Source: Desulfovibrio sp. DV (lineage in GTDB: Bacteria > Desulfobacterota > Desulfovibrionia > Desulfovibrionales > Desulfovibrionaceae). Taken from it: 46,348 nucleotides of DNA. Shown piece after piece: positions 1-46,348 of the stretch. Below the pieces are notes generated by a model. That model saw nothing but the letters and a program-made list of their open reading frames with translations, was not told the origin of the DNA and did no database searches. Numbering within the stretch: position 1 is the first letter of the stretch; each line of letters starts with the position of its first letter. The translations under genes and the position numbers were made by a program. The DNA lies in the NCBI RefSeq assembly GCF_001936595.1, contig NZ_MLBG01000022.1, forward strand, positions 1 through 46,348, in the 5' to 3' direction.

Positions 1-22
1 CCCCCCCGGCCGCCGGAGGCAC
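1..22. repeat. GGCCGCCGGAGGCAC element, left-edge copy
   Basis: Bases 8-22 read GGCCGCCGGAGGCAC, directly after a run of seven C at the very edge of the window. The same 15 bases occur at 25464-25478, where they follow the 3' arm of a hairpin. Here the C run could be the 3' arm of a hairpin lying outside the window. The element sits just past the stop codon of the dynamin-like gene. I read it as a copy of a dispersed intergenic element; only two copies were noticed. Confidence 0.5.
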
Positions 23-31
23 TCCCCCTTC

Positions 32-1756
32 TCATTCCCGACCCGCCTCGCGCGGCATAAAATCGCGCAGGGTCGTTTCCAGTTCGGTCTGTCGGCTGCG
101 GCAGGCGGCCAGGGTCTGGCTGCGGGTGGTGATGTCGGCAAAAAACGGCGCAAACCGGCTGGCCAATTCGCGGAAAATCCGATCCAGGCGGGCGGACAGG
201 CGTTCGCTCAGTTCCTGACGCAGGGTTTCGCCGCCGACGGCCAGCCGCCGGCGCATCTCCCGCAGGAGCCTTGGCCGCTGCCAGTACAGGGCGCTGCCGG
301 CCAGCAAGGCTCCCAGGGCCGCCACCACGCCGCCGGTGACGTCGATGACCGCGCTTTTGACCGACACGGCAAAGATGGTGCCCAAAACCACCAACGCCCC
401 GCCCATGGCTGCCCGCGGGTCCATGGCGGCGACGGTTTTGGGATCAATGCCGGCCATGGGCCCGCCTTCGGCCAGGAGCGATTCCACCCGGCCGGCCACC
501 TCGGCCAGAACCCGGTCGCGCTCCCCGGACAAGGGATCGCCCTCGGGGGCAGCCGCAGCCAGCCGCCGCAGCCGCAGCTCGTCCAGGAGCATCCGGGCAT
601 AGCCGGACACGCTTTCGAAAATATGGGCCGCGCCCTGGGTGGCGATGGACTCCACCTCGCGTTCCAGATCCCGGGCAAAGGCCTCGCCCAGTTCCTTGAG
701 GCGGGCCGACGGGCCGCCGCCGCCCTTGCCGCGCCGCCACAGGCCGGTGATGGAGCGGCCAAGCATCCCGGACAGGGTCAGCTCGGCGGCAAAGGCTGCC
801 TCGAACTCCCCGGCCAGCCGGGCGTAGGCAGCCTCGACCCGGGTGCGCAGCACTTCGGCCTCGCGCCCGGCGGCGTGGCGCGCCGCGTCCAGACGATTGC
901 GGATGCGCCCGGCCTCGGTCTCGTCGGCGGCCAGTTCCTGCATCCGGCCATCGAGCATCCGGCCAAGCTCGTCCAGCAGATGGAGAGCCGATCGCCTCGT
1001 GGCATCGAGCTTGCCGGCGAAATGCCCGCCGCCGGCCGTGAGCTCCCGGATGTGGCGGCGAAGGGCCTCGATGCCGCCAGCCTCGGCGTCGCTTTGGCTT
1101 TTGACCGAGGACACCAGAAAGATCGTCGGTTCGGCAATCCCCCGGTCGCGGGCCAGTTCCCGCAGCCGGCCGGTGTTGACCGCGATCTGCTCGGGGCTGG
1201 CCAGATCGGCCATGGTCAGGGCGAAGGCCACGTTTCTGCCCCAGGTGTCGGCCACCAGATCGAAAAATTCCCAGGCCGAGCGGGAATAGGGATTGAGGGC
1301 GGAAAAGGAAAACAGCACCAGATCGGCGCGGGGGATGAAATGCTCGGTGATTTCCTGGTGGCGGTCGATGATGCTGTCCACGCCCGGGGTGTCGACGATG
1401 GACAGGCCATTAAGCAGCGGGCTGTCGACAGCCACCCGCACCACCAGTCCCCCGGCCTCGGTTTCGCCCGGCGTCCCGCCCCGGCCGATGATGCGGATGC
1501 GGTCGGTGCAGGGGTCCGGGGCCACATCCGTGACCGTTGTCCCGAGCAGGGCGTTAATGAGGCTGCTCTTGCCGGCCTTGACCTCGCCAACCACCACAAA
1601 GAGAAACGGCTCGGCCGCATGGGCCATAAGCGCCTGCGCCGTAGCGGCCGCTTCCGGCCGGCCGCAATGGGCAAGCAACTCGCACAGCCGGCCGAGATGT
1701 CCCGACAACTCGGCCTGCAGGGCCAGATAACGCGTTTCGAGCAAGGTGGTGGTCAC
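32..1756 (-). CDS. Dynamin-like large GTPase with membrane hairpin
   Basis: This is a bacterial dynamin-family protein of 574 residues. The G domain lies near the N-terminus: a P-loop GEVKAGKS at about 57-64, the G3 motif DTPG at 122-125, and a TMAD motif at 181-184 in the G4 position. A long helical middle follows. Two adjacent hydrophobic segments at about 449-492 resemble the membrane paddle of bacterial dynamins, and an amphipathic helical tail closes the protein. The family binds and remodels membranes on GTP hydrolysis, typically at the inner membrane. I chose the GTG at 1756 because the reading frame runs on through the upstream gene and GGGAG lies just before this codon. It is last in a minus-strand run with a secreted protein and an anti-sigma pair; no functional link is evident. 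The family call is firm; the cellular role is unknown. Confidence 0.85.
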   Translation of the reverse strand: MTTTLLETRYLALQAELSGHLGRLCELLAHCGRPEAAATAQALMAHAAEPFLFVVVGEVKAGKSSLINALLGTTVTDVAPDPCTDRIRIIGRGGTPGETEAGGLVVRVAVDSPLLNGLSIVDTPGVDSIIDRHQEITEHFIPRADLVLFSFSALNPYSRSAWEFFDLVADTWGRNVAFALTMADLASPEQIAVNTGRLRELARDRGIAEPTIFLVSSVKSQSDAEAGGIEALRRHIRELTAGGGHFAGKLDATRRSALHLLDELGRMLDGRMQELAADETEAGRIRNRLDAARHAAGREAEVLRTRVEAAYARLAGEFEAAFAAELTLSGMLGRSITGLWRRGKGGGGPSARLKELGEAFARDLEREVESIATQGAAHIFESVSGYARMLLDELRLRRLAAAAPEGDPLSGERDRVLAEVAGRVESLLAEGGPMAGIDPKTVAAMDPRAAMGGALVVLGTIFAVSVKSAVIDVTGGVVAALGALLAGSALYWQRPRLLREMRRRLAVGGETLRQELSERLSARLDRIFRELASRFAPFFADITTRSQTLAACRSRQTELETTLRDFMPREAGRE

Positions 1757-1778
1757 AGGGCTCCCGTGTGCGCCGGCG

Positions 1779-2423
1779 TCAGCGCGGCAAAAACCAGTCC
1801 AGTCCCAGGGCGTCGATGCCGCCGGCATCGGCAGGAACCGGCTGGCCCTTTTTCCCGTCTGCCGGGCCGGAATGGCAGACCTCTTCGGCCCGGACCAGAT
1901 CCGTGGCCGCGATGCGGATGGAATTGCCGTCGGTAAAGGCCCCGTCATCGCCGACATAGTGCATGAGAATGAGGCTAACCGGGCCGACGTCTTTGGATTT
2001 GAGGCTCCATTTCCAGGTGCGCAGGGTGCCAAAGGCATTGCCGCGCCATTCCTTGGGCTCGCCGTAGCGCTTTTTGAGGGCCTCGAGGATGCGGTCAAAG
2101 AACTGCAGGGAATCGTCGGCGTAGTTCATCTTGATGCGCACCACCCGCCCCTTGGCGGCGCACAGGCCGTAGTCCACATAGCCGCTGCGATAGCCCTTGA
2201 GTTCAGCCACGGGCATGACGCCGAGATAGGGCCGATGAAAGGCCCGATCCGCCTCGGCGGACATGAGCTTGCCGGCTTGTTCTTCCACGGTCTGGCCGAG
2301 TTTGATCCCGGCCAGGGAGTCGGGTCCGTCGGCAGCCCGAACCTCCCGGGCAGCCGCCACGAGGACAAAGGCCAGCACTACGGCCAGGACCGTCCGGCCC
2401 GGCCCGGCAAAACGTCTACGCAT
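1779..2423 (-). CDS. Secreted protein of unknown function
   Basis: The product is about 214 residues. It has an N-terminal signal peptide: an Arg-rich start, a hydrophobic core around 11-24, and a probable cleavage after an A-R-E-V-R-A-A stretch. The mature part is soluble, with no transmembrane segment. It begins with a short motif GIKLGQTVEEQ, which resembles small periplasmic proteins that carry a G-x-x-L-G-x-S/T repeat, but I do not recognise a named family. The ATG at 2423 has GGGAGG eight bases upstream; a GTG directly before it (2426) is an equally possible start. It lies 22 bases before the dynamin-like gene and after the STAS gene on the same strand, so it may be co-transcribed with them. 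Confidence 0.7.
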   Translation of the reverse strand: MRRRFAGPGRTVLAVVLAFVLVAAAREVRAADGPDSLAGIKLGQTVEEQAGKLMSAEADRAFHRPYLGVMPVAELKGYRSGYVDYGLCAAKGRVVRIKMNYADDSLQFFDRILEALKKRYGEPKEWRGNAFGTLRTWKWSLKSKDVGPVSLILMHYVGDDGAFTDGNSIRIAATDLVRAEEVCHSGPADGKKGQPVPADAGGIDALGLDWFLPR

Positions 2424-2444
2424 CACGACGACCTCCCCCAGGCC

Positions 2445-2780
2445 TCAGGAAAAATTGGCCAGGGCTTCTTCCTGGGTCGTAAAAATCGGAAAAATCTCAG
2501 TGTATCCCGATATTTCAAAGACTTCCTTCATGTAGTCCTTGATCGATGACAGCACCAGGCGTCCCTGGATCTTTTTAAGCTGCTGCAAAGCCAAAAGCAG
2601 CACCCGCAGGCCCGTGGAATTGATGTAATCCACGTCCCTGAAATCCATGAGCACTTTTTTCTTGCCCTGACCGAGTATCTCCATCACCTTGTCTTCCAGG
2701 ACCTTGGACGTATTGCTGTCGAGCCTGCCGCCAAGCTCCAGCACCGTCACTTCGCCGCTCTCCTTCTCCACCAGTTGCAT
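2445..2780 (-). CDS. Anti-sigma factor antagonist (STAS domain)
   Basis: This is a single STAS domain of 111 residues, the full length for SpoIIAA/RsbV-type antagonists. The conserved phosphorylation loop is present as DYINSTGLRV with the target serine at residue 55. In this family the unphosphorylated antagonist sequesters the anti-sigma kinase, and phosphorylation of the serine releases it. The gene lies 19 bases downstream of an RsbW-like kinase gene on the same strand, which makes that protein the likely partner. The start is the ATG at 2780, preceded by a GGGGG purine run. No cognate sigma factor or PP2C phosphatase gene is visible in the window, so the output of the switch is not known. 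Confidence 0.88.
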   Translation of the reverse strand: MQLVEKESGEVTVLELGGRLDSNTSKVLEDKVMEILGQGKKKVLMDFRDVDYINSTGLRVLLLALQQLKKIQGRLVLSSIKDYMKEVFEISGYTEIFPIFTTQEEALANFS

Positions 2781-2799
2781 ATCGCCCCCTTTGTGTGTG

Positions 2800-3216
2800 T
2801 CAGATGGTATCTTTTTCCAGCAGCAGGCGGTTGATCCCGCCCACGTGTTCATAGGCCACACGGTCCATGATCGCACGCACCAGGTGGATGCCCAGACCGC
2901 CTACGGGCCGGGCGTCGGCAGCGGCGGTGACATCGGGAGTCTTGGCCGTCAGCGGATCGAAGGGCCGGGCGGTGTCTTCCAGGACAAAGCGCAGCCGGCG
3001 TCCGTCCTGGGCCATGGTCACGTGGATGGTGTGTTCGCCGTCGTCCGGGTAGCCGTAGCTGATGGTGTTGGTTAGGAGCTCATCCAGGACGAGGCGAATC
3101 TGGTAACGCAGTTTGGCCGGCAGGCCATGGGCCTCGCCAAAGGCTTCCACGGCATCGGCCACGCGGTCCAGTTCCAGCAGACGGTTGGTTATGCGCAAGG
3201 AAAAACCCGGCAGCAT
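2800..3216 (-). CDS. Anti-sigma factor serine kinase (RsbW/SpoIIAB type)
   Basis: The product is a 138-residue stand-alone GHKL ATPase domain. The N box is visible as ELLTNTISYGY at about residues 46-56, followed by an ATP-lid region beginning DTARPFDP and a glycine-rich G2 box VGGLGIHLV. Proteins of this size and layout bind a sigma factor or response partner and phosphorylate their STAS antagonist on serine. The STAS gene follows directly. The start ATG at 3216 has GGGGA six bases upstream. The 247 bases upstream to the divergent gene at 3464 hold no other gene that I can support, so the promoter of this minus-strand run is probably there. Confidence 0.85.
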   Translation of the reverse strand: MLPGFSLRITNRLLELDRVADAVEAFGEAHGLPAKLRYQIRLVLDELLTNTISYGYPDDGEHTIHVTMAQDGRRLRFVLEDTARPFDPLTAKTPDVTAAADARPVGGLGIHLVRAIMDRVAYEHVGGINRLLLEKDTI

Positions 3217-3463
3217 CCTGTCCCCGGCGCGCGGTGCGAGTCACATCCGTCCGCTGCGCGTGAGCTTGGCCGTTGGGCGGGAATAAGGGTCCCTTGACCC
3301 GCGCCGGCGGCTCGTCAAATGGCCGGGCACGAACATTAAGCCCATGGCCGATTGCTTCAAAGTCCCCGTTTTCAAAGGCCCTGTCAAGGCGCGCCGGCGC
3401 CCTGGCCGGTTGCCAAGGGGCGGCGAGGGGCGCTAAAGGCTCCTGCCAAGGAGCATTGCCGCC

Positions 3464-4270
3464 ATGAAAGACTTAAACTCCGCCCTGGCTGAAAACGAGG
3501 CCGACGCCACTGAAGCGTTTCTCAAATCCCTGCCGGAGCTGAAAGCCGGCGAGACCTTCCAGTTTGCCTGCCATCCCGAGGTGCCGTGCTTTAACGCCTG
3601 TTGCTCGGATCTGACGCTTATGCTCACGCCCTATGACGCCCTGCGTCTGCGCCGGGCCCTTGGCGTGTCGCCGGCCGATCTCATCAACCACTTTGCCAGT
3701 CGCCTCGAAGCACCGGACACCGGCTTTCCCATGCTGCATCTCAAGATGCGCGAGGAACGCCAGAAGCGCTGTCCCTTTGTGTCGCCCGAGGGCTGCAAAA
3801 TATATGGCGACCGCCCCGGGGCCTGCCGCACCTATCCCCTGGGCCGGGCCACCAAACTCGACGACGACGGCGCGGTCATCGAACAGTTTTTCGTGGTGCG
3901 CGAGCCGCATTGCCAGGGTTTTGAGGAAACCAGGGACTGGAGCAGCGCCGGCTGGCTCACGGACCAGGATCTGGCCGTCTACAACCGGTTTAACGACCGC
4001 TACATGTTTCTTATGGCGCTCACCCGCGGCAAGGGCGTCGGGCTTTCGCCCAAGCAGATCCAGATGGTCTGGCTGGCCCAGTATCTGCCCGACGAATTCC
4101 GGAACCTGATCGGCAAGATGGGCATCTTCAATCTCGTGGAAGTCGATGCCGCCCGCCAGGAGCGCATCATGGCCGACGAGGAGGAAACGCTCCTTTTTGG
4201 CCTGGACTGGCTGGAGTTGGTCTTTTTCGGCCGCCAGGAACGCCTGCGCCGCAGACGCCATGACATTTGA
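3464..4270 (+). CDS. YkgJ-family cysteine-cluster protein
   Basis: This 268-residue protein carries the YkgJ/UPF0153 cysteine signature: an early C-H-P-E-V-P-C-x3-CC cluster at about residues 36-47, then CPF, GC-x-IY, and [11 protein letters not shown] at about 102-126. The spacing suggests a metal or iron-sulfur site, but the family has no settled biochemical role. The C-terminal half is helical with no membrane segment. The ATG at 3464 follows AAGGAG with a ten-base spacer. The 3' end overlaps the start of rfaE2 by 11 bases, so the two genes are translationally coupled. That pairing is the only contextual hint and does not by itself establish a role in lipopolysaccharide synthesis. Confidence 0.8.
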
Positions 4271-4751
4271 GCACGAAAAAATCCTGGCCCGCCCGGCCCT
4301 GGCCGCCGCCATCGCCCGGCTGCGGCCGGGCCGCACGGTCGTCTTCACCAACGGCTGCTTCGACCTGCTCCACGCCGGCCATGTGGACGTGCTGACCCGG
4401 GCCAGGGCCCTGGGCGACCTGCTTGTTGTCGGCCTTAACGACGACGCCTCGGTGGCCCGCCTCAAAGGCACGCGCCGGCCGGTGACGCCCGCAGCCGAAC
4501 GGGCCTACATCCTGGCCGGACTGGCCTGCGTGGATTTCGTGTCGCCTTTTGCCGAGGACACGCCGCTTGAACTCATCAAGGCCGTCTTGCCCGACGTGCT
4601 GGTCAAGGGCGGCGACTGGCCGGTTTCGGCCATTGTCGGCGGCGACGTGGTCACGGCCCGGGGCGGCCGGGTGGTGAGCCTGCCCCTGGCGCCGGGCCTG
4701 TCCACCACTGCCATCATCGAGCGGATCATCGCCTCGCACACCCCGTCCTGA
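4260..4751 (+). CDS. rfaE2: D-glycero-beta-D-manno-heptose 1-phosphate adenylyltransferase
   Basis: The 163-residue product matches the stand-alone C-terminal (adenylyltransferase) half of HldE. It has the nucleotidyltransferase signature [14 protein letters not shown] with its HAGH motif near residue 40, the conserved KGGDW segment, and a C-terminal G-L-S-T-T motif. It transfers AMP from ATP to heptose 1-phosphate, giving ADP-heptose for the lipopolysaccharide inner core, in the cytoplasm. The kinase half (HldE-N) is not in this window and must be encoded elsewhere as a separate gene. The ATG at 4260 lies inside the upstream YkgJ-type gene, with little Shine-Dalgarno of its own, which fits translational coupling. 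Confidence 0.9.
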
Positions 4752-4768
4752 CCGAATCCGCCAGAAGG

Positions 4769-6430
4769 CTACGGCCCGAGCAGCAATTGGCCCGGGAACA
4801 GGATACGGCTGCCAAAACGCCACAGTTGGGCGTCCTTGCCGGTCAGCGTGACCTCGAAGACATCCCCGGCCCGGCAATCGGCCGGCAAGGCAAGCGCCAC
4901 AGGACGCTGGGCCGGGGTCCAGGCTCCCCGGGTCTCGGCGGCAAAGGTCAAAATACGCTGCCGGCCCCCCTCCCCAACCCGGTCGATGGCGACCACATCC
5001 TGCGGGGAGGCGCTTCGCGGCAGGGCGACGAGCCCGGCCTGCCGGGGCGTTTCCAGCAGGACCAGGGTCAGCCGGGCCGGCTTTGCGGCATCGGCCGGCT
5101 GGTCCACAATCCAGGACCCATCCATGCTTTCGACCAGATTTTGCGCCCCTGTAACGGCCATGGCCGGGGCAAAGCCGAGCAGCCGCCATTTGCCGTCCGG
5201 CTCCCGGCGAAGGGCCGGCCAGTCGGACAGTTCCGGAAAGCGTTCGGCCAGTTCGCCGGCCGCAGGCAGCCGCATCCCCCCAAGGAATCGCTGCAGCCCC
5301 GGATCTTCGGCCAGACGCGGATAGATGGCCTGGGCCAGGATGAAGTTGCCGTACCGGGTGAAATGCATGGTGTCGGAATAGAGGTCGGCGATGGCGGCCG
5401 GATTTTCCGTCAGCCGGTCAAAGAGGGGCTGGGGATCGACCAGGGGCACGCCGGTCTTTTCGGCCACGGCCCGGTTGGCGGCGGCAATGGCCTGGCGGCC
5501 GAAGCCGTAGACGGCGTAGTGGCTGTCCTGGAGCGGAAACGGAATGCGGCCTCGTTCGATGGCCGGGGTGGAATCGGGCCGCACGATCCAGGGATAATTG
5601 ACCAGGATGGTCTCGACGCCGTGGGCCGTGTCATCGGCCACGAGCCGTTCCATGTTGGCGGCGTAGCCGAACAGGTCGAGCTTTCGTTGCAGGATGGCGG
5701 CAAACAGGCCGGTTTTCGCCAGGGTTTCGGGCAGCACCCGGGAGCTTGTCCGATACAGGGCGCTTTGCCCAAGCAGCCGGCGCGCAGCAAAAGCCGGTTC
5801 TGTTCCGGCCGCACCAGGCTTGTTGACCAGGCCGCCAAGGCGGTCCGAAAGCCGCTCCCGCCCCTGCTCCAGGGCCTGGGTGGGGGTGTTGTAGGCCGCC
5901 ATGACGTCGTTTATGCCGTCCATGACCACCACCATGTCCGGGGCCAGGAGCCGGCGCTCGGCTTCGAGGCGCAGCACGCTGTGCCAGGAATGGTAGCCGA
6001 ACACACCGCCGTTTATGACCTCCACGGTCTTGCCTGTGCCGGCCAGGGCAATGGCAAAAAAGTCATTGAGAATGGCCGGGTAGGTATAGCGATTGTGCCC
6101 GGCGTTGCTGCCGATGGTGGTTGAGCCGCCAAGGCAGAGAATACGGTAGACGCCTTCTGGCTTGGGCACGGCAACGGGAGCCGCGCGGTAGCCCAGGTTG
6201 TTGGTGACGTATTCGGCCACGGCCCGGTCGGGCAGCAGCCGGTAGCCGAGGACCGGATCGACCTGGCCCAGGCCCTCGATGGAGGCCCAGCCGACATTGA
6301 GATCGGTCCTGTCCAGGGGCGGGCGGGCAAACAACCGGCAACCGACTTCCAGGGCGGCCAGCACCACCAGCACCGAACCGACGGCCAGGGCGCAATTGAT
6401 CCAGAATCCGCGGCCAAAACTCCGTGGCAT
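4769..6430 (-). CDS. Membrane-anchored SGNH/GDSL-type hydrolase
   Basis: The protein is about 553 residues. One transmembrane segment lies near the N-terminus (about 11-30), and the rest should be periplasmic. SGNH blocks are visible: GGST at 101-104 (block I, Ser 103), a G-G-V-F-G block at about 141-145, GIND at 172-175 (block III) and DTMH at 353-356 (catalytic Asp and His). This architecture occurs in acyl esterases that work on cell-surface polysaccharides or lipids, but the substrate cannot be read from the sequence. The last 150 residues form an extra beta-rich domain. I chose the ATG at 6430, with GAGGAG seven bases before it, over an in-frame TTG further upstream. A second protein of similar plan is at 14885-16426. 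Confidence 0.8.
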   Translation of the reverse strand: MPRSFGRGFWINCALAVGSVLVVLAALEVGCRLFARPPLDRTDLNVGWASIEGLGQVDPVLGYRLLPDRAVAEYVTNNLGYRAAPVAVPKPEGVYRILCLGGSTTIGSNAGHNRYTYPAILNDFFAIALAGTGKTVEVINGGVFGYHSWHSVLRLEAERRLLAPDMVVVMDGINDVMAAYNTPTQALEQGRERLSDRLGGLVNKPGAAGTEPAFAARRLLGQSALYRTSSRVLPETLAKTGLFAAILQRKLDLFGYAANMERLVADDTAHGVETILVNYPWIVRPDSTPAIERGRIPFPLQDSHYAVYGFGRQAIAAANRAVAEKTGVPLVDPQPLFDRLTENPAAIADLYSDTMHFTRYGNFILAQAIYPRLAEDPGLQRFLGGMRLPAAGELAERFPELSDWPALRREPDGKWRLLGFAPAMAVTGAQNLVESMDGSWIVDQPADAAKPARLTLVLLETPRQAGLVALPRSASPQDVVAIDRVGEGGRQRILTFAAETRGAWTPAQRPVALALPADCRAGDVFEVTLTGKDAQLWRFGSRILFPGQLLLGP

Positions 6431-6565
6431 GACACGCTCCTCGCTCGTCTTGGCCAAACAGGCGGCATCGCCCCCTGTCCCGGCCGCAAAACAGCCGGCT
6501 TCGCGGGCCTGTCCGCTCCCTGTGGGGTCGGACAGGCACCGCTCGGCACATCCTGCCTCAAAATT

Positions 6566-6583
6566 GACGGAATATTTCTTGCT
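6566..6583 (+). promoter_or_regulatory. Candidate sigma-54 promoter
   Basis: A GG dinucleotide at 6569-6570 is followed by exactly ten bases and then GC at 6581-6582, with a perfect TTGCT -12 box. The -24 box is weak because only its GG is conserved. It lies in a short AT-rich patch about 55 bases before the ATG at 6639. Two sigma-54 activators are encoded in the window, but nothing links either to this site. Confidence 0.35.
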
Positions 6584-6638
6584 TGGTTACACCGGCAGGA
6601 TTTTTTTGCCGCATCCCCGAATAAAAGAGAGGTCAGCC

Positions 6639-7121
6639 ATGCTTGTCTCCGCCGACTCCATTGCCAGCACCCTGGCCCTGGCCCGCGACATCGCCCCGGC
6701 CCGGACCGGCAAGGCCGCCGGGACTGCGGCTTCCTCGCCGTTTGCTTCGGTCCTGGCCGACAACGCTGTCGCCGCAGCCCCGGACGCACCAACTGCCGCC
6801 ACAGGCAGCCGGCACAGCGCCGCCTGGGAGGATTTTTACAGCCACCCGGTCATCGGCACAAGCGAGGACGGCCTCCCCATTGTCGGGGAAACCGAAGCCG
6901 AACTGGCCAACACCCGGGCCACCTACGCCAAAGTCGCAGCCGCCCATGGCCTCGACCCGCAACCCGCCGCAACCATTCAGGCCAGACTGCCGGTCACCGA
7001 CGGCCTCCTGGGCCCGAAACTCGGCTATCATCAGGTGACGCTCATGCAACTGCCGATGGCCTTGACCCAGGCTTCGCTCAATACCCCGCTCTCCCGGCTG
7101 CCCTCCGACGCCGAGGCGTGA
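6639..7121 (+). CDS. Hypothetical protein, Ala-rich
   Basis: This 160-residue protein is not recognised. It starts with an Ala/Ser-rich, low-complexity region (residues 1-60) containing no clear signal peptide. A compact region follows, with a W-E-D-F-Y-S-H-P motif near residue 69 and two conserved-looking stretches around 90-130. There are no cysteines and no transmembrane segment. The start ATG has AGAGAGG seven bases upstream, and base use matches its neighbours, so it looks like a genuine gene. It faces the convergent lipoprotein gene, whose stop is one base away. An AT-rich upstream patch with a possible sigma-54 promoter suggests regulated expression. Confidence 0.6.
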   Translation: MLVSADSIASTLALARDIAPARTGKAAGTAASSPFASVLADNAVAAAPDAPTAATGSRHSAAWEDFYSHPVIGTSEDGLPIVGETEAELANTRATYAKVAAAHGLDPQPAATIQARLPVTDGLLGPKLGYHQVTLMQLPMALTQASLNTPLSRLPSDAEA

Positions 7122-7122
7122 G

Positions 7123-8301
7123 TTACGGCAACCCCCAGCCGGCGGCCAAAGAGCGGTATTCGGCTTGGGGCAATACGGCCAAAAGCGGCCTGGCCCCGGG
7201 ATCGAGCCAGGCGGCCAGGGCGGCGGCCTGTTCGGACGCCAGGCCGATACTGCCCCCGGTTGGCGGGCCGCCGGCCGGACGCACGTTGACAAACAGGCAG
7301 GTCCCGCCTTCGGGATCAATGCTTTGGTTGTTGTGCCCGATGACCACACCCCAGGCGTTGGCGCCGTCGTCGCGCACCATGCGGTCCTGGCGAAGCCCGC
7401 CCTCGGGCCGCTCATCCGGGCCGACCACCCGGCCAAACAGCGGTGAGGCCGGGTCGGTGATGCAGGACACGCGGTCCGTCACGGCCATATAGGGCAGCCG
7501 GACCCCGGCTGCCGCCGCCGTCTCGGCCCCGGCATAGCCAAAGGCTGCGGGCAGGGCGAAAAGTCCGGCCGGAGTGCGGCCATCACCCTGATGCTTGGCC
7601 GGTCCGCCGGCAAGGCCCGGCCAAAGGCCGCGCCCCACGCCAAGCCCTTTGCGGCCGAGCTGGCACGGCACGGGTTGCCCGGCCTCGGTCCAGGGCGCGC
7701 CCGGCCCGCTTCGGACAAAGCGCTGCACTGTCCCCCGGGTGGCCTGAAAATCGGCGGCCGTCACCAGCACGAGCTGGCGGGAATCGGCCACGGGAAATCC
7801 TGTCGAAGCCCGGCCCGACGCCCCAGGTGCCCCAGCCGTCCCAGGTGTCCCGGACGCCGGCGGCTGGCCGGCCGGGATCTCAGCCCCGGCCCGGCCCGGT
7901 GGCTGGGCAGGCGACAAGGCAGTGCCCCCGGCCCCGCCCCCGCCCGAAGCGAGGCCAGGAGCCAGAGGAGCGGCCGGCCCGGATCCGGCTCCCGCGGCCG
8001 GGCCGGCGGCAACAAGGCGTCCGGCTGCGGGATCGCCCGGCGTCGTCCCGGGACGGGTTTTGTCCGGGCCGGCAGCCGGCACAGTCCCGGCGGCAAGGCC
8101 GGGCGTCATGCCCTGCCGGTAATCCGGGGCCAGGACCGCCGCCCGACCGCCGCTTGGACCATAGACATCTTCCGGGCGCACCACAGGCGTCTTGCCGGTC
8201 ACGCCCTGTCCGCCGTCCCTGGCCGGTTCGTCGGAACACCCGGCCAGGGCCAGACACACCAGCCCCGCGGCACCCAAATGTCGCAGCCAGGGAAACAACA
8301 T
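7123..8301 (-). CDS. Lipoprotein with degenerate L,D-transpeptidase (YkuD-like) domain
   Basis: The N-terminus is a lipoprotein signal ending in LALAGC with Cys22 as the lipidation site. A long Gly/Pro/Ala-rich, probably disordered linker runs from about 40 to 190. The C-terminal 200 residues follow the plan of YkuD-type proteins: a GDGRTPAGLF segment, a central strand ending in VVIGHNN, and a block that in active members reads like G-S-C-I-F-x-H followed after 11 residues by T-x-G-C. Here the histidine position is Asn339 and the cysteine position is Ser351 (PTGGSIGLA), so both catalytic residues appear replaced. It is probably inactive as a transpeptidase and may act as a binding protein. 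The ATG at 8301 gives the best signal peptide and has GAAGGG upstream; ATG at 8322 overlaps the preceding stop and is an alternative. Confidence 0.65.
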   Translation of the reverse strand: MLFPWLRHLGAAGLVCLALAGCSDEPARDGGQGVTGKTPVVRPEDVYGPSGGRAAVLAPDYRQGMTPGLAAGTVPAAGPDKTRPGTTPGDPAAGRLVAAGPAAGAGSGPAAPLAPGLASGGGGAGGTALSPAQPPGRAGAEIPAGQPPASGTPGTAGAPGASGRASTGFPVADSRQLVLVTAADFQATRGTVQRFVRSGPGAPWTEAGQPVPCQLGRKGLGVGRGLWPGLAGGPAKHQGDGRTPAGLFALPAAFGYAGAETAAAAGVRLPYMAVTDRVSCITDPASPLFGRVVGPDERPEGGLRQDRMVRDDGANAWGVVIGHNNQSIDPEGGTCLFVNVRPAGGPPTGGSIGLASEQAAALAAWLDPGARPLLAVLPQAEYRSLAAGWGLP

Positions 8302-8318
8302 GGCACCCTTCGCGTCCA

Positions 8319-8831
8319 TCATGCCTCGGGGGATGCGGCCGCCTCGGCCGGGCCATCCCCGGCGTCGGCCTCGGAGGATGCCTGCTTGTCCCGGCGCTTG
8401 GGCCGCTTGCCGGACTGCAGCAGGCTGGCGAGCTTTTCAGCGGCCTTGTCGGTTTCCTCGGCCTTGCCGAGGTAATGCATCTCGCCCCGTGGCGAAATCC
8501 AGTGCCAACCGGCCGGTTTGACCAGTTCGTTGGCCCCATGACGCTGGAGATATTCCAAGGCCTTGGCCGCATCGAGTTCCCGGGCGCAGGCCGCCAGCAT
8601 GTCTTCGGCATCAAAAACCGAAGCGGCATGGCGAAAGATTTCAAAAGCGCCGTGCACCACATCAAAAGGGGAAAAATCAGCTTTCCGGCGTCGCCCCGTC
8701 AGGACGGCCTCCAGAGTGTTCAAATCATTTCGCAGCGCTTTAAGCTCTTTAAGCGCCGCTTCACGGGCCTGGTCGCGCCTCTCTTCCAATGTTTTGCCGA
8801 CAGCGGCCGCAGTGGCGTTTTTCGGGGGCAT
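8319..8831 (-). CDS. Hypothetical cytoplasmic protein with helical N-terminus
   Basis: The 170-residue product is not recognised. Its N-terminal half (about 15-60) is charged and strongly helical, with heptad-like spacing, and could form a short coiled coil. A central part contains the hydrophobic segments SPFDVVHGAFEIFRHA and AKALEYLQRHG. The tail is Lys/Arg-rich, then Ala/Glu-rich. There is no signal peptide and no membrane segment. The ATG at 8831 is chosen because GAGGAA lies six bases upstream; the frame stays open further back but runs through the palindromic intergenic region. Its stop codon overlaps a possible start of the downstream lipoprotein gene, so the two are probably co-transcribed. 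Confidence 0.65.
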   Translation of the reverse strand: MPPKNATAAAVGKTLEERRDQAREAALKELKALRNDLNTLEAVLTGRRRKADFSPFDVVHGAFEIFRHAASVFDAEDMLAACARELDAAKALEYLQRHGANELVKPAGWHWISPRGEMHYLGKAEETDKAAEKLASLLQSGKRPKRRDKQASSEADAGDGPAEAAASPEA

Positions 8832-8918
8832 GGATTCCTCGCTGGTTTCCGCCAGCCTAGAAGAAAACCTCGGAAAAGTGGAGAACAAAGAAACGGACGA
8901 AAAGACGACCCGACACCT

Positions 8919-8978
8919 GGCGCAACGCTGCGCCGTCATAGCTATGACATGCAAAATGTGAATAAAGACATTGTCTTT
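8919..8978. promoter_or_regulatory. Cluster of palindromes upstream of the chemosensory operon
   Basis: Three symmetric sequences lie between the divergent genes at 8831 and 9061. A 6-bp hairpin GGCGCA-ACGC-TGCGCC occupies 8919-8934. It is followed directly by the perfect 14-bp palindrome GTCATAGCTATGAC at 8935-8948. The inverted repeat AAAGACA-T-TGTCTTT lies at 8964-8978. The last two look like operator sites for dimeric regulators controlling cheW and/or the minus-strand gene. No regulator can be assigned. Confidence 0.5.
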
Positions 8979-9060
8979 CTCATGAATTACCTGTATCGAA
9001 CTAAGTGGATAGCATTCATATCAAATCATGCCACGGAGCAGGAACCAAAGGGAGCACCAA

Positions 9061-9606
9061 ATGGCTCAGGACGCCCAATACGGCAGCCAGCGCTTTCTCA
9101 CGTTAACCCTCGGGGACGAGCTCTTCGCCATCGACATCTTCTCGGTCCGGGAAATTCTCGACTACACGGATATCACCCGCATCCCCCAGACCCCGGAATA
9201 CATGCGGGGAGTGGTCAATGTGCGAGGCAGTGCCGTGCCTGTGGTGGATTTACGGATGAAATTCGGCCTGGGACAGGTGGAACGCACGCTGAACACCCGC
9301 ATTGTCATTGTGGAAATCAAAAAAGAGGACACCCTGTCGGTCATGGGAGCCCTGGCCGACTCGGTCAAGGAAGTCCTGGAACTGGAAACCGACCGCATCG
9401 ATCCGCCGCCGCGCATGGGTGCCGCCGTGCGGGCCGATTTCATCCGGGGCATCGGCAAACACGGGGACCGCTTCCTGCTCGTTCTCGATGTGGACAAGGT
9501 CTTTTCCAACGATGAAATACAGGACCTGTCCCGCATGATGGGCGATGAGACAACGACGCCCCCCGAATCGGCTCCCATCGGCTCGGACGAGGATTTCTTC
9601 AGATAG
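9061..9606 (+). CDS. cheW: Chemotaxis coupling protein CheW
   Basis: This is a single CheW domain of 181 residues, slightly long because of an acidic tail after about residue 155. The core shows the usual features: RFLTLTLGDELFAIDIFSVREIL at the start, a R-I-P-x-T-P-x-Y-M-R-G-V-V-N-V-R-G segment at about 40-56, and the PVVDLR strand. CheW bridges methyl-accepting receptors to the kinase CheA in membrane arrays. The ATG at 9061 has GGAG seven bases upstream. It is the first gene of a cheW-mcp-cheA-STAS-cheY run, so it probably serves the receptor directly downstream. The palindromes at 8919-8978 lie just before it. Confidence 0.93.
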   Translation: MAQDAQYGSQRFLTLTLGDELFAIDIFSVREILDYTDITRIPQTPEYMRGVVNVRGSAVPVVDLRMKFGLGQVERTLNTRIVIVEIKKEDTLSVMGALADSVKEVLELETDRIDPPPRMGAAVRADFIRGIGKHGDRFLLVLDVDKVFSNDEIQDLSRMMGDETTTPPESAPIGSDEDFFR

Positions 9607-9731
9607 TCTGCAACACGCTCCGAATCCCCCTGCGTTGCCAGTGGCAACCGCGATGTCGAGCTTGAAAAGAAGTCACCGCGTCCGAAAGAACAGTTGTGGC
9701 TTTCGCTTGTAACACGAATCCGGAGTATATA

Positions 9732-11831
9732 ATGTTTCGTAACCGTGGACTTGCCTTCAAACTCGGATCAGGCTTCGCCCTGCTTATCCTGTTCACTATC
9801 ATCGTATCCTATATCGGATATATGAGTCTTGGAGACGTACTGTCACGAGTTGATAAAGCGGACAAGGTCAACGCCATCAGCGATGGCGTCACCAACGCCC
9901 GGCTGGATATACTCTACTTTATCAACAGCAAAGACACAGCCAAGCTCGACAGCTTCCGCAAGCATATCGGCACTGCCCGGGAAAGCGCCCAATCCCTCAA
10001 GCTCAGTCTGAAGGACCCTCGAAATATCGAGCGGATGGAGAATTTTGTTGCAGCGGCAACTGCCTATGAATCAGGGCTCTCACGCTACCTTGAAAGTGAG
10101 AAGGCCAGGGAAGATACTTTAAAAGTTGTTGTCGAATCAGCGAATGCCCTGCAAAAGATTACCGAGGAACTGATTGGCCGGCTGGGTGACCAACAAAAAA
10201 AGGCCGCTGATCCCGGTGCGGAAAATGCCGGCCGGCTCGCGAGCCTACGTATCAAGCTCGCCGACCTCGAGCAACAGTTCCTGCGCGCCCGCATCGAAGT
10301 GTTGTACTATCTCTGGCGGGGCGACAAGACGCACATGGACACCGCCCGCTCCATCCTCGACAAGCTCATTGCCCTCGCCCGCGAAACATCGACCCTGCTG
10401 GCCACCGCCGAAGACCGGGCCCTGATGGTCGAACTTATTGCCAAGGCCGAAACCTACAAAAACCGGATGGACGGTTTTGTCCAGGCGGCCGATGCCCAGG
10501 CGGTCGTGGTCAAAGACATGGCTGCCACTGCCGACAAGGCCGGCAAAATCGCTGACGACGCCGTGGATGCGCAGCAGCAAGCCATGGCCGCCGAGGCCCG
10601 CACGGCCAATCTGACCAGCCTTGGCGTCTCGGCTGCGGCCGTGCTGCTTGGCATCCTGTTTGCCGTCATCATCACCCGGGCCATCCTGCGCGGTGTCCGC
10701 GGTGCCATCACCGTAGCCGAGGCCATGTCCCACGGCGACCTCGACGTGGCTGTGGTTATCGACAGCCGCGACGAGATCGGCACCCTGCTCACGGCCATGG
10801 ACCGCATGATCGCGGCCGAACGCATGGCCGCCGGGGTGGCCGGCAGCTTGGCCGACGGCGATCTCAGCGTGTCCGTCGTCCCCCGGTCGGACAAGGATGT
10901 GCTGCTGCGCAGTATGCTCGAAATGATCGAACGCCTGCGCGATGTCGTGGGCGAGGTGCAGTCCGGTGCCGAAAACGTGGCCTCAGGCAGTGAGGAAATG
11001 AGCGCCTCGGCCGAATCGCTCTCCCAGGGGGCCACAGAACAGGCCTCGGCCGTGGAGGAATCCTCCTCGGCCATGGAAGAAATGGCTTCCAGCATCCATC
11101 AGAATGCCGACAACGCCAGCCAGACCGAATCCATCGCCATCAAGGCGGCCGGCGATGCCCGCGAATCCGGACAGGCCGTGACCCAGGCCGTGGCCGCCAT
11201 GAAGGAAATCGCCGGCAAGATCTCGATTATCGAGGAAATCGCCCGGCAGACCGATCTGCTGGCCTTAAACGCCGCCGTGGAAGCGGCCCGGGCCGGCGAA
11301 CACGGCCGGGGCTTTGCCGTCGTTGCCGCCGAAGTCCGCAAGCTGGCCGAACGCAGCCAAGCTGCGGCCTCGGAAATCACCCAGCTGTCGCGCTCCTCGA
11401 CCAGCGTGGCCGAACGGGCCGGCGAACTGCTCGGCAAACTCGTTCCCGACATCCAGCGCACCGCCGATCTCGTCCAGGAAATAAACGCCGCCAGCCAGGA
11501 ACAATCCACCGGCTCCTCCCAGGTCAACAAGGCCCTGCAACAGCTCGATCAGGTCATCCAGCAAAACGCCTCGGCCTCCGAAGAGCTGGCCTCCACTTCC
11601 GAGGAACTCTCCGCCCAGGCGGAACAGTTGCAAGCGAGCATCTCCTACTTCCGTCTCGACACCTCCATGCAGCGGCCGGTCCAACTCCGTCCCAAGGCCG
11701 TCACGGCCTCGCGCAAGGGCAGGCCAACCCCGGCGAAGCCGTCCGCCCCCAAGGCTTCCGGGACAAAGTCCAAGGCCGCAGCCCTGTCCATCGACATGGA
11801 AGAGGAGGATGATCAGTTTGAACGCTTTTAA
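9732..11831 (+). CDS. Methyl-accepting chemotaxis protein
   Basis: This receptor has 699 residues. TM1 lies at about 12-32, followed by a large helical periplasmic sensor (33-296) resembling the helical bimodular type, and TM2 at about 298-318. HAMP follows, with a second HAMP-like repeat up to about 410. The signalling domain carries the conserved hairpin tip [20 protein letters not shown] at about 502-521. After the last coiled-coil residues, a Pro/Lys/Ala-rich linker of some 45 residues ends in QFERF at the extreme C-terminus. This fits the aromatic-x-x-aromatic pattern of CheR/CheB-tethering pentapeptides such as NWETF. The ATG at 9732 is preceded by GGAG. No cheR or cheB lies in the operon. 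The ligand is unknown. Confidence 0.92.
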
Positions 11832-11884
11832 GACGCCGGGGCACACCCGCCCCTCGGTCAAACCGGACGCCATGGAGGCAGCCC

Positions 11885-14041
11885 ATGACGGACATTGATC
11901 CCTCCATCGGACTCTATGTCGAAGAAACCCGGGAACTTCTGGGCGAACTCGAACGCGGTCTGCTCGAACTGGAAACCAACCCCGGCGACTCGGAACGCCT
12001 TGACGCCTGCTTTCGGGCCATGCACACCATCAAGGGTGGCGGCGCGATGTTCGGCTTTGACGAAATTTCGCGCTTCACCCACGATGTGGAAACCGTCCTT
12101 GATCGGGTACGCTCGGGCGAACTCCCCGTGACCAAGGAGCTTTTGACTCTGACCCTGGAGGCCAAAGACCATATTCTGGCCTTGCTCGAGGCTCCCCGGG
12201 ACGGTGCCGGGACCGAATTGCGCACGGCCTCCGACACCCTGCTCGCCTCCTTTGCCGCATACCTGCCGGCCGGCAGCCATGGCGCTGCAACGGCCGGGGC
12301 CACCGCCCACACCCATGCCGCCGCCGAGACCGACGAATACGCCTGCCCGTCCCAACCCGGCCCCCCCGGCATCTACTGGGTGCGCCTTCGTCCTGCGCCA
12401 GCCATGCTGCATACCGGCAACGACCCTGTGCGCCTTTTGGCCGAAATGGACACCATGGGCCTGGTCCGCGTCCTGCGGCACGGCCCCATCCCGGCCCTGG
12501 ACGATGTCGACTATGACCCCGAGGCCGTTTACGGTGTTTTCGACCTGTTTGTATGCACGCCGTGCAGTAGTGAAAACCTGCGGGATGTCTTCATCTTCGT
12601 GGAGGGCGACTCGGATATCTCCATCACCCGCATCCACACCGGACTCCTGCGCAGCAGCGACCTCGACGAACTGCTGGCAACCCTTGCGGGCCGGGATGAG
12701 GCCGACGACGATACCGTCCGGCGACACCTGGAAGCCGCCTTTGCCGCCAAAGTGGCGACCATCGAAACGGCAAAAAGCACCATCCAGGCCCAGAAGATCC
12801 AAAACGCTCCCGGCGTCGCCGCCCCGGCCCGGCAGCACGCCGTGGCCGCGGCGACCACCTTGCGGGTGGATGCCGGCCGACTGGACAGTCTGGTCAGCAT
12901 GGTCGGCGAACTGGTTATCCTGCAATCCCGCCTGCGACAGGCGGCCAAGGCCAGGGACCTCGACGCCGTGACCGAGGTGGACGAGGATCTCGAACGCCTG
13001 ACCGACACCCTGCGCGACGTGGCCCTGGGCCTTCGCATGTTGCCCATCGGCTCGGTGTTCAGCCAATTTGCCCGGCTGACCCGCGATCTGGCCGAAAATC
13101 TCGGCAAGGATGTGGAATTCGTGGCCCATGGCGGCGAAACGGAACTGGACAAGACGGTTATCGACCGGATCAAGGACCCGCTGGTCCATCTGCTGCGCAA
13201 CAGCCTCGACCACGGCCTGGAGCCGCCGGCCGACCGGGAAGCCGCCGGCAAGCCCCGGCGGGGCCGCATCACCCTTTCGGCCATGCACTCGGCCGGCAAC
13301 GTGGTGCTCACCATAAACGATGACGGGCGCGGCATTGATTCGGCAGCGGTACGCCGCAAGGCCATTGAGCGCGGACTCATTGCCGCGGATGCCGAACCTT
13401 CGGAAAAGGAACTGCTCGACTGCATCTTCTTGCCGGGCTTTTCCACTGCGGCCAAGGTGTCCGATGTGTCCGGCCGGGGTGTCGGCATGGATGTGGTCAA
13501 GCGCAACATCGAAGCGCTTCGCGGCACCGTCGAACTCGACAGCGCCCTCGGCAAAGGAACCACCGTCACCGTCCGGCTGCCGCTGACCCTTGCCATCATT
13601 GACGGCTTCAACGTCATGGTGGGCGGCGATTCCTTCATCGTCCCCCTGGCCAATCTGCGGGGATTCCAGGAACGGTTTGTGGCTGATGCGGTGCGCACGG
13701 TGGAAACCCTGGAGCGCATGGGAGAAATGATGCCGGTTGTCAGTCTGCGCCGACTGTTTGCCGTTCCCGGCCAACAACCGGACTACGAACGTGTGGTGAT
13801 CACCGAGACCGAAGGCGAGATGGTTGGCTTTTGCGTGGACCGGGTCATTGGCCGACAGCAGGCCGTCATCAAAAGCCTGGACGACTGCTACCGACATCTG
13901 AAATGGATTTCCGGCACGACCATCAACGGCGACGGCAGCATTTCGCTGATCCTGGATGTGCCCCAACTGGTCCGATTCGTGCGTTCCCGTGAAGAGAGCC
14001 GCTTGCACGCAAGCGAACCCTTTCGTACACTCCCGCAGTAG
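11885..14041 (+). CDS. cheA: Chemotaxis histidine kinase CheA
   Basis: This CheA has 718 residues. P1 (HPt) is N-terminal with the phosphorylated His47 in AMHTIKGGGAMFGF. After a linker, a region of about 150-260 with an I-Y-W-V-R-L-R-P start and acidic strands matches the P2-like insert of this CheA subgroup. Dimerisation P3 starts near 320 (TLRVDAGRLDSLVSMVGELV). The ATPase domain P4 shows the N box HLLRNSLDHGLE, the DDGRGID box and GRGVGMDVVK. The CheW-like P5 closes the protein. It autophosphorylates in response to the receptor and passes phosphate to CheY. It is the third gene of the operon; the ATG at 11885 follows GGAGG closely. Confidence 0.95.
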   Translation: MTDIDPSIGLYVEETRELLGELERGLLELETNPGDSERLDACFRAMHTIKGGGAMFGFDEISRFTHDVETVLDRVRSGELPVTKELLTLTLEAKDHILALLEAPRDGAGTELRTASDTLLASFAAYLPAGSHGAATAGATAHTHAAAETDEYACPSQPGPPGIYWVRLRPAPAMLHTGNDPVRLLAEMDTMGLVRVLRHGPIPALDDVDYDPEAVYGVFDLFVCTPCSSENLRDVFIFVEGDSDISITRIHTGLLRSSDLDELLATLAGRDEADDDTVRRHLEAAFAAKVATIETAKSTIQAQKIQNAPGVAAPARQHAVAAATTLRVDAGRLDSLVSMVGELVILQSRLRQAAKARDLDAVTEVDEDLERLTDTLRDVALGLRMLPIGSVFSQFARLTRDLAENLGKDVEFVAHGGETELDKTVIDRIKDPLVHLLRNSLDHGLEPPADREAAGKPRRGRITLSAMHSAGNVVLTINDDGRGIDSAAVRRKAIERGLIAADAEPSEKELLDCIFLPGFSTAAKVSDVSGRGVGMDVVKRNIEALRGTVELDSALGKGTTVTVRLPLTLAIIDGFNVMVGGDSFIVPLANLRGFQERFVADAVRTVETLERMGEMMPVVSLRRLFAVPGQQPDYERVVITETEGEMVGFCVDRVIGRQQAVIKSLDDCYRHLKWISGTTINGDGSISLILDVPQLVRFVRSREESRLHASEPFRTLPQ

Positions 14042-14062
14042 GCGGGTTTTTGAGGAGTGGCC

Positions 14063-14395
14063 ATGGAACTGACCCAATTTGAGGATGGCAAGACGCACGT
14101 GCTCGGCATTGCCGGGAAATGCAGCGTGGAACACGCCGCCGCCCTGCGCGACGCCCTGCTGGCAGCGCTGGCCACGACCCCCAATCTGGCTCTCGATGTC
14201 TCTGCGGTTGAGGAAGCCGACATCACCTTCCTGCAACTGCTGCTCTCCACGGCGATCACCCTGGAACAAAACGGCGGCGTCCTGACCCGCCATGGCCCCA
14301 TGTCCCAGGCGGCCCTGGCTGCCGCCCGGGTTTCCGGTTTCACCCAAACGCCCCAACTCACAAACTTCTTCTCCGACGAGGGACGAAATGGCTAA
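14063..14395 (+). CDS. STAS-domain protein of the chemosensory operon
   Basis: This is a small 110-residue STAS domain. The loop that carries the phosphorylatable residue in anti-sigma antagonists reads VEEADITFLQLLLS, so a threonine replaces the usual serine and the following glycine is lost. Short STAS proteins accompany CheA and CheY in several non-flagellar chemosensory operons, where they may bind the kinase or help determine output; that role is inferred here from position. The ATG at 14063 follows GAGGAG. The gene overlaps cheY by 8 bases, so the two are co-translated. It is distinct in sequence from the STAS protein at 2445-2780. Confidence 0.8.
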   Translation: MELTQFEDGKTHVLGIAGKCSVEHAAALRDALLAALATTPNLALDVSAVEEADITFLQLLLSTAITLEQNGGVLTRHGPMSQAALAAARVSGFTQTPQLTNFFSDEGRNG

Positions 14396-14750
14396 ACGCA
14401 TCATGACAGTGGACGACTCAGCCAGTGTCAGGCAGATGGTCGCCTTTACGCTGAAAAAAGAGGGCTATGACGTCATTGAGGCCTGCGATGGCAAAGACGC
14501 CCTGTCCAAGCTCACCGGCACCATTGATATGGTTATAACCGACCTCAATATGCCCAATCTCGACGGCATCGGCCTCATCAAGGGCATTCGGGCCCAGGCT
14601 GCCTATAAGTTCATTCCGGTCGTCATGCTGACCACCGAATCCCAGGCCGGCAAAAAGGCCGAGGGCAAGTCCGCCGGGGCCACCGGCTGGATTGTCAAGC
14701 CGTTCACCCCGGACCAGCTCCTGGCCGTGGTCAAAAAAGTGCTGCGCTAA
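14388..14750 (+). CDS. cheY: Response regulator CheY
   Basis: This is a single receiver domain of 120 residues. The acidic pocket is at D9-D10, the phosphorylated aspartate is D52 in VITDLNMPNLDG, T82/T83 provides the switch threonine, and K104 lies in VKPF. The sequence between T83 and K104 (S-Q-A-G-K-K-A-E-G-K-S-A-G-A-T-G-W) is typical of CheY proteins linked to CheA. It receives phosphate from CheA and has no output domain, so it must act on a motor or another protein. The ATG lies within the end of the STAS gene. A strong terminator 22 bases after the stop ends the operon. Confidence 0.93.
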   Translation: MAKRIMTVDDSASVRQMVAFTLKKEGYDVIEACDGKDALSKLTGTIDMVITDLNMPNLDGIGLIKGIRAQAAYKFIPVVMLTTESQAGKKAEGKSAGATGWIVKPFTPDQLLAVVKKVLR

Positions 14751-14772
14751 CACGCTCCCGCCCGAAACCATG

Positions 14773-14798
14773 GCCCCGGCATGTCCGGGGCTTTTTTT
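14773..14798 (+). terminator. Rho-independent terminator of the che operon
   Basis: The hairpin GCCCCGG-CATGT-CCGGGGC is followed by seven T. It lies just after the cheY stop codon and before the SGNH gene at 14885. Confidence 0.9.
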
Positions 14799-14884
14799 CA
14801 AGGCGATCGCCCGGCCCCGGACCGCAGGCCGGGCCGGGGTCTTCGTTCCCGCCTCCCCCCATCGATTGGAAACACAGGCACATC

Positions 14885-16426
14885 ATGAAGCGTACGTACC
14901 TCTGGTCAATTATCGTCCTCCTCAATGTCGGCGTGGTCGCGGCCTGCGTCGCAGTATTTTTCAATTTCTTCACTGTCTCCATCTACCGCAAAGAGGATTC
15001 AAAATTTCTGCAGCAAATGGCTTCCCTTGAAATACAGGCGGGCAACAAGGCTCCGGATGCGGCCAAGAACCAGGCTGACTTCGACTTCCGAAAGCCGCAT
15101 CCCTACGCAGGATACAAGCCGCAGCCCAATGTCAAATACAGTTCCGGCGAAACCTTCACCAATGCCCTGGGTTTCAAATCCCCGGAGCTGTCCGCCAAGG
15201 GTCCTGATGAAATCCGCATCGCCATGGTCGGCGGTTCTGTCGCATTCCAGGGCTCAGCCGGCACCAATGCAGACGACATCATTGCCAAAGTGGCCCAGAA
15301 AATTGCCCTGAAAGGGAAAAAAGTCAGCTACATCAATGCCGGAGCCTTGTCGTATATCTCCAACCAGGAACTCAATGTCCTGGTCGACGACATCATAAGC
15401 CAGGATGTGGATATCGTTGTCTCGCTTGACGGATTCAATGATGTCCATCACATCATGTTCTACAATGGCCGGGTCGGCTGGCCGGCCTTTCGCTGGGACA
15501 ATTTCGGTGACACGTCCAGCCAGACGAAAAGCCAGTGCCCGCCGTACTATCCCTCCATCGAACCCAATCCGCGAAACAACGTCGCCATCGCCAACGCCCT
15601 GGACAATTATCTGGAAAACATCCTGAAGATGTCCCAGGTCTGCGAGGCCTTCGGCGTCGGCTATCTGGCTGTGCTGCAACCGCTCAAGCAGTTTGGTCCG
15701 AAGCAATGCCAAAGCCAGCCACCGTCCAACGACGAATATTTTGATCGCAAGGCGGCCTTCTACTGCCAGGTCATCAATGCGTTTGGGCAATGGGACGGGG
15801 GGCAGAGCAAAACCGCCGCCTTTGTAACCATGGCCGACGCCCTGTATGACCGTCAGGATCTCTTTATCGACGAATGCCATTTCAGCCTTGAGGGCAATGA
15901 ACGCATCGCCAACAACATCCTGCAAACGCTGGAGACCAGGGGTTTTCTCGACAACACGGGGCACAAACGCCCCCTGGCCCGGGTCCGGGCCGGAGCGCCC
16001 CGGGTCGAGGCGGCCAGTGATTTCTTTGATCCCCGGACGCTGGACGCAACGGTCCAAACAACCGGTCTGCGGGACATCGAATCCGATCCGGCCGGCCGAT
16101 GGCGCTGGGCTGTTGGCCCGGAGTCGCGTATCTCCTTCCCGCTGCAACAGGCCAGACCCATGCGCCTGGAGTTTGCGATAAGTAACCCGTTTCCAGGGCA
16201 AAGCGTTGTCCTTTCCATCAACGGACAGGAAGTCAAACGCTACGACAACCTGCCGGCAACACCCTGGCTGACCGCAACATTGTCAGAATCCCTGCCCTTT
16301 GACGCCCAAGCCGGAACGAATGAAATTGTTTTCACCTACAGCCTGCAAAACGGCCAGGGTGCAACACTCGGCAGTTCCGATCAGACCCCGTACGCTGTCT
16401 CGTTTACGTCCCTGCGTTGCAACTAA
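14885..16426 (+). CDS. Membrane-anchored SGNH-like protein
   Basis: This protein has 513 residues. One N-terminal transmembrane segment (about 7-28) anchors a periplasmic domain. SGNH features are present: GGS at 116-118 with Ser118 as nucleophile, a YINAG strand at 149-153, DGFND at 182-186 and DECH at 329-332 (Asp and His). A C-terminal beta-rich region of some 130 residues follows. The plan matches the protein at 4769-6430, although sequence identity looks low apart from the motifs. Such proteins are often esterases or acyltransferases for surface glycans; the substrate is unknown. The Shine-Dalgarno at the ATG is weak (ACAGG). It appears monocistronic, with terminators on both sides. Confidence 0.75.
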   Translation: MKRTYLWSIIVLLNVGVVAACVAVFFNFFTVSIYRKEDSKFLQQMASLEIQAGNKAPDAAKNQADFDFRKPHPYAGYKPQPNVKYSSGETFTNALGFKSPELSAKGPDEIRIAMVGGSVAFQGSAGTNADDIIAKVAQKIALKGKKVSYINAGALSYISNQELNVLVDDIISQDVDIVVSLDGFNDVHHIMFYNGRVGWPAFRWDNFGDTSSQTKSQCPPYYPSIEPNPRNNVAIANALDNYLENILKMSQVCEAFGVGYLAVLQPLKQFGPKQCQSQPPSNDEYFDRKAAFYCQVINAFGQWDGGQSKTAAFVTMADALYDRQDLFIDECHFSLEGNERIANNILQTLETRGFLDNTGHKRPLARVRAGAPRVEAASDFFDPRTLDATVQTTGLRDIESDPAGRWRWAVGPESRISFPLQQARPMRLEFAISNPFPGQSVVLSINGQEVKRYDNLPATPWLTATLSESLPFDAQAGTNEIVFTYSLQNGQGATLGSSDQTPYAVSFTSLRCN

Positions 16427-16468
16427 GCCTGCCTGCAGCAGGCCAGTCTCTGCTGCGCTCAAACAAGA

Positions 16469-16497
16469 AGGCCCGGTTCATACCCGGGCTTTTTTTG
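16469..16497 (+). terminator. Rho-independent terminator after the SGNH gene
   Basis: The hairpin GCCCGG-TTCATAC-CCGGGC is followed by seven T. The homology of the decayed permease begins only about ten bases later, so the permease remnant starts right behind a terminator and has no obvious promoter. Confidence 0.88.
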
Positions 16498-16509
16498 TGG
16501 TCGTTCCTG

Positions 16510-16974
16510 CCTCTCCCGCTTCCAATCCCGCCCCTGGCCTGGATTCCCCTGGCCATTGTGTGGTTTGGTCTGGGTTTGGCCTCGGCGGCCGACCTCATCT
16601 TCCCGGGCGCGTTTTTTCCGGTGGTCCTGGCCACCTGTTCCGGGGGGTTGGCCGTCGATCCGCTCTATGTGGACGCGGTACGCGTCCTGGGCTGCGGCCG
16701 GGCGGCGGTGTGGCGCAAGGTGCTGTTGCCCGGGTCGCTGCCCTCGGTGGTGACCGGCGTGCGGGTGGGCCTGGGCATCGCCTGGATGACCCTGGTCGCG
16801 GCGGAATTTATCGGCGTGCGCGGGGGCTACGGCCTGGGCTATATGATCATGAGCGCCCGGGATCTGCAGCGCACCGACATGGTCATGGCCGGCATGGCTG
16901 CCATTGGCCTGATCGGGCTTGGCATGGAGTGGTGCCTGAAGCGCCTTTCCCAACCACTCATGCGCTGGCAATGA
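16510..16974 (+). pseudogene. 5'-truncated ABC transporter permease (SsuC/TauC type)
   Basis: From about 16510 the reading frame matches the C-terminal 60 percent of binding-protein-dependent permeases of the sulfonate/nitrate/taurine class. IPPLAWIPLAIVWFGLG comes first, then the EAA-loop equivalent DAVRVLGCGRAAVWRKVLLP and the AWMTLVAAEFIG helix. Full-length members are about 250 residues; here roughly the first 100 (two or three membrane helices) are missing. The frame remains open upstream only through the terminator, which has no homology. A permease lacking its first helices should not assemble, so I call it a remnant. It overlaps the decayed ATPase gene by four bases, as intact partners do. 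No substrate-binding protein gene is nearby. Confidence 0.8.
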
Positions 16975-17348
16975 CCATGGCCGCGACCCTGACCATTCGC
17001 GATCTCGGCAAGACCTATCCGGCGACAGGCGGGCGGCCGGCGGTCACGGTACTGGACATGGACGAACCCTTCAGCGCCCTGGACTGCCAGACCCGAAACC
17101 GGATGCAGGCTTTTCTCATCGACGTCTGGGCCAAGCGACGGGACACCATCCTCTTTGTCACCCACAACATCGAGGAGGCTGCCCTTTTAAGCGACCGCAT
17201 CGTGGTCATGACGCCAAAGCCCAGCCGGATCGAGGAGATTGTGCCCATTGATTTGCCGCGCCCCAGGCAACGGACTGACGCGGCGGTCAATGCGCTTCGG
17301 TCCCGGATATTTGAAACCCTGGGGCGACTGCGCCGCGAGGAACGTTGA
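16971..17348 (+). pseudogene. ABC transporter ATPase with internal in-frame deletion
   Basis: The first 27 residues match the start of an SsuB/TauB-type ATPase (TLTIRDLGKTYPATGGRPAV, then TVLD). The next residue jumps to the Walker B and D-loop segment MDEPFSALDCQTRNRMQAF, followed by the H-loop FVTHNIEEA and a normal C-terminus. Walker A, the Q-loop and the LSGGQ signature, about 130 residues, are missing, yet the frame is kept. The product of 125 residues cannot bind ATP in the normal way. The gene overlaps the truncated permease (ATGA), so both belong to one decayed transporter operon, probably for an alkanesulfonate, taurine or nitrate-like substrate. Confidence 0.82.
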
Positions 17349-17481
17349 CCCCGGCCGCCTGCCCTCCGTATGCTTGCTGGTCGCAACCATCGAAACGACG
17401 CCGCCGCAGGGCCAGGGGCGCAGACCCGCCAAGGGCCGAGAACCCGACGCCGCATCGATGTGAGAAAAGGAAAACGCCGCC

Positions 17482-19104
17482 ATGGCCATATTGGGATTCG
17501 TCAACGTCAGGAAATTGCTCCTGGAATTGGCCCAGCACCACAGCGTGGAGGTGGTCCTCAAGATCGCCGTGGACACCCTGGCGGCGGTCTCAAGCGTGGC
17601 CATGGTGCGGGTCTGGCTCATCGAACCCGGCGACCTTTGCGCCAACTGCAAGGACAGCCGGCAGTGCCCGGACAAGAGCCGCTGCCTGCACCTCAAAGCC
17701 AGCGCCGGAAAATCCCTCATCGGCCCGACCACCTGGGATACGATCACCGGTTCATCCTTCAGCCGCTTCCCTATCGGCATCCGCAAGGTCGGTCAGATCG
17801 CCCAATCGGGCAAACCCATTGAACTCCTCGAAATCAAGCCTGATGAAAAATGGGTGGCCGATCCACAGTGGGTCAGGCGGGAAAAGATCGTGGGCTTTGC
17901 CGGCCAGCCGCTGATCTGCCGCGACGAGGTCCTGGGCGTCCTGTCGGTCTTCACCCGCCAACAGCTCGAACAAGGGGCGCTGGAAATGCTGCGCATGGTG
18001 GCCGACCATCTGGCCTACGCCATTGCCAATGCCCGGGCCTTTGAGCTGGTTGACAGCCTCAAGCAGCAGATCGAACTGGAAAACGCCTATCTGCGCGAGG
18101 AAATAAACGAAGCACAGTCGTTTAAAGGCATTATCGGGCAAAGTGAAGGCATCGAGCAGATTCGCAAGGTTATCCGCATGGTCGGCCCCACCGACGCCAA
18201 CGTGCTCATTTACGGCGAGTCCGGCACGGGCAAGGAGATGATCGCACGCGAAATCCACAACCACAGCGAGCGGTGCGACAAGCCCATGATCAAAATCAAC
18301 TGCTCGGCCATCCCCCGGGAGCTTTTTGAGAGCGAATTTTTCGGCCATGCCCGGGGCGCTTTCACCGGGGCGGTCAAAAACCGTATCGGCTATTTCCAGG
18401 CAGCTGACGGGGGGACGCTTTTTCTCGACGAGGTGGGCGAAATTCCCATCTATCTGCAAAGCAAACTCTTGCGCGTGCTCCAGGAAGGCGAATACCAGCG
18501 GGTGGGCGAAGAGACCGTACGCAAGGTCAATGTGCGTATCATCTCAGCAACGAACAGGAATCTGCACGCCGAAATCCAGTCCGGCCATTTTCGCGAAGAC
18601 CTCTACTACCGCTTGCAGGTCTTCCCGGTGGTGGTGCCGAGCCTTAAGGACCGCAAGATCGACATTGCGCTCCTGGCCGATCATTTCATCAAGCTGAGCT
18701 GCAAAAAAATGAACCGGCCTCTCGTGCGGCTCACTGAACCGCAGATGGGCCGGCTTGTCGCCTACGACTGGCCCGGCAACATCCGGGAACTGCAAAATAT
18801 CGTGGAGCGTATGGTGATCACCGCCCAGGCCGATCAGGTGCTGCTCGAACTGGGCCATGGCCCGGGCGGCCCCAAGGAATGCGCGCCAACCGCGGCGAGT
18901 GTGGCGCTGCCGGAACGCATCCTGACGGAAAAGGAACTGCGCGAACTGGAAACAGCCAACATGCAGGCGGCGCTGCGCCACACGAACTGGCGGATCTACG
19001 GCCATCGTGGCGCGGCCAAACTGCTTGGCCTCAATCCCACGACGCTGATCTCGCGGCTGAAAAAACTCGGCATCTACCTGCCCCGCTCCCAGCCCGAGGA
19101 GTAG
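17482..19104 (+). CDS. GAF-domain sigma-54-dependent transcriptional activator
   Basis: This regulator has 540 residues. The N-terminal sensor is GAF-like (about 15-185) and contains four clustered cysteines, C53, C56, C62 and C68, in a C-x2-C-x5-C-x5-C arrangement. This is a possible metal or iron-sulfur site. A helical linker leads to the AAA+ domain: Walker A GESGTGKE at 245-252, GAFTGA at 292-297 (contact with sigma-54), and Walker B GTLFLDEVGE at 311-320. A Fis-type helix-turn-helix (RGAAKLLGLNPTTLISRLKK) closes the protein. It should activate sigma-54 promoters from upstream sites. Its targets are not obvious; the decayed transporter upstream and lrgAB downstream are the neighbours. The Shine-Dalgarno (AAGGA) is rather far from the ATG. 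Confidence 0.9.
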   Translation: MAILGFVNVRKLLLELAQHHSVEVVLKIAVDTLAAVSSVAMVRVWLIEPGDLCANCKDSRQCPDKSRCLHLKASAGKSLIGPTTWDTITGSSFSRFPIGIRKVGQIAQSGKPIELLEIKPDEKWVADPQWVRREKIVGFAGQPLICRDEVLGVLSVFTRQQLEQGALEMLRMVADHLAYAIANARAFELVDSLKQQIELENAYLREEINEAQSFKGIIGQSEGIEQIRKVIRMVGPTDANVLIYGESGTGKEMIAREIHNHSERCDKPMIKINCSAIPRELFESEFFGHARGAFTGAVKNRIGYFQAADGGTLFLDEVGEIPIYLQSKLLRVLQEGEYQRVGEETVRKVNVRIISATNRNLHAEIQSGHFREDLYYRLQVFPVVVPSLKDRKIDIALLADHFIKLSCKKMNRPLVRLTEPQMGRLVAYDWPGNIRELQNIVERMVITAQADQVLLELGHGPGGPKECAPTAASVALPERILTEKELRELETANMQAALRHTNWRIYGHRGAAKLLGLNPTTLISRLKKLGIYLPRSQPEE

Positions 19105-19168
19105 CTCTTATTCCTCGAGAAGCGTGCTTTTGGAGCTGTCGGCAGACCGGAACGCCGGCACGAATTGC

Positions 19169-19864
19169 TCAGAGCAGGCCAAGCAGGCGCACTACCAGCG
19201 GCGCAAAGCCGGCCGTGAAAATGCCGGCCAAGATCATGGCCAGCCCGGCCATGGCCCCCTGCTGCTCGCCTTCCATGAGCGCCGTGGCCGTGCCCTGGGC
19301 ATGGGACACCGTCCCCAGGGCCAACCCCCGGGCCACGGGATGGCCGATGCCGACGCGGCTGAGTAACCACCCGCCAAAAAGCGACCCCAGAGTGCCGGTT
19401 GCCACCACAAAAGCGGCGCTCAGCGCCGGTATCCCCTCATAAATCCGCGAAATTTCCACGGCAAAGGGAATGGAGACGCCCTTGGGCAGGATGGAGACCA
19501 CCACCTCCCGGGGCAGTCCCCCCAGGCTGGCGATCAACCCGGCCGACAGCATGGCCAGAAAGGCCCCAAGTCCCACGCTGGCCACAATGGCCAGCCCGTG
19601 GCTGCGCAGCAGACGGCGGTGGCGATAGAGCGGCACGGCCAGACCAACCGTCGCCGGACCGAGCAGCGCGGTCATGACGTCGCGGGCCGGGGCGTAGACG
19701 GTGTAGGGCAGATCGCAGGCGACCAACACCGCAATGACGATGCCGGCGCTTAAGGCCACGACATTGAGCAACGGGTGGTTGACCGTCAGATACAACCGCC
19801 GGCAGGCCAGATACGTGGCCACGGTCAGGACAATAAAGCTTGCCAGCAGGAACGGATTGTCCAT
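19169..19864 (-). CDS. lrgB: LrgB-family membrane protein
   Basis: The product is 231 residues of mostly hydrophobic sequence with about six to seven membrane segments. It matches the LrgB/CidB family, including LLGPATVGLAVPLYRH and the conserved LPKGVSIPFAVEIS and GTVSHAQGTATA segments. The family is paired with small holin-like LrgA/CidA proteins; proposed roles range from control of murein hydrolases to export of glycolate or pyruvate-like metabolites. Here lrgA lies one base upstream, so the two form a bicistronic operon. The start ATG at 19864 is fixed by its partner's stop codon (TGAGATG). Confidence 0.9.
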   Translation of the reverse strand: MDNPFLLASFIVLTVATYLACRRLYLTVNHPLLNVVALSAGIVIAVLVACDLPYTVYAPARDVMTALLGPATVGLAVPLYRHRRLLRSHGLAIVASVGLGAFLAMLSAGLIASLGGLPREVVVSILPKGVSIPFAVEISRIYEGIPALSAAFVVATGTLGSLFGGWLLSRVGIGHPVARGLALGTVSHAQGTATALMEGEQQGAMAGLAMILAGIFTAGFAPLVVRLLGLL

Positions 19865-19865
19865 C

Positions 19866-20222
19866 TCAGGCTCTCCTGCGGTGCAGAAACAAGGTCAAAA
19901 AGCCCACCGCAAAAAACGGCAGCACCGAACTGACCACCACTGCGGCCAGGAGCACGAATCCGTACTGGTAAAAGACACCGCCCCAGTCCATGAGTCCCAC
20001 GGCAATGGGGATGAAGAAAAAGACCAGATGGCGCAACAGGAAGTCTGCAGTCTCGGCCACATAATCAAGCTTGACCACACCCAGACACAAGAGGGCAAAC
20101 AAGAGCACCACACCGACCACATTGGCCGGCACAGGCAGAGCCAGGGCCTCGGTGAGCCACCGGCCGGCAAGATACACGCCCCACAGGATGCCAAGCTGTC
20201 CCAGATACTTCACAATACGCAT
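19866..20222 (-). CDS. lrgA: LrgA/CidA-family holin-like protein
   Basis: This small membrane protein of 118 residues has four predicted membrane segments and a basic C-terminal tail (HRRRA). It matches the LrgA/CidA family, with LGQLGILWGVYLAGRWL at the start and LPVPANVVGVVLLFALL following. These proteins form holin-like oligomers in the cytoplasmic membrane, partnered with LrgB. The ATG at 20222 is preceded by GGGAA. Sequence directly upstream of the start belongs to the truncated radical SAM gene on the other strand, so the two genes abut head to head. The promoter of lrgAB must lie inside that remnant. Confidence 0.85.
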   Translation of the reverse strand: MRIVKYLGQLGILWGVYLAGRWLTEALALPVPANVVGVVLLFALLCLGVVKLDYVAETADFLLRHLVFFFIPIAVGLMDWGGVFYQYGFVLLAAVVVSSVLPFFAVGFLTLFLHRRRA

Positions 20223-20329
20223 GGTTCCCGCCTTGCTTTGCCGCCGGGGATGGAACTTTTCCCGGCGCACGGCTCCATACGCCGGCCGGCTCTTGGGGAC
20301 AACCCCTGGCCGCCCGGGATCTCGACGGC

Positions 20330-21421
20330 GTGCGCCATGTGACCCTGACCGCCGGCACCACCGCCTGCCCCGACGACGGGGCACTCTATCTCGGCCGGTC
20401 CGCCGCCGCCATTGTGGCTGCCACCGGACTGCCGGTGGAAATCCAGTTCGAACCGCTGCACGACCAGGGCCTCTACGCCCGGTTGCGGGACATGGGCGTC
20501 ACCGACGTCGGCATCCATGTGGAGAGTTTCAATCCGGCCGTGCGCCGCCGCATGCCCCCGGGCAAGGCCGAAGTGGACTTGCAGACCTATTTCGAGGCCT
20601 TTGCCGCTGCCGTGGCCGTGTTTGGCCGCAACAAAGTCAGCACCTACGTGATCCTGGGCCTGGGCGAGGATGTGGAGGTCACCCTGGACGGCTGCCGCCG
20701 CGCCGCAGCCCTTGGCGTCTATCCCGTGGTGGTGCCGCTGCGCCCCCTGCTCGATTCCTGTCTGGCCGAAGCCAGGCCGGTCGATCCGGAGTATCTCGGC
20801 GGCATGTACCGGGCGGTGGGAAAGATGCTGACCGACCAGGGGCTGGCCGCCGAGCACAGCACGGCCGGCTGCGTGCGCTGCCGGGCCTGCTCCCTGCTCC
20901 AGTTCACCGAGTCTCCGCTCCCCCCGAAGCCGGCGGCCATAGCTGCTCCTGCGGCTGTGGCCGATGCCGCCGCCGTGACCGTACGGGTGGCCGAGACTCC
21001 GGACGAAATCGAGGAATACCTGCGCCTGCGCCACGAAGTCTTCGTGTCGGAGCAAGGGATTTTCCCGGTCAGCGACCGCGACGCCCATGATACGGACGCC
21101 CTCCCCATTCTCGCCCTGGTGGCCGGACGTCTGGCCGGGGTGGTGCGCTGCTACCGCCATCGGGGCGGCGTATGGTACGGCGGCCGGCTGGCCGTGCGGC
21201 CCGAATTTCGCAGTGGCGTCAATATCGGGGCGCTGCTCGTGCACAAGGCCGTGGAACTCATGCGGGCAAACCCCACCGTGAAACGTTTCCTGGCCACGGT
21301 GCAATTCCAAAACGTCTGCTTCTTCCAGCGCATCGGCTGGGTGCGCCTGGGGAAACCGTTTTTGCTGCAGGGCAAAAAGCACCAGATTATGAAAAAAAAG
21401 CTGCGCGAGGGGGACTTGTGA
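20330..21421 (+). CDS. 5'-truncated MSMEG_0568-type radical SAM domain fused to GNAT acetyltransferase
   Basis: The N-terminal 200 residues match the C-terminal two thirds of MSMEG_0568-family radical SAM proteins (VRHVTLTAGTT, GIHVESFNPAVRRRMPPGKAE, STYVILGLGED, AGCVRCRACSLL). The 5' part that would carry the CxxxCxxC cluster motif is absent. In-frame homology (AARDLDG) begins before the first start codon, at about 20309, and stops near the lrgA start. After an Ala/Pro linker (about 203-220), a GNAT domain follows (EEYLRLRHEVFVSEQGI, then AVRPEFRSGVNIGALLVHKA), like the MSMEG_0567/Sll0786 acetyltransferase that normally neighbours the radical SAM gene. The GNAT half appears complete; the radical SAM half cannot bind its cluster. 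A GTG at 20330 is the first possible start. Confidence 0.72.
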   Translation: MRHVTLTAGTTACPDDGALYLGRSAAAIVAATGLPVEIQFEPLHDQGLYARLRDMGVTDVGIHVESFNPAVRRRMPPGKAEVDLQTYFEAFAAAVAVFGRNKVSTYVILGLGEDVEVTLDGCRRAAALGVYPVVVPLRPLLDSCLAEARPVDPEYLGGMYRAVGKMLTDQGLAAEHSTAGCVRCRACSLLQFTESPLPPKPAAIAAPAAVADAAAVTVRVAETPDEIEEYLRLRHEVFVSEQGIFPVSDRDAHDTDALPILALVAGRLAGVVRCYRHRGGVWYGGRLAVRPEFRSGVNIGALLVHKAVELMRANPTVKRFLATVQFQNVCFFQRIGWVRLGKPFLLQGKKHQIMKKKLREGDL

Positions 21422-21813
21422 TCGTTACCGCCGTCCCCTTAAGCGAGACCGCCTTCACGCTGACCTCGGACCTGCACACCGCCGTCTCGGACCAGTCTCC
21501 GGACTTTGGCGGCAATGGCCTGGGCCCCATGCCAAGCGAACTGCTCCTGTGGTCCGTGGCCGCCTACTTTGGCCAGGCCATCCGCTACGTGGCCGCCCGG
21601 AGACGGCAGACGATCGAGGATTTGTCCCTTGCGGTATCCGGCGTCAAAGACGCCAAGGCATTTTGCTTCGGTGAGATTGTTATTCGCGTATCAGCCGCCT
21701 TTCCCCAGGAACTCCTGGAGAGCATTGTTCGCCTGGCTGACCGGTACTGCTTTGTGCCCAACAGCTTATTGACACCGGTTCTGGTCGAAGTTGCATCTGT
21801 TGAGCCGGTTTAG
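21418..21813 (+). CDS. OsmC-like protein
   Basis: The 131-residue product resembles the OsmC/Ohr fold: an N-terminal strand region, G-P-M-P-S-E-L-L-L-W-S-V-A-A-Y-F-G at about 36-52 in the position of the helix that usually carries the first catalytic cysteine, and a C-terminal R-Y-C-F-V-P-N-S-L. The first peroxidatic cysteine of OsmC (usually in A-x-C) is not evident, so peroxide reduction is doubtful. The start GTG at 21418 overlaps the stop of the acetyltransferase fusion (GTGA) and has GAGGGGG before it, so it is coupled to that gene. The function is unknown. Confidence 0.65.
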   Translation: MIVTAVPLSETAFTLTSDLHTAVSDQSPDFGGNGLGPMPSELLLWSVAAYFGQAIRYVAARRRQTIEDLSLAVSGVKDAKAFCFGEIVIRVSAAFPQELLESIVRLADRYCFVPNSLLTPVLVEVASVEPV

Positions 21814-22247
21814 CAGATTCCACTCTGACATTTTACTGTTGCTGCCAGCGCCAGAATCATCTCATCAACGAAATTTCGTTATAAACCCTGAACTTTCTTG
21901 GCTCGCAACGATATTCAATTGTCCCCCCTCACCAATCGGGTGGATGTCTGTCGGCACAGCCGGTCGGACGTCCTCCCGATTTCTTGTATTCATTTAAAAT
22001 AAATTACTATTTCATGAAAACAAGCGCCTCGGCAATGGCAGGAAACGCCCGGCATCGTCCTTGCTAAGGCCCCTGCTCAAACCTGGCGCAGCAGCGCCCG
22101 GCCATCCGGTGTCACCATCTTCGGAGCAGGGGCATACCGGTGGACCGCCTGCTGCGGGATACAGCGGTCGGGAAGCCCAGGCGGCAAGGCCCGCCCTTCC
22201 CGGCCGCAACACGCTTAACCATTCGCTTGCGCGAAAGGAGAACGCTC
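21814..22247 (+). promoter_or_regulatory. Upstream region and leader of dsrAB
   Basis: This 434-base stretch has no gene that I can support. Its left half is unusually AT-rich for the window, especially 21983-22020, and is the likely promoter region of dsrAB. The best sigma-70-like guess is TTGTAT, 18 bases, then TATTTC, which is weak. The right half contains a perfect 10-bp inverted repeat, GCCCCTGCTC at 22069-22078 and GAGCAGGGGC at 22124-22133, with a 45-base loop, within what would be the transcribed leader. AAGGAGA lies six bases before the dsrA start. Confidence 0.5.
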
Positions 22248-23561
22248 ATGTCCAAACACCAGACCCCCCTGCTCGATCAGCTCGAAACAGGGCCGTGGCC
22301 CAGCTTCGTGTCTGACATCAAGCAGGAGGCCGCCCATCGCAGCGCCAATCCCGAGGGGCTGGATTACCAGATCCCGGTGGATTGCGCCGACGACCTGCTT
22401 GGCGTGTTGGAACTGTCCTACAAGGACAAGGAAACCCACTGGAAGCACGGCGGCATCGTCGGCGTCTTCGGTTACGGCGGCGGTGTCATCGGGCGCTACT
22501 GCGATCAGCCCGACCTGTTCCCGGGTGTTGCCCACTTCCACACCGTGCGCGTCAACCAGCCGGCCGGAAAGTACTATACTGCCGAATACCTGCGCGGCAT
22601 CATGGACATCTGGGAGCTGCGCGGCTCGGGCCTGACCAACATGCATGGCTCAACCGGCGACATCGTGCTGCTTGGCACCACCACGCCCCAGCTCGAAGAA
22701 GTCTTTTACGAGCTCTCCCACACCATGCGCACCGACCTCGGCGGCTCGGGCGGCAACCTGCGCACCCCGGCCGACTGCCTGGGCAGCTCGCGCTGCGAAT
22801 TCGCCTGCTACGACACCCAGGATCTGTGCCACACCCTGACCACCGACTACCAGGACGAGCTGCACCGCCCGGCTTTTCCCTATAAATTCAAGTTCAAATT
22901 CGACGGCTGCCCCAACGGCTGCGTCTGCTCCATCGCACGTTCCGACTTCTCGGTCATCGGCACCTGGAAGGACGACATCCGCATCGACCAGGAGCGCGTC
23001 AAAGCCTATGTCGCCGGCGAGTTCAAGCCGGGCGGCGGCTCCCACTCCGGTCGCGACTGGGGGGCTTTCGACATCGTCAAGGAAATCGTGGACCGCTGCC
23101 CCACCGGCTGCATGAGCTACGACGGCACCAAGCTGACCATCGACAACGCCAACTGCACCCGGTGCATGCACTGCATCAACACCATGCCGGCGGCTGTGAA
23201 AATCGGCAAAGATACCGGCGCTACGATCCTCCTTGGAGCCAAGGCCCCCATCCTGGACGGGGCGCAAATGTCTTCGCTGCTCGTCCCCTTCGTCAAGGTG
23301 GAAAAGCCCTATGACGAGATCAAGGAAGTCATCGAAAACATTTGGGATTGGTGGATGGAAGAAGGCAAGAACCGCGAGCGCGTAGGCGAGACCATGAAGC
23401 GTCTGTCCTTCCAGAAGCTGCTCGAGGTCACCAACATCAAGGCCATGCCGCAACACGTCAAGGAACCGCGCTCCAATCCGTACATCTTCTTCAAAGAAGA
23501 GGAAGTGCCCGGCGGTTTTGCCCACGACGAGGCGGCCTACCGCCAAAGACACATGCGATAA
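22248..23561 (+). CDS. dsrA: Dissimilatory sulfite reductase alpha subunit
   Basis: This is full-length DsrA, 437 residues. With DsrB it forms the alpha2-beta2 siroheme enzyme in the cytoplasm that reduces sulfite, passing the product to DsrC as a trisulfide, the last step of sulfate respiration. Siroheme/[4Fe-4S] ligands are C177 and C183 (CLGSSRC) and C221 and C225 (CPNGC). The inserted ferredoxin domain has C284, C303, C306 and C309 (CPTGC, then CTRCMHC). These positions coincide with those of D. vulgaris. The start ATG has an excellent AAGGAGA. DsrB follows 16 bases after the stop, so the two are co-transcribed. This gene is the clearest sign that the host is a sulfate or sulfite reducer. 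Confidence 0.98.
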
Positions 23562-23577
23562 GCGGGGGACACAGGAA

Positions 23578-24741
23578 ATGGCATTCATCTCTTCCGGCTA
23601 CAATCCCGACAAGCCCATGGAAAACCGGATCACGGACATCGGTCCTCGCCATTACGAGGAATTCTATCCGCCGGTCATCAAGAAAAACAAAGGCCAGTGG
23701 GACTACCACGAGATCATAAAGCCCGGCGTGCTCAAGCATGTCGGCCTGTCCGGCGACGTGGTCTATACCGTGCGGGCCGGCGGGGCGCGGCTCATGAGCG
23801 TTACGCACATCCGCGAGATTTGTTCCATCGCCGAGAAGCATTGTGGGGGGCATCTGCGTTTCACCACGCGCAACAACGTGGAATTTATGGTCGAGACCGA
23901 GGCCGCCGTCGAAGCGTTGCTGGAGGATCTTGCCTCCCGCAAGTTCGCTGGCGGGAGCTTCAAGTTCCCGGTCGGCGGCACCGGCGCCTGCGTCTCCAAC
24001 ATCGTCCACACCCAGGGGTATGTCCACTGCCACACCCCGGCCACCGACGCCTCCGGCCCGGTCAAAGCCGTCATGGACGACATGTTTGCCTACTTCCAGT
24101 CCATGACCCTGCCGGCCATGGTCCGCATCTCGCTGGCCTGCTGCCTCAACATGTGCGGCGCAGTGCACTGCTCCGACATTGGCATTGTCGGCATCCACCG
24201 CAAGCCCCCCATCGTCGAGCACGACCGCCTGGACAACATCTGCGAAGTGCCCCTGGCCGTGTCCTCCTGCCCGACCGGGGCGATCAAGCCGGTCAAGGTC
24301 GAAGTCGACGGCAAAAAGGTCAACTCCGTGGCTGTAAATGCCTCGCGCTGCATGTACTGCGGCAACTGCTACACCATGTGCCCGGCCATGCCGCTGGCTT
24401 CCGGCGAAGGCGACGGCATCGTGCTCATGGTCGGCGGCAAGGTGTCCAACCGCATCTCCATGCCCAAGTTCTCCAAAGTCGTTGTGGCCTTTATCCCCAA
24501 CGAGCCGCCCCGCTGGCCGACGCTGTCCAAGATGATCCGGCAGATTGTCGAAGTGTATGCCAGGGAAGCACGCAAGTACGAGCGCCTGGGCGAATGGGCC
24601 GAGCGCATTGGCTGGGAGAAGTTCTTCGAGCTGTGCGATCTGGAATTCACCCACCACTGCATCGACGACTTCCGTGATCCGGCCTACTACACGTGGCGTC
24701 AGAGCACCCAGTTCAAGTTCACCAAGCACGTCGAGGCGTAA
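23578..24741 (+). CDS. dsrB: Dissimilatory sulfite reductase beta subunit
   Basis: This is full-length DsrB, 387 residues. Siroheme-cluster ligands are visible as C151 and the CC-x3-C group C188, C189 and C193 ([12 protein letters not shown]). The ferredoxin domain has C231 (CPTGA) and C258, C261 and C264 (CMYCGNC). The beta subunit carries the catalytically active siroheme in characterised enzymes. The ATG at 23578 has GGGGGA eight bases upstream; the frame is open further back into the end of dsrA, but that is not homologous. A strong hairpin follows nine bases after the stop. The usual third gene, dsrD, is present only as a remnant. Confidence 0.98.
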
Positions 24742-24749
24742 TAACAACT

Positions 24750-24777
24750 TCCGGGCGGGGAGCGATCCCCGCCCGGA
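24750..24777 (+). other. Strong hairpin between dsrB and the dsrD remnant
   Basis: Perfect 11-bp arms TCCGGGCGGGG and CCCCGCCCGGA enclose a six-base loop AGCGAT. No T run follows, so it is not a standard terminator. It is better placed to protect the dsrAB transcript 3' end, or to set the ratio of dsrAB to downstream message. Confidence 0.75.
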
Positions 24778-24798
24778 TCACTCCAGGGAGAAGACGGC

Positions 24799-24926
24799 AT
24801 GTCTTCCGGGAAAAAGCAGGTCTTGAATTTGTGACGGGAAAGACGGGCAAGTCCAAATGTTACTTCAGCGATTTCTGCAAGATATGCCCGAACAAAATGC
24901 AGCGTGAATTGAAAAAAATCCTTTCT
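24799..24926 (+). pseudogene. dsrD: dsrD remnant, frameshifted and 3'-truncated
   Basis: An ATG at 24799 with GGGAG upstream reads MSSGKKQVLNL and stops at 24832. Shifting frame at 24825 gives EFVTGKTGKSKCYFSDF, then MQRELKKIL, ending near 24923. Joined, the two frames align with the first half of DsrD (in D. vulgaris the corresponding parts read K-V-V-D-F-L, K-S-K-F-Y-F-N-D-F and K-Q-R-E-V-K-K-I-L). One missing base between TTG and GAA restores the frame. After KKIL all similarity ends: the C-terminal half (about 35 of 78 residues, including the winged-helix wing) is gone and none of the three frames contains it. DsrD is a small allosteric activator of DsrAB. The position, directly after dsrB, is the normal one for the gene. 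Confidence 0.8.
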
Positions 24927-24950
24927 TACAGGCCATCAGAACAACACCAC

Positions 24951-25235
24951 TTAAAAACTGTACTTGGCGCTGCCAGGGATTTCAGCACCGCCGGCCTGAC
25001 CGTTTTGCCCACTTCCCAACACTTGATTCAACATTGGCTTAAGCTTGTTAAGCGCACTATTTTCATCGGCCTGTCCATTGCTGCGATAGTTTAACCGGGG
25101 AGAGGATTTAAGTCCTGACTGGCCGGTTGTCTTATCGTCATTGCCAACCTTCGGAGCGGCATCAGGTTGATTTCCTGCATATGCAATGCCTGAATAAAGA
25201 ACACCACACACAACGAACAGAATGAGTGTTTTCAT
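24951..25235 (-). CDS. Small secreted protein
   Basis: The product is 94 residues. It has a clear Sec signal peptide: MKTLILFVVCGVLYSGIAYA, with likely cleavage after A-Y-A at about residue 20. The mature part is hydrophilic, rich in Asn, Gln, Gly and Ser, without cysteines or recognisable domain. I chose the ATG at 25235, preceded by GGAAGG, over an upstream in-frame codon. It is oriented against dsrAB, and its 3' end lies 25 bases from the point where dsrD homology stops, so the rearrangement that removed the end of dsrD probably brought this gene in. The function is unknown. Confidence 0.65.
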   Translation of the reverse strand: MKTLILFVVCGVLYSGIAYAGNQPDAAPKVGNDDKTTGQSGLKSSPRLNYRSNGQADENSALNKLKPMLNQVLGSGQNGQAGGAEIPGSAKYSF

Positions 25236-25442
25236 ACAGCCTTCCAAGATAGAAATTTGCTATGCATTTGCTGCGCCCGGCAAGCCTTGACGATCTGGCC
25301 GGCATGTCTTTCCGACAGCAGAGCGGGGAAGATCCACCCGGCTCGCCGGAGCAATGGTGGCTCCCGTCAAGCTCAAAAAGCAACTTTCGCGTCTCGACTT
25401 GGCAACGCACCCGGTCCAATCATACGAACCCCAGATGGGTTC

Positions 25443-25478
25443 CCAAAGGGTGTCAGTCCCTTTGGCCGCCGGAGGCAC
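25443..25478. repeat. Hairpin plus GGCCGCCGGAGGCAC element, second copy
   Basis: An 8-bp hairpin, CCAAAGGG (25443-25450) and CCCTTTGG (25458-25465) with a seven-base loop, runs directly into GGCCGCCGGAGGCAC at 25464-25478. The last 15 bases are identical to bases 8-22 of the window. The element lies in the 347-base stretch between the small secreted gene and tRNA-His. The rest of that stretch (25236-25440) shows no gene or motif that I can support beyond the likely promoter area of the secreted-protein gene. Confidence 0.55.
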
Positions 25479-25540
25479 CGTGTCCATATGCGTTTCGGTC
25501 ATTTCGCATGGAGTTGCAAGGCATGAGACCAGCAAAACAA

Positions 25541-25567
25541 AAAGGCCCGGTGGTTAACCGGGCCTTT
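25541..25567 (-). terminator. Terminator of tRNA-His
   Basis: A perfect inverted repeat GGCCCGG-TGGTTAA-CCGGGCC is flanked by A and T runs on both sides, so it can work in either direction. It lies 16 bases past the 3' end of the tRNA gene on the minus strand. Confidence 0.88.
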
Positions 25568-25582
25568 TTCAAGGAAAATTAC

Positions 25583-25659
25583 TGGGGTGACTGATGGGGC
25601 TCGAACCCACGACAACCAGGGCCACAACCTGGGACTCTACCAACTGAGCTACAGCCACC
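25583..25659 (-). tRNA. tRNA-His (GTG)
   Basis: Read on the minus strand, the gene begins GGTGGCTGTAGCTC, including the extra 5' G (position -1) typical of tRNA-His. It has the D-loop AGTTGGTAGAG and an anticodon stem CCAGG with loop TTGTGGC (anticodon GTG). The T arm is GTGGG-TTCGAGC-CCCAT, and the 3' end has an encoded CCA. The total length of 77 bases is as expected. A sigma-70 promoter lies just upstream and a terminator just downstream, so it is a single-gene unit. Confidence 0.97.
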
Positions 25660-25677
25660 ACTGACGAAGAAGGAGCT

Positions 25678-25705
25678 ATTTAACCAACAGCCGGCCAACT
25701 GTCAA
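25678..25705 (-). promoter_or_regulatory. Sigma-70 promoter of tRNA-His
   Basis: On the minus strand a perfect -35 box TTGACA (25705-25700) is followed after 16 bases by TTAAAT (25683-25678). Transcription would start about 12 bases before the tRNA. Confidence 0.7.
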
Positions 25706-25721
25706 CAGGTTTTTCCCTCAC

Positions 25722-25750
25722 TTGCCCAAAAGGACCGGCCGCGCTATCGT
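25722..25750 (+). promoter_or_regulatory. Candidate sigma-70 promoter of murA
   Basis: TTGCCC, a 17-base spacer and TATCGT (4 of 6 matches in each box) lie about 60 bases before the murA start. It is back to back with the tRNA-His promoter. Confidence 0.4.
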
Positions 25751-25811
25751 TGTCCGGCAAGTCACCCGCCGTTTCTTGCCACTCCTACCCAAACCAGCTA
25801 AGGATCTTTTC

Positions 25812-27062
25812 ATGGATAAACTGCTCATTCGGGGCGGCAAGCCCCTTCATGGCCCCATTCGGGTCAGCGGTTCGAAAAACGCCGCCCTGCCCATCCTCCT
25901 TGCCGCGCCGCTGCTCACGAAGCAGGCGGTGGTCCACAATGTCCCGCGCCTGCGCGACATCCACACCACGCTCAAACTCAACGACATCCTCGGCTGTCCC
26001 TCCACCTTCGAGGGCAACACCGTCACCATGGAACCGTCCGCGGCACTCAATCCCGAGGCCCCCTACGATCTGGTGAGCACCATGCGCGCCTCGGTCCTCG
26101 TTCTTGGCCCGCTTCTGGCCCGCACCGGCCGCGCCCGGGTGGCCCTGCCCGGCGGCTGCGCCATCGGGGCCCGGCCCGTCAACCTGCACCTGACCGCCCT
26201 GGAAAAGATGGGGGCCACCTTCACCCTGGAGGCCGGCTATATCGAAGGCCGCTGCGACGGCCTGACCGGAGCGGAGATCCTTTTCGACTTCCCGACCGTC
26301 GGCGGCACGGAAAACCTGCTCATGGCCGCCAGCCTGGCCCAGGGCACGACCGTGCTGGAAAACGCCGCCCGCGAACCGGAAGTGGCCGATCTGGCCGATT
26401 TCCTCAATGCCATGGGGGCTAAAATCACCGGACACGGCACCTCGGTCATCACCATCGAAGGGGTGCCGCAGCTTGGCGGCGGCGTCTACAGCGTCATGCC
26501 CGACCGCATCGAGGCCGCCACCTATATGATCGCAGCGGCCATCACCGACGGCGAACTGCGCCTGGAATGCTGCCCGTTTATGGAACTCGACGCGGTGGTC
26601 TCCAAGCTTAGGGAGATGGGTGTTGCGATTGAGGCCACCAACGCCGGGGTGGTGGTGCGCCGGCGCGAACAGCTCATCGGCGTGGATGTGGCCACCCAGC
26701 CCTATCCCGGGTTCCCCACCGACGTGCAGGCGCAAATCATGTCGCTTATGTGCGTGGCCATGGGGTCGAGCTCGATTCGCGAGACGATTTTCGAAAACCG
26801 CTTCATGCACGTCCAAGAACTGGTCCGCCTGGGCGCACAGGTCCGTATCTCCTCCCAGACCGCCTTTATCCGGGGGGCCAAGGGCCTGGCCGGCGCACCG
26901 GTCATGGCGTCTGATCTGCGGGCCAGCGCCTCGCTGGTCCTGGCCGGTCTGGCCGCCCAGGGCGAGACCCTCATTCAGCGCGTCTACCATCTGGATCGGG
27001 GCTACGAGGCCATGGAAGTGAAACTTCGTAACGTCGGGGCGGATATCGAACGCATCGCCTGA
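25812..27062 (+). CDS. murA: UDP-N-acetylglucosamine 1-carboxyvinyltransferase
   Basis: This is a full-length MurA of 416 residues. It transfers enolpyruvate from phosphoenolpyruvate to UDP-GlcNAc, the first committed step of peptidoglycan synthesis, in the cytoplasm. Conserved features include the N-terminal [20 protein letters not shown], the active-site loop [16 protein letters not shown] with Cys116 (the fosfomycin target, equivalent to E. coli Cys115), and the C-terminal [16 protein letters not shown] chose the ATG at 25812, with AAGGATC upstream, because homology starts there; the frame is open 90 bases further back. A small secreted-protein gene follows after 20 bases and may be co-transcribed. 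Confidence 0.96.
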
Positions 27063-27082
27063 CATCCGCCACGGAGGTCGCC

Positions 27083-27469
27083 ATGCCGTCAGTCTTTCGC
27101 GCCTTGGTTGCCCTCGCCTGCCTGGCCCTGGCCGGGCCGGCCCAGGCCTACGGCCTTTTCACCTGTGTGGACGCCGCCGGCCGCGAGGTCTGCGTCATCG
27201 ACACCGGAACGGCCACCGACATCATACCCAGCCAGCTGTGCAACGCCTCCTGCCCGCCCTGCGCCGGCCGCTGCGACGCGGCCCGGCGCTACGAGGGACA
27301 GGCCGGTCACTGGCAGAAAGGCTGGCAGGTGGCCCCGGGCATTGATGGCGACAACCGCATGGTTCCCGGAGCCGGTCCCCGGGAAGATGCCCGGATCATA
27401 CTGCAGGACGGGCTGGTCGCGCCCGAGGCTCCCCCGGTGCTGCCCCCGTCGGGCTATACCGGCTCTTGA
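27083..27469 (+). CDS. Secreted Cys-rich small protein
   Basis: The 128-residue product has a signal peptide with a hydrophobic core and cleavage after A-Q-A at about residue 22. The mature N-terminal half contains seven cysteines (C28, C37, C53, C57, C60 and C64 among them), including the cluster CNASCPPCAGRC. This suggests disulfides or a metal site in the periplasm. The C-terminal half is Pro/Gly-rich. No family is recognised. The ATG at 27083 follows CGGAGG. It lies 20 bases after murA on the same strand. Its stop overlaps the -35 box of the next transcription unit. Confidence 0.65.
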   Translation: MPSVFRALVALACLALAGPAQAYGLFTCVDAAGREVCVIDTGTATDIIPSQLCNASCPPCAGRCDAARRYEGQAGHWQKGWQVAPGIDGDNRMVPGAGPREDARIILQDGLVAPEAPPVLPPSGYTGS

Positions 27470-27495
27470 CGGGCCTCCCGGTTTGCGTTTAGATT
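27466..27495 (+). promoter_or_regulatory. Sigma-70 promoter of the aromatic attenuator
   Basis: TTGACG (27466-27471), an 18-base spacer and TAGATT (27490-27495) form a plausible sigma-70 promoter. Transcription would start at about 27501-27503, essentially at the ATG of the leader peptide. Confidence 0.5.
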
Positions 27496-27501
27496 CGGCC
27501 C

Positions 27502-27600
27502 ATGCAGACTCGTCAGACCGCCACGCGCATCGCTTTTTTCGGACCGTATTATTATTACGGCCTTCGCGCTCGCGGCTTGGCGGGTGGTGGGGCCAGATAG
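27502..27600 (+). CDS. Leader peptide of a Phe/Tyr attenuator
   Basis: This open frame of 32 codons (ATG at 27502, TAG at 27598) encodes a peptide with two Phe codons and then four consecutive Tyr codons: FFGPYYYYG at residues 12-20. Such a run of aromatic residues is the hallmark of amino-acid attenuators such as those of pheA or trp. The next gene makes an early intermediate of aromatic amino acid synthesis. There is no Shine-Dalgarno before the ATG, and the predicted transcription start nearly coincides with it, so translation may be leaderless. Scarcity of charged tRNA-Tyr or tRNA-Phe would stall the ribosome in this run. Confidence 0.78.
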   Translation: MQTRQTATRIAFFGPYYYYGLRARGLAGGGAR

Positions 27601-27627
27601 GGCCACACCGCAAAACTCCGCCGACAA

Positions 27628-27660
27628 GGGCCGCGGGCAACATGCCCGGCGGCCCTTTTT
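27628..27660 (+). terminator. Attenuator terminator with competing antiterminator arm
   Basis: GGGCCGC-GGGC (27628-27638), loop AACAT, and GCCC-G-GCGGCCC (27644-27655) followed by five T form a strong terminator between the leader peptide and the aldolase gene. GCGGCTT at 27572-27578, 14 bases after the Tyr codons, can pair with the terminator's 5' arm GGGCCGC (two G-U pairs). A ribosome stalled on the Tyr codons would leave that arm free and allow read-through; one that reaches the stop codon would cover it. The Tyr codons also lie in their own small hairpin (CCGTA/TACGG, 27544-27560). Confidence 0.8.
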
Positions 27661-27713
27661 CATAAGCGCTGCCGGGTCCCGGCTCCAGGCGACAACCGCC
27701 AGGGAGAATGACC

Positions 27714-28517
27714 ATGACCATCGGCAAATCCATCCGTCTTGAGCGCATCATCAACCGCGACACCGGCCGCACCATCATTGTGCCGCTTGATCACGGCGTC
27801 ACCGTCGGCCCCATCGAGGGCATCGCCGACATGCGCGAGACCGTGACCAACATTGTGGCCGGCGGGGCCAACGCCGTGCTCATGCACAAGGGCGTTGTGC
27901 GCTGCGGCCACCGGGCCCGGGGCCGCGACGTCGGGCTCATCATCCATCTTTCGGCCAGCACCAGCCTGTCCCCCTTTCCCAACGCCAAGACCCTGGTGTG
28001 CACGGTGGAAGAGGCCATGCGCCTGGGAGCCGACGCCGTGTCGGTCCACGTCAATCTCGGCGACGCCACCGAAGCCCGGATGCTCGACGACATGGGCCGG
28101 GTCACCGAGGCGGCCGTGTCCTGGGGCATCCCGGTCCTGGCCATGATGTACGCCCGGGGTCCGAAGATTTCCAACGAGTTCGACGCCGACGTGGTGGCCC
28201 ACTGCGCCCGGGTGGGCAACGAACTCGGGGCCGATATCGTCAAGGTCCCCTACACCGGCGACCCGGACAGCTTTGCCAGGGTGGTGGCCGGGTGCTGTGT
28301 GCCGGTGGTCATTGCCGGCGGCCCCAAGACCGATACCACGCGCGACTTCCTGACCATGATCGCCGACAGCGTCATGGCCGGCGGCTCCGGCTTGTCGGTT
28401 GGGCGCAATATCTTCCAAGACCCGGACCCGGCCAAGTTGCTGGAAGCCGTTACGGCCATTGTCCACGAAGGCAAAAGCGTGGACGCGGCCATGGCGATGC
28501 TCGGACGGGGGGAATAA
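27714..28517 (+). CDS. 2-amino-3,7-dideoxy-D-threo-hept-6-ulosonate synthase
   Basis: The 267-residue product belongs to the DhnA-type class I aldolases and matches the enzyme that condenses a ketohexose phosphate with aspartate semialdehyde. This is the first step of the alternative route to 3-dehydroquinate used by methanogens and Desulfovibrio. The fold markers are [11 protein letters not shown] (Asp26), Y146 in MMYARGP, and the Schiff-base Lys177 in [13 protein letters not shown] and GRNIFQ bind phosphate. Fructose-bisphosphate aldolase is the alternative reading, but the Phe/Tyr attenuator upstream argues for the aromatic role. I prefer the ATG at 27714 (GGGAG, eight-base spacer) to the one at 27708. 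The partner 3-dehydroquinate synthase II gene does not follow; an AT-rich island does. Confidence 0.85.
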
Positions 28518-28623
28518 CGAGTTCAATAGCACTTCGGGCATGGGATGTTTATCATATCAGCCTCAATAGGTAGAGTCGCAAAGGACTCCCTCTGATACGA
28601 GGTAAACATAGGTGCCCAATTAA

Positions 28624-28663
28624 CAATGGCAGAGGAGGGCGAAAGACCACTCCTCTGCCATTG
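28624..28663. terminator. Long perfect hairpin at the left end of the AT-rich island
   Basis: Arms of 14 bp, CAATGGCAGAGGAG (28624-28637) and CTCCTCTGCCATTG (28650-28663), enclose a 12-base loop. The hairpin lies between the convergent aldolase gene and the orphan gene at 28739. There is no clean T run on the plus strand; on the minus strand it is followed by TTGTTAATT. It probably acts as a bidirectional terminator. The remaining intergenic sequence (28518-28738) is AT-rich and otherwise empty. Confidence 0.6.
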
Positions 28664-28738
28664 GGAAACCATACATCATCTTATGCAAAATGACACACTC
28701 AAAAGAATAAACAAAACATGCAATAATAACACAAGTAT

Positions 28739-29668
28739 CTAATCGTCGGCAGCCAGTCTATAAAATGCATATGCATTACTATTATTTCTGCTGCGCTTCA
28801 ACATAGAAATCCCAACCGGTGTAATTTCATTATCATCGTCGACAATCCCATTTCTTTGAAACAAATCAATAGAATCTTTAGAAAATAAACCATTACGCAA
28901 TAGCTGCTGGAATTCATCTCCCAAGCAGGAGCTCTTAACAGTGTAAAAATTTTTTTCCCCCATTTGTTGCCTCATCGTCGGAACGATAATTTTTCTAATT
29001 AAATTTCCAGCCATTTTTGTATTAAAACAAGGCCCGTCTTCATACGTCATGGCATTCGTTTGGTCATATTCATCATTTGAAGACTGCGTGAGATTGTCTA
29101 ATTTTTTAATCAAACGAGCGAGTTCTGCACGCTTTTGATCGAGTTCTTTGTCTTTTAACTCAATTTCATTTATAAATTTCTGCTTTTCTTCTTCTTGAAG
29201 CCTTGCCTTATCAGCCAATTCTTCTATGATCTTTGTACGTTCCTCAACTTTTCCTTTCAACTCCTCTTTGCTTTCCTCTACTTCTTGCCGAATATCTTGC
29301 AATTGCGTCAAGTTTGGTCGCATATTAATATTTGCACACATAGCATTATATCCTTCATCAAGATGCCTAAGCCTCTCACCAAATCCACTCTCTATCCTAA
29401 CAAGCAATTCAGCAATGTCCTTAGTAAACTTATAAGTATTATTATAAAATGTATTACTAGTTTCTGTGGCCTTAAAATAAAAAAGAGCCGATAGAGCTAT
29501 TGAAAACAATGCCAACACCAGCGACAACAGACTTGAAAAATCAAATACAATATTAAATTGCGTAACAAACAATTTATACGATGCGAAACAAACAAATACA
29601 AAAATAGACACACCAACAGATATATCAACAATCAAACTCTTCAGCTTCTGAGGCGACGATTCTTCCAC
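28739..29668 (-). CDS. Orphan membrane/coiled-coil protein of an AT-rich island
   Basis: The product is 309 residues and not recognised. Two transmembrane segments near the N-terminus (about 16-36 and 44-65) form a membrane hairpin. A linker follows, then a long charged coiled coil (about 120-195, many E/K heptads), and a C-terminal globular domain (about 205-309). The last part (LLRNGLFSKDSIDLFQRNGIV, then EITPVGISML) looks like a small winged-helix or DUF-type fold, but I cannot name it. Base composition is far more AT-rich than all neighbours, which indicates recent transfer. The GTG start at 29668 has a perfect AGGAGGA four bases upstream, and a good promoter lies before it, so it is likely expressed. 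No transposase or integrase is adjacent. Confidence 0.75.
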   Translation of the reverse strand: MEESSPQKLKSLIVDISVGVSIFVFVCFASYKLFVTQFNIVFDFSSLLSLVLALFSIALSALFYFKATETSNTFYNNTYKFTKDIAELLVRIESGFGERLRHLDEGYNAMCANINMRPNLTQLQDIRQEVEESKEELKGKVEERTKIIEELADKARLQEEEKQKFINEIELKDKELDQKRAELARLIKKLDNLTQSSNDEYDQTNAMTYEDGPCFNTKMAGNLIRKIIVPTMRQQMGEKNFYTVKSSCLGDEFQQLLRNGLFSKDSIDLFQRNGIVDDDNEITPVGISMLKRSRNNSNAYAFYRLAADD

Positions 29669-29733
29669 ACAATCCTCCTACGTTTTTTACTGCTGCTTCG
29701 TCATAAACCATCTAACCACCCACTCTTGTCATT

Positions 29734-29763
29734 TATATAAACCAACGAATAATCTGCCGTCAA
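29734..29763 (-). promoter_or_regulatory. Sigma-70 promoter of the orphan gene
   Basis: On the minus strand TTGACG (29763-29758) is followed after 18 bases by TATATA (29739-29734), about 65 bases before the GTG start. The -35 box lies at the right edge of the AT-rich island, next to the end of bioD. Confidence 0.55.
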
Positions 29764-29775
29764 GGCTGAGCCCCA

Positions 29776-30378
29776 TTAATAATTACTCAGTGCCGCGTCA
29801 AACCGATAGATCGTCTGGCTCGTATACTGCTCGGCAATGACCGCCGCGTTGCGGTCGGCTTCGCGGGCGCTTGGCGCGAAATGGTCGTTTAGGGCGATGG
29901 CCGACAGCGCCAGTTTGTGGCGCTTGGCGAAATGGCCGTAGACAATGGCGTCGGACAGGCAGCCCAGACGGTTGGGCACGACCAGGATCACCTCCAGGCC
30001 CAATTCCAGGGCGAAGTGGTAGTTGTAGCGCCTCTGGCCCAGCGGCACGGCCAGACCGCCGGCGCTTTCGACCAGCAGCGCGTCGCGGTCCGCGCCTAAC
30101 GCCTCGATCCTGGCCACGCATTCGGCAAAGGGAAACGGGTCAAAGACGAAACACGGCGAGGCCGGTTCGACGGCCGTATAAAGCGTCACCGCATCCTCGG
30201 GAGCAAGCCCTGCCTGCCTGGCCACAAAGGCCGCGTCGTCATCCTCGGGATAGCCCGTGGCCACGGGTTTGACGTAGCGCACCGTCCGGCCCTCGGCCTG
30301 GAGCTTTTGGGCGAAAAGGGCCGAAAAATACGATTTGCCGATGCCGGTTCCGGTCCCGGTAATGAAATAGCGCGTCAT
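29776..30378 (-). CDS. bioD: Dethiobiotin synthetase
   Basis: The 200-residue product is BioD, which closes the ureido ring of dethiobiotin from 7,8-diaminopelargonate, CO2 and ATP. The P-loop is at the N-terminus as GTGTGIGKSYFSALFA (about 8-23), followed by YVKPVATG with the catalytic Lys and by VESAGGLAVPL. The length is slightly shorter than the E. coli enzyme (225). Its start overlaps the bioA stop by four bases, so both are read from one minus-strand message. The AT-rich island begins just past its stop codon. Confidence 0.93.
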   Translation of the reverse strand: MTRYFITGTGTGIGKSYFSALFAQKLQAEGRTVRYVKPVATGYPEDDDAAFVARQAGLAPEDAVTLYTAVEPASPCFVFDPFPFAECVARIEALGADRDALLVESAGGLAVPLGQRRYNYHFALELGLEVILVVPNRLGCLSDAIVYGHFAKRHKLALSAIALNDHFAPSAREADRNAAVIAEQYTSQTIYRFDAALSNY

Positions 30379-31718
30379 CCGAGCACCGCCTCGACCGCAT
30401 CGAACGCGATGTCGGCCAGCTTGTCGATTTCTTCCAAAGTGATCACGTACGGCGGCATGAAATAGATCATGTCCCCCAGGTTTCGCAACCAGGCCCCGCG
30501 CTTTATCGCCTCGCGGTAGATGCGAAACCCGGTGCGCTCCCGCCAGTCAAAGGCCGTGCCCGCCTGTGGGTCGGCGGCCAGGGAGACGGCCGTGATCCAG
30601 CCGGTGGAGCGGATGTCGGACACATGGCGATGCCCGGCAAAGCGTTCCCGCACGGCGGCCTGCAGATGGGCGATCTTGGGCTTGTTGGCCGCGATCACGT
30701 CGTCCTCTTCGAAAATGCGCAGCGTCTCGCAGGCCGCGGCACAGGCCAGCGGATTCCCCGTGTAGCTGTGGCTGTGCAGGAAGGCCTTGTCCTCGGCGTA
30801 GTCGTGGTAAAAGGCGTCAAAGACCGCGTCGGTGGTCAGGACGCACGACAGCGGCAACGTGCCGCTGGTGATGCCCTTGGACAGGCACATAAAATCCGGC
30901 GACACGCCGGCCTGCTCGCAGGCGAACATGGTGCCGGTACGGCCAAAGCCCACGGCGATCTCGTCGGCGATAAGGTGGCAGCCGGCGGCAGCGGTTGCCT
31001 GGCGCAGCCGGGCCAGATAGGCCGGCGGGTGCATGTGGAAATTGCCGGCGCACTGGACCAGCGGTTCGATGATGACCCCGGAGAGGACCTCGGCGTTGGC
31101 CTCGATGGCCGCCTGCATGGGGCCGAAGCACTCGGCCTGGCAGGTTTCGCGGGTTTTGCCGCAGGGACAGGCATGGCACACCGGCCCGGCCACCTCGATT
31201 TGCGGCACAACCAGCGGGGCAAAGGGCGCGGCGTACAGCGCATCGCCGCACACGCCAAGGGCCCCGGCCGTCTCGCCATGGTAGCCGTTGGTCAGATAAA
31301 TAAACCGGCATTTCTCCGGGTGGCCCAGGTTGCGCCAGGAGGCGTGGCTCATCTTGAGCGCCGCTTCCACGGCACAGGAGCCGTTGTCGGCGAAAAAGAC
31401 CCGGGTCAGACCGTCCGGAACCACGGCCAGGAGACGGGTAGCCAACTCCTCGGCCGGGCCGTGGGTGCAGCCGGCGAAAATGACGTGTTCCAGGCGGGCC
31501 AACTGCTCTCCCACCGCCCGGGTGATGCGCGGATTGGCATGGCCGAACAGGTTGACCCACCACGAAGAAATGGCGTCAATATAGGCCCTTCCCTCCCGGT
31601 CATAGAGGTAAATCCCTTGACCCCGGTCGATAAAGACGGGAGGATGGTTCTCGTGGTCCTTCATCTGGGTACACGGATGCCAGATCCGCATGGCCTCCTT
31701 CCCGACAACGTGAGACAT
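30375..31718 (-). CDS. bioA: Adenosylmethionine-8-amino-7-oxononanoate aminotransferase
   Basis: This class III PLP aminotransferase of about 447 residues uses S-adenosylmethionine to aminate 8-amino-7-oxononanoate, giving 7,8-diaminopelargonate. Marks are IWHPCTQMKDHE at the start, SSWWVNLFGHANP, the PLP-binding DEIAVGFGRTG, and the catalytic Lys in CLSKGITSGTLPLS. A cysteine-rich segment, CHACPCGKTRETC, lies midway and is known from part of the family. The ATG at 31718 has AAGGA with a seven-base spacer; an alternative ATG at 31691 lies two bases after AAGGAGG. With the first start, its initiation codon overlaps that of divergent bioF. Confidence 0.94.
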   Translation of the reverse strand: MSHVVGKEAMRIWHPCTQMKDHENHPPVFIDRGQGIYLYDREGRAYIDAISSWWVNLFGHANPRITRAVGEQLARLEHVIFAGCTHGPAEELATRLLAVVPDGLTRVFFADNGSCAVEAALKMSHASWRNLGHPEKCRFIYLTNGYHGETAGALGVCGDALYAAPFAPLVVPQIEVAGPVCHACPCGKTRETCQAECFGPMQAAIEANAEVLSGVIIEPLVQCAGNFHMHPPAYLARLRQATAAAGCHLIADEIAVGFGRTGTMFACEQAGVSPDFMCLSKGITSGTLPLSCVLTTDAVFDAFYHDYAEDKAFLHSHSYTGNPLACAAACETLRIFEEDDVIAANKPKIAHLQAAVRERFAGHRHVSDIRSTGWITAVSLAADPQAGTAFDWRERTGFRIYREAIKRGAWLRNLGDMIYFMPPYVITLEEIDKLADIAFDAVEAVLG

Positions 31719-32895
31719 GAGCACATCCTTTTTCGGTAAATACATCGTCCCCGAAGCAGCCGCGCTGCGCAACTCGGACAGCTATCGGACCATTCCGCCA
31801 GTCGATGACGGCGCGGCCCGGGAAGTCCTCTATTCGGGCACGAGACTTTTAAACCTCGCTTCCAACAACTATCTTGGCCTCTCCAGCCACCCCGAACTCA
31901 TCGAGGCCTCGGCCAAGGGTCTGGCCCGCCACGGCTGCTCGTCCGGGGCCTCGCGCCTTATTACCGGCAACTTCGCCCTGGCCGAAACCCTGGAAGCGGA
32001 GCTGGCCACCTTCAAATACCAGGAAGCGGCCCTGGTCACCGGCAGCGGCTATGCCGCCAATCTGGCCGTTTTCTCCGCCCTGGCCGACCGGCGCACCGTG
32101 GTCTTTTCCGACCACTTGAACCACGCCAGCATCATCGACGGCATCCTGCTGTCCAGGGCGCGGCTGGTGCGTTACCGCCATCTGGACATGGCCCATCTGG
32201 AACGGTTGCTTACCCGCGAGGCCATGGTCGAAAAAAAGATCATCGTCACCGACACGGTGTTCAGCATGGACGGCGACGTGGCCCCCTTAGCGCGATTGGT
32301 CGAGCTTGGCAAAGCCCATGGGGCGCTCATCGTTGTGGACGAGGCCCACGCCATGGGCGTGCTCGGCCGGGGGCGCGGACTGGCTGCGGCCCTTGGGCTG
32401 TCCGACGACGTGGACGTCCATGTGGGGACGCTTTCCAAGGCGCTGGGATCGCTTGGCGGCTATGTGGCCGGCCGGGTGGAGACCATCGAACTCCTGCGCA
32501 ACCGGGGCCGTTCGTTCATTTTTTCCACGGCCCTGCCGCCGGCCGTGCTGGCCGCCTCCCTGGCCGCCCTGCGCCATATCAAGTCCAACCATGGCCTGGG
32601 GGCGCGGCTTATGCGCCTGTCCAAGGAAGTGCGCGACCACTTAAACAGCCTGGGCTTTGACACCATGGGTTCCACCACCCAGATCATTCCCGTGGCCTGC
32701 GGCCGCAACCGGGTGGCTCTGCATGCCCAGGCCCTCCTTCGGGCCGAGGGCCTGCTGGTCGCCGCCGTGCGTCCGCCGACCGTTCCCCAGGGTTCGGCCC
32801 GGCTTCGCCTGTCGCTTCGGGCCGATCTCACCGACGACGACGTCAAACGCATCCGCCTCGGTTTTTCCAGGCTCCGGGTTTCCTTTTTCCCATGA
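31717..32895 (+). CDS. bioF: 8-amino-7-oxononanoate synthase
   Basis: This is full-length BioF of 392 residues, a PLP enzyme of the alpha-oxoamine synthase family. It joins pimeloyl thioester and L-alanine with loss of CO2. Visible features are LNLASNNYLGLSSHPELIEA at about 45-64, GSGYAAN near 109-115, VVDEAHAMGVLGRGRG with Asp208 and His211, and the PLP lysine K241 in HVGTLSKALG. The ATG at 31717 is the only possible start after an in-frame stop at 31711; it overlaps the bioA start by two bases. The downstream esterase gene begins within the stop codon (ATGA), starting a bioF-esterase-bioC operon. Confidence 0.95.
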   Translation: MSTSFFGKYIVPEAAALRNSDSYRTIPPVDDGAAREVLYSGTRLLNLASNNYLGLSSHPELIEASAKGLARHGCSSGASRLITGNFALAETLEAELATFKYQEAALVTGSGYAANLAVFSALADRRTVVFSDHLNHASIIDGILLSRARLVRYRHLDMAHLERLLTREAMVEKKIIVTDTVFSMDGDVAPLARLVELGKAHGALIVVDEAHAMGVLGRGRGLAAALGLSDDVDVHVGTLSKALGSLGGYVAGRVETIELLRNRGRSFIFSTALPPAVLAASLAALRHIKSNHGLGARLMRLSKEVRDHLNSLGFDTMGSTTQIIPVACGRNRVALHAQALLRAEGLLVAAVRPPTVPQGSARLRLSLRADLTDDDVKRIRLGFSRLRVSFFP

Positions 32896-33494
32896 CCGAC
32901 GTGGTATTCTGCTCCGGCTTTGCCGGTCCCGAGGCGCTCTTTCCCGGCCTTTCGGGGCGCTGGCAGTTTGCCGCGCCGTTTCTTGACGGCGACGAGGCGG
33001 CCATGCTGGCCGTTATGCGCGCCAACCCGGCCCGCGTCCTTGGCGGCTGGTCCACCGGGGCGCACATCATCCTCAAGCACGCGGCCGAACTGTTGCCGCG
33101 CTTTGAACGGGTGGTGCTTTTCTCCCCGTTTCTGCGCTTTGCCGACTGCTTCCCGCCGCGCCTGACCCGGGCCATGGCCGCCGGCCTGGCCGTCGATCCC
33201 GAGGCCACGGTGCGCGGCTTTTGGCAAAACTGCGGCATTGCCGGCCAGCCGGCCTGGAATCCGGCCTGGGCCGGGCCGCTTGGCGACGCCCTGGCCTATC
33301 TGCTGGTTTCCGAGGCCAAAGCCGAGCCCGTTGCCGCCGGCCATGTCATCGTCGTCTCCGGCGAAACCGACCGCATCGTGCGCCCGGCCGCCGTGGACAA
33401 AGCCCTGGCCGCCCTGCCCAAAGCCGCGCACCGCGTCCATCCCGGCGGGCATTTCCCGGATTTGAACCTGCTGGCGAGCCTGTTGTGGCCCTGA
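32892..33494 (+). CDS. Probable pimeloyl-ACP methyl ester esterase (BioH/BioG-like)
   Basis: This is a small alpha/beta hydrolase of 200 residues. The nucleophile elbow is GGWSTG (Ser at about 54), the acid is probably in GETDRIV (about 158-164), and the His is in HPGGHFP near the end. It lies between bioF and bioC, overlapping both. In this pathway the methyl group added by BioC must be removed from pimeloyl-ACP methyl ester by an esterase. Several unrelated-looking hydrolases (BioH, BioG, BioK, BioV) fill the role in different bacteria. The exact subfamily is uncertain; the short length is closer to BioG than to BioH. The role is inferred from position plus the intact triad. Confidence 0.75.
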   Translation: MTDVVFCSGFAGPEALFPGLSGRWQFAAPFLDGDEAAMLAVMRANPARVLGGWSTGAHIILKHAAELLPRFERVVLFSPFLRFADCFPPRLTRAMAAGLAVDPEATVRGFWQNCGIAGQPAWNPAWAGPLGDALAYLLVSEAKAEPVAAGHVIVVSGETDRIVRPAAVDKALAALPKAAHRVHPGGHFPDLNLLASLLWP

Positions 33495-34264
33495 CCGTTG
33501 CCGACATCCGCCGCCGTTTCGACCGGGCCGGGGCCAGCTACGAGGCTGCAGCCGAGGTCCAGCCCGTGGTGGCGACGCATCTGGCCGGGCTGTGTCCGTC
33601 GCGCCTGACCGGCCGGGTCTTGGAAATCGGGGCCGGCAGCGGCCTGCTTACCCGCCAGCTTGCCCCGCGTCTGGCTGCGGGCGGGCTCTACGTGGCCCTG
33701 GATCTCTCGCCTGGAATGCTTGGCCATGCCGCCCTGCCAACGGGCGTGTGCCGGCTGGCCGCCAATGGCGAGGCCGTCCCCTTTGCCCCGGGAACGTTTG
33801 ATTTCCTGGCTTCGGCCTCGGCCATGCACTGGTATGCCGATCCGGCCGCCTCGATTGCGGCCAATGTGGCGTTGGTGCGGCCCGGCGGCAGCTTTGCCCT
33901 GGCCGTGTACGTGGCCGGGACGCTGGGGGAATTGGAAGAGGCGTCGCAGGTAACGGGCTTTGGCTCGGTCTATCCCATGCACCCTGCGTCGTATTACCGG
34001 GACATGCTGCAAAGCCTGCCCGGCGTGGTCTGGCAGATCAAGGAGACGCGGCACACGGTTGTCCACGACAGCGTGCGGGCGCTTTTAAAAAGCCTCAAGG
34101 GTGCCGGCGTGACCCACACGGCCGGCCGGCGCGAGGCCAGTCCGGCCCGATACCGGGAATTCGTGCAGTATTATGAGGCGCACTTTGGTGCTGGCGGGGG
34201 CGTGGCGGCAAGTTACCACGTGGCCGTGGTGGCCGGCTCTAGGCCAGCAGCCCCCGCTTGTTGA
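33485..34264 (+). CDS. bioC: Malonyl-ACP O-methyltransferase
   Basis: The 259-residue product is a class I SAM methyltransferase of the BioC family. It begins with the typical RRRFDRAGASYEAAAEVQ and has the SAM motif VLEIGAGSGLLTRQLA at about 41-56 and the ASASAMHWYADP block. BioC methylates the free carboxyl of malonyl-ACP so that fatty acid synthesis can build the pimeloyl chain. The start is the GTG at 33485, overlapping the esterase gene by ten bases, which ties the two steps together. Its 3' end overlaps the convergent membrane protein gene by 26 bases. bioB is not in the window. Confidence 0.9.
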   Translation: MALTVADIRRRFDRAGASYEAAAEVQPVVATHLAGLCPSRLTGRVLEIGAGSGLLTRQLAPRLAAGGLYVALDLSPGMLGHAALPTGVCRLAANGEAVPFAPGTFDFLASASAMHWYADPAASIAANVALVRPGGSFALAVYVAGTLGELEEASQVTGFGSVYPMHPASYYRDMLQSLPGVVWQIKETRHTVVHDSVRALLKSLKGAGVTHTAGRREASPARYREFVQYYEAHFGAGGGVAASYHVAVVAGSRPAAPAC

Positions 34265-34688
34265 GTCTCCAGGCGTAAAAGACCACCAGTCCGAACATGG
34301 CTATGCCAAGGGCCTGGGCCATAAGGCCGGTCGGGCTGGTCACGGCTGCCGGGTCGGTCTTGAACCAGACCACGGCCGTGGAAAAGAGATTCAGCGCAAA
34401 GGCCAGGGCCAGCACGTTGACCGCCTGCCGGCGCAGGGAAAACAGAAGCGAGACGCCGATCAGGCTCAGCCCGGCGTTGGCATAGCCCATGACCCGGTCC
34501 AGGGCCGTGAACCTGGCCAGATAGGCCTGCTGCTCCGGGGCCATGTCCACGCCGCCGGCCGAGATGAAAAACATGGCCACGATCACCTGCACGCTGCTTA
34601 TCAGGTAGAATAAAAAGATGATCCAGACCAGAATGGGCCGCTTGCGCTGCGGGGCCGCATCCGTCTGGGTCGGGGTCTCATCGGTCAT
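34239..34688 (-). CDS. Four-helix membrane protein of unknown function
   Basis: The product has 149 residues. After a hydrophilic, Thr/Gln-rich N-terminus of about 17 residues there are four predicted transmembrane segments (about 18-42, 62-84, 88-108 and 120-142), with positive charges mostly on the cytoplasmic side. There is no conserved motif that I can name. The ATG at 34688 is preceded by a strong AAGGAGG. It is convergent with bioC and divergent from the NtrC-type regulator gene at 34828, with which it shares an intergenic region of 139 bases. Confidence 0.65.
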   Translation of the reverse strand: MTDETPTQTDAAPQRKRPILVWIIFLFYLISSVQVIVAMFFISAGGVDMAPEQQAYLARFTALDRVMGYANAGLSLIGVSLLFSLRRQAVNVLALAFALNLFSTAVVWFKTDPAAVTSPTGLMAQALGIAMFGLVVFYAWRLNKRGLLA

Positions 34689-34827
34689 GGCCGCCTCCTT
34701 GTTTTCCCGGCCACTCTATGAATCACCCGCCCCTGCGTCAAATACCGTCGCGCCCGCCTCCGGCCTGTCTCGACAAAACCTTCACGACACTTTACAGCTT
34801 TGACGTTTGCCGAGACAGGGAGGGGGC

Positions 34828-36246
34828 ATGGCGAAGATTTTAGTCATCGACGACGACACGCATATCCGCGAGGTGTGCAAACTGGTCATCGAGAGCATGG
34901 GCCACGAGGTGACCGCCCAACCGACCCTGGCCAAAGGCCTCGATGCCCTGGACCATGAATTTTACGACGTGCTCTATCTGGACGTCGATCTGCCCGACGG
35001 CAACGGCCTCATTGCCATCCCCAAGATCACCGAGCGCGAACGCGCCCCGGAAGTCATCATCTTTACCGGCGCGAGCTATCCCAACGGCGCGGAGCTGGCG
35101 ATTAAAAACGGGGCCTGGGACTATATCGAAAAGCCGGCCACGGCCGAGTCCATGACCCTGCCCCTTATCCGCGCCCTGCAGTACCGCAAGGAAAAATTCG
35201 CCCACCGCCCCCCAACTGTGGCGCTTAAGCGCGAAGGCATCATCGGCAACAGCCCGCGCGTGGCCAGCTGCCTTGATCTGGTGGCCCAGGCCGCCAACTC
35301 CGACGCCAATACGCTCATTACCGGGGAAACCGGCACCGGCAAGGAACTCTTTGCCCGGGCCATCCACGACAACAGCGAACGGGCCGACGGGCCGTTTGTC
35401 GTGGTCGACTGCTCGAGCCTGACTGAAACCCTCATCGAATCCGTGCTTTTTGGCCACGCCAAGGGAGCCTTTACCGGTGCGGAGAAAAAGCAGGAAGGGC
35501 TGATCAAGCAGGCGGACAAGGGCACGCTTTTTCTCGACGAAGTGGGCGAGCTGCCCATTTCCCAGCAAAAGGCCTTTTTGCGCGTTCTCCAGGAACACCG
35601 TTTCCAGCCGGTCGGGGCCAAGGAAGAAGAGACCAGCGATTTCCGGCTGGTGGCCGCAACCAACAAGGACCTCGAAACCCTGGTGGCTGCCGGCGATTTC
35701 CGAAACGACCTGCTCTTTCGCCTGCGCACCATGCACCTAAATATCCCGGCCCTGCGCTATCGCGGCGAGGACATCCGGGAGCTGGCCATTTACTACATGA
35801 ATGCCTTCTGCAAGAAGTACAAGGTGCCGCTCAAGGGCTTTTCCCCGGAGTTCCTCGACAGCCTGGAAGCCTACGACTGGCCGGGCAACGTGCGCGAACT
35901 GGTCAATCTCATGGAAAACATCATCGTGCGCGCCCAGTACGAGCCAACGCTTTATCCCAAGCACCTGCCCCCGGAAATCCGCATCCGCATCATGAGCGGC
36001 CGGCGCCAGGAAGGCATCACCGCCCAGGACAACGAGATGCTCCCGGTCCAGGAACAGGGCGGGTCCGGCCCGGAACTGGTGCTGACTCCTTTTGACGACT
36101 ACAAAAAGGATGTGGAGCACCGCTATTTCAAGCTGCTCATGCAGACGGCCGGCGGCGACATCCACAAAGCCTGCGAACTGTCCGAACTTGGCAAGCAAAG
36201 CCTGTACCGCTACCTGCGCATCCACGGCATCCCCACCCGGACCTGA
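34828..36246 (+). CDS. NtrC-family sigma-54 response regulator
   Basis: This protein has 472 residues. A receiver domain comes first (acid pocket D8-D10, phosphorylation site D52 in YLDVDLPDGNG, Thr80, Lys102). The AAA+ domain follows: Walker A GETGTGKE at 166-173, GAFTGA at 213-218, and Walker B GTLFLDEVGE. A Fis-type helix-turn-helix (ACELSELGKQSLYRYLRIHG) ends the protein. Phosphorylation should trigger oligomerisation and sigma-54 promoter opening. No sensor kinase gene is adjacent, so it is an orphan; the kinase at the right edge of the window is 9 kb away. AGGGAGG precedes the ATG. Confidence 0.93.
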   Translation: MAKILVIDDDTHIREVCKLVIESMGHEVTAQPTLAKGLDALDHEFYDVLYLDVDLPDGNGLIAIPKITERERAPEVIIFTGASYPNGAELAIKNGAWDYIEKPATAESMTLPLIRALQYRKEKFAHRPPTVALKREGIIGNSPRVASCLDLVAQAANSDANTLITGETGTGKELFARAIHDNSERADGPFVVVDCSSLTETLIESVLFGHAKGAFTGAEKKQEGLIKQADKGTLFLDEVGELPISQQKAFLRVLQEHRFQPVGAKEEETSDFRLVAATNKDLETLVAAGDFRNDLLFRLRTMHLNIPALRYRGEDIRELAIYYMNAFCKKYKVPLKGFSPEFLDSLEAYDWPGNVRELVNLMENIIVRAQYEPTLYPKHLPPEIRIRIMSGRRQEGITAQDNEMLPVQEQGGSGPELVLTPFDDYKKDVEHRYFKLLMQTAGGDIHKACELSELGKQSLYRYLRIHGIPTRT

Positions 36247-36285
36247 TAAGCCCGGCCGCGCTGCGCCAACGTCCCCGGAGTCTGT

Positions 36286-36606
36286 ATGGCCGTCGTCTTT
36301 GCCTATATCACCACCGAGTCCGTCGAGCAGGCCGAACAGATCGGCCGCGCCCTGGTCGCTGAACGGCTGGCCGCCTGCGCCAACATCCTGCCCGGGATGC
36401 GCTCCATCTACCGCTGGAAAGGGGCGGTGGAGACGGCTGAGGAAACCGTGCTCATTGCCAAGACCCGCGACACCCTGGCAACGGCCCTGGCCGAGCGGGT
36501 CCGGGAACTGCACAGCTACGAAGTCCCCTGCATCGTCACCCTGCCCATCACCGGCGGGTTGCCCGATTTTCTGCGCTGGATCGACGATGAAACAGCCCCG
36601 CTTTGA
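36286..36606 (+). CDS. cutA: Divalent-cation tolerance protein CutA
   Basis: This 106-residue protein is a complete CutA1. It has the start VVFAYITTESVEQAEQIGRALVAERLAACANI, the MRSIYRWKGAVE strand, and the ELHSYEVPCIVTLPI segment. CutA forms a ferredoxin-like trimer; its link to copper tolerance is historic and its true role is unsettled. The gene lies 39 bases after the NtrC-type regulator and 30 bases before the PfkB kinase on the same strand, so the three may be read together. Confidence 0.93.
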   Translation: MAVVFAYITTESVEQAEQIGRALVAERLAACANILPGMRSIYRWKGAVETAEETVLIAKTRDTLATALAERVRELHSYEVPCIVTLPITGGLPDFLRWIDDETAPL

Positions 36607-36636
36607 CCCCACAACCGCATGAAGGAGACGCCACCC

Positions 36637-37569
36637 ATGCGCATTCTCGTTTCCGGCTCCCTGGCCTACGACCGCATCATGAGCTTTCCGGGCAGCTTTG
36701 CCGACCATATCCTGCCCGACAAGATTCATATTCTAAACGTCTGCTTCCTGGTCGAAGGCCTGGAAGAGAAGTTCGGCGGCACAGCCGGCAACATCGCCTA
36801 TTGCCTGCGCCTGTTGGGTGAGACGCCGACCATCGTGGCCACGGCCGGCAAGGATTTCGCCGCCTACGAAGCCTGGCTTCGCCACTGCGGCCTGTCCCTG
36901 GACGGCATCCGCCGGGTCAACAGCGAATTCACGGCCGGGGCCTACATCACCACGGACAAGTCCGACAACCAGATCACGGGGTTTAACCCCGGAGCCATGA
37001 AGCATCGGGCCGAGTATCCGGTGGACGACTGCGATCCGGCCGACACCTTTGCCGTGCTCGCCCCGGGCAACCTCGAGGACATGCAGGACTTCACCCGCCG
37101 CTACAAGGCCAAGGGCATCCCCTGCATGGTCGATCCGGGCCAAAACATCCCGGCCTTTTCCGGCGATCAGCTGACCGAAATGCTCACCGGCGCGACCTAT
37201 CTCATCTCCAACGACTACGAGTTGCAGATGATCCAGAATGCCACGGGTCTGACCCAGGCCGAGATCGTGGCCCGGGCCGGCTCGGTCATCACCACCCTTG
37301 GCGAAAACGGCTCGGTCATCCGCCAGGGTGCCAGCGAGATCGTCATCCCGCCCTGCCCCGTGGCCGACGTCAAAGACCCGACCGGCGCCGGCGACGCCTT
37401 CCGGGCCGGCTTTATCAAGGGCCTGTCCCTGGGCAAGACTCCGGCCGAGGCGGCCCGCCTCGGTTCGGTCTCGGCGGCCTATGCCGTGGAAAAGCACGGC
37501 ACCCAGGAACATCAGTTCACCTGGCAGGAATTTAGCGACCGCTACGCCGCCGCCTTCGGCCCCCTGTAG
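36637..37569 (+). CDS. PfkB-family sugar/nucleoside kinase
   Basis: The 310-residue product has both PfkB signatures: a glycine-rich GGTAGNIAYCLRLLG at about 48-62 and DPTGAGDAFRAGFIKG at 247-262 with catalytic Asp253. The start MRILVSGSLAYDRIMSFPG and the length resemble bacterial adenosine/ribokinase-like enzymes of Desulfovibrio and cyanobacteria. Adenosine kinase is a reasonable guess, but sugar kinases cannot be excluded. The ATG at 36637 is chosen because homology starts there; AAGGAG is about ten bases upstream. An in-frame ATG at 36619 is possible. A nucleoside transporter at 41350 on the same strand would fit a nucleoside substrate. Confidence 0.82.
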   Translation: MRILVSGSLAYDRIMSFPGSFADHILPDKIHILNVCFLVEGLEEKFGGTAGNIAYCLRLLGETPTIVATAGKDFAAYEAWLRHCGLSLDGIRRVNSEFTAGAYITTDKSDNQITGFNPGAMKHRAEYPVDDCDPADTFAVLAPGNLEDMQDFTRRYKAKGIPCMVDPGQNIPAFSGDQLTEMLTGATYLISNDYELQMIQNATGLTQAEIVARAGSVITTLGENGSVIRQGASEIVIPPCPVADVKDPTGAGDAFRAGFIKGLSLGKTPAEAARLGSVSAAYAVEKHGTQEHQFTWQEFSDRYAAAFGPL

Positions 37570-37646
37570 CCAGCCTGCCACCGCTCCACACCGGGGACGT
37601 CGCGCCGGCAAACCGCCCGTCCCCGGCCAAAGGAACCCCCTCTATC

Positions 37647-38609
37647 ATGGCCCGCATCACTTCCGAAGACGATTTCCTGGCCCTGCTGGACAGCCATTTC
37701 CCCCGCACCGGGCAAGGCATCGTCCTGCCGCGTGGCGATGACGCCGCCATCATTGCCTGCCCGGCACAGCTTTGCGTCACCACCGACCTCTTTGTCGAGG
37801 ACGTCCATTTCCGGCGGCGCTATTTCACCCCCGGCCAGATCGGGGCCAAGGCCCTGGCCGTCAATGTCAGCGACGTGGCCGCCATGGGCGCGATACCGGC
37901 CGGCTTCGTGCTGGGCCTCGTGTGCCCGGACGACGCCGACCGCGACTACTGGGACGCGCTTCTCGCCGGTATGGCCGCCCTGGCGATCCGCCACAACGTC
38001 CCCCTGGTCGGCGGCGACCTGTCCAAGGGGGAGAAAATTGCCGTGTCCGTCACGGTCTGGGGCGCACCCGGCCCGTCCGGACGCCTGCTCACCCGGGCGA
38101 CCGGGGCAGCCGGCGACGTGCTGGTGGCTGTCGGCCACCTGGGTCTGGCCCGGGTGGGACTGGCGGTGCTGGAAAAAGACGGCTCCGCAGCGGCAGCCGA
38201 CTGGCCGGCGGCCGTGGCCGCCCACCTGGCTCCGGTCCCGCGCCTGGAAGCCGGCCTGGCCCTGGCCGCCCTCCCCGGCGTCACCTCCTGCATGGATGTC
38301 TCTGACGGGCTGGCCCGCGATCTGCCGCGCCTTTTGCCGCCGGGCTGCGGCGCCGACCTCTTTTTCCCACCGGCTGCCCTGCACCCGGAGGTCACGGCCC
38401 ACGCCGCAGGCCATGGCCGGCCGCCCGAGAAAGTGGCCTTTTTCGGCGGCGAGGACTATGCGCTGCTCGCCACCGTCGCCCCGGCCGCCCTGCCGGCCCT
38501 GCGTGCCGCCCTGCCCGAGGCCAGCCCCATCGGCCGGGTGACGACCAAACCCGGATTTACCTTAAACGGCGCGCCCATAAACGAACGCGGCTTCGACCAC
38601 TTCGGCTGA
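37647..38609 (+). CDS. thiL: Thiamine-monophosphate kinase
   Basis: The 320-residue product is ThiL, which phosphorylates thiamine monophosphate to the active pyrophosphate with ATP. It has the PurM/ThiL signatures PRGDDAAII, TTDLFVEDVHFRRRYFTP, the ALAVNVSDVAAMGA helix, VGGDLSKG, CMDVSDGLARDL and FFGGEDYALL. Several of the Asp residues would bind the magnesium ions. The start ATG is preceded by AAAGGAA at a rather long distance. The short upstream gap (77 bases) leaves no room for a TPP riboswitch. It is followed after five bases by an EamA-type transporter gene. Confidence 0.92.
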   Translation: MARITSEDDFLALLDSHFPRTGQGIVLPRGDDAAIIACPAQLCVTTDLFVEDVHFRRRYFTPGQIGAKALAVNVSDVAAMGAIPAGFVLGLVCPDDADRDYWDALLAGMAALAIRHNVPLVGGDLSKGEKIAVSVTVWGAPGPSGRLLTRATGAAGDVLVAVGHLGLARVGLAVLEKDGSAAAADWPAAVAAHLAPVPRLEAGLALAALPGVTSCMDVSDGLARDLPRLLPPGCGADLFFPPAALHPEVTAHAAGHGRPPEKVAFFGGEDYALLATVAPAALPALRAALPEASPIGRVTTKPGFTLNGAPINERGFDHFG

Positions 38610-38614
38610 CAACC

Positions 38615-39466
38615 ATGGGACAACTTCTTTTCGGCGCGGTCATCATCAGTTTCTCGGCCGTGTTCGTGAAGCTGGCCGGCGTCCCCCCGGCGGTGTCGGC
38701 CTTTTACCGCATGTTTTTTGGCGGCCTGACCCTGCTCGTCATGCTGGCCGCCACCCGCAACCTGTCGGCCGTACGCCGGAGCCTCGCCTGGCCGGCCCTG
38801 GCCTGCGCCGTTTTTTTCTGCGCCGATCTGCTGTGCTGGCACGCCAGCATCAATTATATTGGGCCTGGGCTGGCCACACTGGTCGGCAATTTCCAGGTCT
38901 TCCTCATCACCATCGTGGCTGCGATCCAGGCCCGCCGCCTGCCCCGCACCGGGTTTCTGGCCGCCATGGGACTGGCTGTGGCCGGCCTCTATCTGGTCGT
39001 CGGGCGCGGCTTTGCCGAGCAGACCCCGGAGTTCCGCCTGGGCGTGGGGTACGGGCTGGCTACGGCCGTTTTTTACGGCCTGTTCATCCTGACGCTCAAA
39101 AAAGCCGTCACCGACGGCGGCCGGGCCGGCCCCATGGCGGCCATGGCCGTGTTGTCCCTGGCCGGGGCCGTCCTGCTTGCTCCGGTGGTCCTTTTGGGGG
39201 GCCACAGTCTGGTTCTGCCGACGGCGACCGGCCTTTTCTCCCTCCTGGGCCTTGGCGTCATCGGCCAGGGCATCGGCTGGCTGGCTATTTCCACCGGTCT
39301 GGCCGGCGTCCGCCCGGCCCTGGCCGGACTCATCCTGCTGTTGCAGCCCACCTTGTCCTATGTCTGGGACGTGAGTTTTTTCGGCAAGACCACCGGCCCG
39401 GTGGAACTGTGCGGCGTGGCCCTGGCCCTGGCCGGCATCTACATCGGCTCCACCCGGCGCAGCTGA
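38615..39466 (+). CDS. EamA/DMT-family transporter
   Basis: This inner-membrane protein has 283 residues and about ten hydrophobic segments arranged as two EamA repeats (about 1-130 and 135-280). Typical marks are SAVFVKLAGVPPAVSAFYRM in the first repeat and GLAGVRPALAGLILLLQPTLSYVWD in the second. The family exports or imports small metabolites such as amino acids. The substrate cannot be told from sequence. The gene starts five bases after thiL, so it is probably co-transcribed with it, which might point to a thiamine-related or unrelated metabolite. The start codon is fixed by the thiL stop. Confidence 0.88.
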   Translation: MGQLLFGAVIISFSAVFVKLAGVPPAVSAFYRMFFGGLTLLVMLAATRNLSAVRRSLAWPALACAVFFCADLLCWHASINYIGPGLATLVGNFQVFLITIVAAIQARRLPRTGFLAAMGLAVAGLYLVVGRGFAEQTPEFRLGVGYGLATAVFYGLFILTLKKAVTDGGRAGPMAAMAVLSLAGAVLLAPVVLLGGHSLVLPTATGLFSLLGLGVIGQGIGWLAISTGLAGVRPALAGLILLLQPTLSYVWDVSFFGKTTGPVELCGVALALAGIYIGSTRRS

Positions 39467-39563
39467 CCCCGCCTCGCAGTCCCGACAATCGGCACAGGCG
39501 AAAACAAAGCCAATTAACTGAATTTATTCTATTTAAAAAAAGCGTCAGCCCAAGGAGGCTTCC

Positions 39564-39970
39564 ATGGATCTTGGCCTCACCGTCATCGGCGTGGTGCGTT
39601 CGCCGCTCACCGACAAAGCCACGGCCCCGAAATTTGAAACCGACAACGCCCCCCGGCCGAGATCGTCCTTGATGCGGCCTATGGGCAGGCAGCCAGGGAT
39701 CTGGCCGTGGGCCAGGAGATACTCCTTTTCACCTGGCTGCATCTGGCCGACCGCACCTGCCAGGCCGTCCACCCCCGCCACGACCTGAGCCGGCCGCTGA
39801 CCGGCGTGTTTTCCACCCGCTCCCCGGACCGGCCCAATCCCATCGGCCTGCATCAGGTGCGCATTACGTCCATTGCCGGCAACGTCATTGGCCTCAGCGC
39901 CCTGGAAGCCCTGGACGCAACACCGGTCATCGACATCAAGCCCCTGGCTGATCGCGGCGGCAAAGGCTGA
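39564..39970 (+). pseudogene. trmO: trmO-like tRNA m6t6A methyltransferase with frameshift
   Basis: Two overlapping frames together make one TrmO (TsaA/UPF0066) protein. The first (from ATG 39564, strong AAGGAGG) reads DLGLTVIGVVRSPLTDKATA up to D-N-A-P. The second continues A-E-I-V-L-D-A-A-Y-G-Q and then VGQEILLFTWLHLADRT, and includes the SAM-binding FSTRSPDRPNPIGLHQVRI and DIKP. The switch lies in a run of six C at 39649-39654; seven C would give an intact protein of about 135 residues. Either the gene is inactivated, or the length of the C run varies, or a base was missed in sequencing. TrmO methylates N6-threonylcarbamoyladenosine at position 37 of tRNAs reading ACY. Confidence 0.8.
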
Positions 39971-40079
39971 CCGGGGGGGCGCAAAAACAAATGGACTGCC
40001 AGCCAAGACTTGCTATCATAGAAAAAAAAGACCTATCATGGGGCAACGTCTGCACGCTTGCATCCATAAGGAGTCGCCC

Positions 40080-40340
40080 ATGCCGAAGAAAGAACATGTG
40101 AAAAAAGTCAATGCCGTCATCTGCGCCTATTTCGCCCACACCGGCTACCTGAGCCGCGACGAGGCCAAGGAACTGTGCGGTCTGGAAGACAGTGCTTTCG
40201 AGGAGGCCTATAAAAAGGCCGGCAACATCTTCAGCAAGATCGGCTCGGAACCGGACAAGGGTGTCAGCAAACTCTTTGTCCATCTGTCCCACGAAGTCGA
40301 CGAATACATGAAGCACATCAGCGGCTACGGCATCGCCTAG
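40080..40340 (+). CDS. Small hypothetical protein
   Basis: The product has 86 residues and no recognised domain. It is soluble and mostly helical, with an N-terminal KKEHVKKVNAVICAYFAHTGYLSRDEAKELCG and an acidic middle, ending D-E-Y-M-K-H-I-S-G-Y-G-I-A. Two cysteines are present. AAGGAGTCGCCC precedes the ATG; the same ribosome-binding stretch occurs before the TauE-type gene at 40522. A strong terminator 18 bases after the stop shows that it ends a transcription unit, which supports it being a real gene. Confidence 0.75.
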   Translation: MPKKEHVKKVNAVICAYFAHTGYLSRDEAKELCGLEDSAFEEAYKKAGNIFSKIGSEPDKGVSKLFVHLSHEVDEYMKHISGYGIA

Positions 40341-40357
40341 CCCGCCCGCCATAGATC

Positions 40358-40395
40358 GCCCCGGCCCGGCCTTGCGCCCGGCCGGGGCTTTTTTA
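40358..40395 (+). terminator. Rho-independent terminator
   Basis: GCCCCGGCC(C)GG and CCGGCCGGGGC form a GC-rich hairpin with one bulged C, followed by six T. It lies just after the small hypothetical gene. Confidence 0.88.
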
Positions 40396-40521
40396 CGGCC
40401 GGTCCGAAGAATACGGGAAGCAAAAGGACTGCGAGAGCGGCCCGTGTGGACGCCAACCCTTTTCAATGTCGGCCGATTCCGTTACAGCCAGCCCTTGCCC
40501 GCAGCAACCAAGGAGTCGCCC

Positions 40522-41325
40522 ATGCCGTCACTGTCGTTCATGCTCGCCTACCTCGTTTTCGGCGCAGTTGCCGGCGTCATAGCCGGCCTGCTTGGGGTTG
40601 GCGGCGGCATTGTCGTGGTCCCGGCCCTGTTCTGGTTTTTCACCGCCCAGGGCTTTTCCCCGGACATCATCATGCAGATGGCCCTTGGCACGTCCTTGGC
40701 CGCCATCATGTTCACCTCGATCTCCAGCCTTCGGGCCCACCATCGCCGGGGCGCAGTCCTGTGGCCTATTGTCAAAGCCATCACCCCGGGCATTCTCATC
40801 GGCACTTTTGCCGGTTCCTGCGTGGCCGCCAAGCTGCCCACCGGCTTTCTCAAGGGCTTTTTCGTGTGCTTTCTCTATTACGTCGCCATCCAGATGCTGC
40901 TCAACATCAAGCCCAAGGCCAGCCGCCAGATTCCGGGCCAGGCCGGCATGTTCGGGGCCGGGTTTGGCATCGGCGCGGTGTCGAGTCTGGTCGGCATCGG
41001 CGGCGGCACCTTGTCCGTGCCGTTCATGGTCTGGTGCAACATCGCCATGCACACGGCCGTTGGCACATCTGCGGCCATCGGCTTCCCCATCGCCCTGGCC
41101 GGAACCGTGGGATACGTCGTCAACGGCCTGGGCGCGGCGAACCTGCCGCCGCTGTCTTTCGGCTATATCTATCTGCCGGCCCTGGTCGGCGTGGCGGCTG
41201 TCAGCATCCTGACCGCCCCCTACGGCGCAAAGCTCGCGCACAAGTTGCCGGTCCCCACCCTCAAGCGCTTCTTCGCCCTGTTCGTCCTGGCCATGGCCAC
41301 GCGGATGCTGTGGGGCATGTTCTAA
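40522..41325 (+). CDS. TauE/SafE-family anion exporter
   Basis: The 267-residue product has about eight membrane segments and the repeated TauE signature: AGLLGVGGGIVVVPALFW in the first half and SSLVGIGGGTLSVPFMVW in the second. The family exports sulfite, sulfoacetate or other organic anions. In a sulfite-reducing organism a sulfite export role is attractive but not shown, and the gene is 16 kb from dsrAB. The ATG at 40522 is preceded by AAGGAG; the frame is open further upstream but runs through the terminator. A nucleoside transporter gene follows after 24 bases. Confidence 0.85.
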   Translation: MPSLSFMLAYLVFGAVAGVIAGLLGVGGGIVVVPALFWFFTAQGFSPDIIMQMALGTSLAAIMFTSISSLRAHHRRGAVLWPIVKAITPGILIGTFAGSCVAAKLPTGFLKGFFVCFLYYVAIQMLLNIKPKASRQIPGQAGMFGAGFGIGAVSSLVGIGGGTLSVPFMVWCNIAMHTAVGTSAAIGFPIALAGTVGYVVNGLGAANLPPLSFGYIYLPALVGVAAVSILTAPYGAKLAHKLPVPTLKRFFALFVLAMATRMLWGMF

Positions 41326-41349
41326 CCCGCCACAACAGAAAGGATCTCC

Positions 41350-42594
41350 ATGCTGCAACCCCTCTTCGGACTGGCCGTCATCCTGGCCGTCGCCGCGCTC
41401 GTGAGCGAACGCCGGGGGACAATCCCCTGGCGCATGGCAGCCGGAGGCCTGGCGTTGCAGTTCGCCCTGGCGGCGCTGATGCTCAAGGCCCCCTTTTTGC
41501 GCGGCGTGTTCATGGGCCTAAACGCCCTGGTTGGCGCCATGGACGAGGCCACCCGGGCCGGCACGGCCTTTGTGTTCGGCTATGTGGGCGGCGGCCCGGC
41601 CCCCTTTGCCGCAACCGATCCCGGCGCGACCTTCATCCTGGGCTTCCAGGCCCTGCCGCTGGTCATCGTCATCGCCGCCCTGGCCGCCCTGCTCTATTAC
41701 TGGAACATCCTGCCCCATGTGGTCCGGGCCTTTTCCCTGCTTCTGGAGAAGGCCATGGGCATTGGCGGCGTGCTTGGCGTCGGAGCCGGGGGCTGCATCT
41801 TCCTCGGCATGATCGAGGCCCCGCTTCTCATTCGCCCCTATTTAAACCGCATGACCCGCAGCGAACTGTTCGCCATGATGGCCACCGGCATGTCCTGCAT
41901 TGCCGGCACCATGCTCATGCTCTACGCCACGGTCTTAAAGTCCGCCATCCCCGATGCCCTGGGGCACATCCTCACCGCCTCGGTCATCCACGCCCCGGCA
42001 GCGCTGCTCATTGCCGGGCTGATGCTCCCGGAAACCGGCCAGCCGACCCTTGGCCGCACCATTCCCAAGTCCACGGCTTCGGGCAGCATGGATGCCATCG
42101 TGTCGGGCACGGCCGACGGCCTGCGCCTTTTCTGGAGCATCATCGCCACCCTGCTCGTGTTCGTGGCCCTGGTGAAGCTGGCCAATATCCTCCTTGGCGC
42201 CATGCCCGATCTGGCCGGCGCGCCCATCACCCTGGAGCGGGCCCTGGGCGTGGTCATGGCCCCGGCCGCCTGGCTCATCGGCGTGCCCTGGGCCGAGGCG
42301 TCCACGGCCGGGTCGCTCCTTGGCACCAAGATCGTGCTCAACGAATTCATTGCCTTCATCGACATGGCCAAACTGCCGGCCGGGTCGCTGTCGGACCACT
42401 CCCGGCTCATTATGACCTATGCCATGTGCAGCTTTGCCAACTGCGGCTCGGTGGGCATCCTGTTGGCCGGGTTGACCTCGCTTTGCCCGGAGCGCAAGGC
42501 CGAGATTACGTCTCTGGGTGGTCGGGCGCTGCTTGGCGGGGTGCTGGCGTCGTTGTCGACAGGGGCCGTGGTGGGGATTCTGGCGGCGTTTTAG
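41350..42594 (+). CDS. NupC-family (CNT) nucleoside transporter
   Basis: This inner-membrane protein has 414 residues and 8-10 hydrophobic segments. It matches concentrative nucleoside transporters: FVFGYVGGGPAPF near residue 75, GFQALPLVIVIAALAALLYYW, the GQSE-equivalent region GVGAGGCIFLGMIEAPLLIRP, and MTYAMCSFANCGSVGILLAGL in the C-terminal half. The motif usually read as GQTEA is altered here to F-L-G-M-I-E-A. It should import nucleosides by sodium or proton symport. AAAGGA precedes the ATG. Its last 89 bases overlap the convergent channel gene. Confidence 0.85.
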   Translation: MLQPLFGLAVILAVAALVSERRGTIPWRMAAGGLALQFALAALMLKAPFLRGVFMGLNALVGAMDEATRAGTAFVFGYVGGGPAPFAATDPGATFILGFQALPLVIVIAALAALLYYWNILPHVVRAFSLLLEKAMGIGGVLGVGAGGCIFLGMIEAPLLIRPYLNRMTRSELFAMMATGMSCIAGTMLMLYATVLKSAIPDALGHILTASVIHAPAALLIAGLMLPETGQPTLGRTIPKSTASGSMDAIVSGTADGLRLFWSIIATLLVFVALVKLANILLGAMPDLAGAPITLERALGVVMAPAAWLIGVPWAEASTAGSLLGTKIVLNEFIAFIDMAKLPAGSLSDHSRLIMTYAMCSFANCGSVGILLAGLTSLCPERKAEITSLGGRALLGGVLASLSTGAVVGILAAF

Positions 42595-43285
42595 CGGGAA
42601 CGACCCGCTCTTTCTCAGCCACATGCAGGCCGACGAGCCGGGCCATGAAAAAGACCATGTAGAACTGGCCGGCAATGCCCTCCAGCACGGACAGCGTCCG
42701 GGCCACGGGTGATATGGGCACGATGTCGCCGTAGCCGGTGGTCAGAAGCGTCACATAGCTGAAGAAAAAAAGCAGGCGCTGCTGCTCCTGGTCGGGCAGG
42801 TGTTGCCCGTGCACGGTGAAATCAAAGGCTGCCGGGTTGAGGCGGAGCACCAGGGAATAAAGCACATACCACATGGCCCCGACGAACAGATAGACGCAAA
42901 GCCCGCCAAGCACCGTGTCCAGGTCAACCCGACGTTGCCGGGACAAATACTGCGACACCTCAATAGCTGTAAACAGAATGACGGTCGCAACGAGAACGTC
43001 CCCAAAAATATCAACATACAACAATCCGGTTGTATATTTTACGACAACCGCACATGCACAAAGTCCCGTCAGAACACAGTTTGTTCTATGCAACCAGCTC
43101 TTTCCGGCAATGCCCAAGGCCGCCAGCAATATCCCAAGAAACAGGATATCCTGGACAACAGCCCCTGGCGCGCCATCGACAAAGGGCGAGGCCACGAGCT
43201 GCAGGAGCAAGGCGGCCAGCAGCCAATGGAACCGTTTGCTGGTGGTGGTGGCGGCTGTGGTGATCCGGGGGGAGACAGTGGGCAT
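42506..43285 (-). CDS. Two-pore-domain-type potassium channel-like protein
   Basis: The product has 259 residues. Four to six hydrophobic segments precede a classic ion-channel module: an outer helix (about 128-149), a pore helix with the K+ selectivity filter TTGYGD at 182-187, and an inner helix (about 195-220). A Pro/Thr-rich cytoplasmic tail follows, with no RCK/TrkA domain. The N-terminal four helices resemble small channel proteins of the ion_trans_2 group. It probably conducts K+ across the inner membrane. The ATG at 43285 follows AAAGGAG. Its 3' 89 bases overlap the end of the nupC-like gene, an unusually long convergent overlap. Confidence 0.85.
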   Translation of the reverse strand: MPTVSPRITTAATTTSKRFHWLLAALLLQLVASPFVDGAPGAVVQDILFLGILLAALGIAGKSWLHRTNCVLTGLCACAVVVKYTTGLLYVDIFGDVLVATVILFTAIEVSQYLSRQRRVDLDTVLGGLCVYLFVGAMWYVLYSLVLRLNPAAFDFTVHGQHLPDQEQQRLLFFFSYVTLLTTGYGDIVPISPVARTLSVLEGIAGQFYMVFFMARLVGLHVAEKERVVPAKTPPESPPRPLSTTTPAPRQAAPDHPET

Positions 43286-43338
43286 GGCGACTCCTTTGCC
43301 TGGGAGCTACCCGAGCCGGCAGCCCGCGGCAAGGGGGG

Positions 43339-44328
43339 TTACAGCAGGGCCGCGCCGCTTAAAAGCATGACGAACCGCTTGTAGAGATCGATGTCAAAGG
43401 AGCCGGCCATTTCATGGCGCATGATGCGCAGGGCTTCAAAGGGCCGCACGGCATCGGCGTAGCAGCGCCTGGAGGTCAGGGCGTCGTAGACATCGGCCAG
43501 GGATACGGCCCGGACGTGGACCGGTATGGCCTCCCCGGCCCGGCCTCCGGGATAGCCCCGTCCGTCGAGCTTTTCGTGGTGCATGAGAATGCACTCCCGG
43601 GCCAGACGCGACAGGGACAAGCCCCGGCAAAGCCGGACCCCCAGGGCCGGATGCTCCTTGATGGCCAAAAACTCCTCGGGCGTGAGCCGCCCTGGTTTGG
43701 ACAGGATGGCCGCATCCACGGCCTCTTTGCCGCTGTCGTGCAACAGCGCCCCGACGCCGGCCTGGACGATGCTGGCCGCCGGCAACCCCAGGGAGCGCAG
43801 CAGAAAGACCGTGTACACGAAGACATGCACGCCATGGCTGAAGACATCGTAATCATGGGCCATCAGCGCCCCCATCCGGGCCAGCCCGACCTCGGAACAC
43901 AAAAAAGCCACGCTGTCGCGGGCATAGCCCACAAACAGCCGGCCATGCACGTCGGAGACGGCCTGGGGCAGGCGTTCCCGGATGAGATCGCTTACGATGT
44001 CGCAGCAATTGTGGTAAAAAACCGCAGCCTTGTCGGCGATGGGCAACTGCGGCCCAAGGAGCGCCCCAGGCAGATGGCGGCGCATATAGGCCCGGTAGCT
44101 GTCCCGCTCGTCCCGGTGGATAAAGACCGTGCGCACGCCGTATTCGCCAAGCATTTTCCGGCGCACCCCGGTGAGCGCTTCGCCGCTTCGGGCAAACAGC
44201 GTATGGGTATCGCCGTGGCGCAGATAAATTTGAAATTCTCCCGGGGCATGGGGAAACAAATGCACCACCGGGATCGGATGGTACTCGCTGGCCGGATCGA
44301 CCGGCGGGGGCGGTGCAAGCTGCGTCAT
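43339..44328 (-). CDS. HD-GYP domain protein
   Basis: The 329-residue product has a N-terminal region (about 15-120) of the kind that precedes HD-GYP domains in Desulfovibrio, including HTLFARSGEALTGVRRKML. An HD-GYP domain follows: HDSGK at 197-201, a KEHP helix near 224, and HHEKLDGRGYP at 250-260. Active members hydrolyse cyclic-di-GMP at a two- or three-metal centre. The metal-binding residues visible here are intact, so it is probably active. There is no membrane segment, so it is cytoplasmic. ATG 44328 gives a start in keeping with homology, though its Shine-Dalgarno is poor; a TTG at 44361 is possible. Confidence 0.88.
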   Translation of the reverse strand: MTQLAPPPPVDPASEYHPIPVVHLFPHAPGEFQIYLRHGDTHTLFARSGEALTGVRRKMLGEYGVRTVFIHRDERDSYRAYMRRHLPGALLGPQLPIADKAAVFYHNCCDIVSDLIRERLPQAVSDVHGRLFVGYARDSVAFLCSEVGLARMGALMAHDYDVFSHGVHVFVYTVFLLRSLGLPAASIVQAGVGALLHDSGKEAVDAAILSKPGRLTPEEFLAIKEHPALGVRLCRGLSLSRLARECILMHHEKLDGRGYPGGRAGEAIPVHVRAVSLADVYDALTSRRCYADAVRPFEALRIMRHEMAGSFDIDLYKRFVMLLSGAALL

Positions 44329-44514
44329 CGTGCGTTTGACTTTGTTACATTTTCTAATCAAATCTTTGGCAATTTGTGCTTTCGATGGCGCGAGACAACA
44401 ACCTAAGTCTTGTAATTAAAACGTTTTTAAATAAAAAAAGCGGATTCCCTGCCCCGAAGGTCAACTTTGCCCCGAGTGTTAGCAAAACCCGGACCCAAAA
44501 AAAGGGGGAGCACC

Positions 44515-45159
44515 ATGTGCGGCAGATTCGCCCTGGCCGTGCCACGGCGGTTGGTGGCCGAAGCCATGGGCGTGCCGGATATGCCCGAGGTAGCGGCCCG
44601 ACCGGAGATTTTCCCGTCACAGCTCATCGAAGCCGTGTTCACGGCCCGTGAGAGCGGACGGCGCATGGCCGGCCTGTTTCGATGGGGATTTGTTCCGGTG
44701 TTTCGCAAGGATGATCCGGCGGCGCGGCCCATGCACAATGCCCGGTGCGAGACCGTGCTCACCCTGCCCTCGTTTCGGGCGGCGGCCCGCTACCGGCGCT
44801 GCATCGTGCCGGCCCAGGGCTACTATGAGTGGCGAAAGGAGCCCGGAGGGCGCAAGACGCGGTTTTTCCTGAGTGTGCCGGGCACGCCCGTCCTTGGCCT
44901 GGCCGGCATCTATGAGCGCACGGTCACCGCCGCCGGCGAGGTGCGCGACACGGTCGCCATCCTCACCCGGGAGGCGACAGGTGTTGCGGCCTCTGTCCAT
45001 CCCCGGATGCCGCTTTGCATCCCCACCCAGGCCATGGAGGCCTGGCTTGATCCGGGACGCACCGAACGGATGGATATCGAACCGCTGTTGGCCCTGGCCC
45101 CGCCCGGTGGGCTCAAGGCAAGCGCAGACCTGGGCCAGCCGTCGCTTTTGGTACTGTGA
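44515..45159 (+). CDS. SRAP/HMCES-family protein (YedK type)
   Basis: The 214-residue product carries all hallmarks of the SOS-response-associated peptidase family: MCGRF with catalytic Cys2 after Met removal, N-A-R-C-E-T at 75-80, YYEW with Glu105, and HPRMPL with His162. These proteins form a thiazolidine crosslink with abasic sites in single-stranded DNA and protect them during replication. GGGGGAG lies before the ATG at 44515, and the frame upstream of it has no homology. The gene is divergent from the HD-GYP gene; the 186-base gap between them has AT-rich patches but no clear LexA box. Confidence 0.93.
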   Translation: MCGRFALAVPRRLVAEAMGVPDMPEVAARPEIFPSQLIEAVFTARESGRRMAGLFRWGFVPVFRKDDPAARPMHNARCETVLTLPSFRAAARYRRCIVPAQGYYEWRKEPGGRKTRFFLSVPGTPVLGLAGIYERTVTAAGEVRDTVAILTREATGVAASVHPRMPLCIPTQAMEAWLDPGRTERMDIEPLLALAPPGGLKASADLGQPSLLVL

Positions 45160-45165
45160 GGAAAT

Positions 45166-45187
45166 GCCCCCTCAGGCAAGGGGCTTT
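45166..45187 (+). terminator. Weak terminator-like hairpin
   Basis: GCCCC and GGGGC enclose a nine-base loop just after the SRAP gene, followed by only three T. It may end transcription of that gene. Confidence 0.35.
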
Positions 45188-45247
45188 GGGCGGAGTATCG
45201 CCCTGACTTGGGACAAGAGCGGAGGAAAGGCCGGCCCGGCGCTGGGA

Positions 45248-46348
45248 TCAGCCCGGCTGGCGCCCCGAAGGCGCGGCGCGGCCGGGCAACTCGTAAGGGG
45301 CGACGAACTCAAAGACCGTGCCCACCCCGGGAGTGCTGGCCACCGTCAGCCGGCCGCCCATGGCCTCGGCCAGTTTGCCGGCAATGGCCAGCCCCAGGCC
45401 CGCGCCGCCAAAGCGCCGGGTCTTGCTGCCGTCGGCTTGGCGAAACGGTTCGAAAATGCTTTCAAGCTGGTCGGGCGAAAGCCCGATACCGGTATCGCGG
45501 ACAGCCAGGGTGATGGCCAGCGAGGCCGGAGCGCCCGACGAATCCGAGGGAGGCAGCGCCTGGGCGGTCGCCGCAACGTCGATCCTGCCTGTTTCCGAGA
45601 ACTTGACGGCATTGCTGAGCAAGGCAGCCAGGATCTGGCGCAGCCCGTCGCCGTCGCCCACAACCAGCTCCGGCACCCGACGGTCCACGGTCCAGGTCAG
45701 GGCCAGTCCCTTCTGGCTGGCTGCCCCGCCAAAAGAGCTGACCACGCCCTGGATGATATTGGCGAAGCTAAACGGGGTCCGGCGCGTCCGGGCGGCCCCG
45801 GAATCGAGGCGGGCAAAATCCAGCACGCTCTCAAGCAGAGCGGCCAGGGTGCGCCCGGATTCCGTGAGCGTCTCGACCAGTTCCTGCTGCTCGGCCGCCA
45901 GGGGAGTCGTCCCAAGCAGTTCGGCCATGCCCAGGATGCCGTTTAAGGGCGTGCGGATCTCGTGGGACATGTTGTCCATGAATTCGTGCTTGAGCCGGTC
46001 TGCGGCCAGGCTGGCCTCCTCGGCCAGCCGGCGATCCGTGACGTCTTCCATGATCCAGATAGAGCCTTCCTGGGGGCGCTCCGCGAAGAGCACCTGGCCG
46101 ATTATGCGGCACCAGAAATCCGTGCCGTCGCTGCGCTGCATAACCAGCACGGTGTCCACCCGCTCGCCCCGGCCAAGCGCTGGGTAGTAACGCTGGCCAA
46201 AAGCCTCAAAGGTGGCTTCATCCGGATAAAACGAGGCCGTGGAAAGGCCGACCGCCTGCCCCTGTTCCATGCCGAAAAGCTCGTGGAAGCGTGGATTGGC
46301 CCGATCGGACGGCCCGGTCAGTCGACAAAGGCGATGCCAATGGGGCTG
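45248..46348 (-). CDS. PAS-domain histidine kinase, partial, with probable frameshift
   Basis: The gene runs off the right edge. The visible part has a PAS domain (ANPRFHELFG through SIWIMEDVTDR), the dimerisation/phosphoacceptor helix EFMDNMSHEIRTPLNGILGM, and an ATPase domain with N box LSNAVKFS, DTGIGLS, and GGAGLGLAIA. It is thus an orthodox kinase with no receiver at the C-terminus. At the edge, the PAS start reads S-P-I-G-I-A-F-V-D in one frame and continues T-G-P-S-D-R-A-N-P-R-F in another; one C inserted after GTCGAC near 46323 would join them. It could therefore be inactivated, or the base could be missing by sequencing error. No cognate regulator is adjacent. Confidence 0.85.
   Translation of the reverse strand, partial: QPHWHRLCRLTGPSDRANPRFHELFGMEQGQAVGLSTASFYPDEATFEAFGQRYYPALGRGERVDTVLVMQRSDGTDFWCRIIGQVLFAERPQEGSIWIMEDVTDRRLAEEASLAADRLKHEFMDNMSHEIRTPLNGILGMAELLGTTPLAAEQQELVETLTESGRTLAALLESVLDFARLDSGAARTRRTPFSFANIIQGVVSSFGGAASQKGLALTWTVDRRVPELVVGDGDGLRQILAALLSNAVKFSETGRIDVAATAQALPPSDSSGAPASLAITLAVRDTGIGLSPDQLESIFEPFRQADGSKTRRFGGAGLGLAIAGKLAEAMGGRLTVASTPGVGTVFEFVAPYELPGRAAPSGRQPG

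Follow-up and report, generated by a model that had tools for sequence, protein, structure and literature searches.

Putative Tyrosine-Coded Attenuation of a Stand-Alone ADH Synthase Gene in Desulfovibrio sp. DV and Related Leaders in the Desulfovibrionales

The aroA′ gene of Desulfovibrio sp. DV, which by its sequence encodes a stand-alone isozyme of 2-amino-3,7-dideoxy-D-threo-hept-6-ulosonate (ADH) synthase, is very probably controlled by a ribosome-mediated transcription attenuator with charged tRNA-Tyr as its main signal. Ribosome-mediated attenuation of this archaeal-type first step had been proposed in an initial annotation of the DNA, and our analysis strongly supports the proposal: the two alternative RNA helices covary, and their spacing and conservation fit.

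The Leader Region of aroA′

The window (the whole 46,348-nucleotide stretch of DNA analyzed) contains the following features of the element and its target gene.

27466–27495, + strand: sigma-70-type promoter, TTGACG-18-TAGATT (motif scan; same layout in relatives)
27502–27600, + strand: leader peptide ORF of 32 codons, MQTRQTATRIAFFGPYYYYGLRARGLAGGGAR and stop (...FFGPYYYYG...)
27508–27528, + strand: candidate region 1, which could pair with region 2 as an anti-antiterminator (full-length fold, no ribosome)
27535–27540, + strand: two Phe codons, TTT TTC, not conserved
27547–27558, + strand: control codons, four Tyr, TAT TAT TAT TAC, kept within the genus
27568–27578, + strand: region 2, the 11-nt antiterminator arm GCTCGCGGCTT, partner of 27628–27638 (folding; covariation)
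27579–27622, + strand: inner hairpin of the antiterminator (folding with the RNA 3′ end at 27643)
27628–27660, + strand: intrinsic terminator, GGGCCGCGGGC / GCCCGGCGGCCC / TTTTT, with 5′ arm 27628–27638, loop 27639–27643, 3′ arm 27644–27655, and U tract 27656–27660 (folding; covariation)
27702–27706, + strand: Shine-Dalgarno sequence GGGAG of aroA′, 7 nt before 27714
27714–28517, + strand: aroA′, ADH synthase, stand-alone isozyme (ORF listed from 27708)

The promoter is the sole sigma-70-type match within 27200–28000 (shuffles, mean 0.0). ATG-initiated ORFs of 15–45 aa with at least five aromatic residues in nine number two in the window (both strands), and 30 first-order Markov copies of the window gave a mean of 0.1. 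The aroA′ leader is the only one of the two with six aromatics in nine; for this threshold the copies averaged 0.03 ORFs, and YYYY did not occur in them. The codon run is better named Tyr than Phe/Tyr.

An intrinsic terminator is present between the leader and aroA′; its 5′ arm is common to terminator and antiterminator, the latter being placed just behind the control codons. The leader stop codon (27598–27600) sits in the apical loop of the predicted inner hairpin. A simple terminator scan listed another site (27470–27485) and omitted 27628–27660, because the stem has a bulge; folding does find it. The region 27500–27720 folds with a z of −3.67, and none of 200 shuffles was as good. The promoter, the 32-codon leader with its two Phe and four consecutive Tyr codons, and the strong terminator had all been marked in the initial annotation and are borne out here, as is its antiterminator arm (27572–27578), which lies inside the 11-nt arm.

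Identity of aroA′ and a Second ADH Synthase

The aroA′ product scores 382.6 bits against TIGR01949 (above the equivalog cut-off of 299.45) and matches MJ0400 of M. jannaschii along its length (E = 5.1e-96). Asp28, Tyr148, and Lys179, which we take to be the active-site residues of MJ0400, align in the product with identical residues of 2qjg. The closest named relatives are found in Solidesulfovibrio aerotolerans, S. magneticus, and S. alcoholivorans, which places the window in the Desulfovibrionales. Translation probably starts at the ATG at 27714 and not at 27708, because GGGAG is found at 27702–27706 and other members of the genus have only the 27714 ATG.

Two genes of the genome score above the ADH synthase cut-off, the stand-alone aroA′ and a copy on another contig (G000:C33) that is 67% identical. 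The second copy is followed by the genome's single 3-dehydroquinate synthase II gene and by pheA; operons of this type continue with aroA, tyrA, and trpE in relatives within the genus. It has its own leader, MQTLRNLTSGFYFWFWFSHARGLGGVRSN (FYFWFWF), which contains all three aromatic amino acids and has the same arms. The initial suggestion of control at the first step of the pathway agrees with the target being an ADH synthase, with the amendment that this gene is the stand-alone second copy and that the operon copy has an all-aromatic attenuator of its own.

DAHP synthase of either class was not found in the genome (no PF00793 or PF01474 match), though one protein with a DHQ_synthase domain is encoded (G000:C95:3333-3671); possibly this is a sugar-phosphate cyclase with another role. 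Between aroA′ and bioD lies an ORF (28739–29668, − strand) with a coiled-coil-like product, no Pfam family, and sub-threshold NCBIfam matches only; it may be an insertion. Upstream of the leader are murA and a 128-aa ORF ending at 27469.

Conservation, Covariation, and Spacing

The element adjoins the orthologous stand-alone gene in 13 of the 14 genus genomes covered, the remaining one (G002) being 69% complete. An alignment of 12 genus members gives an identity of 0.95 for the Tyr codons and the arm together (0.97 at third positions) and of 0.93 for the terminator, versus 0.60 for the upstream DNA and 0.85 for third positions of aroA′. Both the aromatic codon run and the terminator are therefore kept in relatives; their lack of conservation was the outcome that, by the initial annotation, would have refuted the proposal.

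Covariation was assessed in an alignment (A1) of 78 leaders, limited to two for each genus and context, except that g1 could contribute three. The antiterminator helix is paired in 90.4% of cells, with changes on both sides at six of 11 pairs, and all five covariation measures beat 500 of 500 shuffles; the terminator helix is paired in 98.6%, with both-side changes at nine of ten pairs. When the partner is slid along the sequence, antiterminator pairing falls to 36–49%; the slide of −2 gives 30 cells with both-side changes versus 28 observed, at a pairing of just 36.5%. Both mutually exclusive helices covary across the 78 leaders. In 89 of 112 leaders, at most two of 50 shuffled regions pair equally well with the terminator arm.

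Counted from the first nucleotide of the final control codon, the arm starts after 9–12 nt in 85 of 109 leaders; the leading edge of a ribosome stalled at this codon would lie at about that point. A candidate hairpin between regions 1 and 2, with region 1 lying 5′ of the control codons, has moderate support across the order (mean z −1.79; p ≤ 0.05 in 53 of 108 leaders) and is not supported within the genus, where p ≤ 0.05 is reached in only one of 12 leaders.

Proposed Mechanism and Alternatives

The element may work as follows. Transcription would begin at the leader ATG or immediately next to it. When Tyr is sufficient, the ribosome would pass the Tyr codons to the stop codon, open the inner hairpin, and keep region 2 off region 3 (27628–27638), so that the terminator would form and aroA′ would not be made. 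When Tyr is scarce, it would stall on 27547–27558 with its front edge no farther than 27568; region 2, together with the inner hairpin, would then fold onto region 3, the terminator would be blocked, and the isozyme would be made.

In folds of RNA ending at 27643, the antiterminator has a probability of 0.79–0.90 with the ribosome masked on Tyr16–Tyr19, 0.90 with no ribosome (the same as in the stalled states), and 0.64 with the ribosome at the stop codon. In the full RNA the terminator is preferred (P = 0.93) in each full-length state tried. Equilibrium folds alone show no switch, so the choice would have to be made kinetically or sterically, as it is in classical attenuators.

The initial annotation had named Tyr plus Phe as the signal. 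The Tyr part of this stands: Tyr is the more likely main signal, because the Tyr run is kept within the genus and Phe is absent from three leaders (L015, L018, and L019). Joint sensing, in which starvation for either amino acid would antiterminate, appears rather doubtful. It draws on the two Phe codons directly before the Tyr run in the leader itself, on the antiterminator probability of 0.90 that RNA ending at 27643 also gives when Phe12 or Phe13 is the position of the masked ribosome, and on mixed F/Y leaders in relatives (L022, L026, L090, and L111). Against it, the 12 distinct genus leaders contain four or five Tyr codons each, while their Phe codons number none (L015), one (seven leaders), or two (four leaders), and L018 and L019, from other genera, keep the Tyr run with no Phe. 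The Phe codons moreover lie 28–33 nt before the arm, as opposed to 10–21 nt for the Tyr codons. A contribution of Phe in Desulfovibrio sp. DV is possible.

An action of the peptide itself, by arrest of the nascent chain as in TnaC or in trans, is highly improbable. RARG is conserved in the leader peptides of the genus, and a trans role of a leader peptide (peTrpL) is described for Sinorhizobium meliloti in the available part of PMC7298713. However, the conserved ARG/ACG motif of the peptides is explained by the RNA arm: at L030, L120, and L145 the reading frame through this arm is a different one, and other residues result. Outside this motif and the aromatic run, peptides differ widely between genera.

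It is scarcely credible that the hairpin merely terminates transcription coming from murA and the 128-aa ORF upstream and that the short ORF arose by chance. The upstream ORF does extend into the −35 box, as far as its fourth base, which makes read-through transcription possible, but tblastn matched it in just seven of 13 genus loci (L005–L010 and L012), and the terminator therefore belongs to aroA′; at L011 and L013–L017, where tblastn did not find the ORF, leader and terminator are still there. As for chance, six aromatics in nine are expected only about 0.03 times per window. A T-box or other riboswitch in place of a translated leader can be discounted almost entirely: Tyr T-boxes occur in other bacteria (PMC1262725, in the part available), but the sole Rfam match in the whole window at gathering thresholds is a tRNA (25586–25658), with no match to the T-box family, and a codon run at fixed spacing to the arm would be needless for a T-box. 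Conservation, the Markov control, Rfam, and the frame-shifted reads of the arm thus led us to reject peptide arrest, an upstream-gene terminator, a chance ORF, and a T-box.

Leaderless Transcripts

The −10 box ends 6 nt before the leader ATG at this locus; among the 113 leaders for which a promoter was called, the distance is 6–8 nt in 82. The −35/−10 signal and this gap are partly circular, because candidates were chosen partly by promoter score. Three further features were free of this selection. In a set of 98 leaders (gaps of 10 nt or less only, related genus members included), a Shine-Dalgarno-like word is found ahead of the leader ATG in ten and ahead of the aroA′ start in 67, and the base adjoining the leader ATG on its 5′ side is C or T in 95%; an A-tract precedes the −35 box. 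The transcript of the aroA′ leader is therefore probably leaderless, beginning at the ATG or directly beside it, and the same start would apply to most leaders of the family. Gaps of 23–29 nt occur in five leaders (L074, L123, L130, L140, and L150), mostly of operons without trp genes.

Distribution and Codes of the Leaders

Protein matches were obtained in 92 of 99 genomes searched, and 137 distinct ADH synthase loci were gathered after merging those with identical 210 bases (L012 among the merged). A leader candidate was found at 115 of them, three of which (L025, L033, and L060) are not real leaders; 112 of the candidates have a terminator-like hairpin, a set that leaves out L033, L060, and L100, where the script found none. 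Four operons with two tandem ADH synthase genes (L079, L080, L106, and L125) have a leader before the first gene only. Two ADH synthase matches contain one internal TAG (G033:C22:88730-89524 and G017:C5:5014-5805).

Among the matches listed, aromatic leaders are also found outside the Desulfovibrionales, before ADH synthase genes of Desulfobacterales (L214, L219, L225, and L229) and at L241–L256, mostly from other families of the phylum; aromatic leaders are absent at L231, L261, L263, and L264. In one subgroup outside the order the terminator is a different one (AAAAGCCGTGG...), and the peptides end, for example, in GLPTVS or CASTFKS.

The leader code was compared with the genes downstream. 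Trp codons are present in the leaders of 54 of 54 operons with trpE, of five of ten operons without trpE in view (some of which may carry trp genes beyond a gap), and of two of 27 stand-alone genes. This comparison sets aside L025 as not a leader and, because the script misread their hairpin or arm, L137 (a Phe leader) and L065 (an operon leader with W); it also omits 16 operon copies cut off too early to judge trpE (13 with W) and two rows in which the downstream DNA was too short (W in both). Independent W–trp pairs number from three (supported branches) to six (all), the informative ones all in the expected direction; the sign test that takes relatedness into account was not significant (median p = 0.5). 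The association is mostly shared ancestry.

On a quick tree of ADH synthases, stand-alone copies fall into separate groups, and the minimum number of code changes is ten. A Tyr group holds the aroA′ described here, with L022 and L026 mixing in Phe; a second Tyr or Tyr/Phe group consists of L089, L153, L090, and L111, plus L114 with no leader; and a Phe group contains L058, L077, L078, L100, L136, and L145, while L137 groups with L152. Some other stand-alone copies, in Desulfonatronum (g48) and at L056, L093, L094, L105, L108, L146, and L147, have no leader.

Elements beyond ADH Synthase

A covariance model of the element (R1) gave two strong matches in the Desulfovibrio sp. DV genome, both before ADH synthase genes (E = 9.4e-16 and 8.6e-10); these are matched by construction, because the source alignment includes both leaders. 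The next match has E = 3.9e-4, and the nine next-ranked of the 25 weaker matches (L267–L275), which were inspected, have no aromatic leader, one of them being the antisense strand of the operon element.

Of 59 genomes searched with R1, this one included, 55 gave a match at E = 1e-6 or better, and eight among the matches listed (L314–L321) do not adjoin ADH synthase. Four Phe leaders (L314, L315, L316, and L319) and one F/Y leader (L317) precede a small partner ORF and an SSF-type Na+/solute symporter gene, a configuration that predicts aromatic amino acid uptake. Trp leaders precede genes for DctP-type TRAP binding proteins (L318, LWWW; L320, NWWRFW), predicting uptake of Trp or Trp-related compounds. 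In G032, a WW leader precedes trpE (L321) and the leader of the ADH synthase operon (L141) is without W; the code has been split along with the genes. The families of these targets are backed by Pfam or NCBIfam; the L314 symporter and the G032 trpE are below NCBIfam cut-offs and rest on Pfam.

Relation to Known Attenuators

Enterobacterial pheA and trp attenuators consist of a codon run, mutually exclusive antiterminator and terminator, and a U tract (summarized in PMC11802643), and the aroA′ element resembles them in all of these. It differs from them in that the candidate region 1 lies 5′ of the control codons, that the antiterminator arm lies within the leader ORF before the stop codon, and that most leaders of the family are without a Shine-Dalgarno-like word. 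Like trpL of S. meliloti, as presented in the part of PMC7298713 available, the proposed leader transcript begins with its own ATG; trpL is Trp coded and serves a trp gene, and its trans roles are not indicated for the aroA′ leader.

In Corynebacterium glutamicum, aroR attenuates aroF, the gene for a canonical DAHP synthase (Neshat et al. 2014, per the available part of the review PMC11802643). Here too, a ribosome-mediated attenuator carrying Phe/Tyr codons precedes the gene of the enzyme that opens aromatic biosynthesis; unlike the aroA′ element, it serves a DAHP synthase and belongs to an unrelated phylum, and the available part of the review mentions no isozyme with a differently coded leader. 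The FYF leader of C. glutamicum responded to Phe and not to Tyr (PMC11802643), so codons do not always give the signal.

A 2005 list contains a putative attenuator before the D. vulgaris operon aroA'>aroB'>aroQ-pheA>aroF>tyrA>[trp] (PMC1173090 Table 7, from the Merino database), which is most likely the operon-type sister of the aroA′ element in the same order, the type whose leaders are FYW coded in our set. As it appears in the accessible part of that source, the entry is a predicted attenuator only; neither a leader peptide nor a codon code nor a mechanism is given there, nor is the stand-alone isozyme treated. "Leader peptide" has no occurrence in the main text. Searches of open-licence PMC literature (subscription journals are mostly not searchable) brought up no account of an ADH synthase isozyme under Tyr-coded control, of the differences in leader code, or of the elements before transporter genes. 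The suggestion that the design is undescribed therefore has to be narrowed, given the 2005 entry and aroR as they appear in these partly available sources: attenuation is a known mechanism, and what appears new is the target, the recoding between isozymes, and the link to transporters.

Significance for Aromatic Biosynthesis in Sulfate Reducers

The isozymes AroF, AroG, and AroH of E. coli are told apart by repressors and feedback inhibition. For the Desulfovibrionales, it seems likely on balance that a portable leaderless attenuator is the main layer of aromatic control and that isozymes are told apart by leader codons, with Phe, Tyr, and Trp in the operon leader and Tyr or Phe in stand-alone ones; the code would have been rewritten several times, and the cassette would also name the substrates (Phe or Trp) of the symporter and TRAP genes. 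Such leader codes predict substrates where the family models used give no specificity, and with them the order offers a clear example from nature of isozymes distinguished by leader code.

The attenuator offers a concrete, testable mechanism of aromatic control for sulfate reducers, whose pathway starts with an archaeal-type enzyme. Most likely, a spare first enzyme of this unusual pathway is switched on in Desulfovibrio sp. DV when tyrosine is short, and in relatives the same switch is re-spelled for phenylalanine, for tryptophan, or for all three.
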